A DNA stretch of 64,000 nt from Solirubrobacteraceae bacterium. Lineage in GTDB: Bacteria > Actinomycetota > Thermoleophilia > Solirubrobacterales > Solirubrobacteraceae. Positions within the stretch are counted from its first letter, which is position 1, and each line of letters opens with the position of its first letter. The translations under genes and the position numbers were made by a program. Positions 1 through 64,000 of the stretch are shown here, piece by piece. The stretch lies in contig JAPSGI010000007.1 of NCBI GenBank assembly GCA_031177685.1, positions 62,001-126,000 of the forward strand. The letters run 5' to 3'. A model generated the notes under the pieces. That model had not been told where the DNA came from, did no database searches, and was given only the letters and a program-made list of their open reading frames with translations.

Positions 1-987
1 CAGCGCCTGGTCCGCGGGGTCCGACGACGGCGGCCGCGTCTTCTCGCCCAGCAGCCCGGCCTGGACGAGCTCGCGCCCGCGGCGGGCGCGCTCCTCGTGC
101 GGGATGTCGATGGGGATCGGCGGCGGGCCGGGCAGCTCGTCGAGCGGCAGGCCGGCGCTGCGCAGCTTGGTCTCCAGCGACATCGAGCCCTCCGCGCCCA
201 GCTCGTCCAGCGTCATGCCGAAGCACGTCACGTACGTCTCGTCCCAGTTCGGCGGGATGAGGACCGACGCCGTCCACGGGATCACCTCGCGCAGCAGGCC
301 CGCCACGGCATGGCGGCAGCGCGGGTCCTCCTCCGCGAGGTCGTGCAGCAGCTTGACCCCGAACGCGATGTGGCGCTGCTCGTCGCGCGCCACGTTCGCC
401 ATCCCCTCGCGGAAGCCGGGGAGCAGGTCGCGCTGCTGCAGGTAGGAGGTGATGAAGTGCTGGCCCGGCTGCGCGAGCGAGGCCTCGATGATCACGTGGT
501 AGAGCGTGATCGCGGCGGCCAGCTTGGGGCGCGAGCGGTCCTTGCGCAGCTCGTCGGCCATCGTGTCGAGCCGGTCGAAGACCTTGCGAAAGCCCCACGT
601 CAGCTGCGGCTTGATCTCCTGCAGCCCGCCGCGCATCGTCCCGTCGCCCACCCCGGCCACCTCGTGCATGAAGCGCTTGAAGAAGACGGCGTGGCGGGCC
701 TCGTCGACCTGCTGGGTGGTCAGGAAGTACTTCTGCTCCTCCAGCGGCGCGGCGTCGATGTAGGGGGACAGGTTGTCCGCGACGGCGTCCTCGCCCCAGA
801 AGAAGAGGTTGTAGTTCCACAGCGCGGCACGGCGCTCGTGGTCGGTCAGCTCCTCGCGCCACTGACGGGCGTCCTCGCCGAAGTCGATGGCCGTCGCGCT
901 CCAGTTGCCCTGCTCCCAGCGGGCGTAGAGGTCGTCATAGGAGATGGCCGCGGCGGCGGGCGCGGTGCGGGTCTCGGGGGTGCTCAT
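1..987 (-). CDS. R2-like diiron oxidase (R2lox / ribonucleotide reductase beta-type), C-terminus cut off
   Basis: Starts with ATG at 987 and stays open to the window edge, so at least 329 residues are present and the C-terminus lies outside. It is a ferritin-like diiron protein. Visible metal-ligand pattern: Glu66, an E-A-R-H motif (Glu96, His99), a Glu in an IIEAS stretch near 160, and an E-Q-R-H motif near 200. The first ligand is Glu, as in R2-like ligand-binding oxidases, rather than the Asp common in R2. N-terminal wording (DxxDLYxRWE, then IDFxEDxxxW) also matches R2lox. Its substrate cannot be told from sequence. Upstream lies another minus-strand gene 32 bp away. Confidence 0.75.
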   Translation of the reverse strand, partial: MSTPETRTAPAAAAISYDDLYARWEQGNWSATAIDFGEDARQWREELTDHERRAALWNYNLFFWGEDAVADNLSPYIDAAPLEEQKYFLTTQQVDEARHAVFFKRFMHEVAGVGDGTMRGGLQEIKPQLTWGFRKVFDRLDTMADELRKDRSRPKLAAAITLYHVIIEASLAQPGQHFITSYLQQRDLLPGFREGMANVARDEQRHIAFGVKLLHDLAEEDPRCRHAVAGLLREVIPWTASVLIPPNWDETYVTCFGMTLDELGAEGSMSLETKLRSAGLPLDELPGPPPIPIDIPHEERARRGRELVQAGLLGEKTRPPSSDPADQAL

Positions 988-1019
988 GACCGGAGGCTAG
1001 CGCCGGATTTGAACGAAAG

Positions 1020-2708
1020 TCAAAGAGCTTTTCGCGCATGCGTGACGAAGCGCTCGAGCGCCTCCGCGCCCGCCGGCGGGTCGAGCCGCAGGACCGGCGT
1101 CTCGGGGTGCGCGTCGAGCCACGTGGCGACGATGCGCAGCTCGTGCACGGCGTCCGGCGGCACGCAGGCCGGACCGGCGGACGGCCTCGCACCCAGCGCC
1201 AGCGCGGTGCGGCGCTCCAGCTCCTCGCCGTCCGGGAGCTCGCCCCAGTCCGCGACGCGCCCGCCGACCACCCAGAAGGCGTCGAAGCGCCGCGCCGCGG
1301 GGTGTCGCGCGAGGACCAGCCGCGGCAGCGCGTGGGTCGCGCGCAGGTCGCCGCCGAGCCGGTCCAGCAGCGCGGCCAGGCGATCGCGGCGCCGCCGCAG
1401 CGTCGCGGCGCGCTCGTAGTGGCGCTTGGCGGACTCCTCGCGCATGCGCGAGTCCACCAGCGCGAGCAGCGCCTCGCGGCCGTCCTGCGCGCCGGTGAAG
1501 GCGGACAGCGCCGCGTCCAGCCGGCGGCGGTAGGCGTTGGGGTCGAGATCGCCGAGGCACGGGGACAGGCAGCGCCCCATCTGCCCGTACGCCGAGGGGT
1601 GGTCGCGGCGCGGCAGGCGCCGGCCGCAGTGGCGCAGCGCGAACAGCGACGTCAGGTGGTCGGCCAGCTCGCGCGCGACGTGCTGCCCGCGCAGCGGTCC
1701 CACGTTGACGGCCCGCCCCGGCGCCGGCTGCGACGCGACCTCGAGGATCGGATAGGCGATGTCCAGCCGCGCCCGCAGGTAGACGTAGGCGTCCGAGCGC
1801 TTGAGCGCCACGTTGCCCGGCGGGCGCAGCTCCTTGATCAGGCGGTTCTCGAGCACCAGCGCCCCCAGCTCGGACGCCGTCTCGCGATGGTCGACCAGCG
1901 CGGCGTGCGCCGTCCACCCCGCCGCCTCCGCGCCGGGCGCGAAGTGCGAGCGCGCCCGCGTGCGCAGCCGCTTGGACTTGCCGACGTACAGCACACGACC
2001 CGACCCGTCGCGGAACAGGTAGACGCCGGGACCGTCGGGCAGCGTCGCGAAGTCCAGCGGCGCCGCCGGCGTGGGCGCCCCTCCACCCCGCAGCCGCCCC
2101 GGGGGGCGGCGCCCCGCGCGCCGGCGGCGGCGCGGCGCCAGCAGCTCGACCGCCTCGCCGACCGTCGGCGCGTTGGCGCACAGCTTGGGGAACAGCGCGC
2201 AGAACACGCGCGCGCACGTCTCGGCGTCCACCAGTGCGCGGTGGGCGCCGTCGCGCTCGATTCCCAGCGCCGCCGCCAGCGGGCCGAGCGCGCGGCGGCG
2301 GACCAGCGGAGCGAAGCGCCGGGCCATGGCCACCGTGCACAGCACCGGCGGGTCAGGCCAGGGCAGGCCGGCGCGCGCGAACGCCCCGGCCAGCACGCCG
2401 CGGTCGAAGCGCGCGCTGTGCGCGACCAGGACGCGCCCGCGCAGCCGCGCCGCCAGCTCCGGCAGTACGTCCGCCGGCTCGGGCGCCGCGTGCAGCATCG
2501 CGTCGGAGATCCCGGTCAGCCGCTGGATGCCCGCCGACAGCGGCGCCCGTGCGGCGACCAGCGAGCCCCAGCGCTCGTGCAGCTCGCCGCCGCCGACCAG
2601 CACGGCGCCCACCTCGGTCAGCTCGCAGTCCTCGCCGGCGCAGCCGTTCGTCTCCACGTCCACGGCCAGGAACTCCGACGTGTGCAACGGCGCTTGCAGC
2701 AACTGCAT
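1020..2708 (-). CDS. DEDD exonuclease fused to a GIY-YIG (UvrC-like) nuclease domain
   Basis: 562 residues. The N-terminal third is a DnaQ-type 3'-5' exonuclease: ExoI motif D-V-E-T-N-G at about residues 17-22, then an H-S-A-R-F-D stretch typical of ExoII/III. From about residue 226 a GIY-YIG domain follows, with GVYLF and VLYVGKSKRLRTRARSHF, as in UvrC and Cho. The C-terminal half continues in a UvrC-like manner without a visible UvrC C-terminal RNase H-like or HhH part. Such fusions are known in Actinobacteria and are presumed DNA-repair nucleases; the substrate is unproven. ATG at 2708 is chosen because it sits just before the exonuclease core. Confidence 0.85.
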   Translation of the reverse strand: MQLLQAPLHTSEFLAVDVETNGCAGEDCELTEVGAVLVGGGELHERWGSLVAARAPLSAGIQRLTGISDAMLHAAPEPADVLPELAARLRGRVLVAHSARFDRGVLAGAFARAGLPWPDPPVLCTVAMARRFAPLVRRRALGPLAAALGIERDGAHRALVDAETCARVFCALFPKLCANAPTVGEAVELLAPRRRRRAGRRPPGRLRGGGAPTPAAPLDFATLPDGPGVYLFRDGSGRVLYVGKSKRLRTRARSHFAPGAEAAGWTAHAALVDHRETASELGALVLENRLIKELRPPGNVALKRSDAYVYLRARLDIAYPILEVASQPAPGRAVNVGPLRGQHVARELADHLTSLFALRHCGRRLPRRDHPSAYGQMGRCLSPCLGDLDPNAYRRRLDAALSAFTGAQDGREALLALVDSRMREESAKRHYERAATLRRRRDRLAALLDRLGGDLRATHALPRLVLARHPAARRFDAFWVVGGRVADWGELPDGEELERRTALALGARPSAGPACVPPDAVHELRIVATWLDAHPETPVLRLDPPAGAEALERFVTHARKAL

Positions 2709-2789
2709 CCCGATGGCCTATCGCCCGGCCCGGACGGCGTGCAGCGGCGCATGCAGACCCGTACTGCGGGGTACGCCTGGGGCGGGGAG

Positions 2790-2795
2790 TACCAT
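2790..2795 (+). promoter_or_regulatory. -10-like TACCAT before the 65-residue gene
   Basis: TACCAT lies 29 bp before the ATG at 2825, and a Shine-Dalgarno sequence (GAAGGGAG, 2812-2819) lies between them. This gene therefore looks leadered, unlike many others in the window. No clear -35 is visible. Confidence 0.35.
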
Positions 2796-2824
2796 CGCCC
2801 CATCAGCCAACGAAGGGAGCGCTC

Positions 2825-3022
2825 ATGACTACCGCCGCGCCGCGACAGGACTCATCGGCAACGGACGAGCGCACCCGCATGGCCTGGACGGTCTACCGCG
2901 ATTCGCTGCGCGATCTGCGCGGCGCGGAGTACGAGGCCGCCGAGCGCGAGGCCTGGGAAGCGCTTCAGCGCGAGCTGCGCGCCATCGCGTCGAGTTCGAC
3001 GCGTCACGCCACGGTCGGTTAG
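2825..3022 (+). CDS. Small hypothetical protein, 65 residues
   Basis: ATG at 2825 is preceded by a good ribosome binding site (GAAGGGAG, 5 bp spacing). The product is charged and mostly helical in composition (DLRGAEYEAAEREAW, QRELRAI). It has no signal peptide or membrane segment and no motif I recognise. Codon use has the strong third-position GC of its neighbours, which supports it as a real gene. It is transcribed towards the lipoprotein at 3075. Function unknown. Confidence 0.6.
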   Translation: MTTAAPRQDSSATDERTRMAWTVYRDSLRDLRGAEYEAAEREAWEALQRELRAIASSSTRHATVG

Positions 3023-3074
3023 GGTTCCGCCCGTTCGGGGGTGGTCGCGAGGGACCCTTCCCCCTGCGCCGGCG

Positions 3075-3515
3075 ATGGAGAAACAGCACAGCCCACGTCT
3101 GCTGACGGTCGCCGCGGTGGCCAGCCTCGCCCTCGCCGTGCCGGGCTGCGGCGAGGACGACGACTACAAGAACGAGCCGCGCCCGCCCGCGCCGATCAAC
3201 GTCACGGCCTACGTCTCGCCCAAGCGGGTGTCGGTCTCGCCGTCGACCTTCGGCGCCGGCCCGATCGTGCTGATCGTGACCAACCAGAGCAACGCCTCGC
3301 AGGAGGTCACCTTCACCAGCGAGAGCGCCGGCACGAGCGGGCGGGGGGACGTGACGCAGTCCACGCTGATCAACCCCGGCGACACCGGCCAGCTCAAGCT
3401 CGACGTCGAGCAGGGGTCCTACGTCGTGCGGACCGGCAACGAGACGGTCCGCCCGGCCACGGTCACGGTTGGCCCGCAGCGCAAGAGCGCCCAGAACGAG
3501 CTGCTGCAGCCCTAG
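3075..3515 (+). CDS. Predicted lipoprotein with a cupredoxin-like beta domain
   Basis: 146 residues. A short charged N-terminus, a hydrophobic stretch and a lipobox ending at Cys25 (VPGC) predict export and lipidation. The mature part is rich in beta-strand and Asn/Thr/Val. Stretches such as PIVLIVTNQSNASQEV and YVVRTGNETVRPA resemble the beta-sandwich of cupredoxin-like proteins, but I see no clear Cys-His-Met copper site. A CRP-like palindrome begins five bases after its stop. Function unknown beyond an envelope location. Confidence 0.6.
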   Translation: MEKQHSPRLLTVAAVASLALAVPGCGEDDDYKNEPRPPAPINVTAYVSPKRVSVSPSTFGAGPIVLIVTNQSNASQEVTFTSESAGTSGRGDVTQSTLINPGDTGQLKLDVEQGSYVVRTGNETVRPATVTVGPQRKSAQNELLQP

Positions 3516-3519
3516 CGCT

Positions 3520-3537
3520 GTGTGACGCGCTTCACAC
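3520..3537 (+). promoter_or_regulatory. CRP/FNR-family-like operator, GTGTGA-N6-TCACAC
   Basis: TGTGA-CGCGCT-TCACA at 3521-3536 matches the classical CRP consensus TGTGA-N6-TCACA in all ten core positions, and one flanking pair extends the symmetry. It lies 36 bp before the probable marR start at 3573, a position fitting control of the marR-MFS promoter. The regulator is not encoded in this window. Confidence 0.5.
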
Positions 3538-3562
3538 CGCGCGGCGACATCGGGTCTGAGAT

Positions 3563-3584
3563 ACTTGCGTGCATGCAAGCAAGT
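3563..3584 (+). promoter_or_regulatory. 22-bp palindrome over the marR start codon (probable MarR operator)
   Basis: ACTTGC-n-TGCATGCA-n-GCAAGT: 20 of 22 positions are self-complementary and the ATG at 3573 lies in its centre. A palindrome of this size at the regulator's own start is the normal position for a MarR autorepression site that also controls the downstream exporter. A -10-like GATACT (3560-3565) overlaps its left edge. Confidence 0.6.
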
Positions 3585-4031
3585 ACCACTCCGGCCGCGA
3601 CCTCGGCGGACGTCGCCCACGACCTGCTCTGCGTCGTGGGTCACTTCATGCGCGAGTCCACGCCACAGTTCTTCCGCACGCTGAGCGAGCTGGACCTCTC
3701 CCTCACCCAGGTCAAGATGCTCCACCAGCTGGAAGCGCCGGACAGCGACGTGCCGCTGACCGAGCTCGCGGAGCTGCTCTCGCTGTCGCTGCCCGCGGTG
3801 AGCCGCGCGATCGAGGCCCTCCAGCAGCGCGGCTACGTCGCGCGCCGCGAGGACGACCGCGACCGCCGCGTCAAGCGCGTGCGGATCACGCCGGCGGGCC
3901 GCCGCGTGCTCGAGCGGCTGACGCGAATCCGGCTGAAGATGCTCGAGCGCTTCACCTCGACGCTCTCCGAGGACGAGCGCGCCGACCTCGTGCGCGCGCT
4001 GGCCCCGCTCGTGGAGAAGACGCGCCGATGA
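3573..4031 (+). CDS. MarR-family transcriptional regulator
   Basis: 152 residues from ATG 3573; an earlier in-frame start at 3522 would run through both palindromes and is less likely. The winged helix-turn-helix is plain: a recognition region LTELAELLSLSLPAVSRAIE, then the wing with an acidic D-D-R-D-R-R-V-K segment, as usual for MarR. Dimerisation helices flank it. Its stop overlaps the ATG of the MFS exporter by four bases (ATGA), so the two are translationally coupled. It probably represses itself and the exporter, released by a small ligand that the exporter removes; the ligand is unknown. Confidence 0.9.
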   Translation: MQASTTPAATSADVAHDLLCVVGHFMRESTPQFFRTLSELDLSLTQVKMLHQLEAPDSDVPLTELAELLSLSLPAVSRAIEALQQRGYVARREDDRDRRVKRVRITPAGRRVLERLTRIRLKMLERFTSTLSEDERADLVRALAPLVEKTRR

Positions 4032-5608
4032 ACGACCGCCTGCGCCTGCACGACGGCAACCGGCGCTGGTGGACGCTCGCCGCCATGTGCTTCGCGCTGT
4101 TCATGATCATGCTCGACAACACGGTCGTGAACGTCGCGCTGCCCTCGATCCAGCGCGACCTCGGCGCGGACCTGGCGGCGCTGGAGTGGACGATCAACGC
4201 CTACACGCTGTCCTTCGCCGTGCTGCTGGTGACGGGCGGGCGCCTGGGCGACATCTTCGGACGGCGGCGGATGTTCCTGGCCGGCGTCGTGATCTTCGCG
4301 CTGTCCAGCGCGGGCATCGGCTTCTCCCCCACCGACACGGCGTTGGTGATCGGGCGCGCCGTGCAGGGCGTCGGCGCGGCGCTGATGATGCCGGCGACGC
4401 TGTCGATCATCACCAACGCCTTCCCGCCCCACGAGCGCGGCAAGGCGATCGGGACGTGGGCGGGCGTCTCCGCGCTCGCGCTCGCCATCGGCCCGGTGTT
4501 CGGCGGCTTTCTCACCGAGGAGGTCTCCTGGCGCGCGATCTTCTTCCTCAACCTCCCCGTCGCGGCCGGGGCCGTGGTGGTGACCCTGTTCGCGGCGCGC
4601 GAATCGCGCGACGAGACGGTGGCCCGGCGCGTCGACTTCGCCGGCATCGCGGCGCTGACGGCCGGCCTCACCGCGCTCGTGCTGGCGCTCGTCGAGGCGA
4701 ACCAGTGGGGTTGGGGCTCGCCCGGGATCCTCGGGCTGTTCGCGCTGGCCGTCGTCGCCCTGGTCGCGTTCGCGGTCATCGAGCTGCGCACGCGCGTGCC
4801 GATGGTCGACTTCCAGTTCTTCCGCTCGCGCTCGTTCTTCGGCGCGAACGTCGTCGCGTTCGTCGTGTCCTTCGCGATGCTCGCGATGTTCTTCTTCCTG
4901 GCCCTCTACATGCAGAACATCCTCGGCTACACGCCGCTGGAGGCCGGCGTGCGGTTTTTGCCCTCCACGCTGATGGTGATCGTGATCGGGCCCGTGGCCG
5001 GACGGCTGGCGGACCGGATCGGGCCGCGGCCGCCGATCGTGGTCGGCCTGCTCCTCGTCGCGGCGTCGATGTTCTGGCAGTCGCGCATCGAGGTCGACAC
5101 CGGCTTCGGCTACCTCATGCCCGCTTTCATAGCGATGGGGATCGGCATCGCGCTCGTGATGGCGCCGATGAGCACGGCCGCGATGAATGCGGTCGACCCG
5201 TCCAAGGCGGGCGTCGCCTCGGGCGTGCTGTCGATGAGCCGCATGGTCGGGGGTACGTTCGGCGTCGCGGCGCTCGGGGCGCTGGTGGCCGGCGTCGGCG
5301 GCGCCAAGCTCCACGAGCTGCTGCCCGCCGTGCCCGCGGCCCAGCGCGAGCGGCTCACCCACGAGCTCGGCGCAGGGGCCGGCGCGGAGGCGGTCGCGGG
5401 GTCGCCGGTGGCCGACGCCATGCGCGAGGCCTTCGTGCACGCACTGCAGTACGGGCTGCTGATCGGCGGCCTGATCGCCCTCGTGGGCGCCGCCGCCGCG
5501 GCCGCGCTGGTCGGCGACCGCGCGGAGGCGGCACCGAGCGACTTCGAGGCGGCCGCCGCCGCCACGCCGGCCGCCGAGACGGCGGCCGCGGTCGAGGCCA
5601 CCCCCTAG
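4028..5608 (+). CDS. DHA2-family (EmrB/QacA-type) MFS drug exporter
   Basis: 526 residues with about 14 hydrophobic segments, as in the 14-helix DHA2 group. Family marks: FMIMLDNTVVNVALPSI in helix 1, WTINAYTLSFAVLL in helix 2, then motif A G-R-L-G-D-I-F-G-R-R-R in the first cytoplasmic loop, and the helix-5 antiporter motif region GPVFGGFL. The C-terminal tail is Ala/Glu-rich and soluble. It would export cationic or lipophilic compounds against protons. The overlap with marR and the palindromes upstream say it is substrate-induced. Confidence 0.9.
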   Translation: MNDRLRLHDGNRRWWTLAAMCFALFMIMLDNTVVNVALPSIQRDLGADLAALEWTINAYTLSFAVLLVTGGRLGDIFGRRRMFLAGVVIFALSSAGIGFSPTDTALVIGRAVQGVGAALMMPATLSIITNAFPPHERGKAIGTWAGVSALALAIGPVFGGFLTEEVSWRAIFFLNLPVAAGAVVVTLFAARESRDETVARRVDFAGIAALTAGLTALVLALVEANQWGWGSPGILGLFALAVVALVAFAVIELRTRVPMVDFQFFRSRSFFGANVVAFVVSFAMLAMFFFLALYMQNILGYTPLEAGVRFLPSTLMVIVIGPVAGRLADRIGPRPPIVVGLLLVAASMFWQSRIEVDTGFGYLMPAFIAMGIGIALVMAPMSTAAMNAVDPSKAGVASGVLSMSRMVGGTFGVAALGALVAGVGGAKLHELLPAVPAAQRERLTHELGAGAGAEAVAGSPVADAMREAFVHALQYGLLIGGLIALVGAAAAAALVGDRAEAAPSDFEAAAAATPAAETAAAVEATP

Positions 5609-5666
5609 CGGGCGCGACGATAGGGTTCCGGGGCTTCCCCGAGACCAAGAGCGAGGTGCCAGCGAA

Positions 5667-6917
5667 GTGGCGGTCGACGTTTCCCGAGTCGCAGAGGTCG
5701 ATACCGAGCCGGGCGAGCTGCCCGCGACGATGGCCGCATGGGTCATCCGGCGCGAGCGCGAGGGCGAGCCCATGGACGCCTTCCAGCTCGAGGAGATGGA
5801 GGTCCCGCAGCCGGGCGCCTTCGAGGTCATCGTGCGCGTGATGGCGGCGGGCGTGAACTTCAACAACGTGTGGGCGGCGCGCGGCGTCCCCGTGTCGGTG
5901 TTCGACTCCCACCCCGACGAGGACCACCACATCGGCGGCTCGGACGCCTCGGGCGTCGTGTGGAAGGTCGGACCCGGCGTGACCCGCTGGAAGCCGGGCG
6001 ACGAGGTGGTCATCCACTGCAACCAGGCCTCCTACGAGGACCCCGAGGTCCACGGGCTCGACCCGCTGGCCGCGCCGTCGCAGAGGATCTGGGGCTACGA
6101 GACGACGTGGGGCTCCTTCGCCCAGTTCACCAAGGTCCAGGCCCAGCAGCTGCTGCCCCGCCCGCAGAACCTGACCTGGGAGGAGGCGGCGTCCTACGGG
6201 CTGACGTACTTCACCGCCTACCGCATGCTGATCGAGCAGTGCGACCTGCAGGCCGGCCACCGCGTGCTGATCTGGGGCGCGGCCGGCGGGCTGGGCGTGT
6301 TCGCCACGCAGCTGTGCGAGATCACCGGCGCCCAGTCGGTGGGCGTGGTGAACTCCGAGGAGAAGGGCGAGCTGGTCATGCAGCTCGGCGCCGAGGGCTA
6401 CATCAACCGCAACGAGTTCGCGGGCATGATGCGCAAGGGCGGCGAGACGCCCGAGGAGGAGAAGGCCCGCTTCAAGGAGTCGCGGCGCTTCTCCAAGGCG
6501 GTCAAGGAGATCCTGGGCGAGCCGCCCGACATCGTGTTCGAGCACGTCGGCCAGGCGACCTTCCCCACGTCCGTGCTGACCGTGCGGCCGTTCGGCAAGG
6601 TCGTCATCTGCGCCGGGACCACCGGCTACAACCTCGACTTCGACGTGCGCTACCTGTGGATGCGCCAGAAGCAGATCATCGGCTCGCACTTCGCCAACGC
6701 GTGGGAGTGCACGAAGGCCAACCAGCTCATCGAGCACGGGCTGATCCGTCCGGTGCTGTGGCGCACGATGGGCTTCGAGGGGGTCGCCGAGGCCCACCAG
6801 CTCATGCGCGAGAACAAGCACCTGGGCAAGATCGCGATCCTGGTCGGCGCGGAGAAGCCGGGCCTGGGCAAGACGGCCGAGGGCCCCGGCGCCATCTACG
6901 CCGAGGTCGGCGTCTGA
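5667..6917 (+). CDS. ccr: Crotonyl-CoA carboxylase/reductase
   Basis: 416 residues, start GTG 5667 with GAGGTG at 5653-5658 as ribosome binding site. A medium-chain dehydrogenase fold: GVNFNNVWAARG in the catalytic domain, the NADPH-binding WGAAGGLGVFATQL, and a GSHFANAWE segment containing the conserved active-site His of this family. Length and the wording near the N-terminus (PGAFEVIVRVMAAGVNFNN) separate Ccr from plain enoyl reductases. It carboxylates crotonyl-CoA to ethylmalonyl-CoA with NADPH and CO2. Ethylmalonyl-CoA mutase lies 8.6 kb downstream on the same strand. Two unknown genes follow in the same operon. Confidence 0.93.
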   Translation: MAVDVSRVAEVDTEPGELPATMAAWVIRREREGEPMDAFQLEEMEVPQPGAFEVIVRVMAAGVNFNNVWAARGVPVSVFDSHPDEDHHIGGSDASGVVWKVGPGVTRWKPGDEVVIHCNQASYEDPEVHGLDPLAAPSQRIWGYETTWGSFAQFTKVQAQQLLPRPQNLTWEEAASYGLTYFTAYRMLIEQCDLQAGHRVLIWGAAGGLGVFATQLCEITGAQSVGVVNSEEKGELVMQLGAEGYINRNEFAGMMRKGGETPEEEKARFKESRRFSKAVKEILGEPPDIVFEHVGQATFPTSVLTVRPFGKVVICAGTTGYNLDFDVRYLWMRQKQIIGSHFANAWECTKANQLIEHGLIRPVLWRTMGFEGVAEAHQLMRENKHLGKIAILVGAEKPGLGKTAEGPGAIYAEVGV

Positions 6918-6920
6918 GCC

Positions 6921-7244
6921 ATGGCGGCCGGCGGCGTCGTCTTCATCCCCTGGTACGCGACCGGCTTTCGCGCCGACGACCTGGCCGAGGAGCTGCGGAG
7001 CATCGGCGCGGTCGCCATGCGCTACGGGGCCAGCGAGTTCGCGGTGTACCGCTCGCGCGACGACCGCTACCGCTTCACCCAGATCGCCACCTTCCCGGAC
7101 AAGGCGGACTTCGAGCGCTACTGGTACGGCGAGGAGTTCAGCGCCTGGCGGGCGCGCAACTCCAGCCGCTACCAGGTCCCGGTGCTGTACGTGTGGCACG
7201 ACCGGATCGCGGCGGGCGCGCTCGAGCCGCAGCCGGCCGAGTGA
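6921..7244 (+). CDS. Hypothetical protein in the ccr operon, 107 residues
   Basis: Begins three bases after the ccr stop and ends overlapping the GTG of the next gene (GTGA), so it is part of the ccr operon. The product has no signal peptide or long hydrophobic segment. It contains aromatic-rich stretches (IPWYATGF, RYWYGEEF, VPVLYVWHD) and an alternating alpha/beta composition about the size of a dimeric alpha-beta barrel such as ABM or EthD domains. That resemblance is weak. A role near C4/C5 acyl-CoA metabolism can only be inferred from position. Confidence 0.65.
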   Translation: MAAGGVVFIPWYATGFRADDLAEELRSIGAVAMRYGASEFAVYRSRDDRYRFTQIATFPDKADFERYWYGEEFSAWRARNSSRYQVPVLYVWHDRIAAGALEPQPAE

Positions 7245-7837
7245 CCGGCCCGACGCCTGGGCTGCATCCCGCGCAGAACCGCGCGCTGCGCGAGCTGTAC
7301 GCGGCCGCGCGGCAGCTGGCCGAGCACTGGGAGGCGCTGGCCGTTCGCCTGGCCGCCGGCGAGGGCGTGGACGACCTGCGCGCCGGGGCCGAGGCCGCAC
7401 GGGCGTTGCTGATCGAGCTGACCGACGTCACCGCGAGCTACGGCCTGCACGGCTTCCCGGCCGCCCAAGGGGTCGGGGCACGGGTCGCCGGCCTGCGCAA
7501 CGCCGCCGTGGACCGCACGCTGGAGCGCAACCAGGCGCTGCGTATGGCGGTGCTCGACGTCCAGCACGTCGTGACGCTGTGCGGATACCTGGCGGGGCTC
7601 GGCGAGGCGCGCGGCGACGCGCCGATGGTGGAGTTCTGCGGGCGCTGGGAGCGCAAGCTCAAGCGCCTGGAGGGCCGGGTGCGCAAGGCCGCCGTCGCCT
7701 GCGCATCCGACCCGGACGCGGCCGTGGAGCCGCTGGACCACGGCGCGCTGGGCCGGGCCGGCCACCGCCTGGCCCACCTGGGCGGCTCGCTGGGCGAGTG
7801 GATCGACCGGCGCAGCGCGACGCGCGGGCGCTCGTAG
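7241..7837 (+). CDS. Hypothetical helical protein in the ccr operon, 198 residues
   Basis: GTG at 7241 overlaps the stop of the previous gene by four bases. The product is soluble and almost all helical by composition (ALRELYAAARQLAEHWEAL, ARALLIELTDVTASYGLH), with one Cys-Gly-Tyr and two further Cys. I recognise no family. Its 3' end abuts the S53 peptidase remnant, and the last codons may already belong to the rearranged junction. The strong GC3 pattern supports coding. Confidence 0.6.
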   Translation: MTGPTPGLHPAQNRALRELYAAARQLAEHWEALAVRLAAGEGVDDLRAGAEAARALLIELTDVTASYGLHGFPAAQGVGARVAGLRNAAVDRTLERNQALRMAVLDVQHVVTLCGYLAGLGEARGDAPMVEFCGRWERKLKRLEGRVRKAAVACASDPDAAVEPLDHGALGRAGHRLAHLGGSLGEWIDRRSATRGRS

Positions 7838-8460
7838 AAGCCTCCGGCGACGCCGGCGCCTACGACTGCCAGCACTCCAACCCCGACGACACGCGGATCT
7901 CCGTCGACTGGCCTTCGTCCAGCCCCAACGCGGTAGCGGTCGGCGGCACGCTGCTGTCCGTGCGCCGCGACTCCTCCTACCTGGCGGAGGCCGGCTGGGA
8001 GGACCCGCTGTCGGCGGGCGGTGGGGGCGGTGGCCTGAGCACGTTCTACGACCGCCCGCCGTGGCAGCGCGGCCCCGGCGTGGACAACCGCTTCAGCACG
8101 GGCCGCCGCCAGGTGCCCGACGTCGCCGCGGCGGCCGACGGCGACTCCGGGTGGTACGTGATCGCCGGCGGCAAGGAGGCGCAGATCGGCGGCACCAGCG
8201 CGGCGGCGCCCTTCTGGGCCGCCTCGATGCTCCTGGTCGGCCAGCACGCGCGCCGGAGGGGCGCGGGGCGCGTCGGCTACGCGAACCCGCTGCTGTACCG
8301 GATCGCGGGGCGGCGCGACTCGCCGTTCCACGACGTGACGCAAGGCGGCAACCGCGGCTACCGCGCCACGCCGGGCTGGGACTACGCCACGGGCTGGGGG
8401 TCGCCGGACGTGGCCGCGCTCGCCGATGCCGTGGTGCGCGAGCTGCGCCGCGCGCGCTAG
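7834..8460 (+). pseudogene. 5'-truncated S53 (sedolisin/kumamolisin) peptidase remnant
   Basis: The frame encodes only the C-terminal part of an S53 serine-carboxyl peptidase: an A-S-G-D-A-G-A oxyanion-side motif at the very beginning, the catalytic GGTSAAAPFWA (Ser codon 8197-8199), and the calcium-site region ending GWDYATGWGSPD. The propeptide and the catalytic Glu/Asp part are missing; sequence before 7834 does not resemble the family. A GTG at 7798 in frame could start a short product, but it would lack the Glu-Asp pair and signal peptide. It therefore looks like a decayed or truncated gene, joined to the end of the preceding gene. Confidence 0.7.
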
Positions 8461-9386
8461 CCCGGCAAAAAGCCGGCGCGGCGCGCGGAGCGCACGCCGC
8501 TGCGCGTGACGGCGCCCGCGGCCAGCCGGTACAGGGGCATCGACGCGGGCAGCCAGTAGCCCGAGCTGGTGTGCGGGGCGTAGAGGATTCCGTCGTCGCC
8601 CGATTCCAGCCAGCCCGTGTGCCGGTACTGGTGCTGTCCGATCGCGTAGCGCGCGAAGGAGTGCGCGAGGAGCCCCGCCCGGCGGCCGCCCGGCGGGACC
8701 AGCCCGTCCGCGGCCTGCAGCCGGATGCCGTCGGGCTCCGCGCCGGCGACGCGCACAGACACTGCGACGGGGAAGCCGTCGGCGCCGACCCAGCCGAGCA
8801 GGACGTGCGGACGCCGCTGCGCCCGCCGGGCCGCGCGCCCGTGGACGATCCGCGGGCCGGTCCCGCCGCGCGGCGGGCGCTGGGGCGCCGGGGGCTCGGC
8901 GGGCCAGGGCTCGCCGTGCACCTGCGGGCGCCCGCGGCACTCGCGGTCCGGCCAGACCGTGACGCGCCGCACGTCCACGGAGATCCCGGTGCGCCAGTGG
9001 TAGGCCGAGAGCCAGCGCTCCCACAGCGGCGCCATGTCGCGCGGGCCGGCGATGCGCTCCCAGGCCTCGAGGTGGCGCTCGAGCCAATCGCGCTCCTCGA
9101 AGGGCGACAGCGTCGCCTCGCCCTGCACGAGCACGTACTCCGGGCGCTCGCTGGAGCCGTGCTCGCGCGCGTGGTAGGCGAGCGCGACGCGCGGGTTCGC
9201 CCGGATGCGCTCGAGCTTGCGCCACAGCCCGACGGAGCTGCTCACGGGCTCGCCCGTACCCGCCTCGCGGTCCCACAGGCCGAGGTTGGTCAGCGGGTTC
9301 AGCACCACTCCGCGCGCCGGGGTCTGATAGGCGAAGGCGAGGGCATGGTCGCCGCGCAGGATCTCGTCGGCCTCCGGCGGCCACAC
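8457..9386 (-). CDS. Pyridoxamine 5'-phosphate oxidase-like (split-barrel flavin) protein
   Basis: 309 residues, start GTG 9386. The N-terminal part has a PPOX-like layout: an entry strand near FAYQTPARGVVLNPL, then KLERIRANPRVALAYHARE and YVLVQGEATLSPF, which match the barrel strands where flavin or F420 binds. A WERWLSAYHWR segment follows. The C-terminal third is less clear. Cofactor and substrate are unknown. Its stop codon interlocks with that of the S53 remnant in CTAG (8457-8460). It lies six bases after clpS on the same strand and may be read from the same promoter. Confidence 0.6.
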   Translation of the reverse strand: MWPPEADEILRGDHALAFAYQTPARGVVLNPLTNLGLWDREAGTGEPVSSSVGLWRKLERIRANPRVALAYHAREHGSSERPEYVLVQGEATLSPFEERDWLERHLEAWERIAGPRDMAPLWERWLSAYHWRTGISVDVRRVTVWPDRECRGRPQVHGEPWPAEPPAPQRPPRGGTGPRIVHGRAARRAQRRPHVLLGWVGADGFPVAVSVRVAGAEPDGIRLQAADGLVPPGGRRAGLLAHSFARYAIGQHQYRHTGWLESGDDGILYAPHTSSGYWLPASMPLYRLAAGAVTRSGVRSARRAGFLPG

Positions 9387-9392
9387 TTCGAT

Positions 9393-9680
9393 CTAGCCCT
9401 GCTCGAGCGGCGCCATCGTCAAGCCCGCGTCGTTGAGCTGCTCCCAGTAGAGCTCGGCGGGCTCGCGCGGCCCGGTCCAGACGATCGCCTGACCGGTGTT
9501 GTGTATGCGATCGGCGATGGCGTAGCCGCGGTCCAGCGTGACCCCCGGGACGAACCTCGCCAGCGTGTGGGCGACGTGGTCGAACGTGTTGTGGTCGTCG
9601 TTGCGCACGATCACGCGCCACGCGCCCCCGAGGCCCGAGCCGGGGTCGCCGGTGCGGGGTAGCTCGACGGTCTGGCTCAT
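9393..9680 (-). CDS. clpS: ATP-dependent Clp protease adaptor ClpS
   Basis: 95 residues, typical of ClpS. The conserved core is present: VIVRNDDHNTFDHV with the N-D-D-H/Y and phenylalanine, then DRIHNTGQAIVW, then a helix ending in GLTMAPLE. ClpS delivers N-degron substrates to ClpA/ClpC, and the Asp-Asp and His of the core line the binding pocket for the N-terminal residue. The gene stands alone from other clp genes. A TATCCT -10 hexamer lies 7 bp before its ATG, with no ribosome binding site, so the mRNA is probably leaderless. Confidence 0.93.
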   Translation of the reverse strand: MSQTVELPRTGDPGSGLGGAWRVIVRNDDHNTFDHVAHTLARFVPGVTLDRGYAIADRIHNTGQAIVWTGPREPAELYWEQLNDAGLTMAPLEQG

Positions 9681-9687
9681 CGTCGCG

Positions 9688-9693
9688 AGGATA
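9688..9693 (-). promoter_or_regulatory. clpS: -10 element TATCCT of clpS (leaderless)
   Basis: On the minus strand TATCCT ends 7 bp before the ATG at 9680. Transcription would start at or next to the A of the start codon. No Shine-Dalgarno sequence lies between. Confidence 0.5.
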
Positions 9694-9701
9694 CCCCCCG
9701 T

Positions 9702-11141
9702 TCAGCGCTGCATCGCCTTCGCGACGAGGAACTCCTCGATGGCGTAGCGGCCCAGCTCGCGGCCGTGGCCGGACTGCTTGAAGCCGCCGAACGGGGCGAG
9801 CGGATTGAACGTGCCGCCGTTGATCTCGACCTGACCGGTGCGGATGCGCCGCGCGACGCGCTCGGCGCGCTCCGGCGAGCCCGACCACACGCCGCCCGCC
9901 AGCCCGTACTCGCTGTCGTTGGCGATGCGCACGGCGTCGTCCTCGTCGTCGTAGGGGATGATCGTGAGCACCGGCCCGAAGATCTCCTCCTGGGCGATCG
10001 TCATGTCCGGGCGCACGCCCGAGAAGACCGTCGGGCGGACGAAGTACCCCCGCTCCAGGCCCTCGGGCGGCTCGTCCCCGCCGGTCACCAGTCGCGCGCC
10101 CTCCTCCGCGCCGCGCCGGATGTAGCCGCGCACGCGCTCGCGCTGCGTCTCGGACACCAGTGGGCCCAGCCGCGACGCCGGGTCGAACGGGTCGCCGGGC
10201 GTGAACTTCTCGGCCAGGGCGGCGGCGATCCGCTCGGCCTCCTCCAGGCGCTCGCGCGGGACCAGCATCCGCGTCAGGGCGCTGCAGGTCTGCCCCGAGT
10301 TCAAGAAGCACTTGGCCACGCCGTCGCTCACGGCGGCCTCGAGGTCGGCGTCGTCGAGGATCACGTTGGGCGACTTGCCGCCCAGCTCCAGCGCCACCGG
10401 CTTGACGCGTGCGGAGGCCAGCTCGCTCACGCGCCGGCCCGCCCGGGTGGAGCCCGTGAACGACACCATGTCGACCTCCGGGTCCGCCGCGATGGCCTCC
10501 CCCACGACCGGGCCGGTGCCGGTGACGAGGTTGAACACGCCCGGCGGCGCGCCGACCTCGTCGAAGATCTCGGCCAGCACGAAGGCGTTGAGCGGCACGA
10601 CCTCGCTGGGCTTGAGGACCACCGTGCAGCCCGCGGCCAGCGCGGGCGCCACCTTGGCGCAGATCTGGTGCAGCGGGTAGTTCCACGGGGTGATCGCGCC
10701 GACCACGCCGACCGGCTCGCGCACGACCAGCGAGTTGCCGATCTCCTCCTCCCACACGACCTCCTCCATCAGCCCCGGCATGGAGGAGAACGTCATCGTC
10801 GGCAGCCCGGCCTGGATGCCCTTCGACAGCGCCAGCGGCATGCCCAGCTCGCGTGCGACCAGGGCGGCGATCTCCCCGGAGCGCGCGCTCAGCGAGGCGG
10901 CGACCCCCTCCAGCAGCGCGGCGCGCCGCTCGCGGGGCGTCTGCGACCAGCCTTCGAAGGCCTCGCGGGCTGCGGCCACCGCGCGGTCCACGTCCGCGGG
11001 CGTGCCCGCGGGTATGCGCCCGATGACGTCCTCGGTCGCCGGGTTGACGACGTCGATGGTCTCGCCGCCGGCCGGGTCGATCCACTCCCCGCCGACGTAG
11101 AGCTTGTCGCGGACGGTGACTGCCTGCTCGGTGGTGGCCAT
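9702..11141 (-). CDS. NAD(P)-dependent aldehyde dehydrogenase
   Basis: 479 residues, the usual length. The catalytic marks are all present: ITPWNYP in the cofactor domain, LELGGKSP with the general-base Glu, and the nucleophile in NSGQTC near residue 286. EEIFGPVL and a C-terminal [12 protein letters not shown] complete the family pattern. The start ATG 11141 follows a GAGGAG ribosome binding site. It lies 11 bp after the GMC oxidoreductase gene, so the pair can oxidise an alcohol to aldehyde and then to acid. The substrate is unknown; the N-terminal half of the partner hints at long-chain alcohols. Confidence 0.92.
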
Positions 11142-11152
11142 GCGGTCGCTCC

Positions 11153-13138
11153 TCAGGTCGTGGCGGGTTGGGCGGCGGGCTTGGCCCCGGCCGCCGCGGC
11201 GATCGCCTCGGCCGTGCGATGGGCGAGCGCCATGATCGTGATCATCGGGTTGGTGCCGGAGGCGGAGGGGAAGGCGCTGGCGTCTCCCACCCACACCCCG
11301 GGCGTGTCGTGCAGCTGGCCGTGCGGGTCGGCCACGCTGGTCGCGGGGTCCGCGCCCATCCGCGCCGTGCCCATCTGGTGGGCGGCGAACAGCCGGTGGC
11401 CGCCGAAGCGCAGTGGGATGCGCTGCAGCCGCGCCACGAAGGCGTCGAGGTCGTCGCCGCGGCGCCAGCGCGGCAGGCCGCCGGCCATCCCGACGATCTC
11501 CCGCGCGCCGGCCGCCTCGTGCAGGCGCGCCTGCGCGTCCAGCGCGCGGTGGCTGTTGCGCACGTCGAGCTCGTCGGTCAGCGCGTACCAGGGCACGGCC
11601 TGGCCGTTCGCGTCGACCTCCACGCGCCCGGCGCCGCGGTCGCGGATCAGCCCGATGAAGGTCGCGCCGTAGGGCACCTGCTCCATCAGCGCCTTGTGCG
11701 CGCGGGCGCCGGTGAAGGGCAGCGCCGAGCCGATCAGGCCGGGCGCGTACTGGGCGCTCTCGATCAGGAAGCCGTGCCCGTCCTCGGCGCCGGCGAACTC
11801 GTCGACCAGGCCGGTCTGGGGCGGGCCCCACCAAGCGCGCTGGTCGCGGTCGTAGATGCCGTAGACGGCGGTGCACGGGTGCAGGTGCAGGTTGTGGCCC
11901 ACGGCCGGGCCGCCGATGCCCGAGCGCAGCAGCAGCGCCGGCGACTCCAGCGCGCCCGCGGCCACGACGACCTGGGGCGCGCGCACCGTGACGCGGGCGC
12001 CGCGGCCGGTGTCGGGGTCCGCGTAGGTGGCCTGCACGCCCGCCGCGCGGCCGGCCTCCACCAGGACCCGCTCGGCCCACGTGCGGGCCAGGATGCGGGC
12101 ACCGTGGCCGGCGGCGTCCACGAGGTACGTCTTGGCCGTGGAGAGCTTGGCGCCGGAGGGGTCGCCGAAGCCCATGTAGGCCGCGGTCTCGGGGCTGTAG
12201 CGGTCGGGGTCGGCGTTGCGCGTGATCGTGGCGAACGACCACCCGAGCCGCTCGGCGCCCTCGCGCATGCGCTCGTGGGGACCGTTGAGGTCCGAGCACT
12301 CGCCGGTCACGTTCAGCCGGCCCCAGACGGCTTCCAGGTGGCGCTCGAAGTCCGGGCCGCCCACGTCCTCCAGCCCCTCGCGCGCCCATTCCTCGCGCAC
12401 CGACGGCTTGGTGCGCAGGCAGTTGGTCCAGTTGATCACGGTCCCGCCGCCCAGCGTCGCGCCGGCCTGCAGCGTCACGTTGAGGTCCGCGGTGGTCTGC
12501 GGGCCGCCGCGCCAGTACATCCGCTGGTAGGCGGGCAGCTCGAGCTGGTCGAAGTCCGCGTCGTCGTAGTAGCCGCCGGCCTCCAGCACGACCACGCTCG
12601 CGCCGGCCTCGGCCAGCTTGGCCGCGATCACGCCGCCGCCGGCGCCCGAGCCGACGACGCACACGTCGGCCTCCAGCTCCAGCTCGTCGCCCTCCGGGAC
12701 CAGTGGCTGCAGCGGCTTGGGCGCCGCGGGCGGCGCGACCGCGGGGCCGGGATAGCCGAAGACGTCCCAGTTGGGGTTGCGCCCGGTCGCGGGATCGGGC
12801 GCGCCGTAGGCGATGAACAGCGTGAGCCCGATCAGCGCCCCGGTCCCCGCCGCCGCCTCGGGTCCCAGGAGCGAGACGTTGCGCAGCAGCTGCTCGCGCG
12901 ACGCCTGCGACGCGCGCAGGAACCCCTGCTGCCCCAGGCCGTCGAGGAGCTCGATGAGCCCGTCGCGCTGGTCGGGCGGGAGGCCGAGCAGGGTCTCCTC
13001 CGCGAGCGCGGGAACCCCGAGGTCGCCGGCGCTGCGCGCCCAGAGCCCGTGCGGGTCGGGGTCACGCGCGATCGAGGGGACCACCGTGTCGCAGACGGCC
13101 GCCAGCAGCGCCCTGCGCGTCTCGTCGAGCTCGGTCAT
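11153..13138 (-). CDS. GMC-family FAD alcohol oxidoreductase (long-chain-alcohol oxidase-like)
   Basis: 661 residues. An N-terminal domain of about 150 residues precedes the FAD dinucleotide site [19 protein letters not shown] (from about 162), as in long-chain fatty alcohol oxidases. GMC marks follow: [13 protein letters not shown], a [13 protein letters not shown] segment, and at the C-terminus HQMGTARMG with [12 protein letters not shown] holding the His and Asn of the active site. An AGGAGGG ribosome binding site precedes ATG 13138. The aldehyde dehydrogenase downstream would take the aldehyde produced. Confidence 0.9.
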
Positions 13139-13212
13139 CCACCCTCCTCTCTACCCCGCCCCCGTGGTTGCAGTGTCGCGCATGCGCCCCGCGCGATCCA
13201 CTCCGAGGCGCG

Positions 13213-13626
13213 TCAACCGCCCGGGCTCATCGTCCGCAGGCCAGCGAGCCGGGCCGCCGCGCTCTGGCGCTCGTCGTAGGACACGAAGGCGTCGAGCGGA
13301 CCTGCGTCCGCCGCCGCGGCGACGTGGATGGCGTCCAGCGCGCGCAGTCCCGGCTCGGCCAGGGCGCCCGCGGCCACGAGGATGGCTCGGTCGACCGCCA
13401 GCAGCGCGAGCGCGTCGAGCACCTCCGCGCCACGCTCGATCAGGGCGTCGAGCGGGAGTCGCGCGTCGTCCGCGGCGGCGCGCCGGATGGCCCGGGGCAC
13501 CTCGGCGAGGACCAGCTCGCAGGCGACGAGGTCCGCGTCCTCGAGGAAGGCGCGCAGCGCCGCGGTCTCCGGCTCCGCGCGGACGAGCTTGACGAGCGCC
13601 GACGCGTCGACGTAGAACAGCGGCAC
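13213..13626 (-). CDS. vapC: VapC-family PIN-domain ribonuclease toxin
   Basis: 137 residues, start GTG 13626, three bases after the antitoxin stop. The PIN domain acids are visible: Asp in FYVDASALVKL, Glu in ELVLAEV, Asp in LDAIHVAAA and Asp in FVSYDERQ. These would bind Mg/Mn and cut RNA, usually tRNA or rRNA in this family. Tight coupling to the Phd/YefM-type antitoxin upstream is the standard order. The cellular target cannot be told from sequence. Confidence 0.88.
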   Translation of the reverse strand: MPLFYVDASALVKLVRAEPETAALRAFLEDADLVACELVLAEVPRAIRRAAADDARLPLDALIERGAEVLDALALLAVDRAILVAAGALAEPGLRALDAIHVAAAADAGPLDAFVSYDERQSAAARLAGLRTMSPGG

Positions 13627-13629
13627 GCG

Positions 13630-13908
13630 TCAGCGTTCGCCGCGGATGTCGTCGAGCGCACGGCTCAGCGAGTGCGGGTCGCCTGTGAGCTCCAGCGGCT
13701 CGGGCAAACCGCGCCGGACGGGCGGCGAGACGCGCCCGGCCGCGATCAGCCGGTCGAGGGCCGGGCCCGTGTCGGGCGGCGGCCCGAGCTCCGCGACCGG
13801 CCGGTTGCGGTCGGTGACCACGAGGCGCTCACCGCGCTCGACGCGCCGCAGGTAGCGGCTGAGGTTCTGACGCAGCTCGGCGACACCGACGGCGTGCTTC
13901 ATGTACAT
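13630..13908 (-). CDS. vapB: Phd/YefM-family antitoxin
   Basis: 92 residues from ATG 13908; a second ATG two codons later (13902) is equally possible. The N-terminus GVAELRQNLSRYLRRVERGE and VVTDRNRPVAEL is the Phd/YefM DNA-binding fold. The C-terminal part (from about 50) would wrap the PIN toxin. A perfect 16-bp palindrome covers both possible start codons and is the likely autoregulatory site. Confidence 0.88.
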   Translation of the reverse strand: MYMKHAVGVAELRQNLSRYLRRVERGERLVVTDRNRPVAELGPPPDTGPALDRLIAAGRVSPPVRRGLPEPLELTGDPHSLSRALDDIRGER

Positions 13909-13912
13909 GAAG
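13897..13912 (-). promoter_or_regulatory. Perfect 16-bp palindrome over the vapB start (autoregulatory operator)
   Basis: CTTCATGTACATGAAG is fully self-complementary and covers both candidate start codons of the antitoxin. The Phd/YefM antitoxin and its toxin complex normally bind a palindrome in exactly this place. Confidence 0.6.
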
Positions 13913-13927
13913 GTAGCAGGACGCCTG

Positions 13928-14746
13928 TCAGGCGTCGCGCCGGCGCCAGTAGCGGTCCAACCCGAGGTACTGCAGCTCGGGCGGGCAGGCCTGGAGGTAG
14001 ACGTCGGGGTCGGCCGTGGCGGCCATGTCCTCGCGCACGCGGGCCTCGAAGGCGGGCGGGTCGAGGTCCCGGGCCAGCGTCCCCCAGTGCGCGAGCGCGT
14101 CGCGCATGCGCGCGAGGTGCTCGTAAGGGCGGTCGATCGGGCCGAAATGGGTGAGCCCGAGCGAGTCCGGCTTCCATCCCGCGACCAGCGAGATCGAGCG
14201 GTTCCACGCCTCGAGGTCGATGTCGGGCGGCGGCGTGGGCGGGATCACCGGCCCGCCGGGCAGGACCTGCACTCCCGCGACATCGCCCACGAAGGCGCGG
14301 CCGCTGTCCTCGTGCAGGTAGCAGACGTGGTGGGAGGCATGGCCGGGCGTGTAGGCCACGCGGAAGCCGTCCACCGTCTCCCCGCCGGCCAGCGACCGGA
14401 CGTTCTCCTGCGGGACGGGCACGATCTCGCCCCACAGGCGCTCCATGTCGTCGCCGTACAGCCGCCCCGCGCTGGCCAGCAGCTTGGCGGGGTCGACCAG
14501 GTGGCGCGCCCCGCGCTCGTGCACGTACACCTCCACGTCCGGCCAGCGCCGAACCAGCGCACCGGTCGCGCCTGCGTGGTCGAGGTGGATGTGCGTGAGC
14601 AGCACCGCACGGGGCGGCTCCGCGCCCAGCTCCTCCACCAGCGTCGCCAGCGAGGACTCCGGCCCGGGATCGATCAGCACGTCGCCGACCTGCCAGCAGC
14701 AGATCACCCGCTCCCGGCCCAGGTGACGGACGTCGATCGGTCGCAT
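13928..14746 (-). CDS. MBL-fold metallo-hydrolase
   Basis: 272 residues. The metallo-beta-lactamase fold shows in THIHLDHAG (near 50-58), PGHASHHVCY, FVGDVAG and a late LTHFGP, giving the five His and two Asp metal ligands of a dinuclear centre. There is no added domain. Related proteins are glyoxalase II-like or lactonase-like hydrolases; the substrate is unknown. It stands alone between vapBC and a divergent membrane protein gene. Confidence 0.85.
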   Translation of the reverse strand: MRPIDVRHLGRERVICCWQVGDVLIDPGPESSLATLVEELGAEPPRAVLLTHIHLDHAGATGALVRRWPDVEVYVHERGARHLVDPAKLLASAGRLYGDDMERLWGEIVPVPQENVRSLAGGETVDGFRVAYTPGHASHHVCYLHEDSGRAFVGDVAGVQVLPGGPVIPPTPPPDIDLEAWNRSISLVAGWKPDSLGLTHFGPIDRPYEHLARMRDALAHWGTLARDLDPPAFEARVREDMAATADPDVYLQACPPELQYLGLDRYWRRRDA

Positions 14747-14756
14747 TCGCCCGGAA

Positions 14757-14766
14757 CACCTACCAT
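14757..14766. promoter_or_regulatory. Divergent -10 elements sharing TA (TAGGTG minus, TACCAT plus)
   Basis: On the plus strand TACCAT (14761-14766) lies 9 bp before GTG 14776. On the minus strand TAGGTG (14757-14762) lies 10 bp before ATG 14746. The two hexamers overlap by the shared TA. The minus element is a weak match because its last base is not T. Confidence 0.35.
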
Positions 14767-14775
14767 GGCGCGGCC

Positions 14776-15507
14776 GTGGACCTCGAGCTGCAGCTCCCCA
14801 CGCACTTCCTGGGGCACGACGGCCAGCGTGCGGGGTTCCTGCTGCTGGCCGGCTTTCTGAGCTCGTGGCTGTTCATCCGCACCAGTGCACGCATGATCCG
14901 CGCGCAGGTCTCGTGGTGGCCCGGCAACGTGGAGACCAAGGGCGGCCTGCACATCCACCACCTGGTGTGGGGGATCTGCCTGCTGATGGCCACCGGATTC
15001 CTGGGCTTCGCCCTGCAGCCGGAGAGCCCGTGGGTGGAGGTCCTGGCCGTCCTGTTCGGGATCGGGATGGGGCTGACGCTCGACGAGTTCGCCCTGTGGC
15101 TGCACCTGCGCGACGTCTACTGGACCGACCAGGGCCGCTCGTCGGTCGACGCCGTCGTGATCGCGCTGATCCTCGGCGGCATGGTCGTGGCGGGCGCCGC
15201 GCCGTGGGAGGTCGAGGACGCCGGAGGCTCGATCACGGCCATCGCCGTGGCCGTGACGATCGCGGTGTTCTACTCCACGCTGTCGATCCTCAAGGGCAAG
15301 CCATGGCTGGGGCTGTTCGGGCTGTTCGTCCCGGCCATCGCGCTCGTCGGCGCCATCCGCCTCGCCAAGCCCGGCTCGCCGTGGGCGCGGCGCCGCTACA
15401 AGCCGGGCTCGCGCAAGCTCGCGCGCGCGCAGGCGCGCTGGGAACGCATCGAGCACCGCCGCCGCCGCGCGCTCGACGCCATCGCCGGCGCCCCCTCCGA
15501 CGCCTGA
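14776..15507 (+). CDS. Integral membrane protein of unknown function
   Basis: 243 residues with about five hydrophobic segments between residues 20 and 195, then a basic, Arg-rich cytoplasmic tail. Conserved-looking polar motifs sit at membrane edges: GGLHIHHLVWG near 57 and TLDEFALWLHL near 100, which could bind a metal or proton. No transporter signature is present. Starts GTG 14776 with a -10-like hexamer 9 bp upstream and no ribosome binding site. Related proteins occur in actinobacteria without assigned function as far as I know. Confidence 0.75.
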   Translation: MDLELQLPTHFLGHDGQRAGFLLLAGFLSSWLFIRTSARMIRAQVSWWPGNVETKGGLHIHHLVWGICLLMATGFLGFALQPESPWVEVLAVLFGIGMGLTLDEFALWLHLRDVYWTDQGRSSVDAVVIALILGGMVVAGAAPWEVEDAGGSITAIAVAVTIAVFYSTLSILKGKPWLGLFGLFVPAIALVGAIRLAKPGSPWARRRYKPGSRKLARAQARWERIEHRRRRALDAIAGAPSDA

Positions 15508-15517
15508 GCCCGGCCGA

Positions 15518-15523
15518 TACCAT
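15518..15523 (+). promoter_or_regulatory. ecm: -10-like TACCAT before ecm
   Basis: TACCAT ends 9 bp before ATG 15533, within the 25 bp between the membrane protein gene and ecm. No Shine-Dalgarno sequence is seen, so ecm-meaB may start from its own near-leaderless promoter. Confidence 0.4.
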
Positions 15524-15532
15524 CCCTGCGGG

Positions 15533-17521
15533 ATGAGCGAGCACCGTCTGCCCGAGCGCGATCGTCCGTGGCTGATGCGCACGTACGCCGGCCACTCCAC
15601 GGCCAGGGCGTCCAACGAGCTCTATCGCCGCAACCTCGCCAAGGGGCAGACCGGACTGTCGGTGGCGTTCGACCTGCCGACGCAGACGGGGTACGACTGC
15701 GACCACGAGCTGGCCCGGGGCGAGGTCGGCAAGGTCGGCGTGGCGATCTCGCACAAGGGCGACATGCACGCGCTGCTCGACGGCATCCCGCTGGACGAGA
15801 TGAACACGTCGATGACGATCAACGCCACCGCGCCGTGGCTGCTGGCGCTCTACGTGGCCGTGGCCGAGGAGAACGGCATCGACGGGTCCAAGCTCTCGGG
15901 CACCACGCAGAACGACATCCTCAAGGAATATCTCTCGCGGGGCACGTACGCCTTCCCGCCCGGTCCCTCCATGCGGCTGATCGCCGACGTCGTCGCCTAC
16001 ACCGTCGAGCACGTCCCGCGCTGGAACCCCATCAACGTCTGCTCCTACCACCTGCAGGAGGCCGGGGCGACGCCGGTCCAGGAGATCGCCTACGCGATGG
16101 CCAACGCCATGGCGGTCCTGGACGCGGTGCGCGAGCGGGTGGACGAGTCGCTGATGCCCACGGTGTTCGGCCGCATCTCGTTCTTCGTCAACGCCGGGGT
16201 GCGGTTCGTGGAGGAGCACGCCAAGCTGCGCGCGATGTCCCTGCTGTGGGACGAGCTGGGACGCGAGCGCTACGACGTCGAGGACCCCAAGCTGCGCCGC
16301 TTCCGCTACGGCGTGCAGGTCAACTCGCTCGGTCTGACCGAGGCCCAGCCGGAGAACAACGTGCAGCGCATCGTGCTGGAAGCCCTCGCGGTGACGCTGG
16401 GGCGCAGCGCCCGGGCGCGCGCCATCCAGCTGCCCGCCTGGAACGAGGCGCTCGGCCTGCCGCGGCCCTGGGACCAGCAGTGGTCGCTGCGCATCCAGCA
16501 GGTGCTCGCCTTCGAGACCGACCTGCTCGAGTACCCGGACGTCTTCGAGGGCTCCAAGGTGATGGACGGGCTGGTGGAGGAGCTGGTCACCGGTGCGCGC
16601 GAGGAGATGACGCGCGTGGCCGAGCGCGGCGGCGCGGTGGAGGCCGTCGGCTACATGAAGTCCGAGCTGGTCTCCTCACACCGCGAGCGCGTGCGGCGCA
16701 TCGAGGACGGCGACCTGACCGTGGTCGGGATCAACCGCTTCACCGAGACGGAGCCCTCGCCGCTGACGGCCGACGCCGAGGGCGGCATCCTCGTCGTCGA
16801 TCCCGACGTCGAGGCCGAGCAGATCGCCGCGCTGGAGCGCTGGCGCGCCGAGCGCGACGAGGACGCGGTCCGCGCGGCGCTGGACGAGCTGCGCCGCGTC
16901 GCGCGCTCGGAGTCCGAGAACATCATGCCGGCGAGCATCGCCGCCGCCCACGCCGGCGTGACCACCGGCGAGTGGGCGCAGGCCCTGCGCGACGCCTTCG
17001 GCGACTACCGCGCGCCGACCGGAGTCGGCGAGGCGGTCGCGGGCGCCACTAGCGAGGAGCTGGAGTCGCTGCGCGAGGAGGTCGACCGCGTGTCCGACGC
17101 GCTCGGGCGCCGGCTCAAGGTGCTCGTGGGCAAGCCCGGCCTGGACGGCCACTCCAACGGCGCCGAGCAGATCGCCGTCCGTGGGCGCGACGTCGGCATG
17201 GAGGTCGTGTACGAGGGCATCCGCCTGACGCCGTCGCAGATCGCCGCCTCGGCGCTGCAGGAGGGCGTCCACGTGATCGGGCTGTCGATCCTGTCCGGCT
17301 CGCACCGCGAGCTGATCCCGTCGGTGATCGCGCAGCTGCGCGAGGCCGGCGTGGACGCCCCCGTCGTGATCGGCGGCATCATCCCCGAGGCCGACGCGGC
17401 CGCCCTGCGCGAGGCCGGCGTCGCCGCCGTCTACACCCCGAAGGACTTCGACCTCAACCGCATCATGCGCGACATCGTCGGCCTGGTCGCCCAGCACCAC
17501 GGCCTCGCCGCGGCCGCGTGA
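15533..17521 (+). CDS. ecm: Ethylmalonyl-CoA mutase (adenosylcobalamin-dependent)
   Basis: 662 residues, a single-chain mutase with a catalytic barrel and a C-terminal B12 domain. The wording is that of Ecm/MeaA rather than methylmalonyl-CoA mutase: RTYAGHSTARASNELYR, MNTSMTINATAPWLLALY, and YSDLLEY-like LAFETDLLEYPD. The cobalamin motif D-x-H-x-x-G lies in KPGLDGHSNGAEQI near residue 540. It converts ethylmalonyl-CoA to methylsuccinyl-CoA, the step after Ccr and an epimerase. Its stop overlaps the GTG of meaB by four bases, fitting a mutase and its GTPase chaperone. Confidence 0.93.
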   Translation: MSEHRLPERDRPWLMRTYAGHSTARASNELYRRNLAKGQTGLSVAFDLPTQTGYDCDHELARGEVGKVGVAISHKGDMHALLDGIPLDEMNTSMTINATAPWLLALYVAVAEENGIDGSKLSGTTQNDILKEYLSRGTYAFPPGPSMRLIADVVAYTVEHVPRWNPINVCSYHLQEAGATPVQEIAYAMANAMAVLDAVRERVDESLMPTVFGRISFFVNAGVRFVEEHAKLRAMSLLWDELGRERYDVEDPKLRRFRYGVQVNSLGLTEAQPENNVQRIVLEALAVTLGRSARARAIQLPAWNEALGLPRPWDQQWSLRIQQVLAFETDLLEYPDVFEGSKVMDGLVEELVTGAREEMTRVAERGGAVEAVGYMKSELVSSHRERVRRIEDGDLTVVGINRFTETEPSPLTADAEGGILVVDPDVEAEQIAALERWRAERDEDAVRAALDELRRVARSESENIMPASIAAAHAGVTTGEWAQALRDAFGDYRAPTGVGEAVAGATSEELESLREEVDRVSDALGRRLKVLVGKPGLDGHSNGAEQIAVRGRDVGMEVVYEGIRLTPSQIAASALQEGVHVIGLSILSGSHRELIPSVIAQLREAGVDAPVVIGGIIPEADAAALREAGVAAVYTPKDFDLNRIMRDIVGLVAQHHGLAAAA

Positions 17522-18528
17522 AAGAGACGACCTCCGGCGAGGGCCGGTCAGGGGAGAGCGCGACCAGGGGCGCCGCCGTGTCCGGCGCCGAGCTCGGCCG
17601 GCGCCTGCGCGAGCGCGACCTCTCCGCCGCGCCCGCGGCGCTGAACCTCGTGGAGGCGCGGCGGCCCGGCGGGCCGGAGGAGGTGGCGGCGCTGCTGCGC
17701 GAAGTATCGCCCGGCGCGCTGGGCGGCGATGCGCCCGCCCACGTCGTCGGGATCACCGGGCCGCCGGGCGTGGGCAAGTCGTCGCTGCTGTCCGAGCTGG
17801 TGGCGGCCTGGCGCTGCGCCGGCCGGACGGTTGCCGTGCTCGCGGTCGACCCGACGTCGCGGCGCTCGGGCGGCGCGCTGCTGGGCGACCGCGCCCGCAT
17901 CGCCGTGGACCCGGCCGACCGCGGCGTGTTCATTCGCTCCACCGCCGCCGGCGACACGCTGGGCGGGCTGGCCGCCTCCACCCGCGCCGCCGCACAGGCG
18001 CTGGCGGCGGCGTTCGACGTGGTGGTGATCGAGACGGTCGGCGTCGGGCAGTCGGAGACCGACGTGGCCGACGCCGCCGACACCGTGGCGGTCGTGGTGC
18101 AGCCTGGCTCCGGCGACGTGCTGCAGTTCCTGAAGGCCGGGATCATGGAGATCCCCGACGTGCTCGTGGTGACCAAGGCGGATCTGGGCAACATCGCCGA
18201 GTCCGCGGTCCGCGACCTGCGCAGCGCGCTCACCGCGCTCGACGCGCGCGAGGTCGAGGTCGTCGCGGTCTCCTCCATCCCGCCGCCGCGTGGCATCGAC
18301 GAGCTGGTCGCGGCGCTGGACGGCCACCGCGCCGCCACGGACGTCGCCGCGCGCCGCCTGCACGCGCGCCGGCGCCACGCGCTCGCCGACTTCGCCGCCG
18401 AGCACGGCGAGCGCGGTCTGCGCGCGCTGGGCGGGCGCCGCGAGGCCGAGCGCCTGCTGGACTCCCTCGACCCGCGCCTCGACGTGCCGTCGCTGCGCGC
18501 CGCGCTGGAGGAGAATGCCGCGCGATGA
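17518..18528 (+). CDS. meaB: MeaB/ArgK-type GTPase, mutase chaperone
   Basis: 336 residues, start GTG 17518. A G3E-type GTPase with Walker A GPPGVGKSSL near 81-90, VDPTSRRSGGALLGD and the ETVGVGQSETDVAD switch, then the base-recognition VVTKADL. MeaB gates loading of adenosylcobalamin into acyl-CoA mutases and removes damaged cofactor. The four-base overlap with ecm makes ethylmalonyl-CoA mutase its likely client. A non-conserved N-terminal tail of about 20 residues precedes the fold. Its stop overlaps the next ATG. Confidence 0.93.
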   Translation: MKETTSGEGRSGESATRGAAVSGAELGRRLRERDLSAAPAALNLVEARRPGGPEEVAALLREVSPGALGGDAPAHVVGITGPPGVGKSSLLSELVAAWRCAGRTVAVLAVDPTSRRSGGALLGDRARIAVDPADRGVFIRSTAAGDTLGGLAASTRAAAQALAAAFDVVVIETVGVGQSETDVADAADTVAVVVQPGSGDVLQFLKAGIMEIPDVLVVTKADLGNIAESAVRDLRSALTALDAREVEVVAVSSIPPPRGIDELVAALDGHRAATDVAARRLHARRRHALADFAAEHGERGLRALGGRREAERLLDSLDPRLDVPSLRAALEENAAR

Positions 18529-18683
18529 GCGGCTTCGCCGGAGACTTCGCGATCGTGGCGGCGGCCTTCGCCGTGTCCGCCGCCCTCGCCGGCCTGCTCG
18601 GCGCGGCCAACCTCGGCACGGCGCTGAGCTTCGGCCAGCTCGGCTTCGCCGCCGCGCTGGTGTACGTGCTGCTGCGGCGGTGA
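18525..18683 (+). CDS. Small membrane protein, 52 residues
   Basis: ATG 18525 overlaps the meaB stop (ATGA) and its own TGA overlaps the GTG of the next gene, so it is locked into the operon on both sides. The product is two hydrophobic, Ala/Gly/Leu-rich segments separated by NLGTALSFGQ, ending in RR. This predicts a helical hairpin in the membrane. It is too short for family assignment. Context links it to the mutase chaperone or to the DUF2510 protein. Confidence 0.55.
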   Translation: MSGFAGDFAIVAAAFAVSAALAGLLGAANLGTALSFGQLGFAAALVYVLLRR

Positions 18684-19351
18684 GCACGCCGCCGCCGCCC
18701 GCCGGCTGGTACGCCGATCCGCAGGCGCCGGGGCGCTGGCGCTGGTGGGACGGGGCGCGCTGGACCGACCACGTCTCGGGCGCGGGCGCGGCGCTCATGA
18801 CCGCCGACTACCTCGTGATCCGCGCGGCGGCCCGGATCGCCCAGTGGCGCGCCACCGTGCACGACCGCTCGCTCGCCCAGGTCGGCGCCGTGACGATGCA
18901 CGGGATGCGCATGCGCATCTTCGACGCGGCGAACGCACCGGTGATCGACCTCGACGGCGGCGGCGCCTTCTCCTGGAACCGCGTCGGCGGCCTGCGGACG
19001 TGGACGGTCCGCGATCCGGCGGGCGCGGAGCTGGGCCAGCTCGCGGTGACGAAGTACTTCAACCGCCGCATCACGCTCGCCCTGCGCGCCGGCGGCCAGG
19101 ACCTGGCGACCCTTGCGCCGCTCGGCAAGGTGGACCGCGACTTCGCGATCTCCGGCGCCGCCGGGAACCAGCTCGCGCGCATCTGGCGCGCCGAGCGCGA
19201 CCGCGGCCTCGTGCGCGAGGACGAGACGTGGGCCGCCGAGATCGCCCGCCCGCTCGCACCGCCGCTGGACGCGCTGGTGCTGGCCGCGGTCTGCACGCTG
19301 GACTCCATCCAGCACGTGGTGCAGTCGGCGCACTCCGGGCACGACACGTGA
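18680..19351 (+). CDS. DUF2510 protein with a LURP-one/scramblase-like domain
   Basis: 223 residues, start GTG 18680. The N-terminus PAGWYADPQAPGRWRWWDG and WTDHV is the DUF2510 module of actinobacterial membrane-associated proteins. The rest, from about residue 40, reads like a LURP-one-related barrel: ADYLVIRAAARIAQW, MRIFDAANAPVIDLDG, YFNRRITLALRAGG. A C-terminal LDALVLAAVCTLDSIQH is the final helix. Such domains bind lipid or act as tubby-like folds; function here is unknown. It ends the ecm-meaB operon. Confidence 0.65.
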   Translation: MSTPPPPAGWYADPQAPGRWRWWDGARWTDHVSGAGAALMTADYLVIRAAARIAQWRATVHDRSLAQVGAVTMHGMRMRIFDAANAPVIDLDGGGAFSWNRVGGLRTWTVRDPAGAELGQLAVTKYFNRRITLALRAGGQDLATLAPLGKVDRDFAISGAAGNQLARIWRAERDRGLVREDETWAAEIARPLAPPLDALVLAAVCTLDSIQHVVQSAHSGHDT

Positions 19352-19354
19352 GAC

Positions 19355-19370
19355 AGTGACCACACTCACA
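19355..19370 (+). promoter_or_regulatory. CRP/FNR-like operator AGTGA-N6-TCACA before the P450 gene
   Basis: AGTGA-CCACAC-TCACA matches the CRP core TGTGA-N6-TCACA with one mismatch. It lies 49 bp before the probable CTG start of the P450 and 85 bp before its first ATG. It is the second such site in the window. Confidence 0.35.
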
Positions 19371-19455
19371 CAGTGCGACTCGCGGCGCCCGCGAGGATCG
19401 CGCTGGGAGAGGGGTCAAGCTGCGACGAGAACTGCCACCCGGGCCGCGCGCCCCG

Positions 19456-20745
19456 ATGCCGCTGCAGAGCATCGGCTGGTGGTCGCGCCCGATCGCCTAC
19501 GTGGAGCGCGCCCGCGCGCGCTACGGCAAGCGCTTCACCGTGCGGCTGTTCGGCTCGCCGCCGTTCGTCATGCACTCCGAGCCCGACCACGTGCGGGAGA
19601 TCCTCACCGCGCCGCCCGAGGTGCTGCACCCGGGCCAGGGAGCGCGCATCCTGGAGCCGGTGGTGGGCTCCAACTCCGTGATCCTGCTCGACGAGGCCGC
19701 GCACATGGAGCAGCGCAAGCTGATGCTCCCGGCCTTCCACGGCGAGCGCATGGAGGCGCTCACGGGACTGGTGGCGCGCGTGACCGAGCAGGAGGTGGAT
19801 GGCTGGCCGCGCGACGAGCCCATCGCGCTGCACCCGCGCCTGCAGGCGCTGACGCTCGAGGTGATCCTGCACGCGGTCTTCGGGCTCGACGCCGGGCCGC
19901 GCCTGGACGCGCTGCGCAGCAAGCTGACGCCGCTGCTGGACTTCGGCGCGCGGCCGCTCTCGATGCTGCCCCAGCTGGAGCCGGTGATCGGGCGCCTCGG
20001 GCCGTGGCGGGAGTTCATGCGGCTGCGCGCCGAGACCGACGCGCTGCTCTACGAGCTGATCGACGAGCGCCGCGCGGCGGGCGACGAGGAGGGCGACGAC
20101 GTGCTCTCGATGCTGCTGTCCGCGCGTCACGAGGATGGCTCGCCGATGACCCAGCAGGAGCTGCGCGACGAGCTGATGACGCTGCTGGTGGCGGGACACG
20201 AGACGACCGCCTCGCAGCTCGGCTGGACGTTCGAGCGCCTGTCGCGCGAGCCGCGCGTGCTGGCGAGGCTGCGCGAAGAGACGGCGGCGGGCGACGACGA
20301 CGCCTACCTCGTGGCGACTCTCCAGGAGAGCATGCGCCGCCGCCCCGTCCTGCCCAACGCCGCGCCGCGCCTGACGATGGAGCCGGTCGAGGTCGGCGGC
20401 TGGAAGTACCCGGCGGGGGTCCTGCTGGTGGCCAACAGCTACCTGCTCCACCACGACCCCGACGTCTACGAGGACCCCTACTCCTTCCGCCCCGAGCGCT
20501 TCCTGGACTCGCCTCCGGGCACTTACACCTGGATCCCCTTCGGCGGCGGCCGGCGCCGCTGCCTGGGCGCCTCGTTCGCGATGCTCGAGATGCGCGTGGT
20601 GCTGCGCGCCGTCCTGCGCCAGGGCGGCATCGAGTCCGCCGGCGCGCGCGGGGAGCTTCCGCGCCGTCGCAACATCACGATCAGCCCCGCCGGCGGTGCC
20701 CGCGTGCGGATCCCGGCGGCCGCGCGCGAGCCCGTCGCGGCGTGA
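19456..20745 (+). CDS. Cytochrome P450
   Basis: 429 residues from ATG 19456. Class marks are complete: I-helix AGHETTAS, K-helix E-S-M-R, PERF-type RPERFLD, and heme loop FGGGRRRCLG with the thiolate Cys. The true N-terminus is probably 12 codons further up at a CTG (19420): GGGAGAGGGG lies just before it, and the added residues (RRELPPGPRAP) form the proline-rich hinge usual in P450s. No ATG, GTG or TTG is available there. No redoxin partner is nearby. The substrate is unknown. Confidence 0.92.
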   Translation: MPLQSIGWWSRPIAYVERARARYGKRFTVRLFGSPPFVMHSEPDHVREILTAPPEVLHPGQGARILEPVVGSNSVILLDEAAHMEQRKLMLPAFHGERMEALTGLVARVTEQEVDGWPRDEPIALHPRLQALTLEVILHAVFGLDAGPRLDALRSKLTPLLDFGARPLSMLPQLEPVIGRLGPWREFMRLRAETDALLYELIDERRAAGDEEGDDVLSMLLSARHEDGSPMTQQELRDELMTLLVAGHETTASQLGWTFERLSREPRVLARLREETAAGDDDAYLVATLQESMRRRPVLPNAAPRLTMEPVEVGGWKYPAGVLLVANSYLLHHDPDVYEDPYSFRPERFLDSPPGTYTWIPFGGGRRRCLGASFAMLEMRVVLRAVLRQGGIESAGARGELPRRRNITISPAGGARVRIPAAAREPVAA

Positions 20746-20749
20746 CGGG

Positions 20750-21136
20750 CTACCCGGGAAGCGCGCGGCGCCCGGCGTAGCCGGCGTCGAGCTCGTGCCA
20801 GTAGGCGATCCCGTCCTCCTCGCGCTCGACCCAGCACAGGTAGGCCTCGCGGCCGTCCACGAACGCCGGGAAGTCGACCAGCCCGCGGTCGAGGTCGCGC
20901 AGGACGACCTCCATCGCCTGCAGCTGCGCGGCGGCGCCGCGCAGCGCCACGAACGCCTCCCCCACCTGACGGCCCGGCGACCCGCCGCCGTTGCCGGGAC
21001 TGGCCTCGGCGAGGGCCTCGCGCGCCTCCTCGTCGGTCAGCTGGTCGCGGGCCTCGCGCATCGTGGCCAGCATCCGCGCCACCGCGCCGCGGGCGGCCAT
21101 GGCCTCCTCGAGCGTGTAGTGGCGGTCGTGACGCAT
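20750..21136 (-). CDS. DUF2203 family protein
   Basis: 128 residues. Family features are an N-terminal YTLEEAMAARGAVARML helix, a central G-rich region, a DFPAFVDGREAYLCWVERE segment and a C-terminal AYWHELDAGYAGRRAL. The Asp-Phe-Pro, Leu-Cys-Trp and Trp-His residues are the conserved signature. The biochemical role of the family is not known to me. It is convergent with the P450 (4 bp apart) and divergent from the LLM oxidoreductase. Confidence 0.8.
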   Translation of the reverse strand: MRHDRHYTLEEAMAARGAVARMLATMREARDQLTDEEAREALAEASPGNGGGSPGRQVGEAFVALRGAAAQLQAMEVVLRDLDRGLVDFPAFVDGREAYLCWVEREEDGIAYWHELDAGYAGRRALPG

Positions 21137-21160
21137 GGCGCGGGCCCTACCGTAGCCGGG

Positions 21161-21166
21161 TAGCGT
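21161..21166 (+). promoter_or_regulatory. -10-like TAGCGT before the LLM oxidoreductase
   Basis: TAGCGT ends 8 bp before ATG 21175, with no Shine-Dalgarno sequence. The gene is probably transcribed as a leaderless mRNA. Confidence 0.4.
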
Positions 21167-21174
21167 CCGGGCGC

Positions 21175-22143
21175 ATGGCCATCGGCTGCTTCGTATCCAC
21201 GGGACGCTCGCTCGATCGGGCCGTCGCGCGGGTCAAGCTGGCCGAGGAGCTGGGGTACGAATCGGCCTGGGTTACGCAGATCGCCGGGCGCGACGCGCTG
21301 ACCGTCCTCACGGTGTACGCGCTGCGCACGTCGCGAATCCGCCTCGGGACGGGCGTCGTCCCGATCTACACACGGGCCCCCGCGACCATGGCGCAGCAGG
21401 CGGTGACCCTGGACGAGGTGTCCGGCGGTCGGCTGAACCTGGGGTTGGGCGTGTCGCACCGTCCCGTCGTCGAGGGCTGGTACGGGCAGAGCATCGACAA
21501 GCCGGTGCGCGAGATCCGCGAGTACGCGGCGATCGTGCGCGCGATCGCGCGCGGGGAGGACCCGCCGGCCGGCGAGAAGTGGCGGACCGGGTTTCACCTG
21601 GTCGGGGTGCAGCCGCGGCCCGAGCTGAAGGTCTACGCCGCGGCCCTGTCGCCCGCCATGCTGCGCGCCGCGGGCGAGATCGCGGACGGCGTGGTCCTGT
21701 GGCTGTGCAATCCCAACTACATCCGCGACGTGGTGATCCCGGAGGTGGCGACGGGACGCGAGCGCGCCGGCAAGGGCCTGGACGGCTTCGACGTCGTGGC
21801 GGCCGTCCCGGCAGCGGCGACCGACGACCGCGCCGCCGCGTACGCCGCGATGCGCCGCGAGCTGCTCACCTACTTCTCGCTGCCCTTCTACCGCGCCGCG
21901 ATCGAGCGCTCGGGCTTCGAGGCAGACGTAGCCGCCTTCGACGCGGCGGCGGCGCAGGGCGACCCCGAGGCCATGGGCGCCGCGATCTCCGACGACTTCC
22001 TCTCCGTCCTCACGGCCGTGGGCGACCGGGACCGCGTGCGCGCCGGCGTCGCCGCCTACGCCGAGGCGGGGACCACGTCGCCCTGCGTCGGTCCGATCTC
22101 CAAGACGGACTTCGAGGCCACGCTGCGCGCGGCCGCGCCCTAG
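21175..22143 (+). CDS. LLM-class F420-dependent oxidoreductase
   Basis: 322 residues with a bacterial luciferase-like barrel. Family stretches: KLAEELGYESAWVTQ, GTGVVPIYTRAPATMAQQAVTLDEVSGGRLNLGLG in parts, a SHRPVVEGWYG loop, and the late ADGVVLWLCNP. LLM proteins of this kind in actinobacteria use F420 to oxidise or reduce small molecules. The substrate is unknown. Its stop interlocks with that of the lipoprotein gene in CTAG (22140-22143). Confidence 0.88.
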   Translation: MAIGCFVSTGRSLDRAVARVKLAEELGYESAWVTQIAGRDALTVLTVYALRTSRIRLGTGVVPIYTRAPATMAQQAVTLDEVSGGRLNLGLGVSHRPVVEGWYGQSIDKPVREIREYAAIVRAIARGEDPPAGEKWRTGFHLVGVQPRPELKVYAAALSPAMLRAAGEIADGVVLWLCNPNYIRDVVIPEVATGRERAGKGLDGFDVVAAVPAAATDDRAAAYAAMRRELLTYFSLPFYRAAIERSGFEADVAAFDAAAAQGDPEAMGAAISDDFLSVLTAVGDRDRVRAGVAAYAEAGTTSPCVGPISKTDFEATLRAAAP

Positions 22144-22580
22144 CGCTCCGGCTCGCCGGCCAGGTTGCGCAGCGGCGAGGGCGGCTGGGCGCCCGACAGC
22201 GACGAGACGCGCCAGCCCCCGTCCTGCTTGACCAGGCGGATGACGTCGCGCGAGGGCGCCTGGCCGCGGGCGGTCGTCGTCGTGCGCGCCAGCGCGGTGT
22301 CGCCGCGGACCTTCACCTGCTCGATCGACACGCGCGGCGCTACCACCGGGCCCAGCGCCCGCGCGAGAGCCACGCGGCACGGCAGCCCGACGGCGCGCAG
22401 GCGCGCGACCAGCTCGCGCGCCAGCAGCTCGTCGCACAGGGCCGTGTAGTCCTTGCGCGCCGTGGCGGTCTCGAAGCGCGACAGCGCGTCGCGGACCTTG
22501 TCCTCCTCCTTCTCGCCGCATCCCGTTGCGACGGGGGCCAGCGCGGCCAGCGCGACGGCGGCGAGAAGGCGGGGCGCCAT
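22140..22580 (-). CDS. Predicted lipoprotein, 146 residues
   Basis: A hydrophobic N-terminus ends in the lipobox A-T-G-C with Cys21. The mature part starts with a charged helix (KEEDKVRDALSRFETATA-like) and continues with ARKDYTALCDELLA and a beta-rich end (VIRLVKQDGGWRVSS). This layout resembles the NTF2-like or DUF4878-type lipoproteins that measure unstructured stress or act as scaffolds. The assignment is weak. It is divergent from moaA by 24 bp. Confidence 0.7.
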   Translation of the reverse strand: MAPRLLAAVALAALAPVATGCGEKEEDKVRDALSRFETATARKDYTALCDELLARELVARLRAVGLPCRVALARALGPVVAPRVSIEQVKVRGDTALARTTTTARGQAPSRDVIRLVKQDGGWRVSSLSGAQPPSPLRNLAGEPER

Positions 22581-22591
22581 GGCGCGGAGGG

Positions 22592-22597
22592 TACCCT
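22592..22597 (+). promoter_or_regulatory. moaA: -10-like TACCCT before moaA
   Basis: TACCCT ends 7 bp before ATG 22605, with no Shine-Dalgarno sequence. The spacing puts the transcription start at the start codon. Confidence 0.45.
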
Positions 22598-22604
22598 TCG
22601 CTCC

Positions 22605-23600
22605 ATGGCCATCGAGCCGCTCGTCGACGGGCACGGCCGACGGATCGGCGACGTGCGCGTCTCCGTCACCGACCGCTGCAACTTCCGCTGCCAGTACTGC
22701 ATGCCCGCCGAGGGGCTGCCGTGGTTGGAGCGCGCGGAGATCCTGTCGTTCGAGGAGATCGAGCGGGTCGTCGGCGTGCTGGCCGGCATGGGCGTGGGCG
22801 ACGTCCGGCTGACGGGCGGCGAGCCGCTCGTGCGCCGCGACCTGCCGCGCCTGGCGGCGATGCTGCGCGCCGTGCCCGGCGTGCGCGAGCTGGCCCTGAC
22901 GACGAACGGCTACCTGCTCGAGCGCGACGCCGCGGCGCTGGTGGAGGCGGGGATCGACCGCTTCAACGTCTCGATCGACTCGCTGCAGCGCGACCGCTTC
23001 TTCGCGATGACGCGGCGCGACGCGCTGCCGCAGGTCCTGCGGGGCCTGGAGGCGCTGGCCGCCTTCCCGCAGGCGCACCCGATCAAGGTCAACGCCGTGG
23101 CGATCCGCGGATTCACCGAGGACGAGGTGATCCCGTTCGCGCAGTTCGCGCGCGAGCAGCCCTACGAGGTCCGCTTCATCGAGTTCATGCCGCTGGACGC
23201 CGACCACGAGTGGACGCCCGACGCCGTGCTCAGCGGCGAGGAGGTGCGCGCGATCGTCGAGTCCCGCTGGCCGCTGGTCGAGGTCCCGCGCGAGGCGCAC
23301 GCGACGGCGCGGGTGTTCCGGTTCGCCGACGGGCACGGCTCGCTCGGGTTCGTGAACCCCGTCTCCGAGCCGTTCTGCGCGGACTGCGACCGCATCCGCC
23401 TCACCGCGGACGGCCGCCTGCGCACCTGCCTGTTCTCGTTGCGCGAGACCGACCTGCGCACGCCGCTGCGCGCCGGCTGCAGCGACGAGGAGCTGACCGA
23501 GATCGTCCGCGACGCCGTCTGGCGCAAGGAGCTCAAGCACCGCGTCAACGAGCCCGGCTTCGTCCAGCCGGAGCGGACGATGTCGCGCATCGGCGGATGA
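22605..23600 (+). CDS. moaA: GTP 3',8-cyclase MoaA
   Basis: 331 residues, the usual length. The N-terminal radical-SAM cluster is in CNFRCQYC. The C-terminal second cluster is C-A-D-C followed after 13 residues by another Cys in DGRLRTCLF. The protein ends in Gly-Gly, the C-terminal motif required by MoaA. It makes the first molybdopterin precursor from GTP with MoaC. Other moa genes are not in the window. Its stop overlaps the ATG of the CopC-CopD fusion, so it may be read with envelope redox genes. Confidence 0.95.
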   Translation: MAIEPLVDGHGRRIGDVRVSVTDRCNFRCQYCMPAEGLPWLERAEILSFEEIERVVGVLAGMGVGDVRLTGGEPLVRRDLPRLAAMLRAVPGVRELALTTNGYLLERDAAALVEAGIDRFNVSIDSLQRDRFFAMTRRDALPQVLRGLEALAAFPQAHPIKVNAVAIRGFTEDEVIPFAQFAREQPYEVRFIEFMPLDADHEWTPDAVLSGEEVRAIVESRWPLVEVPREAHATARVFRFADGHGSLGFVNPVSEPFCADCDRIRLTADGRLRTCLFSLRETDLRTPLRAGCSDEELTEIVRDAVWRKELKHRVNEPGFVQPERTMSRIGG

Positions 23601-25786
23601 GGCGGCTTCTCGGCGCCGCGCTGATCGCGGCCGGCCTGTCCGCCGCGACCGCCCCCGCGGCCTTCGGACACGCGGCGTTCGCGGGCGGCTCGCCCCCGCC
23701 GGGCGAGCGCGTGGAGACCCCGCCCCAGCGGATCGAGCTGCGCTTCACCGAGCCGCTGCGCGACGAGCTCTCGGAGTTCACGCTGGTCGACGCCGACGGA
23801 AGCCGCATCGCCGCGACTGCCGCGATACGCGGCCAGCGCGTCCTGCTCACCCCCATCCAACCGCTCGAACGCGGCGCCTACCTCGTGCGCTGGCGCACCG
23901 TCTCCACCGAGGACGCCCACCCCCTGGAGGGCTCGTTCGGGTTCGGCGTCGGCGTCGCCCCGGCCGCCGGCGCGGACGCGCTCGAGCAGAGCCCCCTGGC
24001 CGGCGAAGGCTGGGCGAGAGCCCTCACCCGCGGCCTCCTCTACGCCGCCCTCCTCCTCTTCACCGGCGCCCTCCTCTGCCGCGCAATCCTCGGCCGCGAC
24101 TGGCCAGTGGACCCTTCTGGGGGCTATAGCCCCCAAAACGCTCCAGTCACCGAACCCTCACCCGCGCCGGAGCCGGGGGGAGTGGCGACGCTGGCGCCGC
24201 CGCGGGCGCCGGCCGCCCCCGCCACCGCGCAGGCCCACACCCCCCCAGATGCTGTCGTTTCCGACGCCGGGCTCGTCACCGTCGCCCTGGCCGCCATCGC
24301 GGCCGTGCTCGATGCGGCGGATGCGGCCGGGGGGCTGAGCGTGGAGGGACTGCGGGCGTACCTGGTCACCGACACCCCCGGGCTCGCCCGCGTCGCGCTC
24401 GTGGCGCTCGCCGCGCTCGCCCTCGTCCTCGCCCGCCGCGCCCCGAAGCCCGCCGCCCTCGCGGCCCTCGCGGCCCTCGGCTGCATCGTCGCCTCCGGCC
24501 ACGCCAACTCCGCCGAGATCCGCGGCCTCGCAATAGCCGCTGACTGGACGCACATAACGGCGGGCGCGATCTGGCTCGGCGGCGCGGCGACGATCCTGGC
24601 GGTGTGGGGAACCGGGCTCACACAACCCGGCGCCCGCGCCGCGATGAAGCGCTTCGGCCGCATCGCGCTCCCTGCCTTCGTCGCGGTCGCGCTCGCCGGC
24701 ACCGTCAACGCCATCGTCGAGCTCTCGTCCGTAGCCGACCTCTGGGACACCGCCTACGGGCGCGTCCTGACCGCCAAGGTCCTGCTCGTCGCGGCCGCGG
24801 CCACCGCCGCGTACTCCCACGCCTACGGCGGCCGGCCGGTCCTGGGCGCGCTGCGCCTGGAGGTCGGACTCGGCGCGGGGATCGTCCTGGCAGCCGGCCT
24901 GCTGGTCGCCTTCCCCCTGCCACCGCGGCAGCTGGAGGCGGCGACCGGCCAGGTGGCGGCCATCCCCGCCTGCGACCCGTGCCCGCTGCCCGCCGCGGCG
25001 CCGGACGAGCTCTCCGTGGCCGGCCAGGCCGGCGCGCACGTGGTCGCGGCGTGGCTGCGGCGCGAGGGCGGGACCCTCAGCGGGACGATTCGCACGCTGG
25101 ACTTCCGCGGGCGCCCCGGCGCCGGCGCCATCGACGTCCCCGGCGGCAGCGCGCGGCCCTGCGGTCGCGGCTGCGCGACGTTCCGCACGACGCCCGCGCC
25201 GGCCGTTTTGCGCGTCAACGTGCGCGACCGCGCCCGCACGTACGCCGCGACGCTCCCCGCGGCGTGGCGCCCGGGCGCCGTCGCGGAAGCGCGCCGCCTG
25301 CTGGAACGCGCCCAGCGCACGATGCGCGCACTGAAGAGCGTGCGCCAGCACGAGGCCGTCACCAGCGGTCCCGGAACCCGCGCCGTCACCCGCTACAAGC
25401 TCCAAGCCCCCGATCGGATGTCGTTCGTCACCGGTCGCGGCGTCCAGACCGTCCAGATCGACCGCACCCAGTGGGTCCGCACGCCCGGAAACCCCTGGCG
25501 GCGCAGCGAGATCCCCGGCGGGATCCCCTTCCGCACCCGCTCGTGGTTCCGCTGGACGCCCTACGCCCCCTCCGTTCAGCTGCTCTCGAAGCGCAAGGGC
25601 ACGGCGGAGCTGGCCCTGGCCGATCCCGCCACGCCCGTGTGGATCCGGCTGACCGTCGACACCCGCACAGGACGCGTGCCGCGCGAGCGCCTCACCGCCC
25701 GCGCCCGCTTCATCGAGGGCCGCTTTCACGCGTTCGACGAGCCCATCCGCATCGACCCGCCGCGAGGGGCGATCGATGGTGAGTGA
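23597..25786 (+). CDS. CopC-CopD copper protein fusion with an extra C-terminal domain
   Basis: 729 residues. Signal peptide to about residue 24, then a CopC domain whose mature end starts at His (GHAAFAGGSPPPGE) and which carries an E-D-A-H-P-L segment; these are the Cu(II)-site residues of CopC. CopD follows with about eight hydrophobic segments from 140 to 440. A Pro/Ala-rich linker around 175-215 interrupts it. The last 280 residues have Cys pairs (IPACDPCPL, RPCGRGC) and then a region resembling LolA/LppX folds (YKLQAPDRMSF, IDRTQWVRTPGNPW). It would import or store copper for oxidase assembly. It overlaps the TlpA gene by 11 bp. Confidence 0.85.
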   Translation: MRRLLGAALIAAGLSAATAPAAFGHAAFAGGSPPPGERVETPPQRIELRFTEPLRDELSEFTLVDADGSRIAATAAIRGQRVLLTPIQPLERGAYLVRWRTVSTEDAHPLEGSFGFGVGVAPAAGADALEQSPLAGEGWARALTRGLLYAALLLFTGALLCRAILGRDWPVDPSGGYSPQNAPVTEPSPAPEPGGVATLAPPRAPAAPATAQAHTPPDAVVSDAGLVTVALAAIAAVLDAADAAGGLSVEGLRAYLVTDTPGLARVALVALAALALVLARRAPKPAALAALAALGCIVASGHANSAEIRGLAIAADWTHITAGAIWLGGAATILAVWGTGLTQPGARAAMKRFGRIALPAFVAVALAGTVNAIVELSSVADLWDTAYGRVLTAKVLLVAAAATAAYSHAYGGRPVLGALRLEVGLGAGIVLAAGLLVAFPLPPRQLEAATGQVAAIPACDPCPLPAAAPDELSVAGQAGAHVVAAWLRREGGTLSGTIRTLDFRGRPGAGAIDVPGGSARPCGRGCATFRTTPAPAVLRVNVRDRARTYAATLPAAWRPGAVAEARRLLERAQRTMRALKSVRQHEAVTSGPGTRAVTRYKLQAPDRMSFVTGRGVQTVQIDRTQWVRTPGNPWRRSEIPGGIPFRTRSWFRWTPYAPSVQLLSKRKGTAELALADPATPVWIRLTVDTRTGRVPRERLTARARFIEGRFHAFDEPIRIDPPRGAIDGE
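24118..24135. repeat. Perfect 18-bp palindrome inside the copCD coding region
   Basis: TGGGGG-CTATAG-CCCCCA is fully self-complementary. It falls in the Pro-rich linker part of the CopD region and reads in frame as G-Y-S-P-Q. It could be a small mobile palindrome inserted in a tolerant linker or an accident. No second copy was noticed in the window. Confidence 0.45.
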
Positions 25787-26423
25787 GCGGGCGAGCCTGC
25801 GCTGGGTGGTCCGCGGCGCCGCCATCGCCGTGGCGGTGGCGTTCGTCGCGCTGCTCGCCTACGGGCTGACCACGAAGTCCTCGAACACCCGGATCGACGA
25901 CGCGCTGGCCGACGGGCGCCCGATCGCGGCGCCGGGGTTCGAGCTCGACATGCTGCAGCGCGGCGACGTGCCCGGGCATTCGCGCCTGGCCGCCGCACTG
26001 GCCGACGGGCGCCTGAGCCTGCGCGAGCTGCGCGGCAGCCCGGTGGTCCTGAACTTCTGGGCCTCGTGGTGCGTGCCCTGCCGCGAGGAGTCGCCCGACC
26101 TCCAGCGCCAGTGGCGCGCCACGCGCGCCGCCGGGGTCGTGGTCCTGGGGCTCAACATGCAGGACATCACCGGCGACGCGCGCGACTTCATCCGCGAGTT
26201 CCGGCTCACCTATCCGATGGTCCGGGAGGGCGGCAACGACACCGCCCGGAGCTACGGCACCACGGGAATCCCCGAGACCTTCTTCATCGGCCCCGCCGGC
26301 AAGGTGGTCGGCCACGTCATCGGCGTCGCCTCCCCCGACCAGCTGCGCCTCGGCGTGGCCGCCGCCCGCGCCGGCCGCCCCCTCGGCGTCGAGGAGGGCG
26401 GCGAGCAGCGCACGGGCCCCTAG
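25776..26423 (+). CDS. TlpA/ResA-type membrane-anchored thioredoxin
   Basis: 215 residues. One N-terminal membrane anchor (residues 10-30) and then a thioredoxin fold with redox pair W-C-V-P-C near 95. The family's inserted helix region and the cis-Pro in GIPETFFIGP are present. It faces outside the membrane and would keep cysteines of cytochrome c or the CuA site reduced. The CcdA gene is convergent with it and would supply electrons. The stop interlocks with that of ccdA (CTAG 26420-26423). Confidence 0.9.
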   Translation: MVSERASLRWVVRGAAIAVAVAFVALLAYGLTTKSSNTRIDDALADGRPIAAPGFELDMLQRGDVPGHSRLAAALADGRLSLRELRGSPVVLNFWASWCVPCREESPDLQRQWRATRAAGVVVLGLNMQDITGDARDFIREFRLTYPMVREGGNDTARSYGTTGIPETFFIGPAGKVVGHVIGVASPDQLRLGVAAARAGRPLGVEEGGEQRTGP

Positions 26424-27160
26424 ACGTCCTGGAAGAAGTTCAGGCCGAAGCGATCGAGGAACTGCTGGGCCTCGCTGTTGAGCCGGTTGAGCTCGCCGTC
26501 GAGGACGAGGATCCCCATCGCGACGAGGACCAGGCCGGCGCCGATCTGGATCCCCGCGTAATGGCGCTTGAAGAAGGCGAAGGAGCGCTGCGCGGCGCTG
26601 AAGGCGAACGCCGAGAACAGGAACGGGACGGCCAGGCCGAGCGAGTAGACGCCGAGCAGCAGCGCGCCCTTGCCCACCGTCCCGTCCTGCGCGGCGAGGC
26701 CGAGGATCGCCCCGAGCGCGGGCCCCACGCACGGCGTCCAGGCGATCGCGAAGGCCGCGCCCGCCAGGATCGGGCCGCCTCGTCCCGCGCGCTCCACCAG
26801 CTGCTCGGGGTGCCACTCGCGGTTGAGGCGCACCACGAACACGGAGGCGACGAAGAAGACCCCCATCGCGATGATCGTCACGCCGGCCACCTTGTCGAGC
26901 ACGGCCTTGTTGTCGCGCAGCAGCGACCCCGCCGCGGTGGCGCTCAGCCCGAGCAGCATGAAGATCGCCGAGAACGTGGCGACGAAGACGAGGCTGCGCG
27001 CGAGCATGCGCGCGTCCACGCGGCGCTCGCCGGTGGGCGCGGCGCCGCTGACCGCGGCCAGGTAGCCGGGGACCAGCGGCAGCACGCACGGCGACACGAA
27101 CGACACGAAGCCGGCGGCGAATGCGAGCGCCAGGCTCGGGCTTTCCACGGCGGCGAACAC
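26420..27160 (-). CDS. ccdA: Cytochrome c biogenesis CcdA/DsbD-type membrane thiol reductase
   Basis: 246 residues with six hydrophobic helices. The two redox cysteines lie in SPCVLP (helix 1) and TPCVGP (helix 4), the defining pair of CcdA. It carries electrons from cytoplasmic thioredoxin across the membrane to exported thioredoxin-like proteins. Two such partners flank it: the anchored TlpA (convergent) and the lipoprotein TlpA (one base upstream on the same strand). Helical tail at the C-terminus ends in FFQDV. Confidence 0.92.
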   Translation of the reverse strand: MFAAVESPSLALAFAAGFVSFVSPCVLPLVPGYLAAVSGAAPTGERRVDARMLARSLVFVATFSAIFMLLGLSATAAGSLLRDNKAVLDKVAGVTIIAMGVFFVASVFVVRLNREWHPEQLVERAGRGGPILAGAAFAIAWTPCVGPALGAILGLAAQDGTVGKGALLLGVYSLGLAVPFLFSAFAFSAAQRSFAFFKRHYAGIQIGAGLVLVAMGILVLDGELNRLNSEAQQFLDRFGLNFFQDV

Positions 27161-27161
27161 G

Positions 27162-27686
27162 TCAGCTCCCCAGCGCGTACTCGCGGATGTCGGCCTCCAG
27201 CTTGGCCTGGCTGGGATACACGCCCGCGTGGGTGTTCACGACGCGCCCGGTGCGGTCGAAGAAGGCGGTGGTGGGCCACGCGAAGCCGCCCTTGAACTCG
27301 CGCGAAATCTTCAGGTCGGGGTCGAAGAACGACGGGAACGGCACGGGATTCTCCTTCAGGAACCGCTCGCCGGCCGCGCGCCCGTCGTCCGCGTCGACAC
27401 CCAGGAAGGCCACGCGCCCCTGGTACTTCTCCGCCATGGCACGGAAGAACGGGAACTCGTAGCGGCACGGCCCGCACCACGACGCCCACTGGTTCACCAC
27501 GATCGGCGTCCCGCGCAGCTGGCGCACCTGGCGCAGGAAGGCCTCGGGCCCGCCGCCCACGAGCTTCGGCGCCTCCTGCAGCGCCGTGGCCTGCCGCGCG
27601 GGCGCGCGCGGCGCGTCCTCCTCCCCGCACGCGGCGAGCAGGCTGGCGGCGATGACGGCGGCGGCCAGCGGCCCACGTCCACGCAT
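27162..27686 (-). CDS. TlpA-family thioredoxin lipoprotein
   Basis: 174 residues. Lipobox L-A-A-C with Cys20 predicts a lipid-anchored exported protein. The thioredoxin fold carries W-C-G-P-C, VNQWASW before it, and a cis-Pro in AWPTTAFFDR. It lies one base upstream of ccdA in the same operon, so CcdA most likely reduces it. A TACCCT -10 sits 7 bp before its ATG, suggesting leaderless expression. Confidence 0.9.
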   Translation of the reverse strand: MRGRGPLAAAVIAASLLAACGEEDAPRAPARQATALQEAPKLVGGGPEAFLRQVRQLRGTPIVVNQWASWCGPCRYEFPFFRAMAEKYQGRVAFLGVDADDGRAAGERFLKENPVPFPSFFDPDLKISREFKGGFAWPTTAFFDRTGRVVNTHAGVYPSQAKLEADIREYALGS

Positions 27687-27693
27687 GTCTCGA

Positions 27694-27699
27694 AGGGTA
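27694..27699 (-). promoter_or_regulatory. -10-like TACCCT before the TlpA lipoprotein-ccdA operon
   Basis: On the minus strand TACCCT ends 7 bp before ATG 27686 with no Shine-Dalgarno sequence. Confidence 0.45.
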
Positions 27700-27733
27700 C
27701 GGGGGTAGGCGTCCCGTCAAGGAGGTGAGGCCC

Positions 27734-28099
27734 ATGGCACCGGAGCAGATGGGGCAGTCCGAGGAGAGCAAGAAGGCCCAGGAGGCCCTGGAGCGCCACG
27801 AGGCGGCCAAGGAGAAGATCAAGGACCTGGAGGACGACCCGCCCAAGAAGCTCGAGGACTGGCCCGACGACGAGTCCAAGTACCTGACGTTCGGCGGCGG
27901 CGAGGGCGATCACGGCTACGACGAGGGCCCGGAGCGCAAGCTCGGCCCGTCCTCGCTGGAGCACGTCGAGGGCGGTGGCGTGCGGATCGAGGGCGAGGAC
28001 GTCGAGAACCCCGACGACTACAAGGGCGACCCGATCCCCGGCGGTCCCACCGACCCCAACGCGCCCAAGCTGGCGGGCGAGGACAAGGGCGAGAGCTAG
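27734..28099 (+). CDS. Hypothetical acidic, probably disordered protein, 121 residues
   Basis: ATG 27734 follows a very strong ribosome binding site (AAGGAGGTGAG, 27719-27729), the best in the window. The product is dominated by Glu, Asp, Lys, Gly and Pro: a charged helix (AQEALERHEAAKEKIKDLE), then PDDESKYLTFGG and several GGG/PDD turns. No hydrophobic core, cysteine or membrane segment. It is likely intrinsically disordered or dehydrin-like in behaviour. Strong translation signals hint at abundance. Its stop interlocks with the crotonase gene in CTAG. Confidence 0.6.
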   Translation: MAPEQMGQSEESKKAQEALERHEAAKEKIKDLEDDPPKKLEDWPDDESKYLTFGGGEGDHGYDEGPERKLGPSSLEHVEGGGVRIEGEDVENPDDYKGDPIPGGPTDPNAPKLAGEDKGES

Positions 28100-28929
28100 T
28101 CGCGAGCCTCCGCGCCGTAGTCGCCGAACGGCCCGTCGCGCTCGGCCACGGCGCGGCGCACGTCGTCCAGCGCCGCGCGCGTGAACGCAACGCCCTCGGG
28201 GGTGTGCCGGGCCGCGCCGTCCAGCAGCGTCCCGATCAGCTGCGTCACGCGCAGGCCCATCTGCTCGTAGGCCTGGTTGACCAGCAGCTTCATCATGTGC
28301 AGCTGGTTGGCGGGCAGCAGGGCGACGCGGCGCGCCAGCGCCAGGCCGGCGGCGTCCAGCTCGTCCGCGGGGACGGCCTCGGAGGCCAGCCCCCACTCGA
28401 CCGCGCGCCGGCCGTCCAGCGCGTCGCCGGTCAGCAGCAGGCGCTTGGCGCGCTCCAGCCCCAGCCGGTAGATCCACATCGACGTGGTGGGCGACCCCCA
28501 CACGCGCGCCGGCGGATAGCCGATCCGGCAGTCCTGCGCGCACACGATCAGATCGCTGCACAGCGCGAAGTCGGTCCCGCCGCCCACGCAGAACCCGTGG
28601 ACCTGGGCGATCACCGGCTTGGGGGAGCGCCACAGCTCCATGTAGGCGTCGACGAAGCGCGTCATCGTCCCGTAGTCGGCGATGGGGTCCCACACCTTCC
28701 CCTCGCCCGCCATGGCCTCGGAGCCCCAGTCGATGTCGTAGCCCGCGCAGAAGACCCGGCCGGCGCCGCGCAGGCGGATCGCCCGCACCTCGGGGTCCTC
28801 CCACGCCGCCGTCAGACCCGCGCGCAGGTCCGAGATCAGCTCGGGCACGATCGTGTTCAGGCGCTGCGGACGGTTGAGCGTCAGGGTGGCGACGCCGTCC
28901 CCCGCCTCGTAGAGCACCGTCTGGCCCAT
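28096..28929 (-). CDS. Enoyl-CoA hydratase/isomerase (crotonase) family protein
   Basis: 277 residues from ATG 28929. The crotonase fold shows in GRVFCAGYDID (oxyanion hole 1) and HGFCVGGGTDFALCSD (oxyanion hole 2). However, the Glu that normally follows G-G-G-x is Asp here, and the second catalytic Glu is not seen in the YPPARVWG stretch. So it may not be a simple hydratase; isomerase, hydrolase or another acyl-CoA reaction is possible. A TATTGT -10 lies 8 bp before the ATG on the minus strand and overlaps the promoter of the divergent gene. Confidence 0.82.
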   Translation of the reverse strand: MGQTVLYEAGDGVATLTLNRPQRLNTIVPELISDLRAGLTAAWEDPEVRAIRLRGAGRVFCAGYDIDWGSEAMAGEGKVWDPIADYGTMTRFVDAYMELWRSPKPVIAQVHGFCVGGGTDFALCSDLIVCAQDCRIGYPPARVWGSPTTSMWIYRLGLERAKRLLLTGDALDGRRAVEWGLASEAVPADELDAAGLALARRVALLPANQLHMMKLLVNQAYEQMGLRVTQLIGTLLDGAARHTPEGVAFTRAALDDVRRAVAERDGPFGDYGAEARD

Positions 28930-28937
28930 CGCGCCGG

Positions 28938-28947
28938 ACAATAGACT
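28938..28947. promoter_or_regulatory. Back-to-back divergent -10 elements sharing TA
   Basis: TATTGT on the minus strand (28938-28943) lies 8 bp before ATG 28929. TAGACT on the plus strand (28942-28947) lies 7 bp before ATG 28955. They overlap in the central TA. Both genes lack ribosome binding sites. Confidence 0.55.
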
Positions 28948-28954
28948 GCACTGC

Positions 28955-29527
28955 ATGGAGGGGTCGACCGAGCAGGGCACCGTCCGCAGCTGGCTGCGCT
29001 GCTACCGCTGCTGGTCCACGAACCTCGAGGTGCAGGTGCACTACGAGGGCATCCACAAGATCGATCCGCAGACCGGCGAGCGCGCCGACGTCGTGGACGA
29101 GCTCCAGGAGGCGGTCGTGCAGTGCCTGGACTGCATGCACGACCAGCCGCACCTGGGCTTCCACAACGGCCGCGTGGAGCCGGTCGAGGACCGCTGGGAG
29201 AGGATGATCGCCGGCACGCCGTGGGTCGCCTCGTGCACCGTCACGGTGGACGCCGACGAGGTCGAGTCCTGCTCGGGACCGGAGGCCGGCGACTCGCTGT
29301 CCTACGCCGCCTTCGGCGACCACGGGACGCGCGAGTTCTTCACCCACGTGCGCTTCCACAAGCACGAGGAGGACGAGATCGTCGTCCACCTGCTGATCGA
29401 GCTCTACGCCCGCTCGTCGGAGGAGGCCACCGAGGTGCTGGAGGCCGCCGCCCGCGGGCCACTGTCGATCACCTCGCTCGCCGAGGAGTCGCGGCCGCCC
29501 GCTGCGACGGGCGACGACCTGCACTAG
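28955..29527 (+). CDS. Hypothetical protein with an N-terminal Cys pair and zinc-ribbon look
   Basis: 190 residues. CYRC near residues 16-19 and CLDC near 59-62 form two Cys-x-x-Cys pairs of a likely zinc ribbon. The rest is acidic and beta-alternating, with VASCTVTVDADEVESCSG, HVRFHKHEEDEIVVHLLI and ARSSEEATEVLEAAARGP. I recognise no family. It is divergent from the crotonase gene and read towards the DUF4242 gene 34 bp downstream. Confidence 0.7.
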   Translation: MEGSTEQGTVRSWLRCYRCWSTNLEVQVHYEGIHKIDPQTGERADVVDELQEAVVQCLDCMHDQPHLGFHNGRVEPVEDRWERMIAGTPWVASCTVTVDADEVESCSGPEAGDSLSYAAFGDHGTREFFTHVRFHKHEEDEIVVHLLIELYARSSEEATEVLEAAARGPLSITSLAEESRPPAATGDDLH

Positions 29528-29561
29528 AGTCGTCCGAAACTCCAACCGGGGAGGGAACGGC

Positions 29562-29852
29562 ATGGATACCTACGTCATCCTGCGCCGCGGAGGCTGGGAA
29601 GGTCCCGACGCGCTCCAGGAGGCCGCGGGACGCTCCAAGCAGGTCGGCGACGAGGAGATGTCCGACGACATCCGCTGGATTCGCAGCTACGTGCTGGCGG
29701 AGCCCGACGGTCGCGTCGGCACCGTCTGCATCTACCAGGCCTCCAGCGAGGAGGCCATCCGCGAGCACGCGTCGCGCGCGGACCTGCCCGCGGACGAGGT
29801 CGTTCGCGTCGCCGACACGGTCGTCGTGCGCGACGATCCCGTCGCCGCCTGA
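29562..29852 (+). CDS. DUF4242 family protein (SCO4226-like, nickel-binding relatives)
   Basis: 96 residues with a ferredoxin-like alpha/beta fold by composition. Family wording: an opening DTYVILRR strand, VRWIRSYV-like DIRWIRSYVL, an edge V-C-I-Y-Q-A, then SSEEAIREHASRADLPADEV. GGGAGG before ATG 29562 is a good ribosome binding site. Relatives such as Streptomyces SCO4226 bind nickel; the His and Cys needed here are few, so metal binding is uncertain. A strong hairpin follows its stop. Confidence 0.75.
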   Translation: MDTYVILRRGGWEGPDALQEAAGRSKQVGDEEMSDDIRWIRSYVLAEPDGRVGTVCIYQASSEEAIREHASRADLPADEVVRVADTVVVRDDPVAA

Positions 29853-29867
29853 AGCCCGCTTTCACAC

Positions 29868-29905
29868 CGGAAAAAGGGGGCGCCGGCGGGCGTCCCCTCT
29901 TTCCG
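29868..29905 (+). terminator. Strong hairpin after the DUF4242 gene (terminator-like)
   Basis: CGGAAAAAGGGG pairs with CCCCTCTTTCCG (one mismatch) around a GC-rich loop. It begins 15 bp after the stop. There is no run of T behind it, so termination would not be a classical intrinsic one on the plus strand. Confidence 0.55.
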
Positions 29906-29978
29906 TCCAGGGTCCTAAAGGCGCCGTCTCGCGCGGCCGACGTACACCGTGTAGGCCCACGACAACGGAGTGTCGTCC

Positions 29979-30938
29979 ATGCGGTTTATTGCCCAGCTCG
30001 CCGGCTGCGCGCTCGTCGCGCTGCTGATTGTTCCCACGTCGGCCCCCGCGGCCGTCCGGACCCTCAAGGGTCAGGTCGTGGGGTCCACCTTCGCCGCCGG
30101 GAGCGCGACGGTCGTGCCCGTCCTGCTGGACGCGCGCTCCGCGCGCCGCGCCAAACTGCGCACCCCGCTCGCCCGGTTGCTGGTGCCGCGCGGGTGGAAG
30201 GTCCGCGCGCCCGGCCGGACCACGCTCGTGTCGCAGCACCTGCGCGCCGGAGACGCCTTCCGCGTGCGCGTGACCGTGCCGCGCCGCCGCAACGGCGCGG
30301 CATACCCGGTGCTGCGGCCGCGCGCCCGCACGCTCGTCGTGACACGGCGCGGCACCGCGCTGTCGGCCGCGGAGCTGCAGGAGCACGTCGCGGCGCTGTA
30401 CGGGTATGTCAACGGACTCGCGTCGTACATCGTGCGCGAGTTCGCCGCCCTCCACGGGCAGGTGGCCGGGCTGCGCGGCGACCTGGCCGGGCTGCGCGGC
30501 TCGCTCGCGGCGCTGCAGGCGCGGGTCGACGGCCTCGAGGCCGGCTTCCAGGCGCAGCTCGACCAGCTGATCGCGCGCGTCACCGCACTGGAGACCCAGC
30601 TGGCGTCGATAACGGCCCAGCTGAGCCAGCTGTCCAGCGACGTGTCGGCGCTGCAGGCCCAGCTCGCTGGGATCGCGCCGGGCGACCTCGCCGGCGCGCT
30701 GAGCGACATCGCCGCCCTGCAGGCGCTGGTCGGCGGGGTCGACGTGTCGGCGCTGTCGAGCTCGCTGAACTCGCTGTCCAGCTCCACCGCGGCCTCCGAC
30801 GCGACGCTCCAGGGCAACATCGACGCGGCCAACGCCGCGCTGGCCACCGTGCAGGGGCAGGTCGCGTTCCTGTGCTCGGCCGGCCTGGTGAAGGGCCCGC
30901 TTCTCAACCTCCAGCTGCTTGGCCCCTGCCCGGCCTAG
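29979..30938 (+). CDS. Secreted coiled-coil protein
   Basis: 319 residues from ATG 29979 (AACGGAG ribosome binding site, 8 bp). A signal peptide with [16 protein letters not shown] and A-P-A cleavage region comes first, then a basic beta domain (residues 25-125). From about 130 to 260 the sequence is a long heptad pattern: [37 protein letters not shown], so a parallel coiled coil, probably trimeric. The tail is Ser/Ala-rich with one Cys pair near the end. It looks like an extracellular fibrous or surface protein; function unknown. Confidence 0.75.
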
Positions 30939-32758
30939 GCGCTGCGCAGCCGGCTCTCCAGCGCGGCGAGCTGCTCGCGCAGCGCCGCGGGGAGCCGGTC
31001 CCCGAACCGGGCGAAATGCTCGTGGACCTGGGGGAGCTGGCCCTGCCACTCCTCCGGGTCCACGCGCAGCAGCTCGCTCAACGCGCCGGGCGTGACGCCC
31101 AGGCCCTCCACCTCCAGCGCCCCCTCGGCGGGGACGAGCCCGATCGGCGTCTCGCGCGCCTCGGCGCCGCCGTCGCAGCGGCGGAAGATCCAAGCCAGGA
31201 CGCGGGAGTTCTCGCCGAAGCCGGGCCACAGGAAGCGGCCACCCTCGTCCTTGCGAAACCAGTTGACGTAGAAGATCTTCGGCAGCCGGGCCGGGTCCGG
31301 GGCGTTCTCGCCGGTCCGCAGCCAGTGCCCGAAGTAGTCGGCCATGTGGTAGCCGCAGAAGGGCAGCATGGCCATCGGGTCGAAGCGCAGCTCGCCCACC
31401 GTGCCGGCCGCGGCGGCCGTCTTCTCCGAGGCCATCGTGGCGCCCATGAAGACGCCGTGCTCCCAGTCGAAGGCCTCGCTGACCAGCGGCACCACGGTGG
31501 CGCGGCGCCCGCCGAACAGGAAGGCGTCGATCGGCACGCCGGCGGGGTCCTCCCACTCCGGCGCGATCGACGGGCACTGCGCCGCGGGCGCGGTGAAGCG
31601 CGCGTTGGGATGGGCGGCCGGGGACCCGGCGTCGGGCGTCCACTCGCCGCCGCGCCAGTCCACGGCGTGGGGCGGCGGCTCCTCGGTCATGCCCTCCCAC
31701 CACACGTCGCCGTCGTCGGTCCTGGCGCAGTTGGTGAACACGCAGTTCTCGGTCAGCGTGCGCATCGCGTTGGGGTTCGTCTCGTCGCCGGTCCCCGGCG
31801 CCACGCCGAAGAAGCCCGCCTCCGGATTGATCGCGTACAGCCGGCCGTCGTCGCCGAACTTCATCCAGGCGATGTCGTCGCCGATCGTCTCGACCTTCCA
31901 GCCCGCCAGCGTGGGGATCAGCATGGCGAGGTTCGTCTTGCCGCACGCGGAGGGGAACGCGGCCGCGACGTACTTGACCTCGCCCTCGGGCGAGGTGACC
32001 TTGAGGATCAGCATGTGCTCGGCCAGCCAGCCCTCGTCGCGGGCCATCACCGAGGCGATCCGCAGGGCGAAGCACTTCTTGCCCAGCAGCGCGTTGCCGC
32101 CGTAGCCGGAGCCGTAGGACCAGATCTCCCGCGACTCGGGGAAGTGGACGATGTACTTGTTGTCCGAGTTGCAGGGCCACGGCACGTCCTCCTCGCCGTC
32201 GGCGAGCGGCGCGCCGACCGAGTGCAGGCACGGCACGAACTGCCCGTCGTCGCCCAGCACCTCCAGCGCGGCCTGGCCCATCCGGGTCATGATCCGCATC
32301 GAGACGGCGACGTAGGCGGAGTCGGTGAGCTGCACCCCGACGTAGCTCTTGTCCGAGCCGACCGGGCCCATGGAGAAGGGCACCACGTACATCGTGCGGC
32401 CGGCCATGGCGCCACGGAACAGGTCGCCGAGCGTCTGGCGCATCTCCTCGGGGTCGCGCCAGTTGTTGGTGGGCCCCGCGTCGGCCTCGTCCGCCGAGCA
32501 GATGAACGTCCGGTCCTCCACCCGGGCCACGTCCCCCGGGTCCGAGCGGGCGAGGTAGGAGTTGGGGCGCTTGGCGTCCGACAGCCGCTCGAACGTGCCC
32601 GTCTCCACCAGCTCGCGGCACAGGCGGTCGTACTCCTCGGCGCTCCCGTCGCACCAGTGGATCGCGTCGGGCTGCGTGAGCTCGGCCACCTCCTCCACCC
32701 ACGCGACCAGCTTCGCGTGCGTCGTGGGGGCCTCGGCGGTGATGTCAGGGGTGCTCAA
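30935..32758 (-). CDS. pckG: Phosphoenolpyruvate carboxykinase (GTP)
   Basis: 607 residues, the GTP-type length. The kinase loop lies in [13 protein letters not shown]; the substrate loop [17 protein letters not shown] and the Mn-ligand region [12 protein letters not shown]-like [11 protein letters not shown] are clear. C-terminal half carries PEVVP-like charged helices. It converts oxaloacetate to PEP with GTP, the exit from the malate/oxaloacetate pool fed by the ethylmalonyl-CoA route. The stop interlocks with that of the coiled-coil gene (CTAG 30935-30938). The start ATG 32758 has no clear ribosome binding site. Confidence 0.95.
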
Positions 32759-32802
32759 GGGTCCGGCTCGCCTCCTCCGCGTTTTGACGGTCGCCGATTC
32801 TT

Positions 32803-34158
32803 TCAGCCCAGGCTGGCAAGCGCCTCGGCGGCCGCCCGGTCACCGGACTGGACGGCCCCGTCCATGTACCCGCTCCAGACCGTCGCAGTCTCCGCCCCGG
32901 CCCAGTGCAGCGGGCCGATCGGGGCCCGCAGGGCGCTGCCGAACTCGGTCCAGGCGCCCGTCGGCATGGCGCAGCCGTAGCAGCCGCGGGTCCACTCCTC
33001 CTCGGCCCACAGGCGCTCGACGTAGTCGCGCGGGGAGGCCGCGCGGGGGCCGAACAGCCGGGCGAACGTGTCGATCACCGCCTGGCGGCGCTCCTGCGAC
33101 TCCATCAGACCGGCCTGGCGGGCGAAGCGGCCCTCCAGGAAGCCGAGCAGGACGCCGGGGGAGCCGTCCGGCGGCGAGTTGTCGTAGGTCAGCCGCACCG
33201 GGCCGCGCACGCCGGTGGACTGGCCGCTGAGGCCCTGGTCGCGCCAGAAGGGCTCGTCGTAGATCGCCATGCACTTGGCGACGGTGCCCTGGGGCATGCG
33301 CTGGGTGAGCTGGTCGCGGTGCCCGGGCAGCGGCGGGTCGTAGGCGATCCGCGCGCACAGGGTCGGCGGGATCGCGAGGATCGCGCGGCGGGCGCGCGCG
33401 GTGACGCCGTCCGCCTGCAGGGCGACCTCGCCGTCCGCGTGGCGGATCGCTCGCACCGGGGCCTGCAGGTGGACCGCCTCGCCGAGCTCCTGCGCCAGCC
33501 GCAGCGAGAGCAGCTGCGAACCGCCCACGAAGCGGTCCTGCTGAGCGCCGCCCTCGGTGTCGAACAGGGCGTCGAAGCCGCCGGCCGAATGGGCGTAGAA
33601 GAGGACGTGCAGGAGCGAGAGGTCGCCGGGCTCCTGCGCCCACACGGCCTCGGTGCCGATCTCGAAGAGGGTCCGCGCCGCCCGGCTGGCCAGGTTGCCG
33701 CGTAGCCAGCTCTCTAACGTCTGCGCGTCCCAGCGAGCGGCCTTCGGCGCCTGCCATGGGGCGTCGAGCGGCACCTCGCGCGCCATGCGGTCCAGGCGCC
33801 ACTGGGCCTGCGCCACGTCGGCCAGGACGGCCGCGTTGATGCGCGGGATCGTGCCCTTGTAGCGGCGCAGCTCGCCGTTCCACTCGATGACGTTCTCGCC
33901 CGCGCCGTACGTGGGAAACGTGCCGACACCGAGCTCCCGGGCCAGCCCCAGGAGCCGGTGCTGCGTCGGGCCGACCCACTGGCCGCCCACCTCGACGATC
34001 TTGCCGTCGCCGAGGTCGTGGTTCAGCGTGCGCCCGCCGACGCGGTCGCGCGCCTCCAGCACGGCGACGCTCGCTCCCGCCCGTCGCAGGGCCCGCGCGG
34101 CCGTCAGGCCGGCCAGCCCCGCGCCGACGACCGCCACGTCCGCCTCGACCTCCGCCAT
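32803..34158 (-). CDS. Flavin monoamine oxidase family protein
   Basis: 451 residues. The Rossmann FAD site is [19 protein letters not shown] with the family tail [11 protein letters not shown]. Further marks: [11 protein letters not shown], and a C-terminal [18 protein letters not shown] that positions the flavin. It resembles putrescine oxidases and monoamine oxidases and would deaminate amines with oxygen, giving aldehydes. The substrate is not clear. A TACGCT -10 lies 6 bp before its ATG, back to back with the promoter of the divergent small lipoprotein. Confidence 0.92.
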
Positions 34159-34164
34159 CGTGGG

Positions 34165-34174
34165 AGCGTATAAC
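34165..34174. promoter_or_regulatory. Back-to-back divergent -10 elements sharing TA
   Basis: TACGCT on the minus strand (34165-34170) lies 6 bp before ATG 34158. TATAAC on the plus strand (34169-34174) lies 7 bp before GTG 34182. They share the central TA. The same design is seen at 28938-28947. Confidence 0.5.
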
Positions 34175-34181
34175 TACCCCC

Positions 34182-34397
34182 GTGCGCAGATCGGTGGTCC
34201 TCGTCGCCGTGCTCGCCGCCCTCGGGCTGGGCGCCGGCTGCGGGTCGGAGTCGGAGTCCGAGCCGGTCGCCGCCCCGCCCGGCTCCACCGGACCGCGCGA
34301 GCCCTGCGCCTCCCAGCCGCCCGGCCGCGTGGCCGACGGCGTCAACGACGACCAGGGCGGCTCAAGACCGGGCACGGACCCCTGCGCCGGGGAATAG
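34182..34397 (+). CDS. Small predicted lipoprotein, 71 residues
   Basis: Starts GTG 34182. A typical lipoprotein N-terminus ends in the lipobox G-A-G-C with Cys20. The mature part is only about 50 residues, Ser/Glu/Pro-rich, with two more Cys. No domain is recognised. It is divergent from the amine oxidase and convergent with the MaoC gene (5 bp between stops). Confidence 0.6.
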   Translation: MRRSVVLVAVLAALGLGAGCGSESESEPVAAPPGSTGPREPCASQPPGRVADGVNDDQGGSRPGTDPCAGE

Positions 34398-34402
34398 GGC
34401 CG

Positions 34403-34954
34403 CTACTCGACGTTCTCTTCGGCCTGCGGCGCGGCGCCGGGGTTCTTGCGCGGCACCAGCACGAGGCGCTTGAACTCCGCGACCAGGACGCCGTCCTGGT
34501 TGCGGACGCGGGTGTGGACCTTGACCGTGCCGCGGTCGGGCTTGGAGCGCGACTCGCGCTTCTCCAGCACTTCGGACTCCACGAACAGCGTGTCGCCGTG
34601 GAACACCGGCGCCGGGTGCGACAGCTCCTCGGTGGCCAGGTTGGCGATGGCCTTGCCCGAGACGTCGGACACCGACATGCCCAGCGCGAGCGAGTAGACG
34701 AGCGGGCCGACGACGACGTTTCGCCCCTGCTGCGACTGCGCCGCGTAGACGTCGTTGATGTGCAGCGGGTGGTGGTTCATCGTGATCAGGCAGAAGAGGT
34801 GGTCGTCGGCCTCGGTCACGGTCTTGGCCGGCCAGTGCTTGTAGACGTCGCCGACCTCGAACTCCTCGAGGTAGCGGCCGTAGGGGTGCGCGCCGCTGGC
34901 CTCGCGGGCGGCCTGCTCGGTCTCGACGCCCTGGGTCCTGGTCTCGTCGCTCAT
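34403..34954 (-). CDS. MaoC-family hydratase, possible mesaconyl-CoA hydratase
   Basis: 183 residues with a hot-dog fold and the MaoC motif in FCLITMNHHPLHINDVYA; the Asp-His pair of hydratase 2 is replaced by Asn-His spacing usual in this subgroup. GPLVYSLALGMSVSD and HPAPVFHGDTLFVESEVL complete the family. Relatives sit beside ccr/ecm and CitE-like lyases in Streptomyces, and a hydratase for mesaconyl-CoA is needed in the ethylmalonyl-CoA route, so this is a candidate for that step. The assignment is inference. It has a TAGGGT -10 8 bp before its ATG. Confidence 0.75.
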   Translation of the reverse strand: MSDETRTQGVETEQAAREASGAHPYGRYLEEFEVGDVYKHWPAKTVTEADDHLFCLITMNHHPLHINDVYAAQSQQGRNVVVGPLVYSLALGMSVSDVSGKAIANLATEELSHPAPVFHGDTLFVESEVLEKRESRSKPDRGTVKVHTRVRNQDGVLVAEFKRLVLVPRKNPGAAPQAEENVE

Positions 34955-34962
34955 GGGCGCGA

Positions 34963-34968
34963 ACCCTA
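34963..34968 (-). promoter_or_regulatory. -10-like TAGGGT before the MaoC gene
   Basis: On the minus strand TAGGGT ends 8 bp before ATG 34954. No ribosome binding site is present. Confidence 0.4.
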
Positions 34969-34973
34969 GTGAC

Positions 34974-34979
34974 TACGCT
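34974..34979 (+). promoter_or_regulatory. -10-like TACGCT before the cysteine hydrolase
   Basis: TACGCT ends exactly 7 bp before GTG 34987. It lies inside the reading frame if GTG 34969 is taken as the start, which favours 34987. Confidence 0.45.
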
Positions 34980-34986
34980 CCAGCGG

Positions 34987-35529
34987 GTGCCCGCCGCCAG
35001 GACCGCGCTGCTCGTCGTCGACATGATCAACTCCTACGACTTCGAGGACGCCGAGAAGCTGCTCGCCAGCGCCCGCGAGGCGGTCCCCAACATCCGCACG
35101 GCGATCGAGCGCGCCCGCGAGGCGGACGTCCCGATCGTCTACGTCAACGACAACTTCGGCCGCTGGAACTCGTCGCCGTCCGAGCTGGTGGAGGAGGTCC
35201 TGGGCACCGAGCACCGCGACCTGCTGGAGCCGCTGGTCCCCGACGAGGATGCCCGCTTCGTGGTCAAGGCGCGGCACTCGTGCTTCTACGAGACGCCGCT
35301 GGAGTACCTCCTGCGCCAGCTGGAGATCGAGCGCATCGTGCTCACCGGGCAGGTGACCGAGCAGTGCATCCTCTACTCGGCGCTGGACGCCTACATCCGC
35401 CACCTGTCCGTCGTTGTCCCCACCGACGCGGTCGCGCACATCCACGAGGACCTCGCCACGGCGGCGCTGCGCATGATGGAGGTCAACATGCGCGCCGAGC
35501 TGTGCCGCGCCGGCGACTGCCGCCTCTAG
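34987..35529 (+). CDS. Isochorismatase-like cysteine hydrolase
   Basis: 180 residues from GTG 34987; GTG 34969 is an in-frame alternative but overlaps the probable promoter. The catalytic triad is Asp in LLVVDMINSY, Lys in FVVKARHSCFYET and Cys in TGQVTEQCILYSAL. Such enzymes hydrolyse amides or ether-like bonds (nicotinamidase, isochorismatase, N-carbamoyl hydrolases). The substrate is unknown. The stop interlocks with that of the PIN toxin gene in CTAG (35526-35529). Confidence 0.9.
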   Translation: MPAARTALLVVDMINSYDFEDAEKLLASAREAVPNIRTAIERAREADVPIVYVNDNFGRWNSSPSELVEEVLGTEHRDLLEPLVPDEDARFVVKARHSCFYETPLEYLLRQLEIERIVLTGQVTEQCILYSALDAYIRHLSVVVPTDAVAHIHEDLATAALRMMEVNMRAELCRAGDCRL

Positions 35530-35933
35530 CTCGGCAGGACCGTGACCGCGACGCCGAGGCCCGGCGCGCCGGCGAGGCGCCGGTCGGCGGTGATCAGCGT
35601 CCCGTCGAGGGCGCGCGCGATGGCGACGTAGACGGCATCGCCCGGTGTCAGGTTGTGGCGCAGCTCCCAGGCGTCGCGGAGGAACGGGCGGTGCGGCAGA
35701 CGCTCGAGCGGCGTGGACAAGAAGTCCTCGATCGCCGCGCGCGCATCGTCCTCGGTGGCGGTCTCGTCGAGCACGGCGCGACGCAGGCCCGACAACACCT
35801 CGACGTCCACGAGCTCGGGGGCGACGGTCATCGTGTCGCCGACCTCGCGCGCCAGCCGGACGGAGACGTCAGGCCTCAGGAGCGCTTCGACGATCGTCGA
35901 AGCGTCCAAGACGACGATCGAGCTCTCGTTCAC
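35526..35933 (-). CDS. vapC: PIN-domain toxin (VapC family)
   Basis: 135 residues from GTG 35933. PIN acids: Asp in IVVLDASTIVEAL, Glu in ELVDVEVLSG, Asp in LTPGDAVYVAIA and Asp in LITADRRLA. The start lies 65 bases inside the antitoxin gene; the PIN core begins eight residues after it, so a start much later would cut the first acid. This unusual long overlap implies translational coupling with the antitoxin. The target RNA is unknown. Confidence 0.88.
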   Translation of the reverse strand: MNESSIVVLDASTIVEALLRPDVSVRLAREVGDTMTVAPELVDVEVLSGLRRAVLDETATEDDARAAIEDFLSTPLERLPHRPFLRDAWELRHNLTPGDAVYVAIARALDGTLITADRRLAGAPGLGVAVTVLPS

Positions 35934-36162
35934 GCTCCTCCCGCGCCTCTCGGATCCACTCGGCGGCCTGGCCGGGCCGGATGTTCGCGCGCGGCGGGCG
36001 CGAGGCGAGCTCGGCCAGCCACTCCTGCATCGACGTCCGCACCTGGTCGCGCTCGATCAGCTCGAGCACGTAGTCGCGCACGGTCATGCGGCGCAGCTTC
36101 GCCCGCCGGCGCAGCTCCTCGTGCAGGTCCTCGGGGACGTTCTTGATCTGCAGGTTCGCCAT
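35869..36162 (-). CDS. vapB: Ribbon-helix-helix antitoxin (FitA/VapB type)
   Basis: 97 residues. The N-terminus NLQIKNVPEDLHEELRRRAK is a ribbon-helix-helix dimer module that binds DNA. A linker and a charged C-terminal helix (EWIREAREERERELDRRL) would cover the toxin active site. The gene overlaps the toxin by 65 bp in another frame. A 13-bp palindrome with arms ATGCTG/CAGCAT lies 14 bp upstream of its start (36177-36189) and is a candidate operator. Confidence 0.88.
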   Translation of the reverse strand: MANLQIKNVPEDLHEELRRRAKLRRMTVRDYVLELIERDQVRTSMQEWLAELASRPPRANIRPGQAAEWIREAREERERELDRRLGRFDDRRSAPEA

Positions 36163-36176
36163 GGCATGACATTAGC

Positions 36177-36189
36177 ATGCTGACAGCAT
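36177..36189. promoter_or_regulatory. 13-bp palindrome before the RHH antitoxin
   Basis: ATGCTGACAGCAT has six-base arms around a single centre base. It lies 14 bp before the antitoxin start, where RHH antitoxins usually bind. Confidence 0.4.
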
Positions 36190-36205
36190 CCTCCATCCTG
36201 GCGAC

Positions 36206-36225
36206 ACGAACACAGGCTCGTTCGT
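36206..36225. promoter_or_regulatory. Inverted repeat ACGAAC-N8-GTTCGT before the mcl operon
   Basis: Six-base perfect arms separated by eight bases, 18 bp before ATG 36244 of mcl. Size and arm sequence fit TetR-family operators. A TAGCCT -10-like hexamer follows at 36228-36233, so a bound repressor would block the operon's transcription start. Confidence 0.4.
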
Positions 36226-36243
36226 AATAGCCTCCCGGCCCTC

Positions 36244-37302
36244 ATGCGCAGCCCCCGTGACTTCCTCAAGCCGCTGGCCATCGGCGCGCCGGAGCCGGTC
36301 CGCGAGATCCCCTTCAAGCCCTCGCGGATGATCCACTTCCTCGACTTCTCCAACGAGAAGATGGTCGCCAAGGTGCCCGACATCGCGCCGACGGTGGACA
36401 TCCTGCTGGGGAACCTCGAGGACGCGATCCCCGTCGACCGCAAGGAGGCCGCGCGCGCCGGACTGGTCAAGGTGGGGCGCGAGATCGAGCTCGGCGAGAC
36501 GCAGCTCTGGACCCGCGTCAACGCGCTGGAGTCCCCGTGGGTGCTCGACGACCTCACGACGCTCGTGACGGAGATCGGCCACAAGCTCGACGTGGTGATG
36601 GTCCCCAAGGTCGAGGGGCCGTGGGACATCCACTACGTGGACCGCCTGCTGGCCCAGCTGGAGGCCAGGGCCGGGCTGGACCGTCCGATCCTCGTCCACG
36701 CGATCCTGGAGACCGGCCAGGGCGTGGTGAACCTGGAGGAGATCGCCACCGCCTCGCCGCGCATGCAGGGCATGAGCTTCGGCCCCGCCGACCTGGCGGC
36801 CTCGCGCCGCATGAAGACGACCCGCGTGGGCGGCGGGCATCCCGGCTACCGCGTGATCGAGGACCCCGACCCCGAGAACCCGGACGCCCCGCGTCCCACC
36901 GCGCAGCAGGACCCCTGGCACTACTCCATCGCGCGCATGGTCGACGCGTGCACCAGCGCCGGGCTGCTCCCCTTCTACGGCCCCTACGGCGACATTCGCG
37001 ACGTCGCGGGCTGCGAGACGCAGTTCCGCGCCGCCTTCCTGCTGGGGTGCGTCGGCGCGTGGTCGCTGCACCCCGCGCAGATCGACGTCGCCAAGAAGGT
37101 CTTCAGCCCCGATCCCGACGAGGTGGCCTTCGCCAAGAAGGTCATCGAGGCGATCCCCGACGGCCGCGGCGTCCACATGATCGACGGCAAGATGCAGGAC
37201 GACGCGACCTGGAAGCAGTGCAAGGTCATGGTCGACCTGGCCGAGATGCTGGCGCGCAAGGACCCGGACCTGGCCGAGGCCTACGGGTTCCAGCCCGCGT
37301 AG
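36244..37302 (+). CDS. mcl: Malyl-CoA/beta-methylmalyl-CoA lyase (HpcH/CitE family)
   Basis: 352 residues, the length of Mcl enzymes and longer than CitE. A TIM-barrel lyase with metal- and CoA-site stretches: [17 protein letters not shown] (early Glu-Asp), [17 protein letters not shown], then [16 protein letters not shown] and [30 protein letters not shown] closes the barrel. It cleaves malyl-CoA or methylmalyl-CoA to glyoxylate plus acetyl- or propionyl-CoA, or runs in reverse. Three bases separate it from the ligase pair, so the metabolite is probably passed to or from that enzyme. Confidence 0.9.
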
Positions 37303-37305
37303 TCC

Positions 37306-38508
37306 ATGCGGTTCTACGAGTACGAGAGCAAGGAGATCGTCCGGCGCGCCGGGATCCCGACCTCCAAGGGCGGGTTCGCGAAGACGGCGCAGGAGGCGCG
37401 CGCGCGGGCCGAGGAGGTCGGCGGGCCGGTCGTGATCAAGTCGCAGGTGCTGACCGGCGGCCGGATGAAGGCGGGCGGCGTCCAGTTCGCGGACGCGCCC
37501 GACGAGGCGGCCGAGCACGCGGCCCGGATCCTGGAGCTGGAGATCAACGGCCACATGCCCCGCGGCGTGCTGGTGGACGGGCGCGTCGAGGTGGCGCAGG
37601 AGTACTACGCGGGCGTCGTGTGGGACGGCCTGCGCAAGCAGCCGGTGATGCTGTTCTCCGACATGGGCGGCATCGACATCGAGGAGGTGGCCGAGCGCCA
37701 CCCCGACCACGTCGGCCGCGGACACTTCTCCAACGTGCTGCCGTTCTCCGACTTCCAGGCCAAGCAGGTGATCGCCTCCGTCGGCGTGACGGGCCGCGCC
37801 CTGACCCGCCTGACGCCGATCCTGACCCGGCTCGCGCGGCTCTTCGTGCAGCGCGACATGACGCTGGCGGAGATCAACCCGCTGGCCCAGCTCGCGGACG
37901 GCAGCTTCGTGGCCGTGGACGCCCACATGGAGATGGAGAACGAGGCGCGCGGGCGCCACGCGGAGCTGCTGGCCGACCTCGGCGTGGGCGAGGAGGAGAC
38001 GCGCGAGGCCCGCGAGGCCACGCCGTTCGAGATCGCCGGTGAGGAGGTGGACGCCCAGGACCATCGCGGCGTGGCGGGCAACGTGACGGAGTTCGACGGC
38101 AACCTCGGCCTGGTGATCGGCGCGGGGGGCGGCTCGCTGACGCTGTTCGACGCCGTGCGCGCGCACGGCGGCAAGCCGGCCAACTACTGCGAGATCGGCG
38201 GCAACCCGAGCGTGGCCAAGGCGTGCGGCCTGGCCAAGCTGGTGCTCCAAAAGCCCGGCGTGGAGAAGATCGCCGTGATGATGTCGATCGTCTCCAACAC
38301 CCGCGTGGACATCGTGGCGCGCGGCGTGATCAAGGCGTGCGTGGAGCTCGGCTACGAGCCGGCCGACAAGATCGCGATCTTCCGGATCCCCGGCGCGTGG
38401 GAGGAGGAGGGCTTCAAGATCCTCGAGCGCTACGGCGTGCCCTACGCCGACCGGACGGTGTCCCTCAACGAGGCCGCCAAGCGCGCCGCGGAGGCCGTGC
38501 CGGCATGA
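37306..38508 (+). CDS. mtkA: Malate-CoA ligase-like ATP-grasp (beta) subunit
   Basis: 400 residues. The ATP-grasp domain of succinyl-CoA synthetase beta: YESKEIVRRAGIPTSKGG at the N-terminus, VVIKSQVLTGGRMKAGG for nucleotide binding, AEINPLAQLADG for Mg, and the C-terminal CoA-ligase module with NYCEIGGNPSV. The gene order after a malyl-CoA lyase matches malate thiokinase of serine-cycle bacteria, so malate rather than succinate is favoured, but the specificity is inferred from context only. It overlaps the alpha gene by four bases. Confidence 0.85.
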   Translation: MRFYEYESKEIVRRAGIPTSKGGFAKTAQEARARAEEVGGPVVIKSQVLTGGRMKAGGVQFADAPDEAAEHAARILELEINGHMPRGVLVDGRVEVAQEYYAGVVWDGLRKQPVMLFSDMGGIDIEEVAERHPDHVGRGHFSNVLPFSDFQAKQVIASVGVTGRALTRLTPILTRLARLFVQRDMTLAEINPLAQLADGSFVAVDAHMEMENEARGRHAELLADLGVGEEETREAREATPFEIAGEEVDAQDHRGVAGNVTEFDGNLGLVIGAGGGSLTLFDAVRAHGGKPANYCEIGGNPSVAKACGLAKLVLQKPGVEKIAVMMSIVSNTRVDIVARGVIKACVELGYEPADKIAIFRIPGAWEEEGFKILERYGVPYADRTVSLNEAAKRAAEAVPA

Positions 38509-39428
38509 GCATCCTCGTCGACGCGGGCACCACCTTCATCGTCCAGGGCATCACGGGCCGCGAGGCGGTGAATCTCACGAGAGAGTGCCTGGACTACGGC
38601 GTCGGCGCGAGCATCGTGGGCGGCGTGACGCCCGGGCGCAAGGGGCGCGACGTCCACGGCGTACCGGTGTTCGACACCGTCGCGCAGGCGGTCGAGCACC
38701 ACGGCGGGCCGATCGACGGCTCGGTGGTCACCGTCCCGCCCGCCTTCACCAAGGACGCGGTGTTCGAGGCGATCGCGGGCGGCGTGAAGCTCGTGGTGAT
38801 CGTCACCGAGCGCATCCCGCGCGCCGACGTGGCCGCGATGGTCGAGTTCGCCGCGATGCACGACGCCCGCATCATCGGCCCCAACTGCCTGGGAATCATC
38901 GTGCCCGACGTGATCAAGATGGGCGGCATCGGCGGCCCGGCCAAGGACGCCGCCAAGGCGTACTCCCCCGGCCCGGTCGGCGTGATGTCGCGCTCGGGCG
39001 GCATGACCACCGAGATCTCCTCCACGTTGACCGCGGCCGGCCTCGGCCAGTCCACCGCCGTCTCGATCGGCGGCGACGCGATCATCGGCTCCACCTACGC
39101 CGAGCTGATGGCGCTGTTCGCGGCGGACGGCCAGACCGAGGCGATCGTCATCTACACCGAGCCCGGCGGGCGGATGGAGGCCCAGCTGGCGCAGTGGGTG
39201 GCGGAGAACGGCGACCCGCTGCCCATCGTGGCCTTCATGGCGGGGCGCTTCATGGACGAGATGCCCGGGATGAGCTTCGGCCACGCCGGCACGATCGTCG
39301 AGGGCAAGGAGGACACGGCGAGCGAGAAGATCGCCCGCCTGGCCGCCGCGGGGATCGTGGTGGCCGAGCGCATCGAGGAGATCCCCGACCTCGTGCGCTC
39401 CAAGCTGGCGGAGAGGACCGCGGCATGA
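38505..39428 (+). CDS. mtkB: Malate-CoA ligase-like alpha subunit
   Basis: 307 residues. The CoA-binding Rossmann domain starts FIVQGITGREAVNLTREC, with VGGVTPGRKG. The phosphorylated His of the family lies in MSFGHAGTIVEG. RSGGMTTEISSTLTAAGLGQ and GPNCLGIIVPD are standard alpha-subunit stretches. It forms the active ligase with the beta subunit. Overlaps on both sides (ATGA) make mtkA-mtkB-ferredoxin one translational unit. Succinate, malate or a methylated C5 acid could be the substrate; position beside the lyase favours malate or methylmalate. Confidence 0.86.
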   Translation: MSILVDAGTTFIVQGITGREAVNLTRECLDYGVGASIVGGVTPGRKGRDVHGVPVFDTVAQAVEHHGGPIDGSVVTVPPAFTKDAVFEAIAGGVKLVVIVTERIPRADVAAMVEFAAMHDARIIGPNCLGIIVPDVIKMGGIGGPAKDAAKAYSPGPVGVMSRSGGMTTEISSTLTAAGLGQSTAVSIGGDAIIGSTYAELMALFAADGQTEAIVIYTEPGGRMEAQLAQWVAENGDPLPIVAFMAGRFMDEMPGMSFGHAGTIVEGKEDTASEKIARLAAAGIVVAERIEEIPDLVRSKLAERTAA

Positions 39429-39673
39429 GGCAGGACGCGCTGTTCATCGGCATCGAGGTCGACGACGAGATCGCCCGCAACAAGGAGGTCGCGGTCAAGC
39501 TCGCCGAGGTCTGCCCCGTCGACATCTACGCCCAGGGCGAGGACGGCGGCGTGCGCATCGTCGATGCGAACGTCGACGAGTGCGTGCTGTGCGAGCTGTG
39601 CCTGGACGCCGCCCCGAACGGGACCGTGCGCGTGCTCAAGCTGTACGAGGACGGCGCCGTCCTGTCGCACTGA
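39425..39673 (+). CDS. FixX-like single [4Fe-4S] ferredoxin in the mcl-mtk operon
   Basis: 82 residues. Four cysteines only: Cys30 in VCPVDIYAQ, and Cys53, Cys56, Cys59 in ECVLCELC. The order C-P first and C-x2-C-x2-C second is that of FixX and the ferredoxin part of ETF-quinone oxidoreductase, giving one [4Fe-4S] cluster. An A-P-N-G-T stretch follows, also as in FixX. The four-base overlap with mtkB places it firmly in the malyl-CoA operon. Its redox partner there is unknown. FixX normally serves ETF-linked acyl-CoA dehydrogenation. Confidence 0.8.
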   Translation: MRQDALFIGIEVDDEIARNKEVAVKLAEVCPVDIYAQGEDGGVRIVDANVDECVLCELCLDAAPNGTVRVLKLYEDGAVLSH

Positions 39674-39747
39674 GGCCGCTACCCTCGGCGCCTCGGCGTG
39701 TTGGTTGCAGGGATTCGACGCGACGGCCGACATATGTGTACGTGCCC

Positions 39748-40542
39748 ATGCGAATGATCCTGCTCGCCCTGCTCGCGCTCGCGCTGGCCGCCACGCCCGC
39801 GGCGGCGGGCTCGCGGGTCGTCGACCGCCCCGCGGCGCGCGAGGCGCTCGCGAGCGGCGCCGGGGGCGCGCGCGCGGCCCACTCCCGGGCCGCGGCGCGA
39901 ATCCGGCGGCCCACCTGGGTCAGCCGCGTCGTGGTCACCGAGTACTACCCCGTGCCGGAGCGCTTCTTCGTCGGCCGCCGCGTGCGTGCGCCCGGCCTCC
40001 CCGGCCTGCACCGCATCGACTGGCTGTACTCCGCGCGCGGACTGACCATGGAGGGCGACGGCGTCGGCCTCGACGGGCGGCGCTACTCCATCGAGAGCGT
40101 GGGCCGCGGCGGCTGGGTCGACCGCCTGGGCCGGCGCTCGTGCATCGGCTGCGCGCGCGGCGTGTTCTGGCGCGCCGGCGGCTTCTACCGCAACAGCGCC
40201 AACCGCCTCACCTTCCCGCTGGAGGCCGGCGGCTGGTTCAACGGGGCCGGGCGCCGCTGGGTTCCGCTGCCCGGCGTCAGCTTCGACACGGGCCCCTCGC
40301 TGGACCTGGAGTACTACGCATCGCTCGCCGTCGACCCGCGCGTGATCCCGCTCGGCAGCCGCGTCTACATCCCCTATTACGCCAAGCGCAAGCTGGGCAA
40401 CGGCTGGTTCATCGCCGAAGATACGGGCGGCGCGATCGGCGGACGCCACGTCGACGTGTACCGGCCGGCCCCCGCCTCGGTCGACGAGCACGGCCGCACG
40501 CTGCGCGGCCAGCGCATCTACGTCGTCCCGCCGCGGCGCTAG
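39748..40542 (+). CDS. Secreted 3D-domain (double-psi barrel) cell-wall protein
   Basis: 264 residues from ATG 39748. Signal peptide MILLALLALALAATPAAA, a basic linker, then a beta-rich region with paired Cys (SCIGCARG). The C-terminal 3D domain carries its acids in VIPLGSRVYIPYY, IAEDTGGAI and RHVDVYRP. These three Asp define the MltA/RlpA-like barrel that acts on peptidoglycan. It lies next to a polysaccharide deacetylase, so both probably remodel the envelope. The upstream in-frame extension has no start with a signal peptide and is not used. Confidence 0.85.
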   Translation: MRMILLALLALALAATPAAAGSRVVDRPAAREALASGAGGARAAHSRAAARIRRPTWVSRVVVTEYYPVPERFFVGRRVRAPGLPGLHRIDWLYSARGLTMEGDGVGLDGRRYSIESVGRGGWVDRLGRRSCIGCARGVFWRAGGFYRNSANRLTFPLEAGGWFNGAGRRWVPLPGVSFDTGPSLDLEYYASLAVDPRVIPLGSRVYIPYYAKRKLGNGWFIAEDTGGAIGGRHVDVYRPAPASVDEHGRTLRGQRIYVVPPRR

Positions 40543-40543
40543 C

Positions 40544-41722
40544 GTGCGCAGCTTGCCGATCGTCCTCGTCATCGCCGCGCTCGCCGCGCTGCTCGCCGCG
40601 CCCGCGGCGCACGCCGCCACGGACGGCCGCGACGCCCCGCGCTCGCCGCTGGACCTCGCGTCGGCGACGCTGCGCCAGGACGGCGACCGCCTCGTGTTCA
40701 CGGTGCGCACGCGCGGCCAGTGGGCCTCGCGGGCACTGACCTCGCGGACCGGGCGCTCGCTGTGCCTGACGCTCGCCCAGCGCTCGCGCAGCTTCGTGTG
40801 CGCGAGCGCGACGGCCGGCGGCCGGCCCGCGCTCACCGTCAACGGGCCGGGCGGGACTCCGGCGCCGCTGCGCGCCGCGATCGACCGGCCCGACCTGCGC
40901 ACGCTCACCGCCCGCTTCCCGGCGCGTTCCGCCGGGATCGCCACGGGCGCCTTGCGCTGGACGGTCACCTCGACGTGGGCCGATTCGGCCGGCTGCGCCA
41001 CAACGGCGCCCGGCTGCAACGACCGCCTGCCGAACCGCGGCGCGATCGGCGCGCGCCTGCTGCCGCCCGCGCCCACGGGCTGCGCGGCCAGCGGCGCCTC
41101 GTACCGGACCAACGGCCCGCGCGACCGGCGCGCGGTGGCGCTGACCTTCGACGACGGCCCCGGGCCCTACACCGCGCGCGTGCTGGACATCCTGCGCCGC
41201 GCGGGCGCCAAGGGCACCTTCTTCGTGATCGGCCAGCAGGTGAGCGGCGGCCGCGGCGTCCTGCGCCGCGCGCTGCGCGAGGGCCACGCGCTGGCCAACC
41301 ACTCGTGGAACCACGCGAACCTGTCGGGCGGCGGCCTCGGACAGCTGCGCGCCACCAACGCGGCGATCCGGCGCGCCACCGGCTACACGCCGTGCCTGTT
41401 CCGCGCGCCCTACGGCGCGGTGAGCGGCACGCTGATCGGTCAGGCGCGCTCGCTGGGGATGCTCACGATCCAGTGGGACGTGGACCCGCGCGACTGGGCG
41501 CGGCCCGGCGCCGGCGCGATCCAGGCCGGCGGGCCGGGGGCCGGCGCGGCGCGGGTCCTGGGCGGGTCGCGCTCCGGCTCGATCGTCGTCATGCACGACG
41601 GCGGCGGCCCGCGCGACCAGACGGTCGCCGCGCTGCCCGGCATGATCGCCACGCTGCGGCGCCGCGGCTATCGCCTGGTGACGGTGACCGAGCTGCTCGG
41701 GCTGCGCCCGAAGTACGGCTGA
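40544..41722 (+). CDS. Secreted polysaccharide deacetylase (NodB/CE4)
   Basis: 392 residues, start GTG 40544 one base after the previous stop. Signal peptide with LPIVLVIAALAALLAA, then a 170-residue Arg/Thr-rich beta domain of unknown role. The NodB domain has all motifs: TFDDGPGPYT, HSWNHANL, RAPYGAVSG, DVDPRDW and VVMHDGGG. Metal is bound by Asp and the two His. It would deacetylate peptidoglycan or another N-acetyl glycan outside the membrane. The N-terminal domain may bind the polymer. Confidence 0.9.
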   Translation: MRSLPIVLVIAALAALLAAPAAHAATDGRDAPRSPLDLASATLRQDGDRLVFTVRTRGQWASRALTSRTGRSLCLTLAQRSRSFVCASATAGGRPALTVNGPGGTPAPLRAAIDRPDLRTLTARFPARSAGIATGALRWTVTSTWADSAGCATTAPGCNDRLPNRGAIGARLLPPAPTGCAASGASYRTNGPRDRRAVALTFDDGPGPYTARVLDILRRAGAKGTFFVIGQQVSGGRGVLRRALREGHALANHSWNHANLSGGGLGQLRATNAAIRRATGYTPCLFRAPYGAVSGTLIGQARSLGMLTIQWDVDPRDWARPGAGAIQAGGPGAGAARVLGGSRSGSIVVMHDGGGPRDQTVAALPGMIATLRRRGYRLVTVTELLGLRPKYG

Positions 41723-41723
41723 G

Positions 41724-42341
41724 TCAGTCGATCAGGCGGCGGCGCAGCGCCGTGGCGATCGCGTGCACGCGGTTGCGACTCTCGAGCTTGCGCATCGCGC
41801 TCTCCGCGTAGGAGCGGATCGTCGCCGGGCTGAGGAACAGCTCCTGTCCCGCCGCCTCGGTGGTCATGCCGTCGGCCAGGAGCTGGAGCACCTGGGCCTC
41901 GCGCGCCGACAGGGCCACCCCTTCGCGCTCCCGGCGGTCCAGCAGGCTGGACGTCAGCTGGGCGTCGACGAACGGCCGGCCGGCCGCCACGGCGCGCACG
42001 GCGCGCACCACGTCGGAGGTGGGCGCCGACTTGAGCACGAAGCCGTTCGCGCCCGCCTCCAGCGCCTGGTCCAGCAGGCCCGGGTCGTCGAAGGCGGTGT
42101 AGAAGACGACCTGCGGCGGGGATTCGAAGGTGCGCAGCTCGGCGCAGCACTCCAGCCCGCCCATGCCGGGCATCTGGATGTCCATGACCACGACGTCGGG
42201 GAGCCGGTTGCGGCCGATGCGCATCCCCTCGTGCGGGTCGGTCGCCTGCCCGACCACCTCGATGTCCTCCTCGCCGGCCAGCGCGCCGGCCAAGCCCTTG
42301 CAGAGGACCGGATGGTCGTCTACGACCAGGCAGCGGATCAT
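41724..42341 (-). CDS. NarL/LuxR-family response regulator
   Basis: 205 residues from ATG 42341; an earlier in-frame start (42395) would add a region without receiver homology. Receiver domain with Asp8-Asp9, phospho-acceptor Asp54 in VVVMDIQMPGMGG and Lys in FVLKSAP. The C-terminal LuxR helix-turn-helix is LSAREAQVLQLLADGMTTEA and SPATIRSYAESAMRKL. No histidine kinase of the HisKA_3 type is nearby. The gene is divergent from the sigma-factor fusion and convergent with the deacetylase (one base between stops). Confidence 0.9.
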   Translation of the reverse strand: MIRCLVVDDHPVLCKGLAGALAGEEDIEVVGQATDPHEGMRIGRNRLPDVVVMDIQMPGMGGLECCAELRTFESPPQVVFYTAFDDPGLLDQALEAGANGFVLKSAPTSDVVRAVRAVAAGRPFVDAQLTSSLLDRREREGVALSAREAQVLQLLADGMTTEAAGQELFLSPATIRSYAESAMRKLESRNRVHAIATALRRRLID

Positions 42342-42399
42342 CTCGCGGTCGGTTCCGCTTTCGGCATTCGCGTCAATCGTCCCTGACCCGCCCAATTAG

Positions 42400-42413
42400 G
42401 ACACCTCCGTGTC
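42400..42413. promoter_or_regulatory. Short inverted repeat GACAC-ctcc-GTGTC between the regulator and sigma genes
   Basis: Five-base perfect arms lie 59 bp from the response-regulator start and 108 bp from the sigma start. It may be an operator for either divergent gene. Nothing else was noted in this 180-bp gap. Confidence 0.3.
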
Positions 42414-42521
42414 GGAAGCTAGCGCTCGGTGCGGACGCCGTCGAGCCCGCACGGCAAATCGAGGGTAGAGACACCGCAGAATGCGGAGGGACGGGCGACC
42501 TCGGACGCCGAGACAGGCGGT

Positions 42522-43910
42522 ATGTCCCCCGCGGCACTCACCTCCGCGCCGCTCCCCTACGAGCTTCCGGGCGCGCCCGAGACGTGGCAGGCGCCGCTGC
42601 GCCTGGTCCACGACGCCACCCCGGCGCCCATCGCGCCGCCCGTCTCCCCCGCGCGCGACTCGCACCGCCTGCGCACGTGCGACGACGACGAGCTGCTGCG
42701 CCTGGCCGTGGGCGGAAAGGTCGAGCCCTTCGCCGTCGCGTACGAGCGCCACGGCGCGCCGCTGTTTCGCTACTGCCTGGCCATGACGTCGCACCGCGAC
42801 GACGCGGCCGACGCCGCCCAGGACGCCTGGCTGAAGGCCTTCGCCGCCCTGCGCCGCGAGCCGTTCGAGCCGCGTCCCTTCCGCCCGTGGATCTACGCGA
42901 TCGCGCGCAACGCGTGCATCGACCGCCTGCGCGGCCGCAACCGGGCGAGCCTGCACGAGCTCGACGAGGCCGACCTGGCCCCGGCGCCGTCGCCCGAGCA
43001 GGAGTGCGCCGCGCGCGAGGAGGTCCGCAACGTGCTGTCCGACCTGGCGCAGCTGCCGCTGCTCGAGCGCTCGGAGATCCTCATGCGCGACCTCGCGGGC
43101 CTCAGCCACGAGGAGATCGCGCAGGAGCTGCACATCTCCGTGCGCCGCAGCCGCGCGCTGGCCGGCGAGGCGCGCTCCTTCCTGCACGACCGGCGCGCCG
43201 GGCGCGACATGCCGTGCGGCGACGTGCGCACCCAGCTCGAGCGTCCGCGGCAGGGGCGCAACCGCCGCCTGCGCGCCCACCTCGACGACTGCGAGCTGTG
43301 CTCGGCCTTCGAGCGCCGCCGGCGCGCGCGCAAGCTCTCCTCGCTCGCCCTCGCCCCGGTGGCGCTGCTGCGCACGCTGACGGACCGCGCGGCGGCCTGG
43401 CTCGCCTCGCCCGTCGACGGGCTCGCGGCCGCGGCCGCGAGCCGCGGCGCCGCCGGACTGGCCGTGGCGGCCGTCGCGGTGGGCGGAGCCGCGACCGTCG
43501 TGCCCACCACCTCCACGCCGCCGGACCGCCCCGGGGCCGTCGCGTCGATGCCCGACCGCGCGGCTCGCCCCGCGCCCGCCGCACCGGCGCCGCGCGCCGC
43601 GACGGCGCGGCCGCGCACGCCGCGCTCCCTCGCCCGGTCTGACCGCACCGCCGTACGCGCGGACGGCGACCCCTCCCCGGCCGCCCCCCGGACGGCCACG
43701 GCGGAGGTCTCGCACCCGGCCGGCGCGCAGGTCCCGTCCGCCGCCCCGGACCGCACCGACAGCTCTGCCCCGGCCGTACCCGCGCCGGCCCCCGCCGAGG
43801 TGGTGCGCGCGCCCGTCGCCACGGTCCGCGAGACCGTCGAGTCCGCGCCCGCCGCGGTCGCCGAGACGGTCGCCGGCGTGCAGCGCGTGGTGCCGACCGC
43901 CGGAGCTTGA
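42522..43910 (+). CDS. ECF sigma factor fused to a zinc-finger anti-sigma-like and membrane segment
   Basis: 462 residues from ATG 42522; GTG 42429 is an earlier alternative. Sigma-2 region (about 53-125): VAYERHGAPLFRYC, AQDAWLKAFAALRR, WIYAIARNACIDRLRGR. Sigma-4 region (about 180-221): SEILMRDLAGLSHEEIAQEL and a recognition helix. Then CGDVRTQL and a H-x3-C-x2-C zinc anti-sigma motif (HLDDCELC, about 253-260). A hydrophobic, Ala-rich stretch at about 303-330 follows, and a 130-residue Pro/Ala-rich tail ends the protein. Sigma and anti-sigma elements thus sit in one chain, probably membrane-tethered. Confidence 0.85.
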   Translation: MSPAALTSAPLPYELPGAPETWQAPLRLVHDATPAPIAPPVSPARDSHRLRTCDDDELLRLAVGGKVEPFAVAYERHGAPLFRYCLAMTSHRDDAADAAQDAWLKAFAALRREPFEPRPFRPWIYAIARNACIDRLRGRNRASLHELDEADLAPAPSPEQECAAREEVRNVLSDLAQLPLLERSEILMRDLAGLSHEEIAQELHISVRRSRALAGEARSFLHDRRAGRDMPCGDVRTQLERPRQGRNRRLRAHLDDCELCSAFERRRRARKLSSLALAPVALLRTLTDRAAAWLASPVDGLAAAAASRGAAGLAVAAVAVGGAATVVPTTSTPPDRPGAVASMPDRAARPAPAAPAPRAATARPRTPRSLARSDRTAVRADGDPSPAAPRTATAEVSHPAGAQVPSAAPDRTDSSAPAVPAPAPAEVVRAPVATVRETVESAPAAVAETVAGVQRVVPTAGA

Positions 43911-43977
43911 GCCGGCGGCCGAAATCTCGGCCATTCGTCCAAACCCCCTGCAAACGGCCTCCTAACGCGTCGGTGCG

Positions 43978-44003
43978 GCGTCCGGACGAACCGCTCCGGA
44001 CGC
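43978..44003. promoter_or_regulatory. 26-bp inverted repeat with nine-base arms
   Basis: GCGTCCGGA and TCCGGACGC are perfect arms around an eight-base loop. It lies 67 bp after the sigma fusion and 46 bp before the next ATG. It could end the sigma transcript or be an operator for the secreted protein; no T tract follows, so an operator is somewhat more likely. Confidence 0.45.
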
Positions 44004-44049
44004 CCACCCGAAGCGGCCGCAGCGGTCGCGCCAATGGAGGTCCCTCCCC

Positions 44050-44952
44050 ATGTATCGCTCCCCGATGCTCGTCGCCGGCGGCGCCCTCGCGGGCCTGCTC
44101 GCGCTTCCCACGGCGGCGCCCGCCAAGAAGGCGAAGGGCGGCGTCGCGGCCCGTCTCGAGACCTCGGCCAACGTCAACGCCGGCTGGGCCGCGACGGCCG
44201 CCGCGCGCCGCTCGCACCGCGTAGCCCGCCGCCTGCTGCACGTCAGCCGCCAGCAGCTCGCCCAGGCGCAGCGCATCACGCTCGCCGGCATCCGCGACGG
44301 CGGCATGCGACGCGACGCGGCGACCGAGTCGGCGCAGCGCTTCTCCGCGGCGGTCGCCAGCAACAGCGAGCGCCTGGAGCGCCTCATGCACCGCGCCTCC
44401 GGCCGGCTGGAGCGCGAGGCGGCGCAGGCCATGCAGGCGAACGTCTACATGGAGGCCGAGATCGCGGTCGCGCTCGCGGCCTCCGCGCAGGGTCTGCCCG
44501 CGCCCGACCAGACGCAGGTCGCGTCCGGCGTCGCGGACCTGGCCGACCGTCAGGCCGAGCTGACGCGGTCCGTCCTGGCCGCGGTCAACCCCGAGGTCCT
44601 CGCGGCGCGCGTCCGGCGTCAGCTGGAGTTCACCGCCGCCCAGGGCCTGGAGGCCGAGAGCCGGATCTCCTCGGCGCTCGTCGCCCTGCACGCGGGCACG
44701 CAGTCGCACGCCTCGGACGCCGTCGCCGCCGCGTCGGCCCGCGTCGCGCAGGTCGCCCGCGACCTGCACGCGCTGGTCACCGGCTCGCACGTCGCCGGCG
44801 CCCTCGTGTGGACGAGCTACGGGCAGCAGGTGTCCGTGGGGGAGGTCTCCGCGCGCGTCGCCGCACGCGTGCAGGCGGACGCCGACGCCCTGGCGGGCGC
44901 GCACGTCGTGGCGCACGCGCAGACCGACGTCGGGATCACGCCCCTGGGCTGA
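44050..44952 (+). CDS. Secreted helical hypothetical protein, 300 residues
   Basis: ATG 44050 follows GGAGG at 44036-44040. Signal peptide with LVAGGALAGLLALPTAAPA, then an almost wholly helical, Ala/Arg/Gln-rich protein: QQLAQAQRITLAGIRDGG, ANVYMEAEIAVALAASAQ and DLADRQAELTRSVLAAV. No cysteine is seen. It may form a coiled-coil or repeat structure on the cell surface. I recognise no family. It follows the sigma fusion, which may control it. Confidence 0.7.
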   Translation: MYRSPMLVAGGALAGLLALPTAAPAKKAKGGVAARLETSANVNAGWAATAAARRSHRVARRLLHVSRQQLAQAQRITLAGIRDGGMRRDAATESAQRFSAAVASNSERLERLMHRASGRLEREAAQAMQANVYMEAEIAVALAASAQGLPAPDQTQVASGVADLADRQAELTRSVLAAVNPEVLAARVRRQLEFTAAQGLEAESRISSALVALHAGTQSHASDAVAAASARVAQVARDLHALVTGSHVAGALVWTSYGQQVSVGEVSARVAARVQADADALAGAHVVAHAQTDVGITPLG

Positions 44953-45026
44953 GCCAGCGCGGACCCCCGGCGACGGCGCGTCACCCCGCGCGCCGCCGCC
45001 CCCTCCGCACGGCGCCCTCCAACGCC

Positions 45027-46781
45027 ATGACCCTCCTCATTCGACACTCCCTGGCCTGCGCGGCCGCCCTCGTGCTCGCCCTCGCCGGTGCCACGGCCCT
45101 CTCCGCCCCGGCCCTCGCCGGTCCCGTGGAGACCGTCCTCCAGGACGACGCCCACATCCTGTATCGCTCCGACGCCGAGGTGCGCGACACGCTGGCGCGG
45201 ACGCGCGCGCTGGGCATCGAGCGCGTGCGCCTCACCGCCTCCTGGTCGGTGATCGCGCCCGACCCCAACTCCGCGCAGCGCCCGCAGTTCGACGCCACGG
45301 ATCCCGCCGCGTACCCCCAGGCGGGCTGGAGCTACCTCGACCGCGCGGTCCGGGTGGCCCGCGAGATGGGCCTCGAGGTGATGATCGACGTCGCCTTCTA
45401 CGCCCCGCGCTGGGCCACCAAGGACCCGCCGGAGAACCAGCGGCAGCTGCGCACCGAGGTCGACCCGGCCGAGCTGGCGCGGTTCTCCGCCGCGGTCGCG
45501 CGGCGCTACGACGGCACGTTCGTGCCGCCGCGGCCGGCCTCGGCCGAACCACCGCCGCCCCCGCCGCCCTCGCTCCTGGATCAGCTCCTGGGCCGTCAGG
45601 CCGAGCCGCCGCCACCGCCCCCGCCGCCGCCGCCGGGCGAGGCGCTCCCGCGCGTCTCGCTGTACACGATCTGGAACGAGCCCAACCAGAAGGACTTCGT
45701 GCTGCCGCAGTGGGAGCAGCGCGACGGCGCCTGGTGGCCGCGCGCGGCCGACATCTACCGCGAGATGGTCTACGCGTCCTACCCGGCGATCAAGCAGGCC
45801 GCGCCGCACGCCAAGGTCCTCGTCGGCGCGACCGGCTCGGTCGGAGCCGCGAAGCCCGGCGCCGGGAGCGTCCCTCCGCTGCGCTTCATTCGCGCGCTCG
45901 CGTGCGTGGACGAGTCCCTGCGGCCGATCGCCACGGGCGGCTGCGCCGCGTTTCGGACGCTTCCCGGGGACGGGTGGTCGCACCACCCGTACTCCACGCG
46001 AACCCTGCCGCGCGTCGACGCGCGCCATCTCGACAACGCGCCGGTGGCCGCCACGCCGCGGCTGGCCGAGCTGCTGCGCCAGCTGGTGCGGCGCGGGCGC
46101 CTGGCGCCCGGACAGGCCGACCTCTACATGACCGAGTACGGCTACGAGACCAACCCGCCCGACCCCAAGGCGACGTTCGGGCTCGACCGGCAGGCCTCGC
46201 TGCTGGCCGAGGCGGAGTTCATCGCCACGCGCCACCCGAGCGTGAAGATGTGGGCGCAGTTCATGCTCACCGACCTTCCGGACAAGGGGATCGGCGCGGA
46301 CTGGCAGTCCGGGCTGTTCTTCGAGGACGGGCGGGCCAAGCCGGCCGCCGCGGAGTTCCCGTTCCCCGCGTACGCCGAGTGCGTGCACCGCGGCGGGCGG
46401 CGCTGGGTGCGCGTGTGGGGCCGCATGCGCGGCGCCGCGGCGAGCCGCAAGGCGTCGCTGGAGAGCGCGAGCGTCCGGACGCTGTCGTGGCGTTCGGAGC
46501 AGACGTGGGGATCGCTGTCGGACACCCGCTCGATGCGGGCCGCGACGGCGTCCGCGGCGGTGCAGCCGGACGGCGAGCTGGTCCGCTTCGCCCGCTGGCA
46601 GCCGGGCGGGCGCTACCGCCTGCGCTGGGAGGCGGGCGGCGACGCCGGGCGGCTCAGCCCGACCGTGGCGCCGGTCGGGTGCAAGAACCGCCCGGAGCGC
46701 ATCCGCATAAAGAGGAGGGGGCGCCACCCCGCAAAGCCCATCGTGCGCACCGGTCGCGCGCGCCACAAGGAGGCGAAATGA
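45027..46781 (+). CDS. Secreted glycoside hydrolase (clan GH-A-like) with a poly-proline insertion
   Basis: 584 residues. Signal peptide to about residue 32, then a (beta/alpha)8 barrel: VRLTASWSVIAP, VMIDVAFYAPRWAT, acid/base Glu218 in IWNEPNQ and nucleophile Glu370 in YMTEYGYETNPP. Residues about 167-208 are a loop with two runs of 7 and 10 prolines, absent from its paralogue at 55255. The C-terminal 90 residues are a small beta domain, ending in a basic Lys/Arg tail. The ends of the barrel fit GH39/GH5-type enzymes, but the sugar is unknown. Convincing ribosome binding site not seen. Confidence 0.8.
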   Translation: MTLLIRHSLACAAALVLALAGATALSAPALAGPVETVLQDDAHILYRSDAEVRDTLARTRALGIERVRLTASWSVIAPDPNSAQRPQFDATDPAAYPQAGWSYLDRAVRVAREMGLEVMIDVAFYAPRWATKDPPENQRQLRTEVDPAELARFSAAVARRYDGTFVPPRPASAEPPPPPPPSLLDQLLGRQAEPPPPPPPPPPGEALPRVSLYTIWNEPNQKDFVLPQWEQRDGAWWPRAADIYREMVYASYPAIKQAAPHAKVLVGATGSVGAAKPGAGSVPPLRFIRALACVDESLRPIATGGCAAFRTLPGDGWSHHPYSTRTLPRVDARHLDNAPVAATPRLAELLRQLVRRGRLAPGQADLYMTEYGYETNPPDPKATFGLDRQASLLAEAEFIATRHPSVKMWAQFMLTDLPDKGIGADWQSGLFFEDGRAKPAAAEFPFPAYAECVHRGGRRWVRVWGRMRGAAASRKASLESASVRTLSWRSEQTWGSLSDTRSMRAATASAAVQPDGELVRFARWQPGGRYRLRWEAGGDAGRLSPTVAPVGCKNRPERIRIKRRGRHPAKPIVRTGRARHKEAK

Positions 46782-47053
46782 GGGTTCCAGCGCAGGCCGC
46801 CGAAGCGCATGCTGCACCGATGCAAGCCACGGCCGAACATGGCATGGCGGGGACACCGGAAGCAAGGGTGGTTAGATGTTCGTGCAATCGCTGTGGAGCA
46901 CACGTGATCGCCACGGTGGCGGTCACGCTCGGAGGCAACTGCAACAACTGCGGGAGCTACGACCTCTCGCTCATCGGACCGGAGCCGCCGGCGCCGGTGC
47001 TCGCTCCTCCGCTGCGCGTGGCCTGGTCGGCTACGCCCGCGCGGGTGGCGTAG
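46778..47053 (+). CDS. Small zinc-ribbon protein, 91 residues
   Basis: ATG 46778 overlaps the hydrolase stop and follows AAGGAGG at 46767-46773, a strong ribosome binding site. The centre holds CSCNRCGAHV and CNNCGSYDLSLIG, two Cys-x-x-Cys pairs of a treble/zinc ribbon. No domain beyond that is visible; Pro-rich ends flank it. The gene overlaps the reading frame annotated for the GGDEF protein by up to 178 bp, so only one of the two N-terminal readings can be fully right there. Confidence 0.6.
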   Translation: MRVPAQAAEAHAAPMQATAEHGMAGTPEARVVRCSCNRCGAHVIATVAVTLGGNCNNCGSYDLSLIGPEPPAPVLAPPLRVAWSATPARVA

Positions 47054-48450
47054 CGCTTCTCGCCGCGGCGCTGCTGCTCTGCTTCACGACTCCCAGCGCG
47101 CTGGGGGTCAAGGGCGAGGACAAGGGCAACGGCGCCGACAAGAGCGCCGAGAAGTCCGCGCGCGACAGCGCGCCCGGCCCGCCCGCGCATTCCTCCGCGG
47201 CCGGCGGCGGCCAGGCCGCCGCGCCCGCCACGAGCCAGCGCTCCGCCCCGAAGGTGCGCCAGACGCGCGGCGCGCAGAAGGTCAAGCGCGGCGGCTCCTC
47301 GCCCAAGACGAGCACGTCCACGCGTGAGCGCTCCGCGACCGGCGCGACCACCGACGCGACCGCGGCGCGCTCCGCGCGCCGCAGCGAGCCCGTGCAGACC
47401 GCCTCGACGTCCGCGGCGCGCCGCCAGACGGCGGGGTCCGCGCCCGCTGCGCCCGCGAGGACGATGCTGCGCTCCGTCCCGTCCGCGGGCGGCGATCCGG
47501 TCGCCACGGCGCAGCCCCGCAACGCGGCGGGAGGAACGTCGCTGCGCGCCGGCTCCCCTCGCGTGGCGGCCGCGGCCCCCGTCCCGGCGCCGGCCACGGT
47601 CGGCCAGCTGGGCGCGACCTTGGGCCCGCTGGCGGACGTTCCGCTGGCCGGACCGCCACCGCTTGCCGCAACGGCGCCCGCGCCCGCGCCTGCCGAGGCG
47701 GCGGCGCCGGCGCCCAGGGGCAACGACGGCGTGCGGCCGCAGAGCTTTTTGCCGATCGCGCCGCTGCTCTCGCCCATCTCGCGCGTGGTCGAGGTCGTGC
47801 CGCTGGAGATCTGGCTCGCCCTCGCAGGCCTCGCGCTGCTGTCGCTGCTCTCCACGGCGGTCGCCGCGGCGAGCACCGCGTCCGCACGGCGCACGCGCCA
47901 CCTCGCCCGCCGCGCGGAACGTGAGGCCGTCACCGACGCGCTGACCGGCGTGCTCAACCGGCGTGGCTTCGAGCTGCGCCTGGACGTGGAGCTCGAGCGC
48001 GCCCGTCGCTACGGCCGCCAGGTCGCGGTCGCCTACGTGGACGTGGACGGCCTGAAGTCGGTCAACGACGGGCACGGCCACTGCAGCGGCGACGCCGTCC
48101 TGACCGGCGTGGCCGAGGCGCTGCGCGCCGGCTCGCGCGAGGGCGACCTGGTCGCCCGCGTGGGCGGCGACGAGTTCGTCGTCGCGCTGGTCGAGCAGGA
48201 CACAGCCGGCGCCGATCGCTTCGCAAAGCGCCTGCGGGCCCGCATCCGCGTGGCCCGGGCTCAGCTCGGTCTCGTCTCTCCCTGGGACGTGACCGTCGGA
48301 ACCGCAGCCTTCCCCGCCGACGGTTCCGACGCCAGCGAGCTGATCGCGGCGGCCGACCGGCGGCTCTACGCGCAGCGCGGGATCGAGATCGCGCCCGACG
48401 GGGACGTCCCCGCCCCCGAACGGCGCGATCCCGCGATCGCGCTCGTGTGA
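46876..48450 (+). CDS. Membrane-bound diguanylate cyclase (GGDEF)
   Basis: 524 residues if ATG 46876 is used, but that start lies inside the zinc-ribbon gene and the first 50 residues look like out-of-frame sequence. The only start candidates nearer the apparent signal segment (GGVALLAAALLLCF) are CTG codons such as 47023. Next come 200 residues of Ala/Ser/Pro/Thr-rich linker, a membrane segment (LEIWLALAGLALLSLLST) and a GGDEF domain with intact V-G-G-D-E-F and an R-E-G-D inhibitory site five residues before it. It should make cyclic di-GMP with feedback control. Its sensor part is only the linker. Confidence 0.88.
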   Translation: MFVQSLWSTRDRHGGGHARRQLQQLRELRPLAHRTGAAGAGARSSAARGLVGYARAGGVALLAAALLLCFTTPSALGVKGEDKGNGADKSAEKSARDSAPGPPAHSSAAGGGQAAAPATSQRSAPKVRQTRGAQKVKRGGSSPKTSTSTRERSATGATTDATAARSARRSEPVQTASTSAARRQTAGSAPAAPARTMLRSVPSAGGDPVATAQPRNAAGGTSLRAGSPRVAAAAPVPAPATVGQLGATLGPLADVPLAGPPPLAATAPAPAPAEAAAPAPRGNDGVRPQSFLPIAPLLSPISRVVEVVPLEIWLALAGLALLSLLSTAVAAASTASARRTRHLARRAEREAVTDALTGVLNRRGFELRLDVELERARRYGRQVAVAYVDVDGLKSVNDGHGHCSGDAVLTGVAEALRAGSREGDLVARVGGDEFVVALVEQDTAGADRFAKRLRARIRVARAQLGLVSPWDVTVGTAAFPADGSDASELIAAADRRLYAQRGIEIAPDGDVPAPERRDPAIALV

Positions 48451-48468
48451 GCCGCCGGCCGCGCCGAC

Positions 48469-49407
48469 TCAGCGCGCCGGCTCGAGCGGACGGCGCCCGG
48501 TCCCCGGAGCGGCACGCTCGCCCGGCCAGGCCGGGGTCTCGCGCGGACCGGCGGCGGCCGGAAGCGTGAAGGCCACGCGCGTGCCGCCGCCCTGCGAGGG
48601 CTCCATCCAGATGCGCCCGCCGTGGCGCTCCACCACGGCGCGGCACGACGCGAGCCCAAGGCCCGTCCCGGGGAAGCGCGCGGCGCCGCTGCCGCGGGCC
48701 AGCATCGCGAAGACGTCGTCGATCTCGTCGGGATCGATTCCCACGCCGTTGTCCTGCACCGTGAAGCGCCACGCACCGCGGCGGCGCTCGGCGTGGACGT
48801 AGATCTCGGGCGTGCGCTCCGGCGGCACGAACTTCAGCGCGTTGGAGAAGAGGTTCTGAAAGAGGCTGCGCAGCGCGGCGGGGTCGCCTTCGACCGCCGG
48901 CAGCGGCGCCAGGACGACCTTGGCGTCCCGGGCTAGCACGCGCGGCCGCAGCGCGGCCAGCGCCTGTTCGGCCAGCGTGTGCGTGCTGACCAGGTTGCGC
49001 GCCCGCCGGGGCTCGCGCTCGCGCGCGGCGGAGAGGAAGCCGTCGATCAGGCCGCGCATCTCCTGCGTGCCGGCGGTCACGTAGCCGAGCAGCTCGTCCT
49101 CCTCGTCGTCCAGCCGCTCGCGCAGGCGTACCGTCAGGCGCTCGGAGGAGATCGCGATCGCGCTCAGCGGCTCGCGCAGGTCGTGCGAGACGAGCGCGGT
49201 GAAGCGCTCCAGCGCCTGGTTGGCGCGCTCCAGCTCGGCGGTCGTGCGCCGCTCCTCGGCCAGGGCCCGGCGCAGCCGCAGGGTGAGCGTCGCGAGGAGG
49301 ACGATCGCCGCCAGGAAGAGGGCGTCGTGGGCGTCGAGGAGCAGCGCCGGTACGAAGGTTGCGAAGGGCGCCGCCGCGTGGTGGCGGACGCCGGAGGAGG
49401 AGGACAT
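48469..49407 (-). CDS. Sensor histidine kinase (HisKA-HATPase)
   Basis: 312 residues from ATG 49407. Short N-terminal hydrophobic segment (FLAAIVLLATLTL), a coiled linker, then the H-box TALVSHDLREPLSAI with the phospho-acceptor His near 73. The ATPase has the N-box QNLFSNALKF, G1 DNGVGID and G2 GTGLGLA. No PAS, GAF or sizeable sensing domain is present, so it may sense through the membrane segment. No cognate regulator is adjacent, and the NarL-type regulator at 41.7 kb is not an obvious match. Confidence 0.9.
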   Translation of the reverse strand: MSSSSGVRHHAAAPFATFVPALLLDAHDALFLAAIVLLATLTLRLRRALAEERRTTAELERANQALERFTALVSHDLREPLSAIAISSERLTVRLRERLDDEEDELLGYVTAGTQEMRGLIDGFLSAAREREPRRARNLVSTHTLAEQALAALRPRVLARDAKVVLAPLPAVEGDPAALRSLFQNLFSNALKFVPPERTPEIYVHAERRRGAWRFTVQDNGVGIDPDEIDDVFAMLARGSGAARFPGTGLGLASCRAVVERHGGRIWMEPSQGGGTRVAFTLPAAAGPRETPAWPGERAAPGTGRRPLEPAR

Positions 49408-49554
49408 GTGACGGATGCGTACGAGCACTTGCACGCCGTCGGGGTCCGTCCCAGTGGCGCCCGCAAGGTGGCGCGAAAGCCAGCAAGATGAGGGAAGTGC
49501 ACAACAAACATGACGATTCGGGGCACAGACCTTCCATCCGACATCACGAATTCC

Positions 49555-50310
49555 ATGCCTGAGCTTCCCGAGGCCGAGCGGGCGCGGCAGGCGATCGAGC
49601 GCGCCATGGGCCGCGAGATCGTCGCTGTCGAGGACTTCGACACCTGGGTGTGCCGTCCGCACGCGCCCGGCGAGATCGCCGCGGCGCTCCAGGGTCGCCG
49701 GCTGACCGCGGCCCACCGGCGCGGCAAGTTCATGTGGGTGGAGACCGGCGGCGGCCCCGACCTCGGTCTGCACCTGGGCATGGCCGGACGCATCGCCGTG
49801 GACGAGGAGCCCCACCCGACCTGGGACCGCTTCGCGCTGTCGTTCGCCGGCGGCGGGCGTCTCGCCCTGCGCGACAAGCGGCGGCTCGGACGCGTCGTGC
49901 TCGAGCCGGACTTCTCCCACGTGGGCCCGGACGCGGGAGAGGTCTCGCGGGCCGAGTTCCGCGCGCGGATCGGGCGCGGGAACGCGCCGCTGAAGGCGCG
50001 GCTGCTCGACCAGGGGGCGATCGCCGGCGTCGGGAACCTGCTGGCCGACGAGATCCTCTGGCAGGCGCGCCTGTCTCCCCTGGCGCGCACCGGCGAGCTC
50101 GACGACGACCAGCTCGACCACCTGTGGCGCACCACCCGGCGGGTGCTGCGCAACACGATCCGGCGCGGGGGCGCGCACACCGGCGAGGTCAACGACCACC
50201 GCCGCGACGGGGGCTGCTGCCCGCGCTGCGGGACGCCGCTGCGGCGCGGCCGCGTCGGCGGCCGGACGACCTACTGGTGCCCGCGAGAGCAACCGGAGCC
50301 CGAAGGGTAG
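49555..50310 (+). CDS. Fpg/Nei-family DNA glycosylase with an altered zinc finger
   Basis: 251 residues from ATG 49555, because the catalytic N-terminus must be Pro2-Glu3 (MPELPEAE). The beta-turn Lys (RRGKFMWV), LRDKRRLGRVVL and the H2TH region IAGVGNLLADEILWQARLSPL are all present. The C-terminal finger reads C-x2-C-x16-C-x2-E: the fourth zinc ligand is Glu (codon 50287-50289) instead of Cys. It removes oxidised bases and nicks the DNA. The weakened finger may still bind DNA through the Arg. Its stop is part of the putative acnA -10. Confidence 0.88.
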   Translation: MPELPEAERARQAIERAMGREIVAVEDFDTWVCRPHAPGEIAAALQGRRLTAAHRRGKFMWVETGGGPDLGLHLGMAGRIAVDEEPHPTWDRFALSFAGGGRLALRDKRRLGRVVLEPDFSHVGPDAGEVSRAEFRARIGRGNAPLKARLLDQGAIAGVGNLLADEILWQARLSPLARTGELDDDQLDHLWRTTRRVLRNTIRRGGAHTGEVNDHRRDGGCCPRCGTPLRRGRVGGRTTYWCPREQPEPEG

Positions 50311-50313
50311 GCT
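50308..50313 (+). promoter_or_regulatory. acnA: -10-like TAGGCT before acnA
   Basis: TAGGCT ends 6 bp before ATG 50320 and uses the stop codon of the glycosylase gene as its first three bases. No ribosome binding site is seen. Confidence 0.35.
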
Positions 50314-50319
50314 CCGGGC

Positions 50320-53157
50320 ATGTCCGAGAATTCCTTCGATGCCCGCGACACGCTCCGCGTCGGCGAGCGGGAGTACACGATCTACCGCCTCGACGCGCTT
50401 CAGGCCCGCTACGACGTCGCGCGGCTGCCGTTCTCGCTGAAGGTCCTCCTGGAGAACCTCCTGCGCAACGAGGACGGGGTCGCCGTGCGGGCGCAGGACG
50501 TGGAGGCGCTGGCCACCTGGGACGCCGCCGCGGAGCCGTCGAAGGAGATCGCGTTCACGCCGGCCCGGGTGCTCATGCAGGACTTCACGGGCGTGCCCGC
50601 CGTGGTGGACCTCGCGGCGATGCGCGACGCGATGGCGGACATGGGCGGCGATCCGTCGATGATCAACCCGCTGGTGCCCGCGGAGCTGGTCATCGACCAC
50701 TCGGTGCAGGTGGACGTCTTCGGCACCCACCAGGCCTTCGAGCGCAACGCCGAGCTGGAGTTCGACCGCAACCGCGAGCGCTACGCGTTCCTGCGCTGGG
50801 GACAGGGGGCATTCGACGGGTTCAAGGTCGTCCCGCCCGACACCGGGATCGTGCACCAGGTCAACCTGGAGTACCTGGCGCGGGTGGTCTTCGAGCACGA
50901 AGGCGAGGCCTATCCGGACACGCTCGTGGGGACCGATTCGCACACCACGATGATCAACGGCCTCGGCGTGCTGGGCTGGGGCGTGGGCGGAATCGAAGCC
51001 GAGGCGGCGATGCTGGGCCAGCCGATGTCGATGCTGATCCCGCGGGTCGTCGGGTTCAAGCTCAGCGGCGAGCTGCCCGAGGGGGCCACGGCCACGGACC
51101 TGGTCCTCACCGTGACCGAGATGCTGCGCCAGCGCGGCGTGGTGGGGAAGTTCGTCGAGTTCTACGGGCCCGGCCTCTCGACGCTGCCGCTGGCCGACCG
51201 CGCCACGATCGGCAACATGTCGCCGGAGTTCGGCTCGACGTGCGCGATCTTCCCGATCGACGCCGAGACGCTGCGCTACCTGGAGTTCACCGGCCGCCCG
51301 GCCGAGCGGATCGAGCTCGTGGAGGCCTACTGCCGCGAACAGGGGATGTGGCACGACGAGGACTCCGAGGAGCCCACGTACTCCGACACCCTGGAGCTCG
51401 ACCTCGGCGACGTGGTTCCCTCGCTGGCCGGGCCCAAGCGCCCGCAGGACCGCGTCCCGCTCACCGAGTCGCGCGAGCGGTTTTTGGAGGCGCTGGCCGA
51501 CCACCTGCCCGACGACGCCGGCGGCGAAGGCCGCAAGCCGGGCGTGCCTCCGCACGGGGCGATCCGGGACACCACGGAGGACGAGGGGTCGTCGCTGTCC
51601 TTCCCGGCGTCGGACCCGCCCGCCGAGATGGGACCGATCAACGGCGACGGCGCGCGCGTGGCGCACCCCGACCCCCCGCGCGAGCATCGCACGGCGGTGG
51701 CGGAGCGTGCGCGCACCGCGGTCCACGTGAAGATGGAGGACGGGTCCGAGTTCGAGCTCGAGCACGGCCACGTGGTGATCGCGGCGATCACGTCGTGCAC
51801 CAACACCTCCAACCCGTCGGTGATGATCGGCGCGGGCGTGCTGGCGCGCAACGCGGTCCAGCGCGGGCTGCAGGTCAAGCCGTGGGTCAAGACGTCGCTG
51901 GCTCCGGGGTCCAAGGTCGTCACCGAGTACCTGGACCGCTCCGGGCTGACCGAGTACCTGGAGGAGCTGCGCTTCCACCTCGTGGGGTACGGCTGCACCA
52001 CGTGCATCGGCAACTCGGGTCCGCTGCCGCCCGAGATCTCCGCCGCGGTGGACGAGGGGGACCTCGCCGTGTGCTCCGTGCTGTCGGGCAACCGCAACTT
52101 CGAGGGGCGCATCAACCAGGACGTGAAGATGAACTACCTGGCCTCGCCGCCGCTGTGCGTGGCCTACGCGCTGGCCGGGACGATGGAGATCGACCTGTAC
52201 TCGGATCCGCTGGGGACCGACCGCGACGGCAACGAGGTCTTCCTGCGCGACCTGTGGCCCTCCGAGCGCGAGGTGGCCGAGCTGATCGAGAGCGCGGTCC
52301 AGTCGGACATGTTCCGCAAGTCCTACGCCGAGGTGTTCGAGGGCGACGAGCGCTGGAACTCGCTGGAGGTGCCGACCGGCGACCGCTTCGACTGGGACGG
52401 CGACTCGACGTACGTGCGCCATGCGCCGTTCTTCGAGCGGATGGACCCGGAGCCCGCCGCGGTGCAGGACGTCGAGGGCGCGCGGGTGCTCGCGCTGCTC
52501 GGCGACTCGGTCACCACCGACCACATCTCCCCCGCCGGCGCGATCCGCAAGACCTCGCCGGCCGGGCAGTATCTGATCGAGCACGGCGTGGAGCCGAAGG
52601 ACTTCAACTCCTACGGGTCACGGCGCGGCAACCACGAGGTGATGATGCGCGGGACGTTCGCCAACATCCGCCTGCGCAACCTGCTCGCGCCGGGGACGGA
52701 GGGCGGCGTGACGATCCACCTGGACTCCGGCGAGGAGATGTCGATCTACGACGCGGCCATGCGCTACGCCTCCGAGGAGGTGCCGCTCGTCGTGCTGGCG
52801 GGCAAGGAGTACGGCTCGGGCTCCTCGCGCGACTGGGCGGCCAAGGGGACGAAGCTGCTCGGCGTGCGCGCGGTCATCGCGGAGTCCTTCGAGCGCATCC
52901 ACCGGTCGAACCTGGTGGGGATGGGCGTGCTGCCCTTGCAATTCCCCGAGGGCGAATCGGTGGAGTCGCTGGGGCTGACGGGGCGCGAGACGTTCTCGGT
53001 CTCGGGCCTGGACGGCGGCTCGGCCCGGACGGTAACGGTGCGCGCCGACGACCGCGAGTTCGAGGCACGCGTGCGGATCGACACCCCCAAGGAGGTCGAG
53101 TACTTCCGCCACGGGGGGATCCTGCACTTCGTGCTGCGGCGGATGCTGGCGGATTAG
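50320..53157 (+). CDS. acnA: Aconitate hydratase A
   Basis: 945 residues, somewhat longer than the usual 890-930. Iron-sulfur ligands are Cys in [11 protein letters not shown] and the pair in [12 protein letters not shown]. Active-site stretches include [13 protein letters not shown]-like [20 protein letters not shown] and [16 protein letters not shown], with [12 protein letters not shown] starting the swivel domain. An acidic, Pro-rich linker of about 50 residues near 405-455 explains the extra length. It interconverts citrate and isocitrate and may act as an RNA-binding regulator when iron is short, as known for AcnA. Confidence 0.95.
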
Positions 53158-54041
53158 GCCAGCAGCTCCCGCAAGTCTCTCTCCACCGCCTCACCGTCGC
53201 GCGTCAACTGCCGCCAGGTGAGGCGTACCACTCTCCACCCGGCTGCTTGCAGGATGCGATCGCGCTCGCGGTCGCGCTCGAAGGCTCGGGGCGTTTCGTG
53301 GGTGGCTCTCCCGTCGAGCTCGACGATGACCCGCTTGTCGCGCCAGACGCAGTCGACCTCGAGGCCTTCGATGAGGACGTTCGTCTCGGGGCGCCTTATT
53401 TTCGCGTCGTCGAGGAAGGCGAGGAACCGGTCCTCGAGTTCGCTGCGGGTGATGTTGGCCGTCCACCTTGTGTTGTTGATCGCCGCTGTGAGGTTCTTGA
53501 CTCCTGGCCTGGTGGCGTGTCGTTGAACGGCGGCATTCAGGGGGAGCCCGGTGTGGAGGCGTTGGATCTCGGCCTGGGCCAGGGCTTTCCTGGCCACGGT
53601 GGTGACCGGGATGCGCTCGTGCGTGGTCCTCTCGTCCTCGGGGAGCTCGGTCCGGTGGAAGCGCAGGCCCGGCCGGCCTCGCCTTCCCAGGGGCACCGTG
53701 ACCTCGATCCTGCCTCCCGGCGTCGGCCGCAGGTCCCACAGCGCCGCCGCCGAGCGATGGCTCAGCACGGCGCCCGGGCCGCCTGCCAGAACGGCGGCCA
53801 TCCAGCGCCCCTTCACGGTGAGGACCCGATGGCCGACGGCGTACACGCCGCGATGCAGCGAATGGAGCCGCCGCACCGCCAGGCGGTGCTCCACCCCACG
53901 CCGGGTCACTCCGAGCTCCAGCAGCTGCACCCGGGATACCACGCCGTACTGGCCCTCGGCGAGCGCCGCAACCGCCGCGTCCACCGACCGCGTGCGACAT
54001 TGACCACATATATCGGGGTCAATGTCGCACGGGTCCGGCAT
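53154..54041 (-). CDS. AbiEi-like winged-helix plus DUF559 (Vsr-like) nuclease-fold protein
   Basis: 295 residues from ATG 54041; a GTG at the VDAAVAAL position is a possible later start. The N-terminal part ([40 protein letters not shown]) is the AbiEi-type antitoxin fold. The C-terminal DUF559 part carries [18 protein letters not shown] and GWRVVRLTW, as in Vsr-like PD-(D/E)xK enzymes. Such genes are scattered in actinobacteria singly, without an AbiEii partner, which is missing here too. A 15-bp-arm inverted repeat covers its first codons. Stops interlock with acnA (TTAG). Confidence 0.8.
53991..54031. repeat. Inverted repeat with perfect 15-bp arms at the start of the DUF559 gene
   Basis: Arms CGTGCGACATTGACC (53991-54005) and GGTCAATGTCGCACG (54017-54031) surround an 11-base AT-rich loop. 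It lies over codons 4-17 if translation starts at 54041, and would be a leader hairpin or operator if it starts later. Confidence 0.6.
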
Positions 54042-54099
54042 GGGGCCCGAGCCTGGCAGCTTCTCGGTTGCGGTCGTTACGCCGAAAGCTAAGAAACGC

Positions 54100-55113
54100 C
54101 TACAAGAGGCCGACGATGTAGGCGCAGTCCCAGTTGTGGGCTCCGGCGCCTCCGCGCCAGATGCGGGCGGCGACGCGGTCCTGCTCGGCCTTGGAGGCGA
54201 GGTAGGCGTGCGGGCCGCGGCCGCCGAAGCCGCTCCAGGTCGAGGGGATGATCTGGTAGTAGCCGCTGGCTCCGGCCCAGTTCGGCGGGTGGTTGTAGCC
54301 GCCGGACTCGCACTGGACGATCGACCACGGGATGGCCCATGGGCCGCCCGGGCCGTAGTGGGACATCGACGAGCGCGACTCGCCCTGCAGGCGCTCGAGC
54401 TCGCGCTCCAGGCGGCGGCGGGACCCGCGGGCGTCGCGCAGGGCAGCGGCGCGGGCGGCGCGGACGCGCTCGGCGGCCGCGCGGCGGCGGGCGAGCAGCT
54501 CGCCCATGGAGGCCAGCGCCGCGTGCTGCTTGCGCACCGCTTCGGTGATCCGCTGCTGGCGCGCGCGCAGGCGGCCCAGCCGCCGGGTCGCCAGGCGGGA
54601 GGCGTCGCGCGCGCGGCGGACGCGGCGGATCGTCGCCTCGTCCTGCTCCTTGATGCGGCGCAGGAACTCCGCCCGCTCGAGCAGGTCGGCGAAGCCGCGC
54701 GACGACAGTACGACCGTGACGAGGTCCGGCTTGCCCGCCGTGTACATCTCGCGCAGCCGGCGCGAGAGCAGGCGGCGCGAGAAGGCCAGGCGGCGCTTCA
54801 GCGCGGCCAGCCGCCGGCGCTCGCGCAGAAGGTCGGCCACGATGCGATCGAGCCTCGCCTCGTTCGCGTTCAGCTCGGTCTGCACCTGCGCGCGGCGGCG
54901 CTCGATGATCGCCACCTGGCGCGCCAGCCGGGCGGCGATCCGCTCGAACGTCGCCACGCTGGCCTCCAGCCGCTGCTCGGTCGAGCGCTTGGAGTCGATG
55001 CGCTCCTGCAGCTCGCCGGCGGACTGCGCCCCCGAGGACAGCGGCAGGGCGGCCCAGGCCGCGAGCGCGGCGGCGATGGGGAGGAGCGCGAGGAGGACGC
55101 GGACGCGGGCCAT
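54100..55113 (-). CDS. Secreted coiled-coil protein with an Rpf/transglycosylase-like domain
   Basis: 337 residues. Signal peptide with LLALLPIAAALAAWAAL; residues 30-245 form a long charged coiled coil, as in PcsB and NlpC/CHAP partners that are regulated by FtsEX. The C-terminal domain of about 85 residues reads IPWSIVQCESGGYNHP and GASGYYQIIPSTWSGFGG, the Rpf/lysozyme-like fold with catalytic Glu. It would cut glycan strands during growth or revival. No ftsEX gene is present beside it. Confidence 0.88.
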   Translation of the reverse strand: MARVRVLLALLPIAAALAAWAALPLSSGAQSAGELQERIDSKRSTEQRLEASVATFERIAARLARQVAIIERRRAQVQTELNANEARLDRIVADLLRERRRLAALKRRLAFSRRLLSRRLREMYTAGKPDLVTVVLSSRGFADLLERAEFLRRIKEQDEATIRRVRRARDASRLATRRLGRLRARQQRITEAVRKQHAALASMGELLARRRAAAERVRAARAAALRDARGSRRRLERELERLQGESRSSMSHYGPGGPWAIPWSIVQCESGGYNHPPNWAGASGYYQIIPSTWSGFGGRGPHAYLASKAEQDRVAARIWRGGAGAHNWDCAYIVGLL

Positions 55114-55254
55114 GCGAAAGCGGCCGAACCCGCCGAAATGCAGGGGAGTTGCGGCCGGCCGGCCACGCTAGCACGGGCCTGGGCCGCTGGCGACGAGCTG
55201 TGCAAAAGCGCACGTTGTTATGAAACACGCCGGTCGCTGTGGGAGCATCGCGCG

Positions 55255-56682
55255 GTGCGCCTGCTCGCGGCCACCCTCTTCGCCACGCTCGCCCTGGCCT
55301 CCGCGGCCCCGGCCGCCACCTTCGCCCCGGTGGCCAGCCCCGCCGTCGGGATGGAGGACGAGAACGTGATCTTCAGCCCCCAGGCGGCGCAGGTCGCGGC
55401 GCAGTGGCGCGCCTTCGGCGTGGACTACGTCCGCATCCAGGCCTACTGGAACGCGATCTCCCCCGCGCCGCGCTCGACCAGGATGCCCACCGGGTTCGTT
55501 CCCTCCGACCCGAACAGCCCCGGGTACAACTGGGCGCCACTGGACGCCGCGATCGCCGCCGTGCACGACAACGGCATGCGGGTGATGCTGACGATCAACC
55601 AGTCCGGCCCGCGCTGGGCGAGCACGCAGCCGAGCGTGAGCACCCCGTCGTGGAAGCCCAGTCCCACCCGCTTCGCCCAGTTCGCCAGCGCGGTGGCGCG
55701 CCGCTACGGGACGCGGGTCGACCGCTACCTCGTCGGCAGCGAGCCCAACCAGCGCGCCTTCCTGGCCCCGCAGTACGTCTGCGTGGGCCGGACCTGCACC
55801 CCGTCGGCGCCCCAGCAGTACCGCAACCTGCTCAACGCCGCCTACCCCGCGATCAAGCGCGCCGACTCCCGGGCGCAGATCCTCATCGGCGAGCTGGCGC
55901 CGATCGGCAGCCCGCCCAGCCGCACGGGCGGCGTCTACCCCATGCTGTTCATCCGCGAGCTCGCCTGCGTGACGTCCAGCTACCGCCCGCTGCGCGCCGC
56001 GCGCTGCCGGGGCTTCCGCGCCGTGCGCGGCGACGGGTTCGGCTACCACCCCTACGTCAACAGCAAGACCGCGCCAACGGTTCCTCAGAAGAACCCGCAG
56101 CTGGCCAAGATCGGCGACCTGCCGCGGCTGCTGGGCGTGCTCGACCGCCTGACGCGGGCTCGGCGCATGTACTCAAACACCGGCCGCTTCAACCTCTACC
56201 TGACCGAGTTCGGGTACCTGACCAACCCGCCCAACCGCCGCTACGGCGTCTCGCTGGGCCTCCAGGCCCGCTACCTCGCCCAGTCGGCGTACATCGTGTG
56301 GAAGCTGCGCTCACGCGTGAAGCTCATCACCCAGTACGAGTGGAACGACGACCGCACCTTCCCCACCGGCCTGCGCTTCATCACCGGGCGCCCGAAGCCC
56401 TCCTACTTCCAGTTCCCCAACCCGTTCTGGGTCGACACGAGCCGCGGGCTGAGCCGCGCGCTGTTCTGGGGCCAGGTACGCCCCGACGCGCAGCGCCGGG
56501 TCACGTTCCAGGTCCGGCCCCGCGGCGCGAGCACGTTCCGCCCCGCCGGGTCGGCCACCACCGACTCCGGCGGCTACTTCGCCCGCACCATGCGCGCGCT
56601 CGGCGGCGCCGCCTACCGCTACCAGTACGTGACGGCGGCCGGCACGATCACCAGCCAGACGTTCACCACGCCGCGCTCCTAG
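55255..56682 (+). CDS. Secreted glycoside hydrolase (clan GH-A-like), paralogue of the 45-kb gene
   Basis: 475 residues, start GTG 55255. Signal peptide with LFATLALASAAPAA. The barrel shows VDYVRIQAYWNAISP, acid/base Glu163 in GSEPNQRAF and nucleophile Glu318 in YLTEFGYLTNPP. The Asn before the acid/base Glu, normally strict in clan GH-A, is Ser162. YHPYVN and QYEWND are further barrel-end matches with the paralogue. A C-terminal beta domain of about 75 residues follows. There is no poly-Pro loop. The sugar is unknown. Confidence 0.8.
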   Translation: MRLLAATLFATLALASAAPAATFAPVASPAVGMEDENVIFSPQAAQVAAQWRAFGVDYVRIQAYWNAISPAPRSTRMPTGFVPSDPNSPGYNWAPLDAAIAAVHDNGMRVMLTINQSGPRWASTQPSVSTPSWKPSPTRFAQFASAVARRYGTRVDRYLVGSEPNQRAFLAPQYVCVGRTCTPSAPQQYRNLLNAAYPAIKRADSRAQILIGELAPIGSPPSRTGGVYPMLFIRELACVTSSYRPLRAARCRGFRAVRGDGFGYHPYVNSKTAPTVPQKNPQLAKIGDLPRLLGVLDRLTRARRMYSNTGRFNLYLTEFGYLTNPPNRRYGVSLGLQARYLAQSAYIVWKLRSRVKLITQYEWNDDRTFPTGLRFITGRPKPSYFQFPNPFWVDTSRGLSRALFWGQVRPDAQRRVTFQVRPRGASTFRPAGSATTDSGGYFARTMRALGGAAYRYQYVTAAGTITSQTFTTPRS

Positions 56683-57143
56683 CCGACCGACTCGAAGCGC
56701 TCCACCAGCGCGCGGAAGAAGTCGGCGCGGGTGATCACGCCGCGCACCTGCCCGTTTTCCACCACGGGGATGATCAGCACGCGGTGGTGCAGGAACGTCT
56801 CGGCGAGCTCGACGTCGGAGAAGTCCGAGCCGACGTCGATGTGCTCGGTGTTGGCGTGCTTGCGCACCGACTCGTCGCGGCAGCTCAGCCGCCGCTCCAG
56901 CTGGGCGTCGATCGTCTTGGAGACGAAGCGCGCCGAGGTCAGCTCGCCCACGTAGCCCGGGAACAGCGCCTGCATGAACTCACGCTCGCCGAAGATCCCG
57001 AACAGCCGGCCGTCGTCGTCGACCACCGGCAGCGCCGGCAGTCCCGACTCCACCACCTGGCGCGCTGCCGCCGGGACCAGCTCGTCCGCGCGCAGCAGCG
57101 GCGCCTCGCGGATCGTCAGCTGGCCGAGCGCGTTCGGGCTCAT
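56679..57143 (-). CDS. Two-CBS-domain protein
   Basis: 154 residues. Two CBS repeats: AARQVVESGLPALPVVDDDG in the first and LAETFLHHRVLIIPVVENG in the second, each followed by a V-x-G-I/V motif. CBS pairs sense adenosine nucleotides and switch the activity of partner proteins. Its ATG overlaps the stop of the transporter gene upstream, so it is almost certainly that transporter's soluble regulator. The stop interlocks with the hydrolase gene in CTAG (56679-56682). Confidence 0.9.
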   Translation of the reverse strand: MSPNALGQLTIREAPLLRADELVPAAARQVVESGLPALPVVDDDGRLFGIFGEREFMQALFPGYVGELTSARFVSKTIDAQLERRLSCRDESVRKHANTEHIDVGSDFSDVELAETFLHHRVLIIPVVENGQVRGVITRADFFRALVERFESVG

Positions 57144-58396
57144 AGGTAGCGCAGGGCGATGTACCCGGTCGCGATCACCATCGACAGCAGCGTGACAGGC
57201 AGGCCCACGCGAAGGAAGACCATGAACCCGATCGGCCGCCCCGACCGCTGCGCCATCCCGGCCGCCGCGACGTTCGCCGCGGCGGCGATCAGCGTCGCGT
57301 TCCCGCCGAAGCAGGCGCCGATCGCCAGTACCCACCAGTAGGCGTCGTCGGACTTCTCCGCCCCCTGGAGCTGCTCGACCACCGGGATCATCGTCGCCGT
57401 GAACGGGATGTTGTCCACCACGCCGGACGCGAACGCGGACACCCACGCGATCCCCAGCAGCTCCGCCGTGCGATCGCCGTCCGTCGCGCTCGCGATGCCG
57501 TCGGCGATCTCCTGGATCGCCCCGCGCTCCTCCAGCGCGCCCACCATCACGAACAGGCCGAGGAAGAAGAACAGCGTGCTCCACTCGATGCCCGACAGCG
57601 CCTTCTCCACCGACTGGCGCGTGACCAGCAGCATGATCGACGCGCCCGCCAGCGCGACCGTCGCCGGCTCCAGGTGCAGCTGCTTGTGCACGAAGAAGGC
57701 GAGGATCGTGAGCACCAGGACGGGACCGGTGCGGCGCAGCTCGTCGGCGTCCTCGATCGACTTGCGCGCGTCCAGCTCCATGACGCGGTCGCGCGCCTCG
57801 GGCGCGATCTGCAGGCGCCGCCGGTAGAACAGGTACAGCACGCCGGTCACGACCACGAACGTGAAGATCGCCAGCGGCGCCAGGTTGGAGATGAACGCGC
57901 CGAAGGAGAGCCCCGTGGCGCCCGCGATCATGATGTTCGGCGGGTCGCCGATCAGCGTGGCCGTCCCCCCGATGTTGGACACGAGGATCTCGATCAGGAC
58001 CAGCGGGATCGGGTCGATGTCCAGCGTGTCGGCCAGCAGGAACGTGATCGGCACGACCAGCAGGACCGTCGTCAGGTTGTCCAGGAACGCCGACAGGACG
58101 GCCGTGGTGAGCGCCAGGGCGACCACCACGCCCAGCGGCCGGCCGCGCGAGATCTGGCCGGCCCGGATCGCCATGTAGTTGTAGACGCCGGTCGCCTCGG
58201 TCAGGCGAACCACGAGCATCATCCCCGCGAGCAGGCCGAGCGTGTTGAAGTCGACCGACTCGATCGCGTGCTCCTGGTCGATCGTCTGCGTGAGCAGGAC
58301 CGCGACGGCCCCGATCATCGCCACCTTCGTGCGGTGGACCCGCTCGCTGGCGATCAGGGCGAGCGCGGCGGCGAAGACGACGATGGCGGTGGCCAC
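57140..58396 (-). CDS. ArsB/NhaD-type (SLC13 superfamily) ion transporter
   Basis: 418 residues, start GTG 58396, about eleven hydrophobic helices. Ion-transporter superfamily marks: FNTLGLLAGMMLVV, FLDNLTTVLLVVP, NIGGTATLIGDPPNIMIAG with the helix-break motif, and the repeat in GVVDNIPFTATMIPV and FGGNATLIAAAANV. The group contains NhaD sodium/proton antiporters and ArsB arsenite exporters; no Ars genes are near, so sodium/proton or carboxylate transport is as likely. The CBS protein is translated directly after it and may gate it by nucleotide level. Confidence 0.88.
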   Translation of the reverse strand: MATAIVVFAAALALIASERVHRTKVAMIGAVAVLLTQTIDQEHAIESVDFNTLGLLAGMMLVVRLTEATGVYNYMAIRAGQISRGRPLGVVVALALTTAVLSAFLDNLTTVLLVVPITFLLADTLDIDPIPLVLIEILVSNIGGTATLIGDPPNIMIAGATGLSFGAFISNLAPLAIFTFVVVTGVLYLFYRRRLQIAPEARDRVMELDARKSIEDADELRRTGPVLVLTILAFFVHKQLHLEPATVALAGASIMLLVTRQSVEKALSGIEWSTLFFFLGLFVMVGALEERGAIQEIADGIASATDGDRTAELLGIAWVSAFASGVVDNIPFTATMIPVVEQLQGAEKSDDAYWWVLAIGACFGGNATLIAAAANVAAAGMAQRSGRPIGFMVFLRVGLPVTLLSMVIATGYIALRYL

Positions 58397-58441
58397 GGGC
58401 GGCAGTCTTCCAGGCGCGACCGGCGGGGCACCGCCCGCCGG

Positions 58442-58447
58442 TAACCT
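58442..58447 (+). promoter_or_regulatory. -10-like TAACCT before the M42 peptidase
   Basis: TAACCT ends 9 bp before ATG 58457, with no Shine-Dalgarno sequence between. Confidence 0.4.
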
Positions 58448-58456
58448 GCGCGCCCC

Positions 58457-59515
58457 ATGCCCGTCCCGGACACGCTGCGTGCGCTGCTGACCGCCCCCGG
58501 GCCTTCGGGCTACGAGACGGCGCCGGCGCAGGTCTGGCGCGAGGCCGCGGGCGCCTTCGGCGCCGAGGTGTCGGGCGACACGCTCGGCTCCTCGGTGGCG
58601 CGGGTCGCCGGCACGGGCGATGGCCCGCGGCTCGCCGTCGTCGGCCACATCGACGAGATCGGGTTGATCGTCACCCACGTCTCCGACGAGGGCTTCCTGC
58701 ACTTCATCGGCGTCGGCGGCTGGGACGCGCAGATCCTGGTGGGCCAGCGCGTGGAGGTGATCACGCGCGACGGCCCGATCCCCGGCCTGGTGGGCAAGAA
58801 GCCGATCCACCTGCTCGAGGAGGAGGAGCGCAAGAAGGTGGCCGAGGTCAAGGACCTGCACATCGACGTGGGCGCGCGCGACGGCGACCAGGCGCGCGAC
58901 ATGGTCCGCATCGGCGACGTGGCGGTGATCTCCGGCGGGCCGGTGGAGATGCCCAACGAGCGCCTCGCCTCGCGCTCGCTGGACAACCGGCTGGGCGCTT
59001 ACGTGGCGCTGGAGGCGGCGCGGCTGGTGGCGGCGGACGGCGGCGCGGCCGGCGAGGTGGTCGCGGTGGCGCCGGTGCAGGAGGAGATCACCTTCGCGGG
59101 CGCGCGCACCAGCGCGTTCTCGCTGGAGCCCGACGTCGCCGTCGTCGTGGACGTGACGCACGCGACCGACGCGCCCGGCATCGACACCAAGCGGTCGGGC
59201 AAGCACGAGCTGGGCTCGGGGCCGGTGATCGAGCGCGGCTCGACGATCGCACCGGCGGTGTTCGAGCTGCTGCACGACACCGCGACCGAGGAGGGCATCC
59301 CGTTCACGGTCTCGGCCTCGGCCCGGCACACCGGGACCGACGCGGACGCCATCCACATCTCGCGCGCGGGGGTGCCGACGGGGATCGTCTCGATCCCGCT
59401 GCGCTACATGCACTCGCCCGTCGAGCTGGTGGCGCTGTCGGACGTGGAGGCCGCCGCGCGGCTCGTCGCGGCCTTCGCGCGGCGCCTGGACGGCGCGACT
59501 TCCTTCGCGCGGTGA
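58457..59515 (+). CDS. M42-family metallo-aminopeptidase
   Basis: 352 residues. The two-metal site reads GHIDEIGLIV (His, Asp), the bridging Asp in RSLDNRLGAYVALE, the general-base pair in VAPVQEEITFAGA, Asp in VVVDVTHATD and the last His in RYMHSPVE. This set defines M42 tetrahedral aminopeptidases and deblocking peptidases. It would free N-terminal residues of small cytoplasmic peptides. The stop overlaps the GTG of the HAD gene by four bases. Confidence 0.92.
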   Translation: MPVPDTLRALLTAPGPSGYETAPAQVWREAAGAFGAEVSGDTLGSSVARVAGTGDGPRLAVVGHIDEIGLIVTHVSDEGFLHFIGVGGWDAQILVGQRVEVITRDGPIPGLVGKKPIHLLEEEERKKVAEVKDLHIDVGARDGDQARDMVRIGDVAVISGGPVEMPNERLASRSLDNRLGAYVALEAARLVAADGGAAGEVVAVAPVQEEITFAGARTSAFSLEPDVAVVVDVTHATDAPGIDTKRSGKHELGSGPVIERGSTIAPAVFELLHDTATEEGIPFTVSASARHTGTDADAIHISRAGVPTGIVSIPLRYMHSPVELVALSDVEAAARLVAAFARRLDGATSFAR

Positions 59516-60204
59516 CGAGCGACGGCGGCGTGCTGCTGCTGTTCGACATCGACGGGACCCTGCTGCTGAAGGCCGCTGACGCCCACCGCGACGCCCTGCA
59601 CGCCGCCCTGCGCGAACTCCACGCGATCCCCGATCCCGGGATGGCGCGCGTGCAGCCGGCGGGCCGGACGGACGGGGAGATCGCGCGCGCGATCGCGCTG
59701 CAGTGCGGCGTGAGCGCGGACGCGATCGACCGGCGCGCCGACGCGGTCCGCGCGGCGTGCTGCCGCGAGTACGCGCTGCGGGTGCCAGACTCGCTGGCGG
59801 CGCACGTCGCGCCGGGGGTGCCGGACCTGCTGGAGGAACTGTCGGGTCGCGAGGGGGTGCGCCTGGCGGTGGTGACCGGGAACTTCGAGCCTGTCGCGCG
59901 GCTCAAGCTGGCGCGCGCCGGGCTCGGCCACTACTTCGAGCGCGGCCAGGGCGGGTTCGGGTCGGACTCCGAGGACCGGGCCGACCTGCCGGGCGTCGCC
60001 CGCCGGCGAGCGGGGACCGACGGGCGTCCCTGGCCGCGCGAGGACACGATCGTGATCGGCGACACGCCCAACGACATCGCCTGCGCCCGGGCGGACGGCG
60101 TGCGCGTGTTCGCGGTGGCCACGGGCCCCTTCGCGCCCGACGAGCTGCAGGCCGCCGACGCCGTGGCCGCCGACGCCGCGGAGCTCCGCGCGTTGTTGCC
60201 TTAG
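59512..60204 (+). CDS. HAD-superfamily phosphatase
   Basis: 230 residues, start GTG 59512. HAD motifs: LLLFDIDGTLL (nucleophile and acid/base Asp), VVTGN for motif II, a missing strong Lys before motif IV, and VIGDTPNDIACA for metal Asp. The cap is helical and inserted between motifs I and II, as in phosphoglycolate-phosphatase-like enzymes. The substrate is a small phosphate ester, unknown. It is translationally coupled to the M42 peptidase. A hairpin overlaps its stop. Confidence 0.87.
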   Translation: MTSDGGVLLLFDIDGTLLLKAADAHRDALHAALRELHAIPDPGMARVQPAGRTDGEIARAIALQCGVSADAIDRRADAVRAACCREYALRVPDSLAAHVAPGVPDLLEELSGREGVRLAVVTGNFEPVARLKLARAGLGHYFERGQGGFGSDSEDRADLPGVARRRAGTDGRPWPREDTIVIGDTPNDIACARADGVRVFAVATGPFAPDELQAADAVAADAAELRALLP

Positions 60205-60223
60205 CCGCCTATATCGCGGCTAA
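60201..60223. terminator. Hairpin between convergent HAD and ettA genes
   Basis: TTAGCCGC and GCGGCTAA are perfect eight-base arms around CTATATC, and the HAD stop codon lies in the left arm. It is the only convergent junction here with a clear symmetrical hairpin and space (37 bp), fitting a two-way terminator. Confidence 0.5.
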
Positions 60224-60241
60224 CTCCACGCGGCGGGCGGC

Positions 60242-61858
<1,617 letters not shown>

Positions 61859-61866
61859 GGCCCGCC

Positions 61867-61872
61867 AGGGTA
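61867..61872 (-). promoter_or_regulatory. ettA: -10-like TACCCT before ettA
   Basis: On the minus strand TACCCT ends 8 bp before GTG 61858. It overlaps the last codons region of fetB by only the gap, so ettA can be read separately from fetAB. Confidence 0.4.
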
Positions 61873-61873
61873 G

Positions 61874-62650
61874 CTACTGCGGCTCGGGCGGCTCGCGCAG
61901 CTGGTGCGCCGGCGTGAAGAAGTTGCGATACGTCAGCGCCATCGCGGTCAGGGCGGCCAGAGACACCGCGCCCAGCAGCGCGTAGAGGATCACCAGCTGC
62001 AGGCGCACCGCGTCCACGGGCTCGGCGCCGGCCAGCAGCGAGCCGACCATGATCCCGGGGAAGGCGACCAGCCCGGTCGTCTTGGTCTGGTCGATCAGCG
62101 GGATCATCCCCGAGCGCAGGCTGGAGCGGATCAGGGTCCGCGCCGCCTCGGTCGCGGTCGCCCCCAGGGCGAGGGTCGCCTCGATCTCGCGCGCGCGAGC
62201 CGCGACCTCGTCACCCAGCCGGTTGAGCGCCACCGCCGAGGCGGTCATCGCGTTGCCGATCACGATCCCTCCGACGGGTACCAGGAAGCGCGCCTCCGGC
62301 TCGAACACGCCCAGCGCCACGACGAGGCCCAGCGTGGACGCGCCCGCCAGCGACAGCGCGACCAGCAGTGGCCAGAACGCGCCCGGCACGCCGCGGGCGC
62401 GGTGGCGGGCGGTCAGGGTGCCGACGAGAACCATGACCGCGATCAGCGCGAACACGAACACCAGGCGGTCGCTCTCGAAGATCAGCTCGATGACGAAGCC
62501 CACCGCGGTCAGCTGGACGAACGCGCGGGCGGCGGCCACCGCGATCTCGCCCTCCAGGCGCGCGCGCTCCCACACCGACACGCCGATCGCCACCGCCACG
62601 AGCGCCAGCGCGCCCGCCACCTCGGCGAGCCCGACCTCGGAGCCGCTCAT
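61874..62650 (-). CDS. fetB: FetB-type ABC permease (metal/iron export family)
   Basis: 258 residues with about seven hydrophobic helices. The UPF0014/FetB pattern is clear: ARAFVQLTAVGFVIELIF, PVGGIVIGNAMTASAVALNR and ATLALGATATEAARTLIRSSLRSGMIP in parts, then MVGSLLAGAEPVDAVRLQLV. In E. coli FetAB relieves iron and oxidative stress by export. Its ATG overlaps the stop of the ATPase gene by four bases. Substrate in this organism is inferred. Confidence 0.88.
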   Translation of the reverse strand: MSGSEVGLAEVAGALALVAVAIGVSVWERARLEGEIAVAAARAFVQLTAVGFVIELIFESDRLVFVFALIAVMVLVGTLTARHRARGVPGAFWPLLVALSLAGASTLGLVVALGVFEPEARFLVPVGGIVIGNAMTASAVALNRLGDEVAARAREIEATLALGATATEAARTLIRSSLRSGMIPLIDQTKTTGLVAFPGIMVGSLLAGAEPVDAVRLQLVILYALLGAVSLAALTAMALTYRNFFTPAHQLREPPEPQ

Positions 62651-63273
62651 GCCAGCCGGCCGTCCTCGATCCGGAACACCTCGTCGGCCAGGCGCTGGGC
62701 CTGCCCCTCGTCGTGGGTGACCAGCACGTAGGAGAGTCCGAGCCGCCGGCGCAGGTCCAGCAGGGTCGCCTCCACCGCGTCGCGGGATGCGACGTCCAGC
62801 GCCGACGTGGGCTCGTCCAGCAGCAGCACGCGCGGCTCCAGCGCCAGCGCGCGGGCCAGCATCACCCGCTGCTGCTCGCCCACCGACAGCCGACCGGCGT
62901 CGCGCTCGGCGAAGCTCTCGTCCAGGCCGGCCAGGCGCAGGGCGCGCGGCACGTCCGCGGGCCGGCCCGCCAGCCGAGGGCCCAGCGCGACGTTCTCCGC
63001 GACGCTCCCCTCGCGCAGCGCCGGGAGCTGCGGCACGAGCCCGACCTCCCGTCGCAGGTCGAGCACGTCGCGCTCGCGCACGTCGGCGCCGCCGTAGAGG
63101 ACGGCGCCCGCGTCGGGGTCCATGAGCCGGTTGAGCAGCCGCAGCAGCGTGGACTTCCCGGAGCCCGACGGACCGGCCACGCAGCTGGCCCCGTCCGCCA
63201 GCCGCACGCTGAGGCCGTCCAGCACCGTGCGCCCGCCCCGGCGGGCTGTCACGTCGCGCAACTCGAAGGGCAC
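62647..63273 (-). CDS. fetA: FetA-type ABC transporter ATPase
   Basis: 208 residues, start GTG 63273. Walker A GPSGSGKSTL, Q-loop VGLVPQLPAL, an unusual signature LSVGEQQRVMLARAL (Val in place of the first Gly) as common in FetA relatives, and DEPTSALD. It powers the FetB permease, whose gene overlaps it. A GATAAT -10 lies 6 bp before the start on the minus strand. The divergent J-domain gene starts 41 bp away. Confidence 0.88.
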   Translation of the reverse strand: MPFELRDVTARRGGRTVLDGLSVRLADGASCVAGPSGSGKSTLLRLLNRLMDPDAGAVLYGGADVRERDVLDLRREVGLVPQLPALREGSVAENVALGPRLAGRPADVPRALRLAGLDESFAERDAGRLSVGEQQRVMLARALALEPRVLLLDEPTSALDVASRDAVEATLLDLRRRLGLSYVLVTHDEGQAQRLADEVFRIEDGRLA

Positions 63274-63279
63274 CGCGGG

Positions 63280-63285
63280 ATTATC
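63280..63285 (-). promoter_or_regulatory. fetA: -10 GATAAT of fetAB
   Basis: On the minus strand GATAAT, close to the TATAAT consensus, ends 6 bp before GTG 63273. No ribosome binding site lies between. Confidence 0.45.
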
Positions 63286-63299
63286 TCGGCGCCGGCCGC

Positions 63300-63305
63300 T
63301 ACCGT
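63300..63305 (+). promoter_or_regulatory. -10-like TACCGT before the J-domain gene
   Basis: TACCGT ends 9 bp before ATG 63315. The opposite promoter for fetA lies 14 bp to its left. Confidence 0.35.
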
Positions 63306-63314
63306 TTGACCGGC

Positions 63315-64000
63315 ATGAGCGAGATCCTCGACGTCGAGCAGGCCCTGCTGCTGCTGGAGCTCGAGCCGCCCTTCGACCAGCGGGCGGTCCAGCTGGCGCG
63401 CCGGCGCCAGGCCAAGCGCTGGCACCCGGACCTCGCGCCGGCCGGCAAGCAGGTCGAGCACGAGCGCCACCTGAAGGCGATCAACCGCGCCGCCGACCAG
63501 CTGGAGTCGCTGGCCGAGGGCTCGCGGGGCGGTCGCGTCTCCGCCAACGCGGTGCGCGCCAGCGCCGCCGCCGCGCGCGCGGCCCGCGCCGAGGCGGGGC
63601 GCCGCGCCTACGAGGCCGAGCAGCGGGCGCGCGAGCACGCCGCCGAGCGCGAGCGCCACGACCCGTTCGGCGACCGCGTCCCGGACCACTCCGTCGTCCA
63701 CCGCTACGCACGCTGCCTCTCCTATCCCGAGTGGGGCGTGGGCAGCGTCACCGGCATCTTCTTTTCCGGCGAGGGCGACGACGTGCAGCAGTGGGCGCGC
63801 ATGAAGTTCCAGGTCGGCGTGCGCACCGTCCCCGCCGGCTCCCTGCAGTTCGTGGACTTCTCCAAGCCCGACGCGGGCGCCGACCGCGTCCAGCGCTTCA
63901 TGACGGCCGCCCAGCACGCGATGGCCGAGGGCGACTTCCCGCTCGCCGCGCAGCGCCTGGTCTACGCCCGCGACGCCGAGCCCGCCAACGCGGCGGTGCT
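63315..64000 (+). CDS. J-domain protein, 3' end outside the window
   Basis: At least 228 residues. The N-terminal J domain begins EILDVEQALLLLELEP and contains the H-P-D tripeptide in KRWHPDLAP, followed by HERHLKAINRAADQLES. A long charged helix (EAGRRAYEAEQRAREH) separates it from a compact domain with HSVVHRYARCLSYPEWGVG. The last visible part, AMAEGDFPLAAQRLVYARDAEP, starts a TPR-like repeat that runs past the edge. It would recruit and stimulate DnaK for particular clients. No dnaK gene is near. Confidence 0.82.
   Translation, partial: MSEILDVEQALLLLELEPPFDQRAVQLARRRQAKRWHPDLAPAGKQVEHERHLKAINRAADQLESLAEGSRGGRVSANAVRASAAAARAARAEAGRRAYEAEQRAREHAAERERHDPFGDRVPDHSVVHRYARCLSYPEWGVGSVTGIFFSGEGDDVQQWARMKFQVGVRTVPAGSLQFVDFSKPDAGADRVQRFMTAAQHAMAEGDFPLAAQRLVYARDAEPANAAV

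Follow-up and report, generated by a model that had tools for sequence, protein, structure and literature searches.

A multi-copy family of ECF sigma factors with a fused zinc-type anti-sigma domain and a predicted membrane anchor in a Solirubrobacteraceae bacterium

We analyzed a 64,000-nt stretch of DNA from a Solirubrobacteraceae bacterium (hereafter, the window), which encodes a fused sigma/anti-sigma/membrane-anchor protein at positions 42522–43910 of the + strand, as defined by ORF translation, Pfam matches, and GC content at third codon positions (GC3). The frame translates into 462 aa and is free of internal stops. Its start codon is ambiguous, as the frame extends open in the 5' direction to a GTG at position 42429. 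Based on an in-frame count of codon positions over 42522–43910, GC3 is at least 0.94 from the zinc part through the stop codon, which indicates that the tail of the 462-aa protein is read in the right frame. A frame error in the tail was considered and is ruled out by these GC3 values, which are maintained throughout. The first-pass annotation of this DNA had described ECF sigma-2 and sigma-4 regions in the chain, and both were indeed found above the curated cut-offs of Pfam: Sigma-70 region 2 (PF04542, Sigma70_r2, E = 1.9e-14) at aa 74–141 (42741–42944, +) and Sigma-70 region 4 (PF08281, Sigma70_r4_2, E = 4e-9) at aa 175–219 (43044–43178, +). These are the only sigma regions above the Pfam cut-off, which places the protein among ECF (group 4) sigma factors, and the best matches in PDB profile and fold searches were ECF sigma structures. 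The zinc motif, the hydrophobic segment, and the Pro/Ala-rich tail that had been reported for the same chain are present as well, at aa 232–260, 309–327, and 328–462, respectively.

The zinc anti-sigma motif, C232-x20-H253-x3-C257-x2-C260 (43215–43301, +), extends over the first three predicted helices of the inhibitor domain and was identified from the alignment of relatives, an AlphaFold2 model, and a match to a zf-HC2 profile. All four zinc ligands are invariant in the 34/34 aligned sequences, and they represent four of only nine invariant columns in this alignment. Behind the motif, a fourth helix is predicted at aa 278–295 (43353–43406, +) from the alignment and from the AlphaFold2 model, and the Pro at aa 279 in this helix is nearly invariant in the alignment. 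Class I anti-sigma domains consist of four helices, the first three of which form a bundle on sigma region 4 while the fourth binds region 2, and their Hx3Cx2C motif is distributed across helices 2 and 3 (PMC7406223). In the AlphaFold2 model of the C-terminal part, whose residue 1 corresponds to aa 214, helices are found at residues 19–27, 35–43, 45–63, and 65–82; H40 lies inside the second helix, C44 at the end of the second, and C47 in the third. The alignment and the model together show the class I arrangement, in which Hx3Cx2C extends over helices 2 and 3 and is followed by a fourth helix. By analogy with the role of helix 4 in characterized domains (PMC7406223), this last helix would be expected to cover sigma region 2. 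A pTM of 0.52 does not fix the arrangement of the domains.

A comparison of profiles also pointed to an anti-sigma domain. Three zf-HC2 proteins encoded in the same genome, one of them a stand-alone protein whose gene lies beside a sigma gene, were aligned, and hhalign matched the zinc part to this alignment with 94% probability (E = 9.6e-8). The window protein did not score with the Pfam zf-HC2 family (PF13490), which was matched at E<1 by 9/34 relatives, and no anti-sigma structure was matched by Foldseek and VIA-align searches with the C-terminal model. The anti-sigma assignment is therefore based on three observations taken together: the zinc motif, the order of the helices, and the match between profiles.

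A hydrophobic segment begins ~48 residues after the zinc motif, at aa 309–327 (43446–43502, +). It is predicted to form a single transmembrane helix based on a hydropathy scan and on similar segments in relatives. Its mean Kyte-Doolittle hydropathy of 1.94 was reached by 2.9% of the shuffles of the post-zinc region, and by 1.4% of the shuffles when the first 40 residues were omitted. The segment is an Ala/Gly/Val stretch, the charges flanking it on either side indicate no clear topology and, taken alone, it is only suggestive of a membrane helix. Hydrophobic stretches were detected at p<0.05 in 20/29 full-length members of the family (counting the query), which are not independent of one another, and the segments of the relatives are located at a median of 64 residues past the last Cys.

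The final 135 aa of the protein (aa 328–462; 43503–43907, +) constitute a low-complexity tail rich in Pro and Ala, which is predicted to be located outside the cell on the basis of its composition and its intact frame. The Pfam scan yielded no domain in this tail, and a carbohydrate-binding or other folded domain, which we had considered, was rejected on these grounds. Tails vary widely among relatives: they are rich in Pro/Ala, in Ser/Thr/Gly, or in charged residues, with an abundance of Arg in some, and they are almost free of Cys. One relative (L052; G012 C1:1628610-1629620) has a tail that ends in an SH3_3 domain (PF08239, 28.5 bits vs. a cut-off of 27). Bacterial SH3 domains are common in cell-wall proteins. 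This domain supports an outside location of the tail for the family and is no proof of it for the window protein, whose membrane location and topology we infer from sequence. The tail of L052 contains four Cys.

Relatives of the window protein were collected in small draws from the genus, the family, and the order, and we took the loci with E-values no higher than 1e-20 or 1e-25. The pattern C-x(n)-H-x3-C-x2-C was found behind the sigma part in 33/33 of these loci, a proportion that is somewhat favored by the presence of the motif in the query. The first-pass annotation had named the absence of the zinc motif from close relatives as evidence against its reading. Such a loss was looked for and did not occur, and all 33 loci keep the motif. 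The motif was absent from the weaker sigma matches of the same genome (L005–L008), and a contig scan with the window protein returned only remote sigma factors (L011–L024), none of them with the zinc motif. The tree of the sigma-plus-zinc part presented several subfamilies, and the window protein was found in a clade with L025 (G004, 46% identity) and L037 (G012) with a support of 100/99.

The 3.15-Mb genome of the bacterium possesses six genes of the fused layout: the window gene, one gene on C17 (L002), one on C13 (L003), two on C16 (L004 and L110/L115), and one on C21 (L114). The zinc part of two of them, L110/L115 and L114, is above the Pfam cut-off for zf-HC2. The remaining ECF genes that we examined in this genome have short C-terminal ends. 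The fused sigma factor of the window is one member of a multi-copy family and not an isolated fusion. Genes for fusions that include the zinc motif also occur in three further families of the class. In the sample of the phylum, other fused sigma factors have long C-terminal parts and a hydrophobic helix and lack the zinc motif.

Several other sigma genes were observed during this survey. L005/L131 (G000 C2:67768-69252), in the same genome as the window, is a relative with a hydrophobic stretch and a long basic tail that does not carry the zinc motif; it is possibly a derived form in which the inhibitor was lost. Two regions of this genome, L125 (G000 C17:17264-28363) and L126 (C27:166713-174665), contain several ECF paralogues with a C-terminal end of ~40 residues. 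These paralogues are mostly clustered on C17 and at least five of them carry a 'PVL..RR.AL'-like motif. Finally, L085, L086, and L089, from other families of the phylum, combine a strong hydrophobic helix with a C-terminus that is long, more domain-like, and free of the zinc motif. They may represent another design for anchoring a sigma factor in the membrane.

The sigma gene is flanked upstream by a divergent response regulator with a LuxR-type helix-turn-helix (41724–42395, −), which was identified with Pfam and by tblastn in L078 and L079. Homologues of this regulator were found in both close relatives with 53% and 47% identity (tblastn). The regulator is directly divergent from the sigma gene in L078, and a PAS histidine kinase with a receiver domain (a histidine kinase/response regulator gene) is located between the two in L079. 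Downstream, the window encodes a secreted, Ala-rich helical protein of 300 aa (44050–44952, +), which has a signal-peptide-like N-terminus, no Pfam match, and no known family. With these two genes as its neighbours, the sigma gene has no separate anti-sigma gene adjacent to it, in agreement with the first-pass annotation. The gene of the 300-aa protein is followed by a gene for a secreted protein with weak similarity to cellulases (GH5; PF00150, E = 5e-4, below the Pfam cut-off; 45027–46781, +) and by a gene for a small zinc-ribbon protein with weak Pfam matches (46778–47053, +).

The same gene order, consisting of the sigma gene, a secreted helical protein, a homologue of the GH-like protein, and a homologue of the zinc-ribbon protein, was found in L079 (G012). 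This locus is the only relative with intact flanks, as the sequence of L078 stops just past the start of the tail. The GH-like homologue of G012 is 53–55% identical to the window protein and is found at the same place, as is the homologue of the zinc-ribbon protein. The secreted Ala-rich helical protein of L079 (7968–8804) occupies the same position as the one of the window, with no detectable similarity between the two sequences (E = 3.2). Among the 16 further genomes of the family that were sampled, a close orthologue of the sigma gene was identified only in the two close relatives, and a close GH-like homologue only in G012. The block that is common to the window and G012 supports a functional link between these genes, from one comparison. 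It also lends support to the earlier suggestion that the secreted protein is a possible target of the sigma factor, since the G012 orthologue is followed by a secreted protein and by the GH-like and zinc-ribbon homologues.

The spacer that separates the sigma gene from the gene of the secreted Ala-rich protein contains an imperfect inverted repeat (43966–44015, no strand assigned) with a fold z-score of −3.0. Its 21-nt arms (43966–43986 and 43995–44015) are 81% complementary. A repeat had indeed been reported at this place, as a 26-bp inverted repeat and possible target; the repeat exists, and its arms are shorter and imperfect rather than a clean 26 bp. It is not common to G012, whose spacer has a different palindrome, and the repeat as a target of the sigma factor is therefore not supported. 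A conserved operator, which was also considered, is rejected for the same reason. The repeat is probably an mRNA hairpin. Scans for sigma-70-type promoters and terminators found nothing.

We propose that the window protein is probably a one-chain, membrane-tethered ECF sigma factor that is inhibited in cis by its anti-sigma domain and released by proteolysis. The fused zinc anti-sigma domain of class I type would hold regions 2 and 4 inactive inside the cell, and the single transmembrane helix would anchor the chain such that its long disordered tail lies on the outer side. When an envelope signal acts on this tail, site-1 cleavage would follow, then cleavage by an intramembrane protease, and then the trimming of the anti-sigma part, and these steps would free the sigma part. 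The likely targets would include the sigma factor's own gene and the downstream block of secreted-protein and GH-like genes. The invariant zinc ligands, the class-I-like helix order, and the zf-HC2 profile match give good support to the claim of the first-pass annotation that a single chain comprises the sigma factor, its inhibitor, and its anchor. The further view of this annotation, that such a protein would have to be cleaved or to change its conformation in order to act, is a reasonable hypothesis.

Alternatively, the fused chain could be inhibited and act without being cleaved, with zinc loss, oxidation, or a conformational change freeing the sigma part at the membrane. The strict conservation of the zinc ligands would fit this scenario, and soluble zinc anti-sigma domains are often redox sensors (PMC7406223). 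However, zinc plays a structural role in certain membrane anti-sigma factors (PMC7406223), a membrane-held sigma factor would have few promoters within reach, and the long tail would be left without a role, such that we consider an uncleaved mode of action unlikely. We find it more doubtful still that the protein is cytoplasmic, with an Ala/Val stretch that is no membrane helix, an intracellular disordered tail, and a regulation that operates through binding partners or the neighbouring response regulator. Most relatives have a hydrophobic segment after their zinc domain, one tail ends in an SH3_3 domain (L052), tails are almost without Cys, and in other fused sigma factors of the phylum the hydrophobic helices are stronger and the C-termini more domain-like. 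All of this argues against a cytoplasmic protein, although the hydropathy is modest at 1.94 and lower still in several relatives, the charge bias is unclear, and some relatives have Arg-rich tails. Finally, it is very improbable that the C-terminal part is a relic or a mere localisation device with no inhibitory function: L005/L131 has a tail and no zinc motif and the C-terminal model found no structural match, but the four zinc ligands are invariant across deeply diverged subfamilies.

More tentatively, the lineage may have expanded one-chain sigma/anti-sigma receptors into a main class of envelope signalling, with six in this genome and several subfamilies across the order, in which disordered, fast-evolving tails rather than ligand-binding domains would take the signal, and the window copy may drive the adjacent secreted GH-like block together with the conserved response regulator; we regard this extended scenario as possible rather than likely. 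With fused sigma/anti-sigma proteins, ECF signalling takes its one-component form. In the literature surveyed, SCO4117 and IutY are the only such proteins with an experimental study. With several paralogues per genome, conserved zinc ligands, differing tails, and an adjoining candidate target block, the model of an anti-sigma domain in cis that is released by cleavage would become directly testable, and the same family would reveal the part of the chain that determines the signal.

The layout itself is known from a few actinobacterial groups of sigma factors. The first-pass annotation had implied that it was novel, but ECF48, ECF52, and ECF53 already have it: these groups present a fusion to a C-terminal zinc-finger anti-sigma domain, with one or two transmembrane helices in ECF48 and ECF53 (PMC8999054). 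The likeness of the window protein to the three groups is judged from published descriptions. A search of the open literature outside the main classification papers found no description of such fused sigma factors in this lineage. What is new here is the invariance of the zinc motif, the proximity of a response regulator gene to the sigma gene in each of the two close relatives, and, in the one relative with intact flanks, the presence behind the sigma gene of secreted, cellulase-like (55% identical), and zinc-ribbon genes, as in the window.

The ECF52 protein SCO4117 of Streptomyces coelicolor resembles the window protein in that the sigma factor, the zinc finger, the transmembrane segment (identified here by hydropathy only), and a Pro-rich extension are found in one chain (PMC5826349, PMC8999054). 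Its release by proteolysis has been proposed and its truncated sigma part is partly active (PMC5826349, PMC8999054). In contrast to the window protein, whose tail presents no Pfam domain, ECF52 proteins have a tail that terminates in a carbohydrate-binding domain (PMC5826349), and SCO4117 is the sole ECF52 member of its genome (PMC5826349) whereas the window genome has six fused genes. In some ECF52 and ECF53 proteins, the chain itself includes glycosyl hydrolase domains (PMC10766802), while the GH-like protein is encoded downstream here. IutY of Pseudomonas putida (ECF243) also combines a sigma factor and a membrane anti-sigma factor in one protein, and its activation by regulated intramembrane proteolysis was shown experimentally (PMC8999054). 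Cleavage of the window protein is what we infer from this proteolysis and from the partial activity of the truncated SCO4117. IutY differs by its role in iron cell-surface signalling and by its Gram-negative host, and no zinc-type domain is described for it in PMC8999054. Finally, the inhibitor domain of the window protein resembles class I zinc anti-sigma factors of the ChrR and RsiW type, with Hx3Cx2C over helices 2 and 3 and a fourth helix behind (PMC7406223). Anti-sigma factors of this type are normally separate proteins encoded beside their sigma factor, whereas the domain of the window protein is fused to it.
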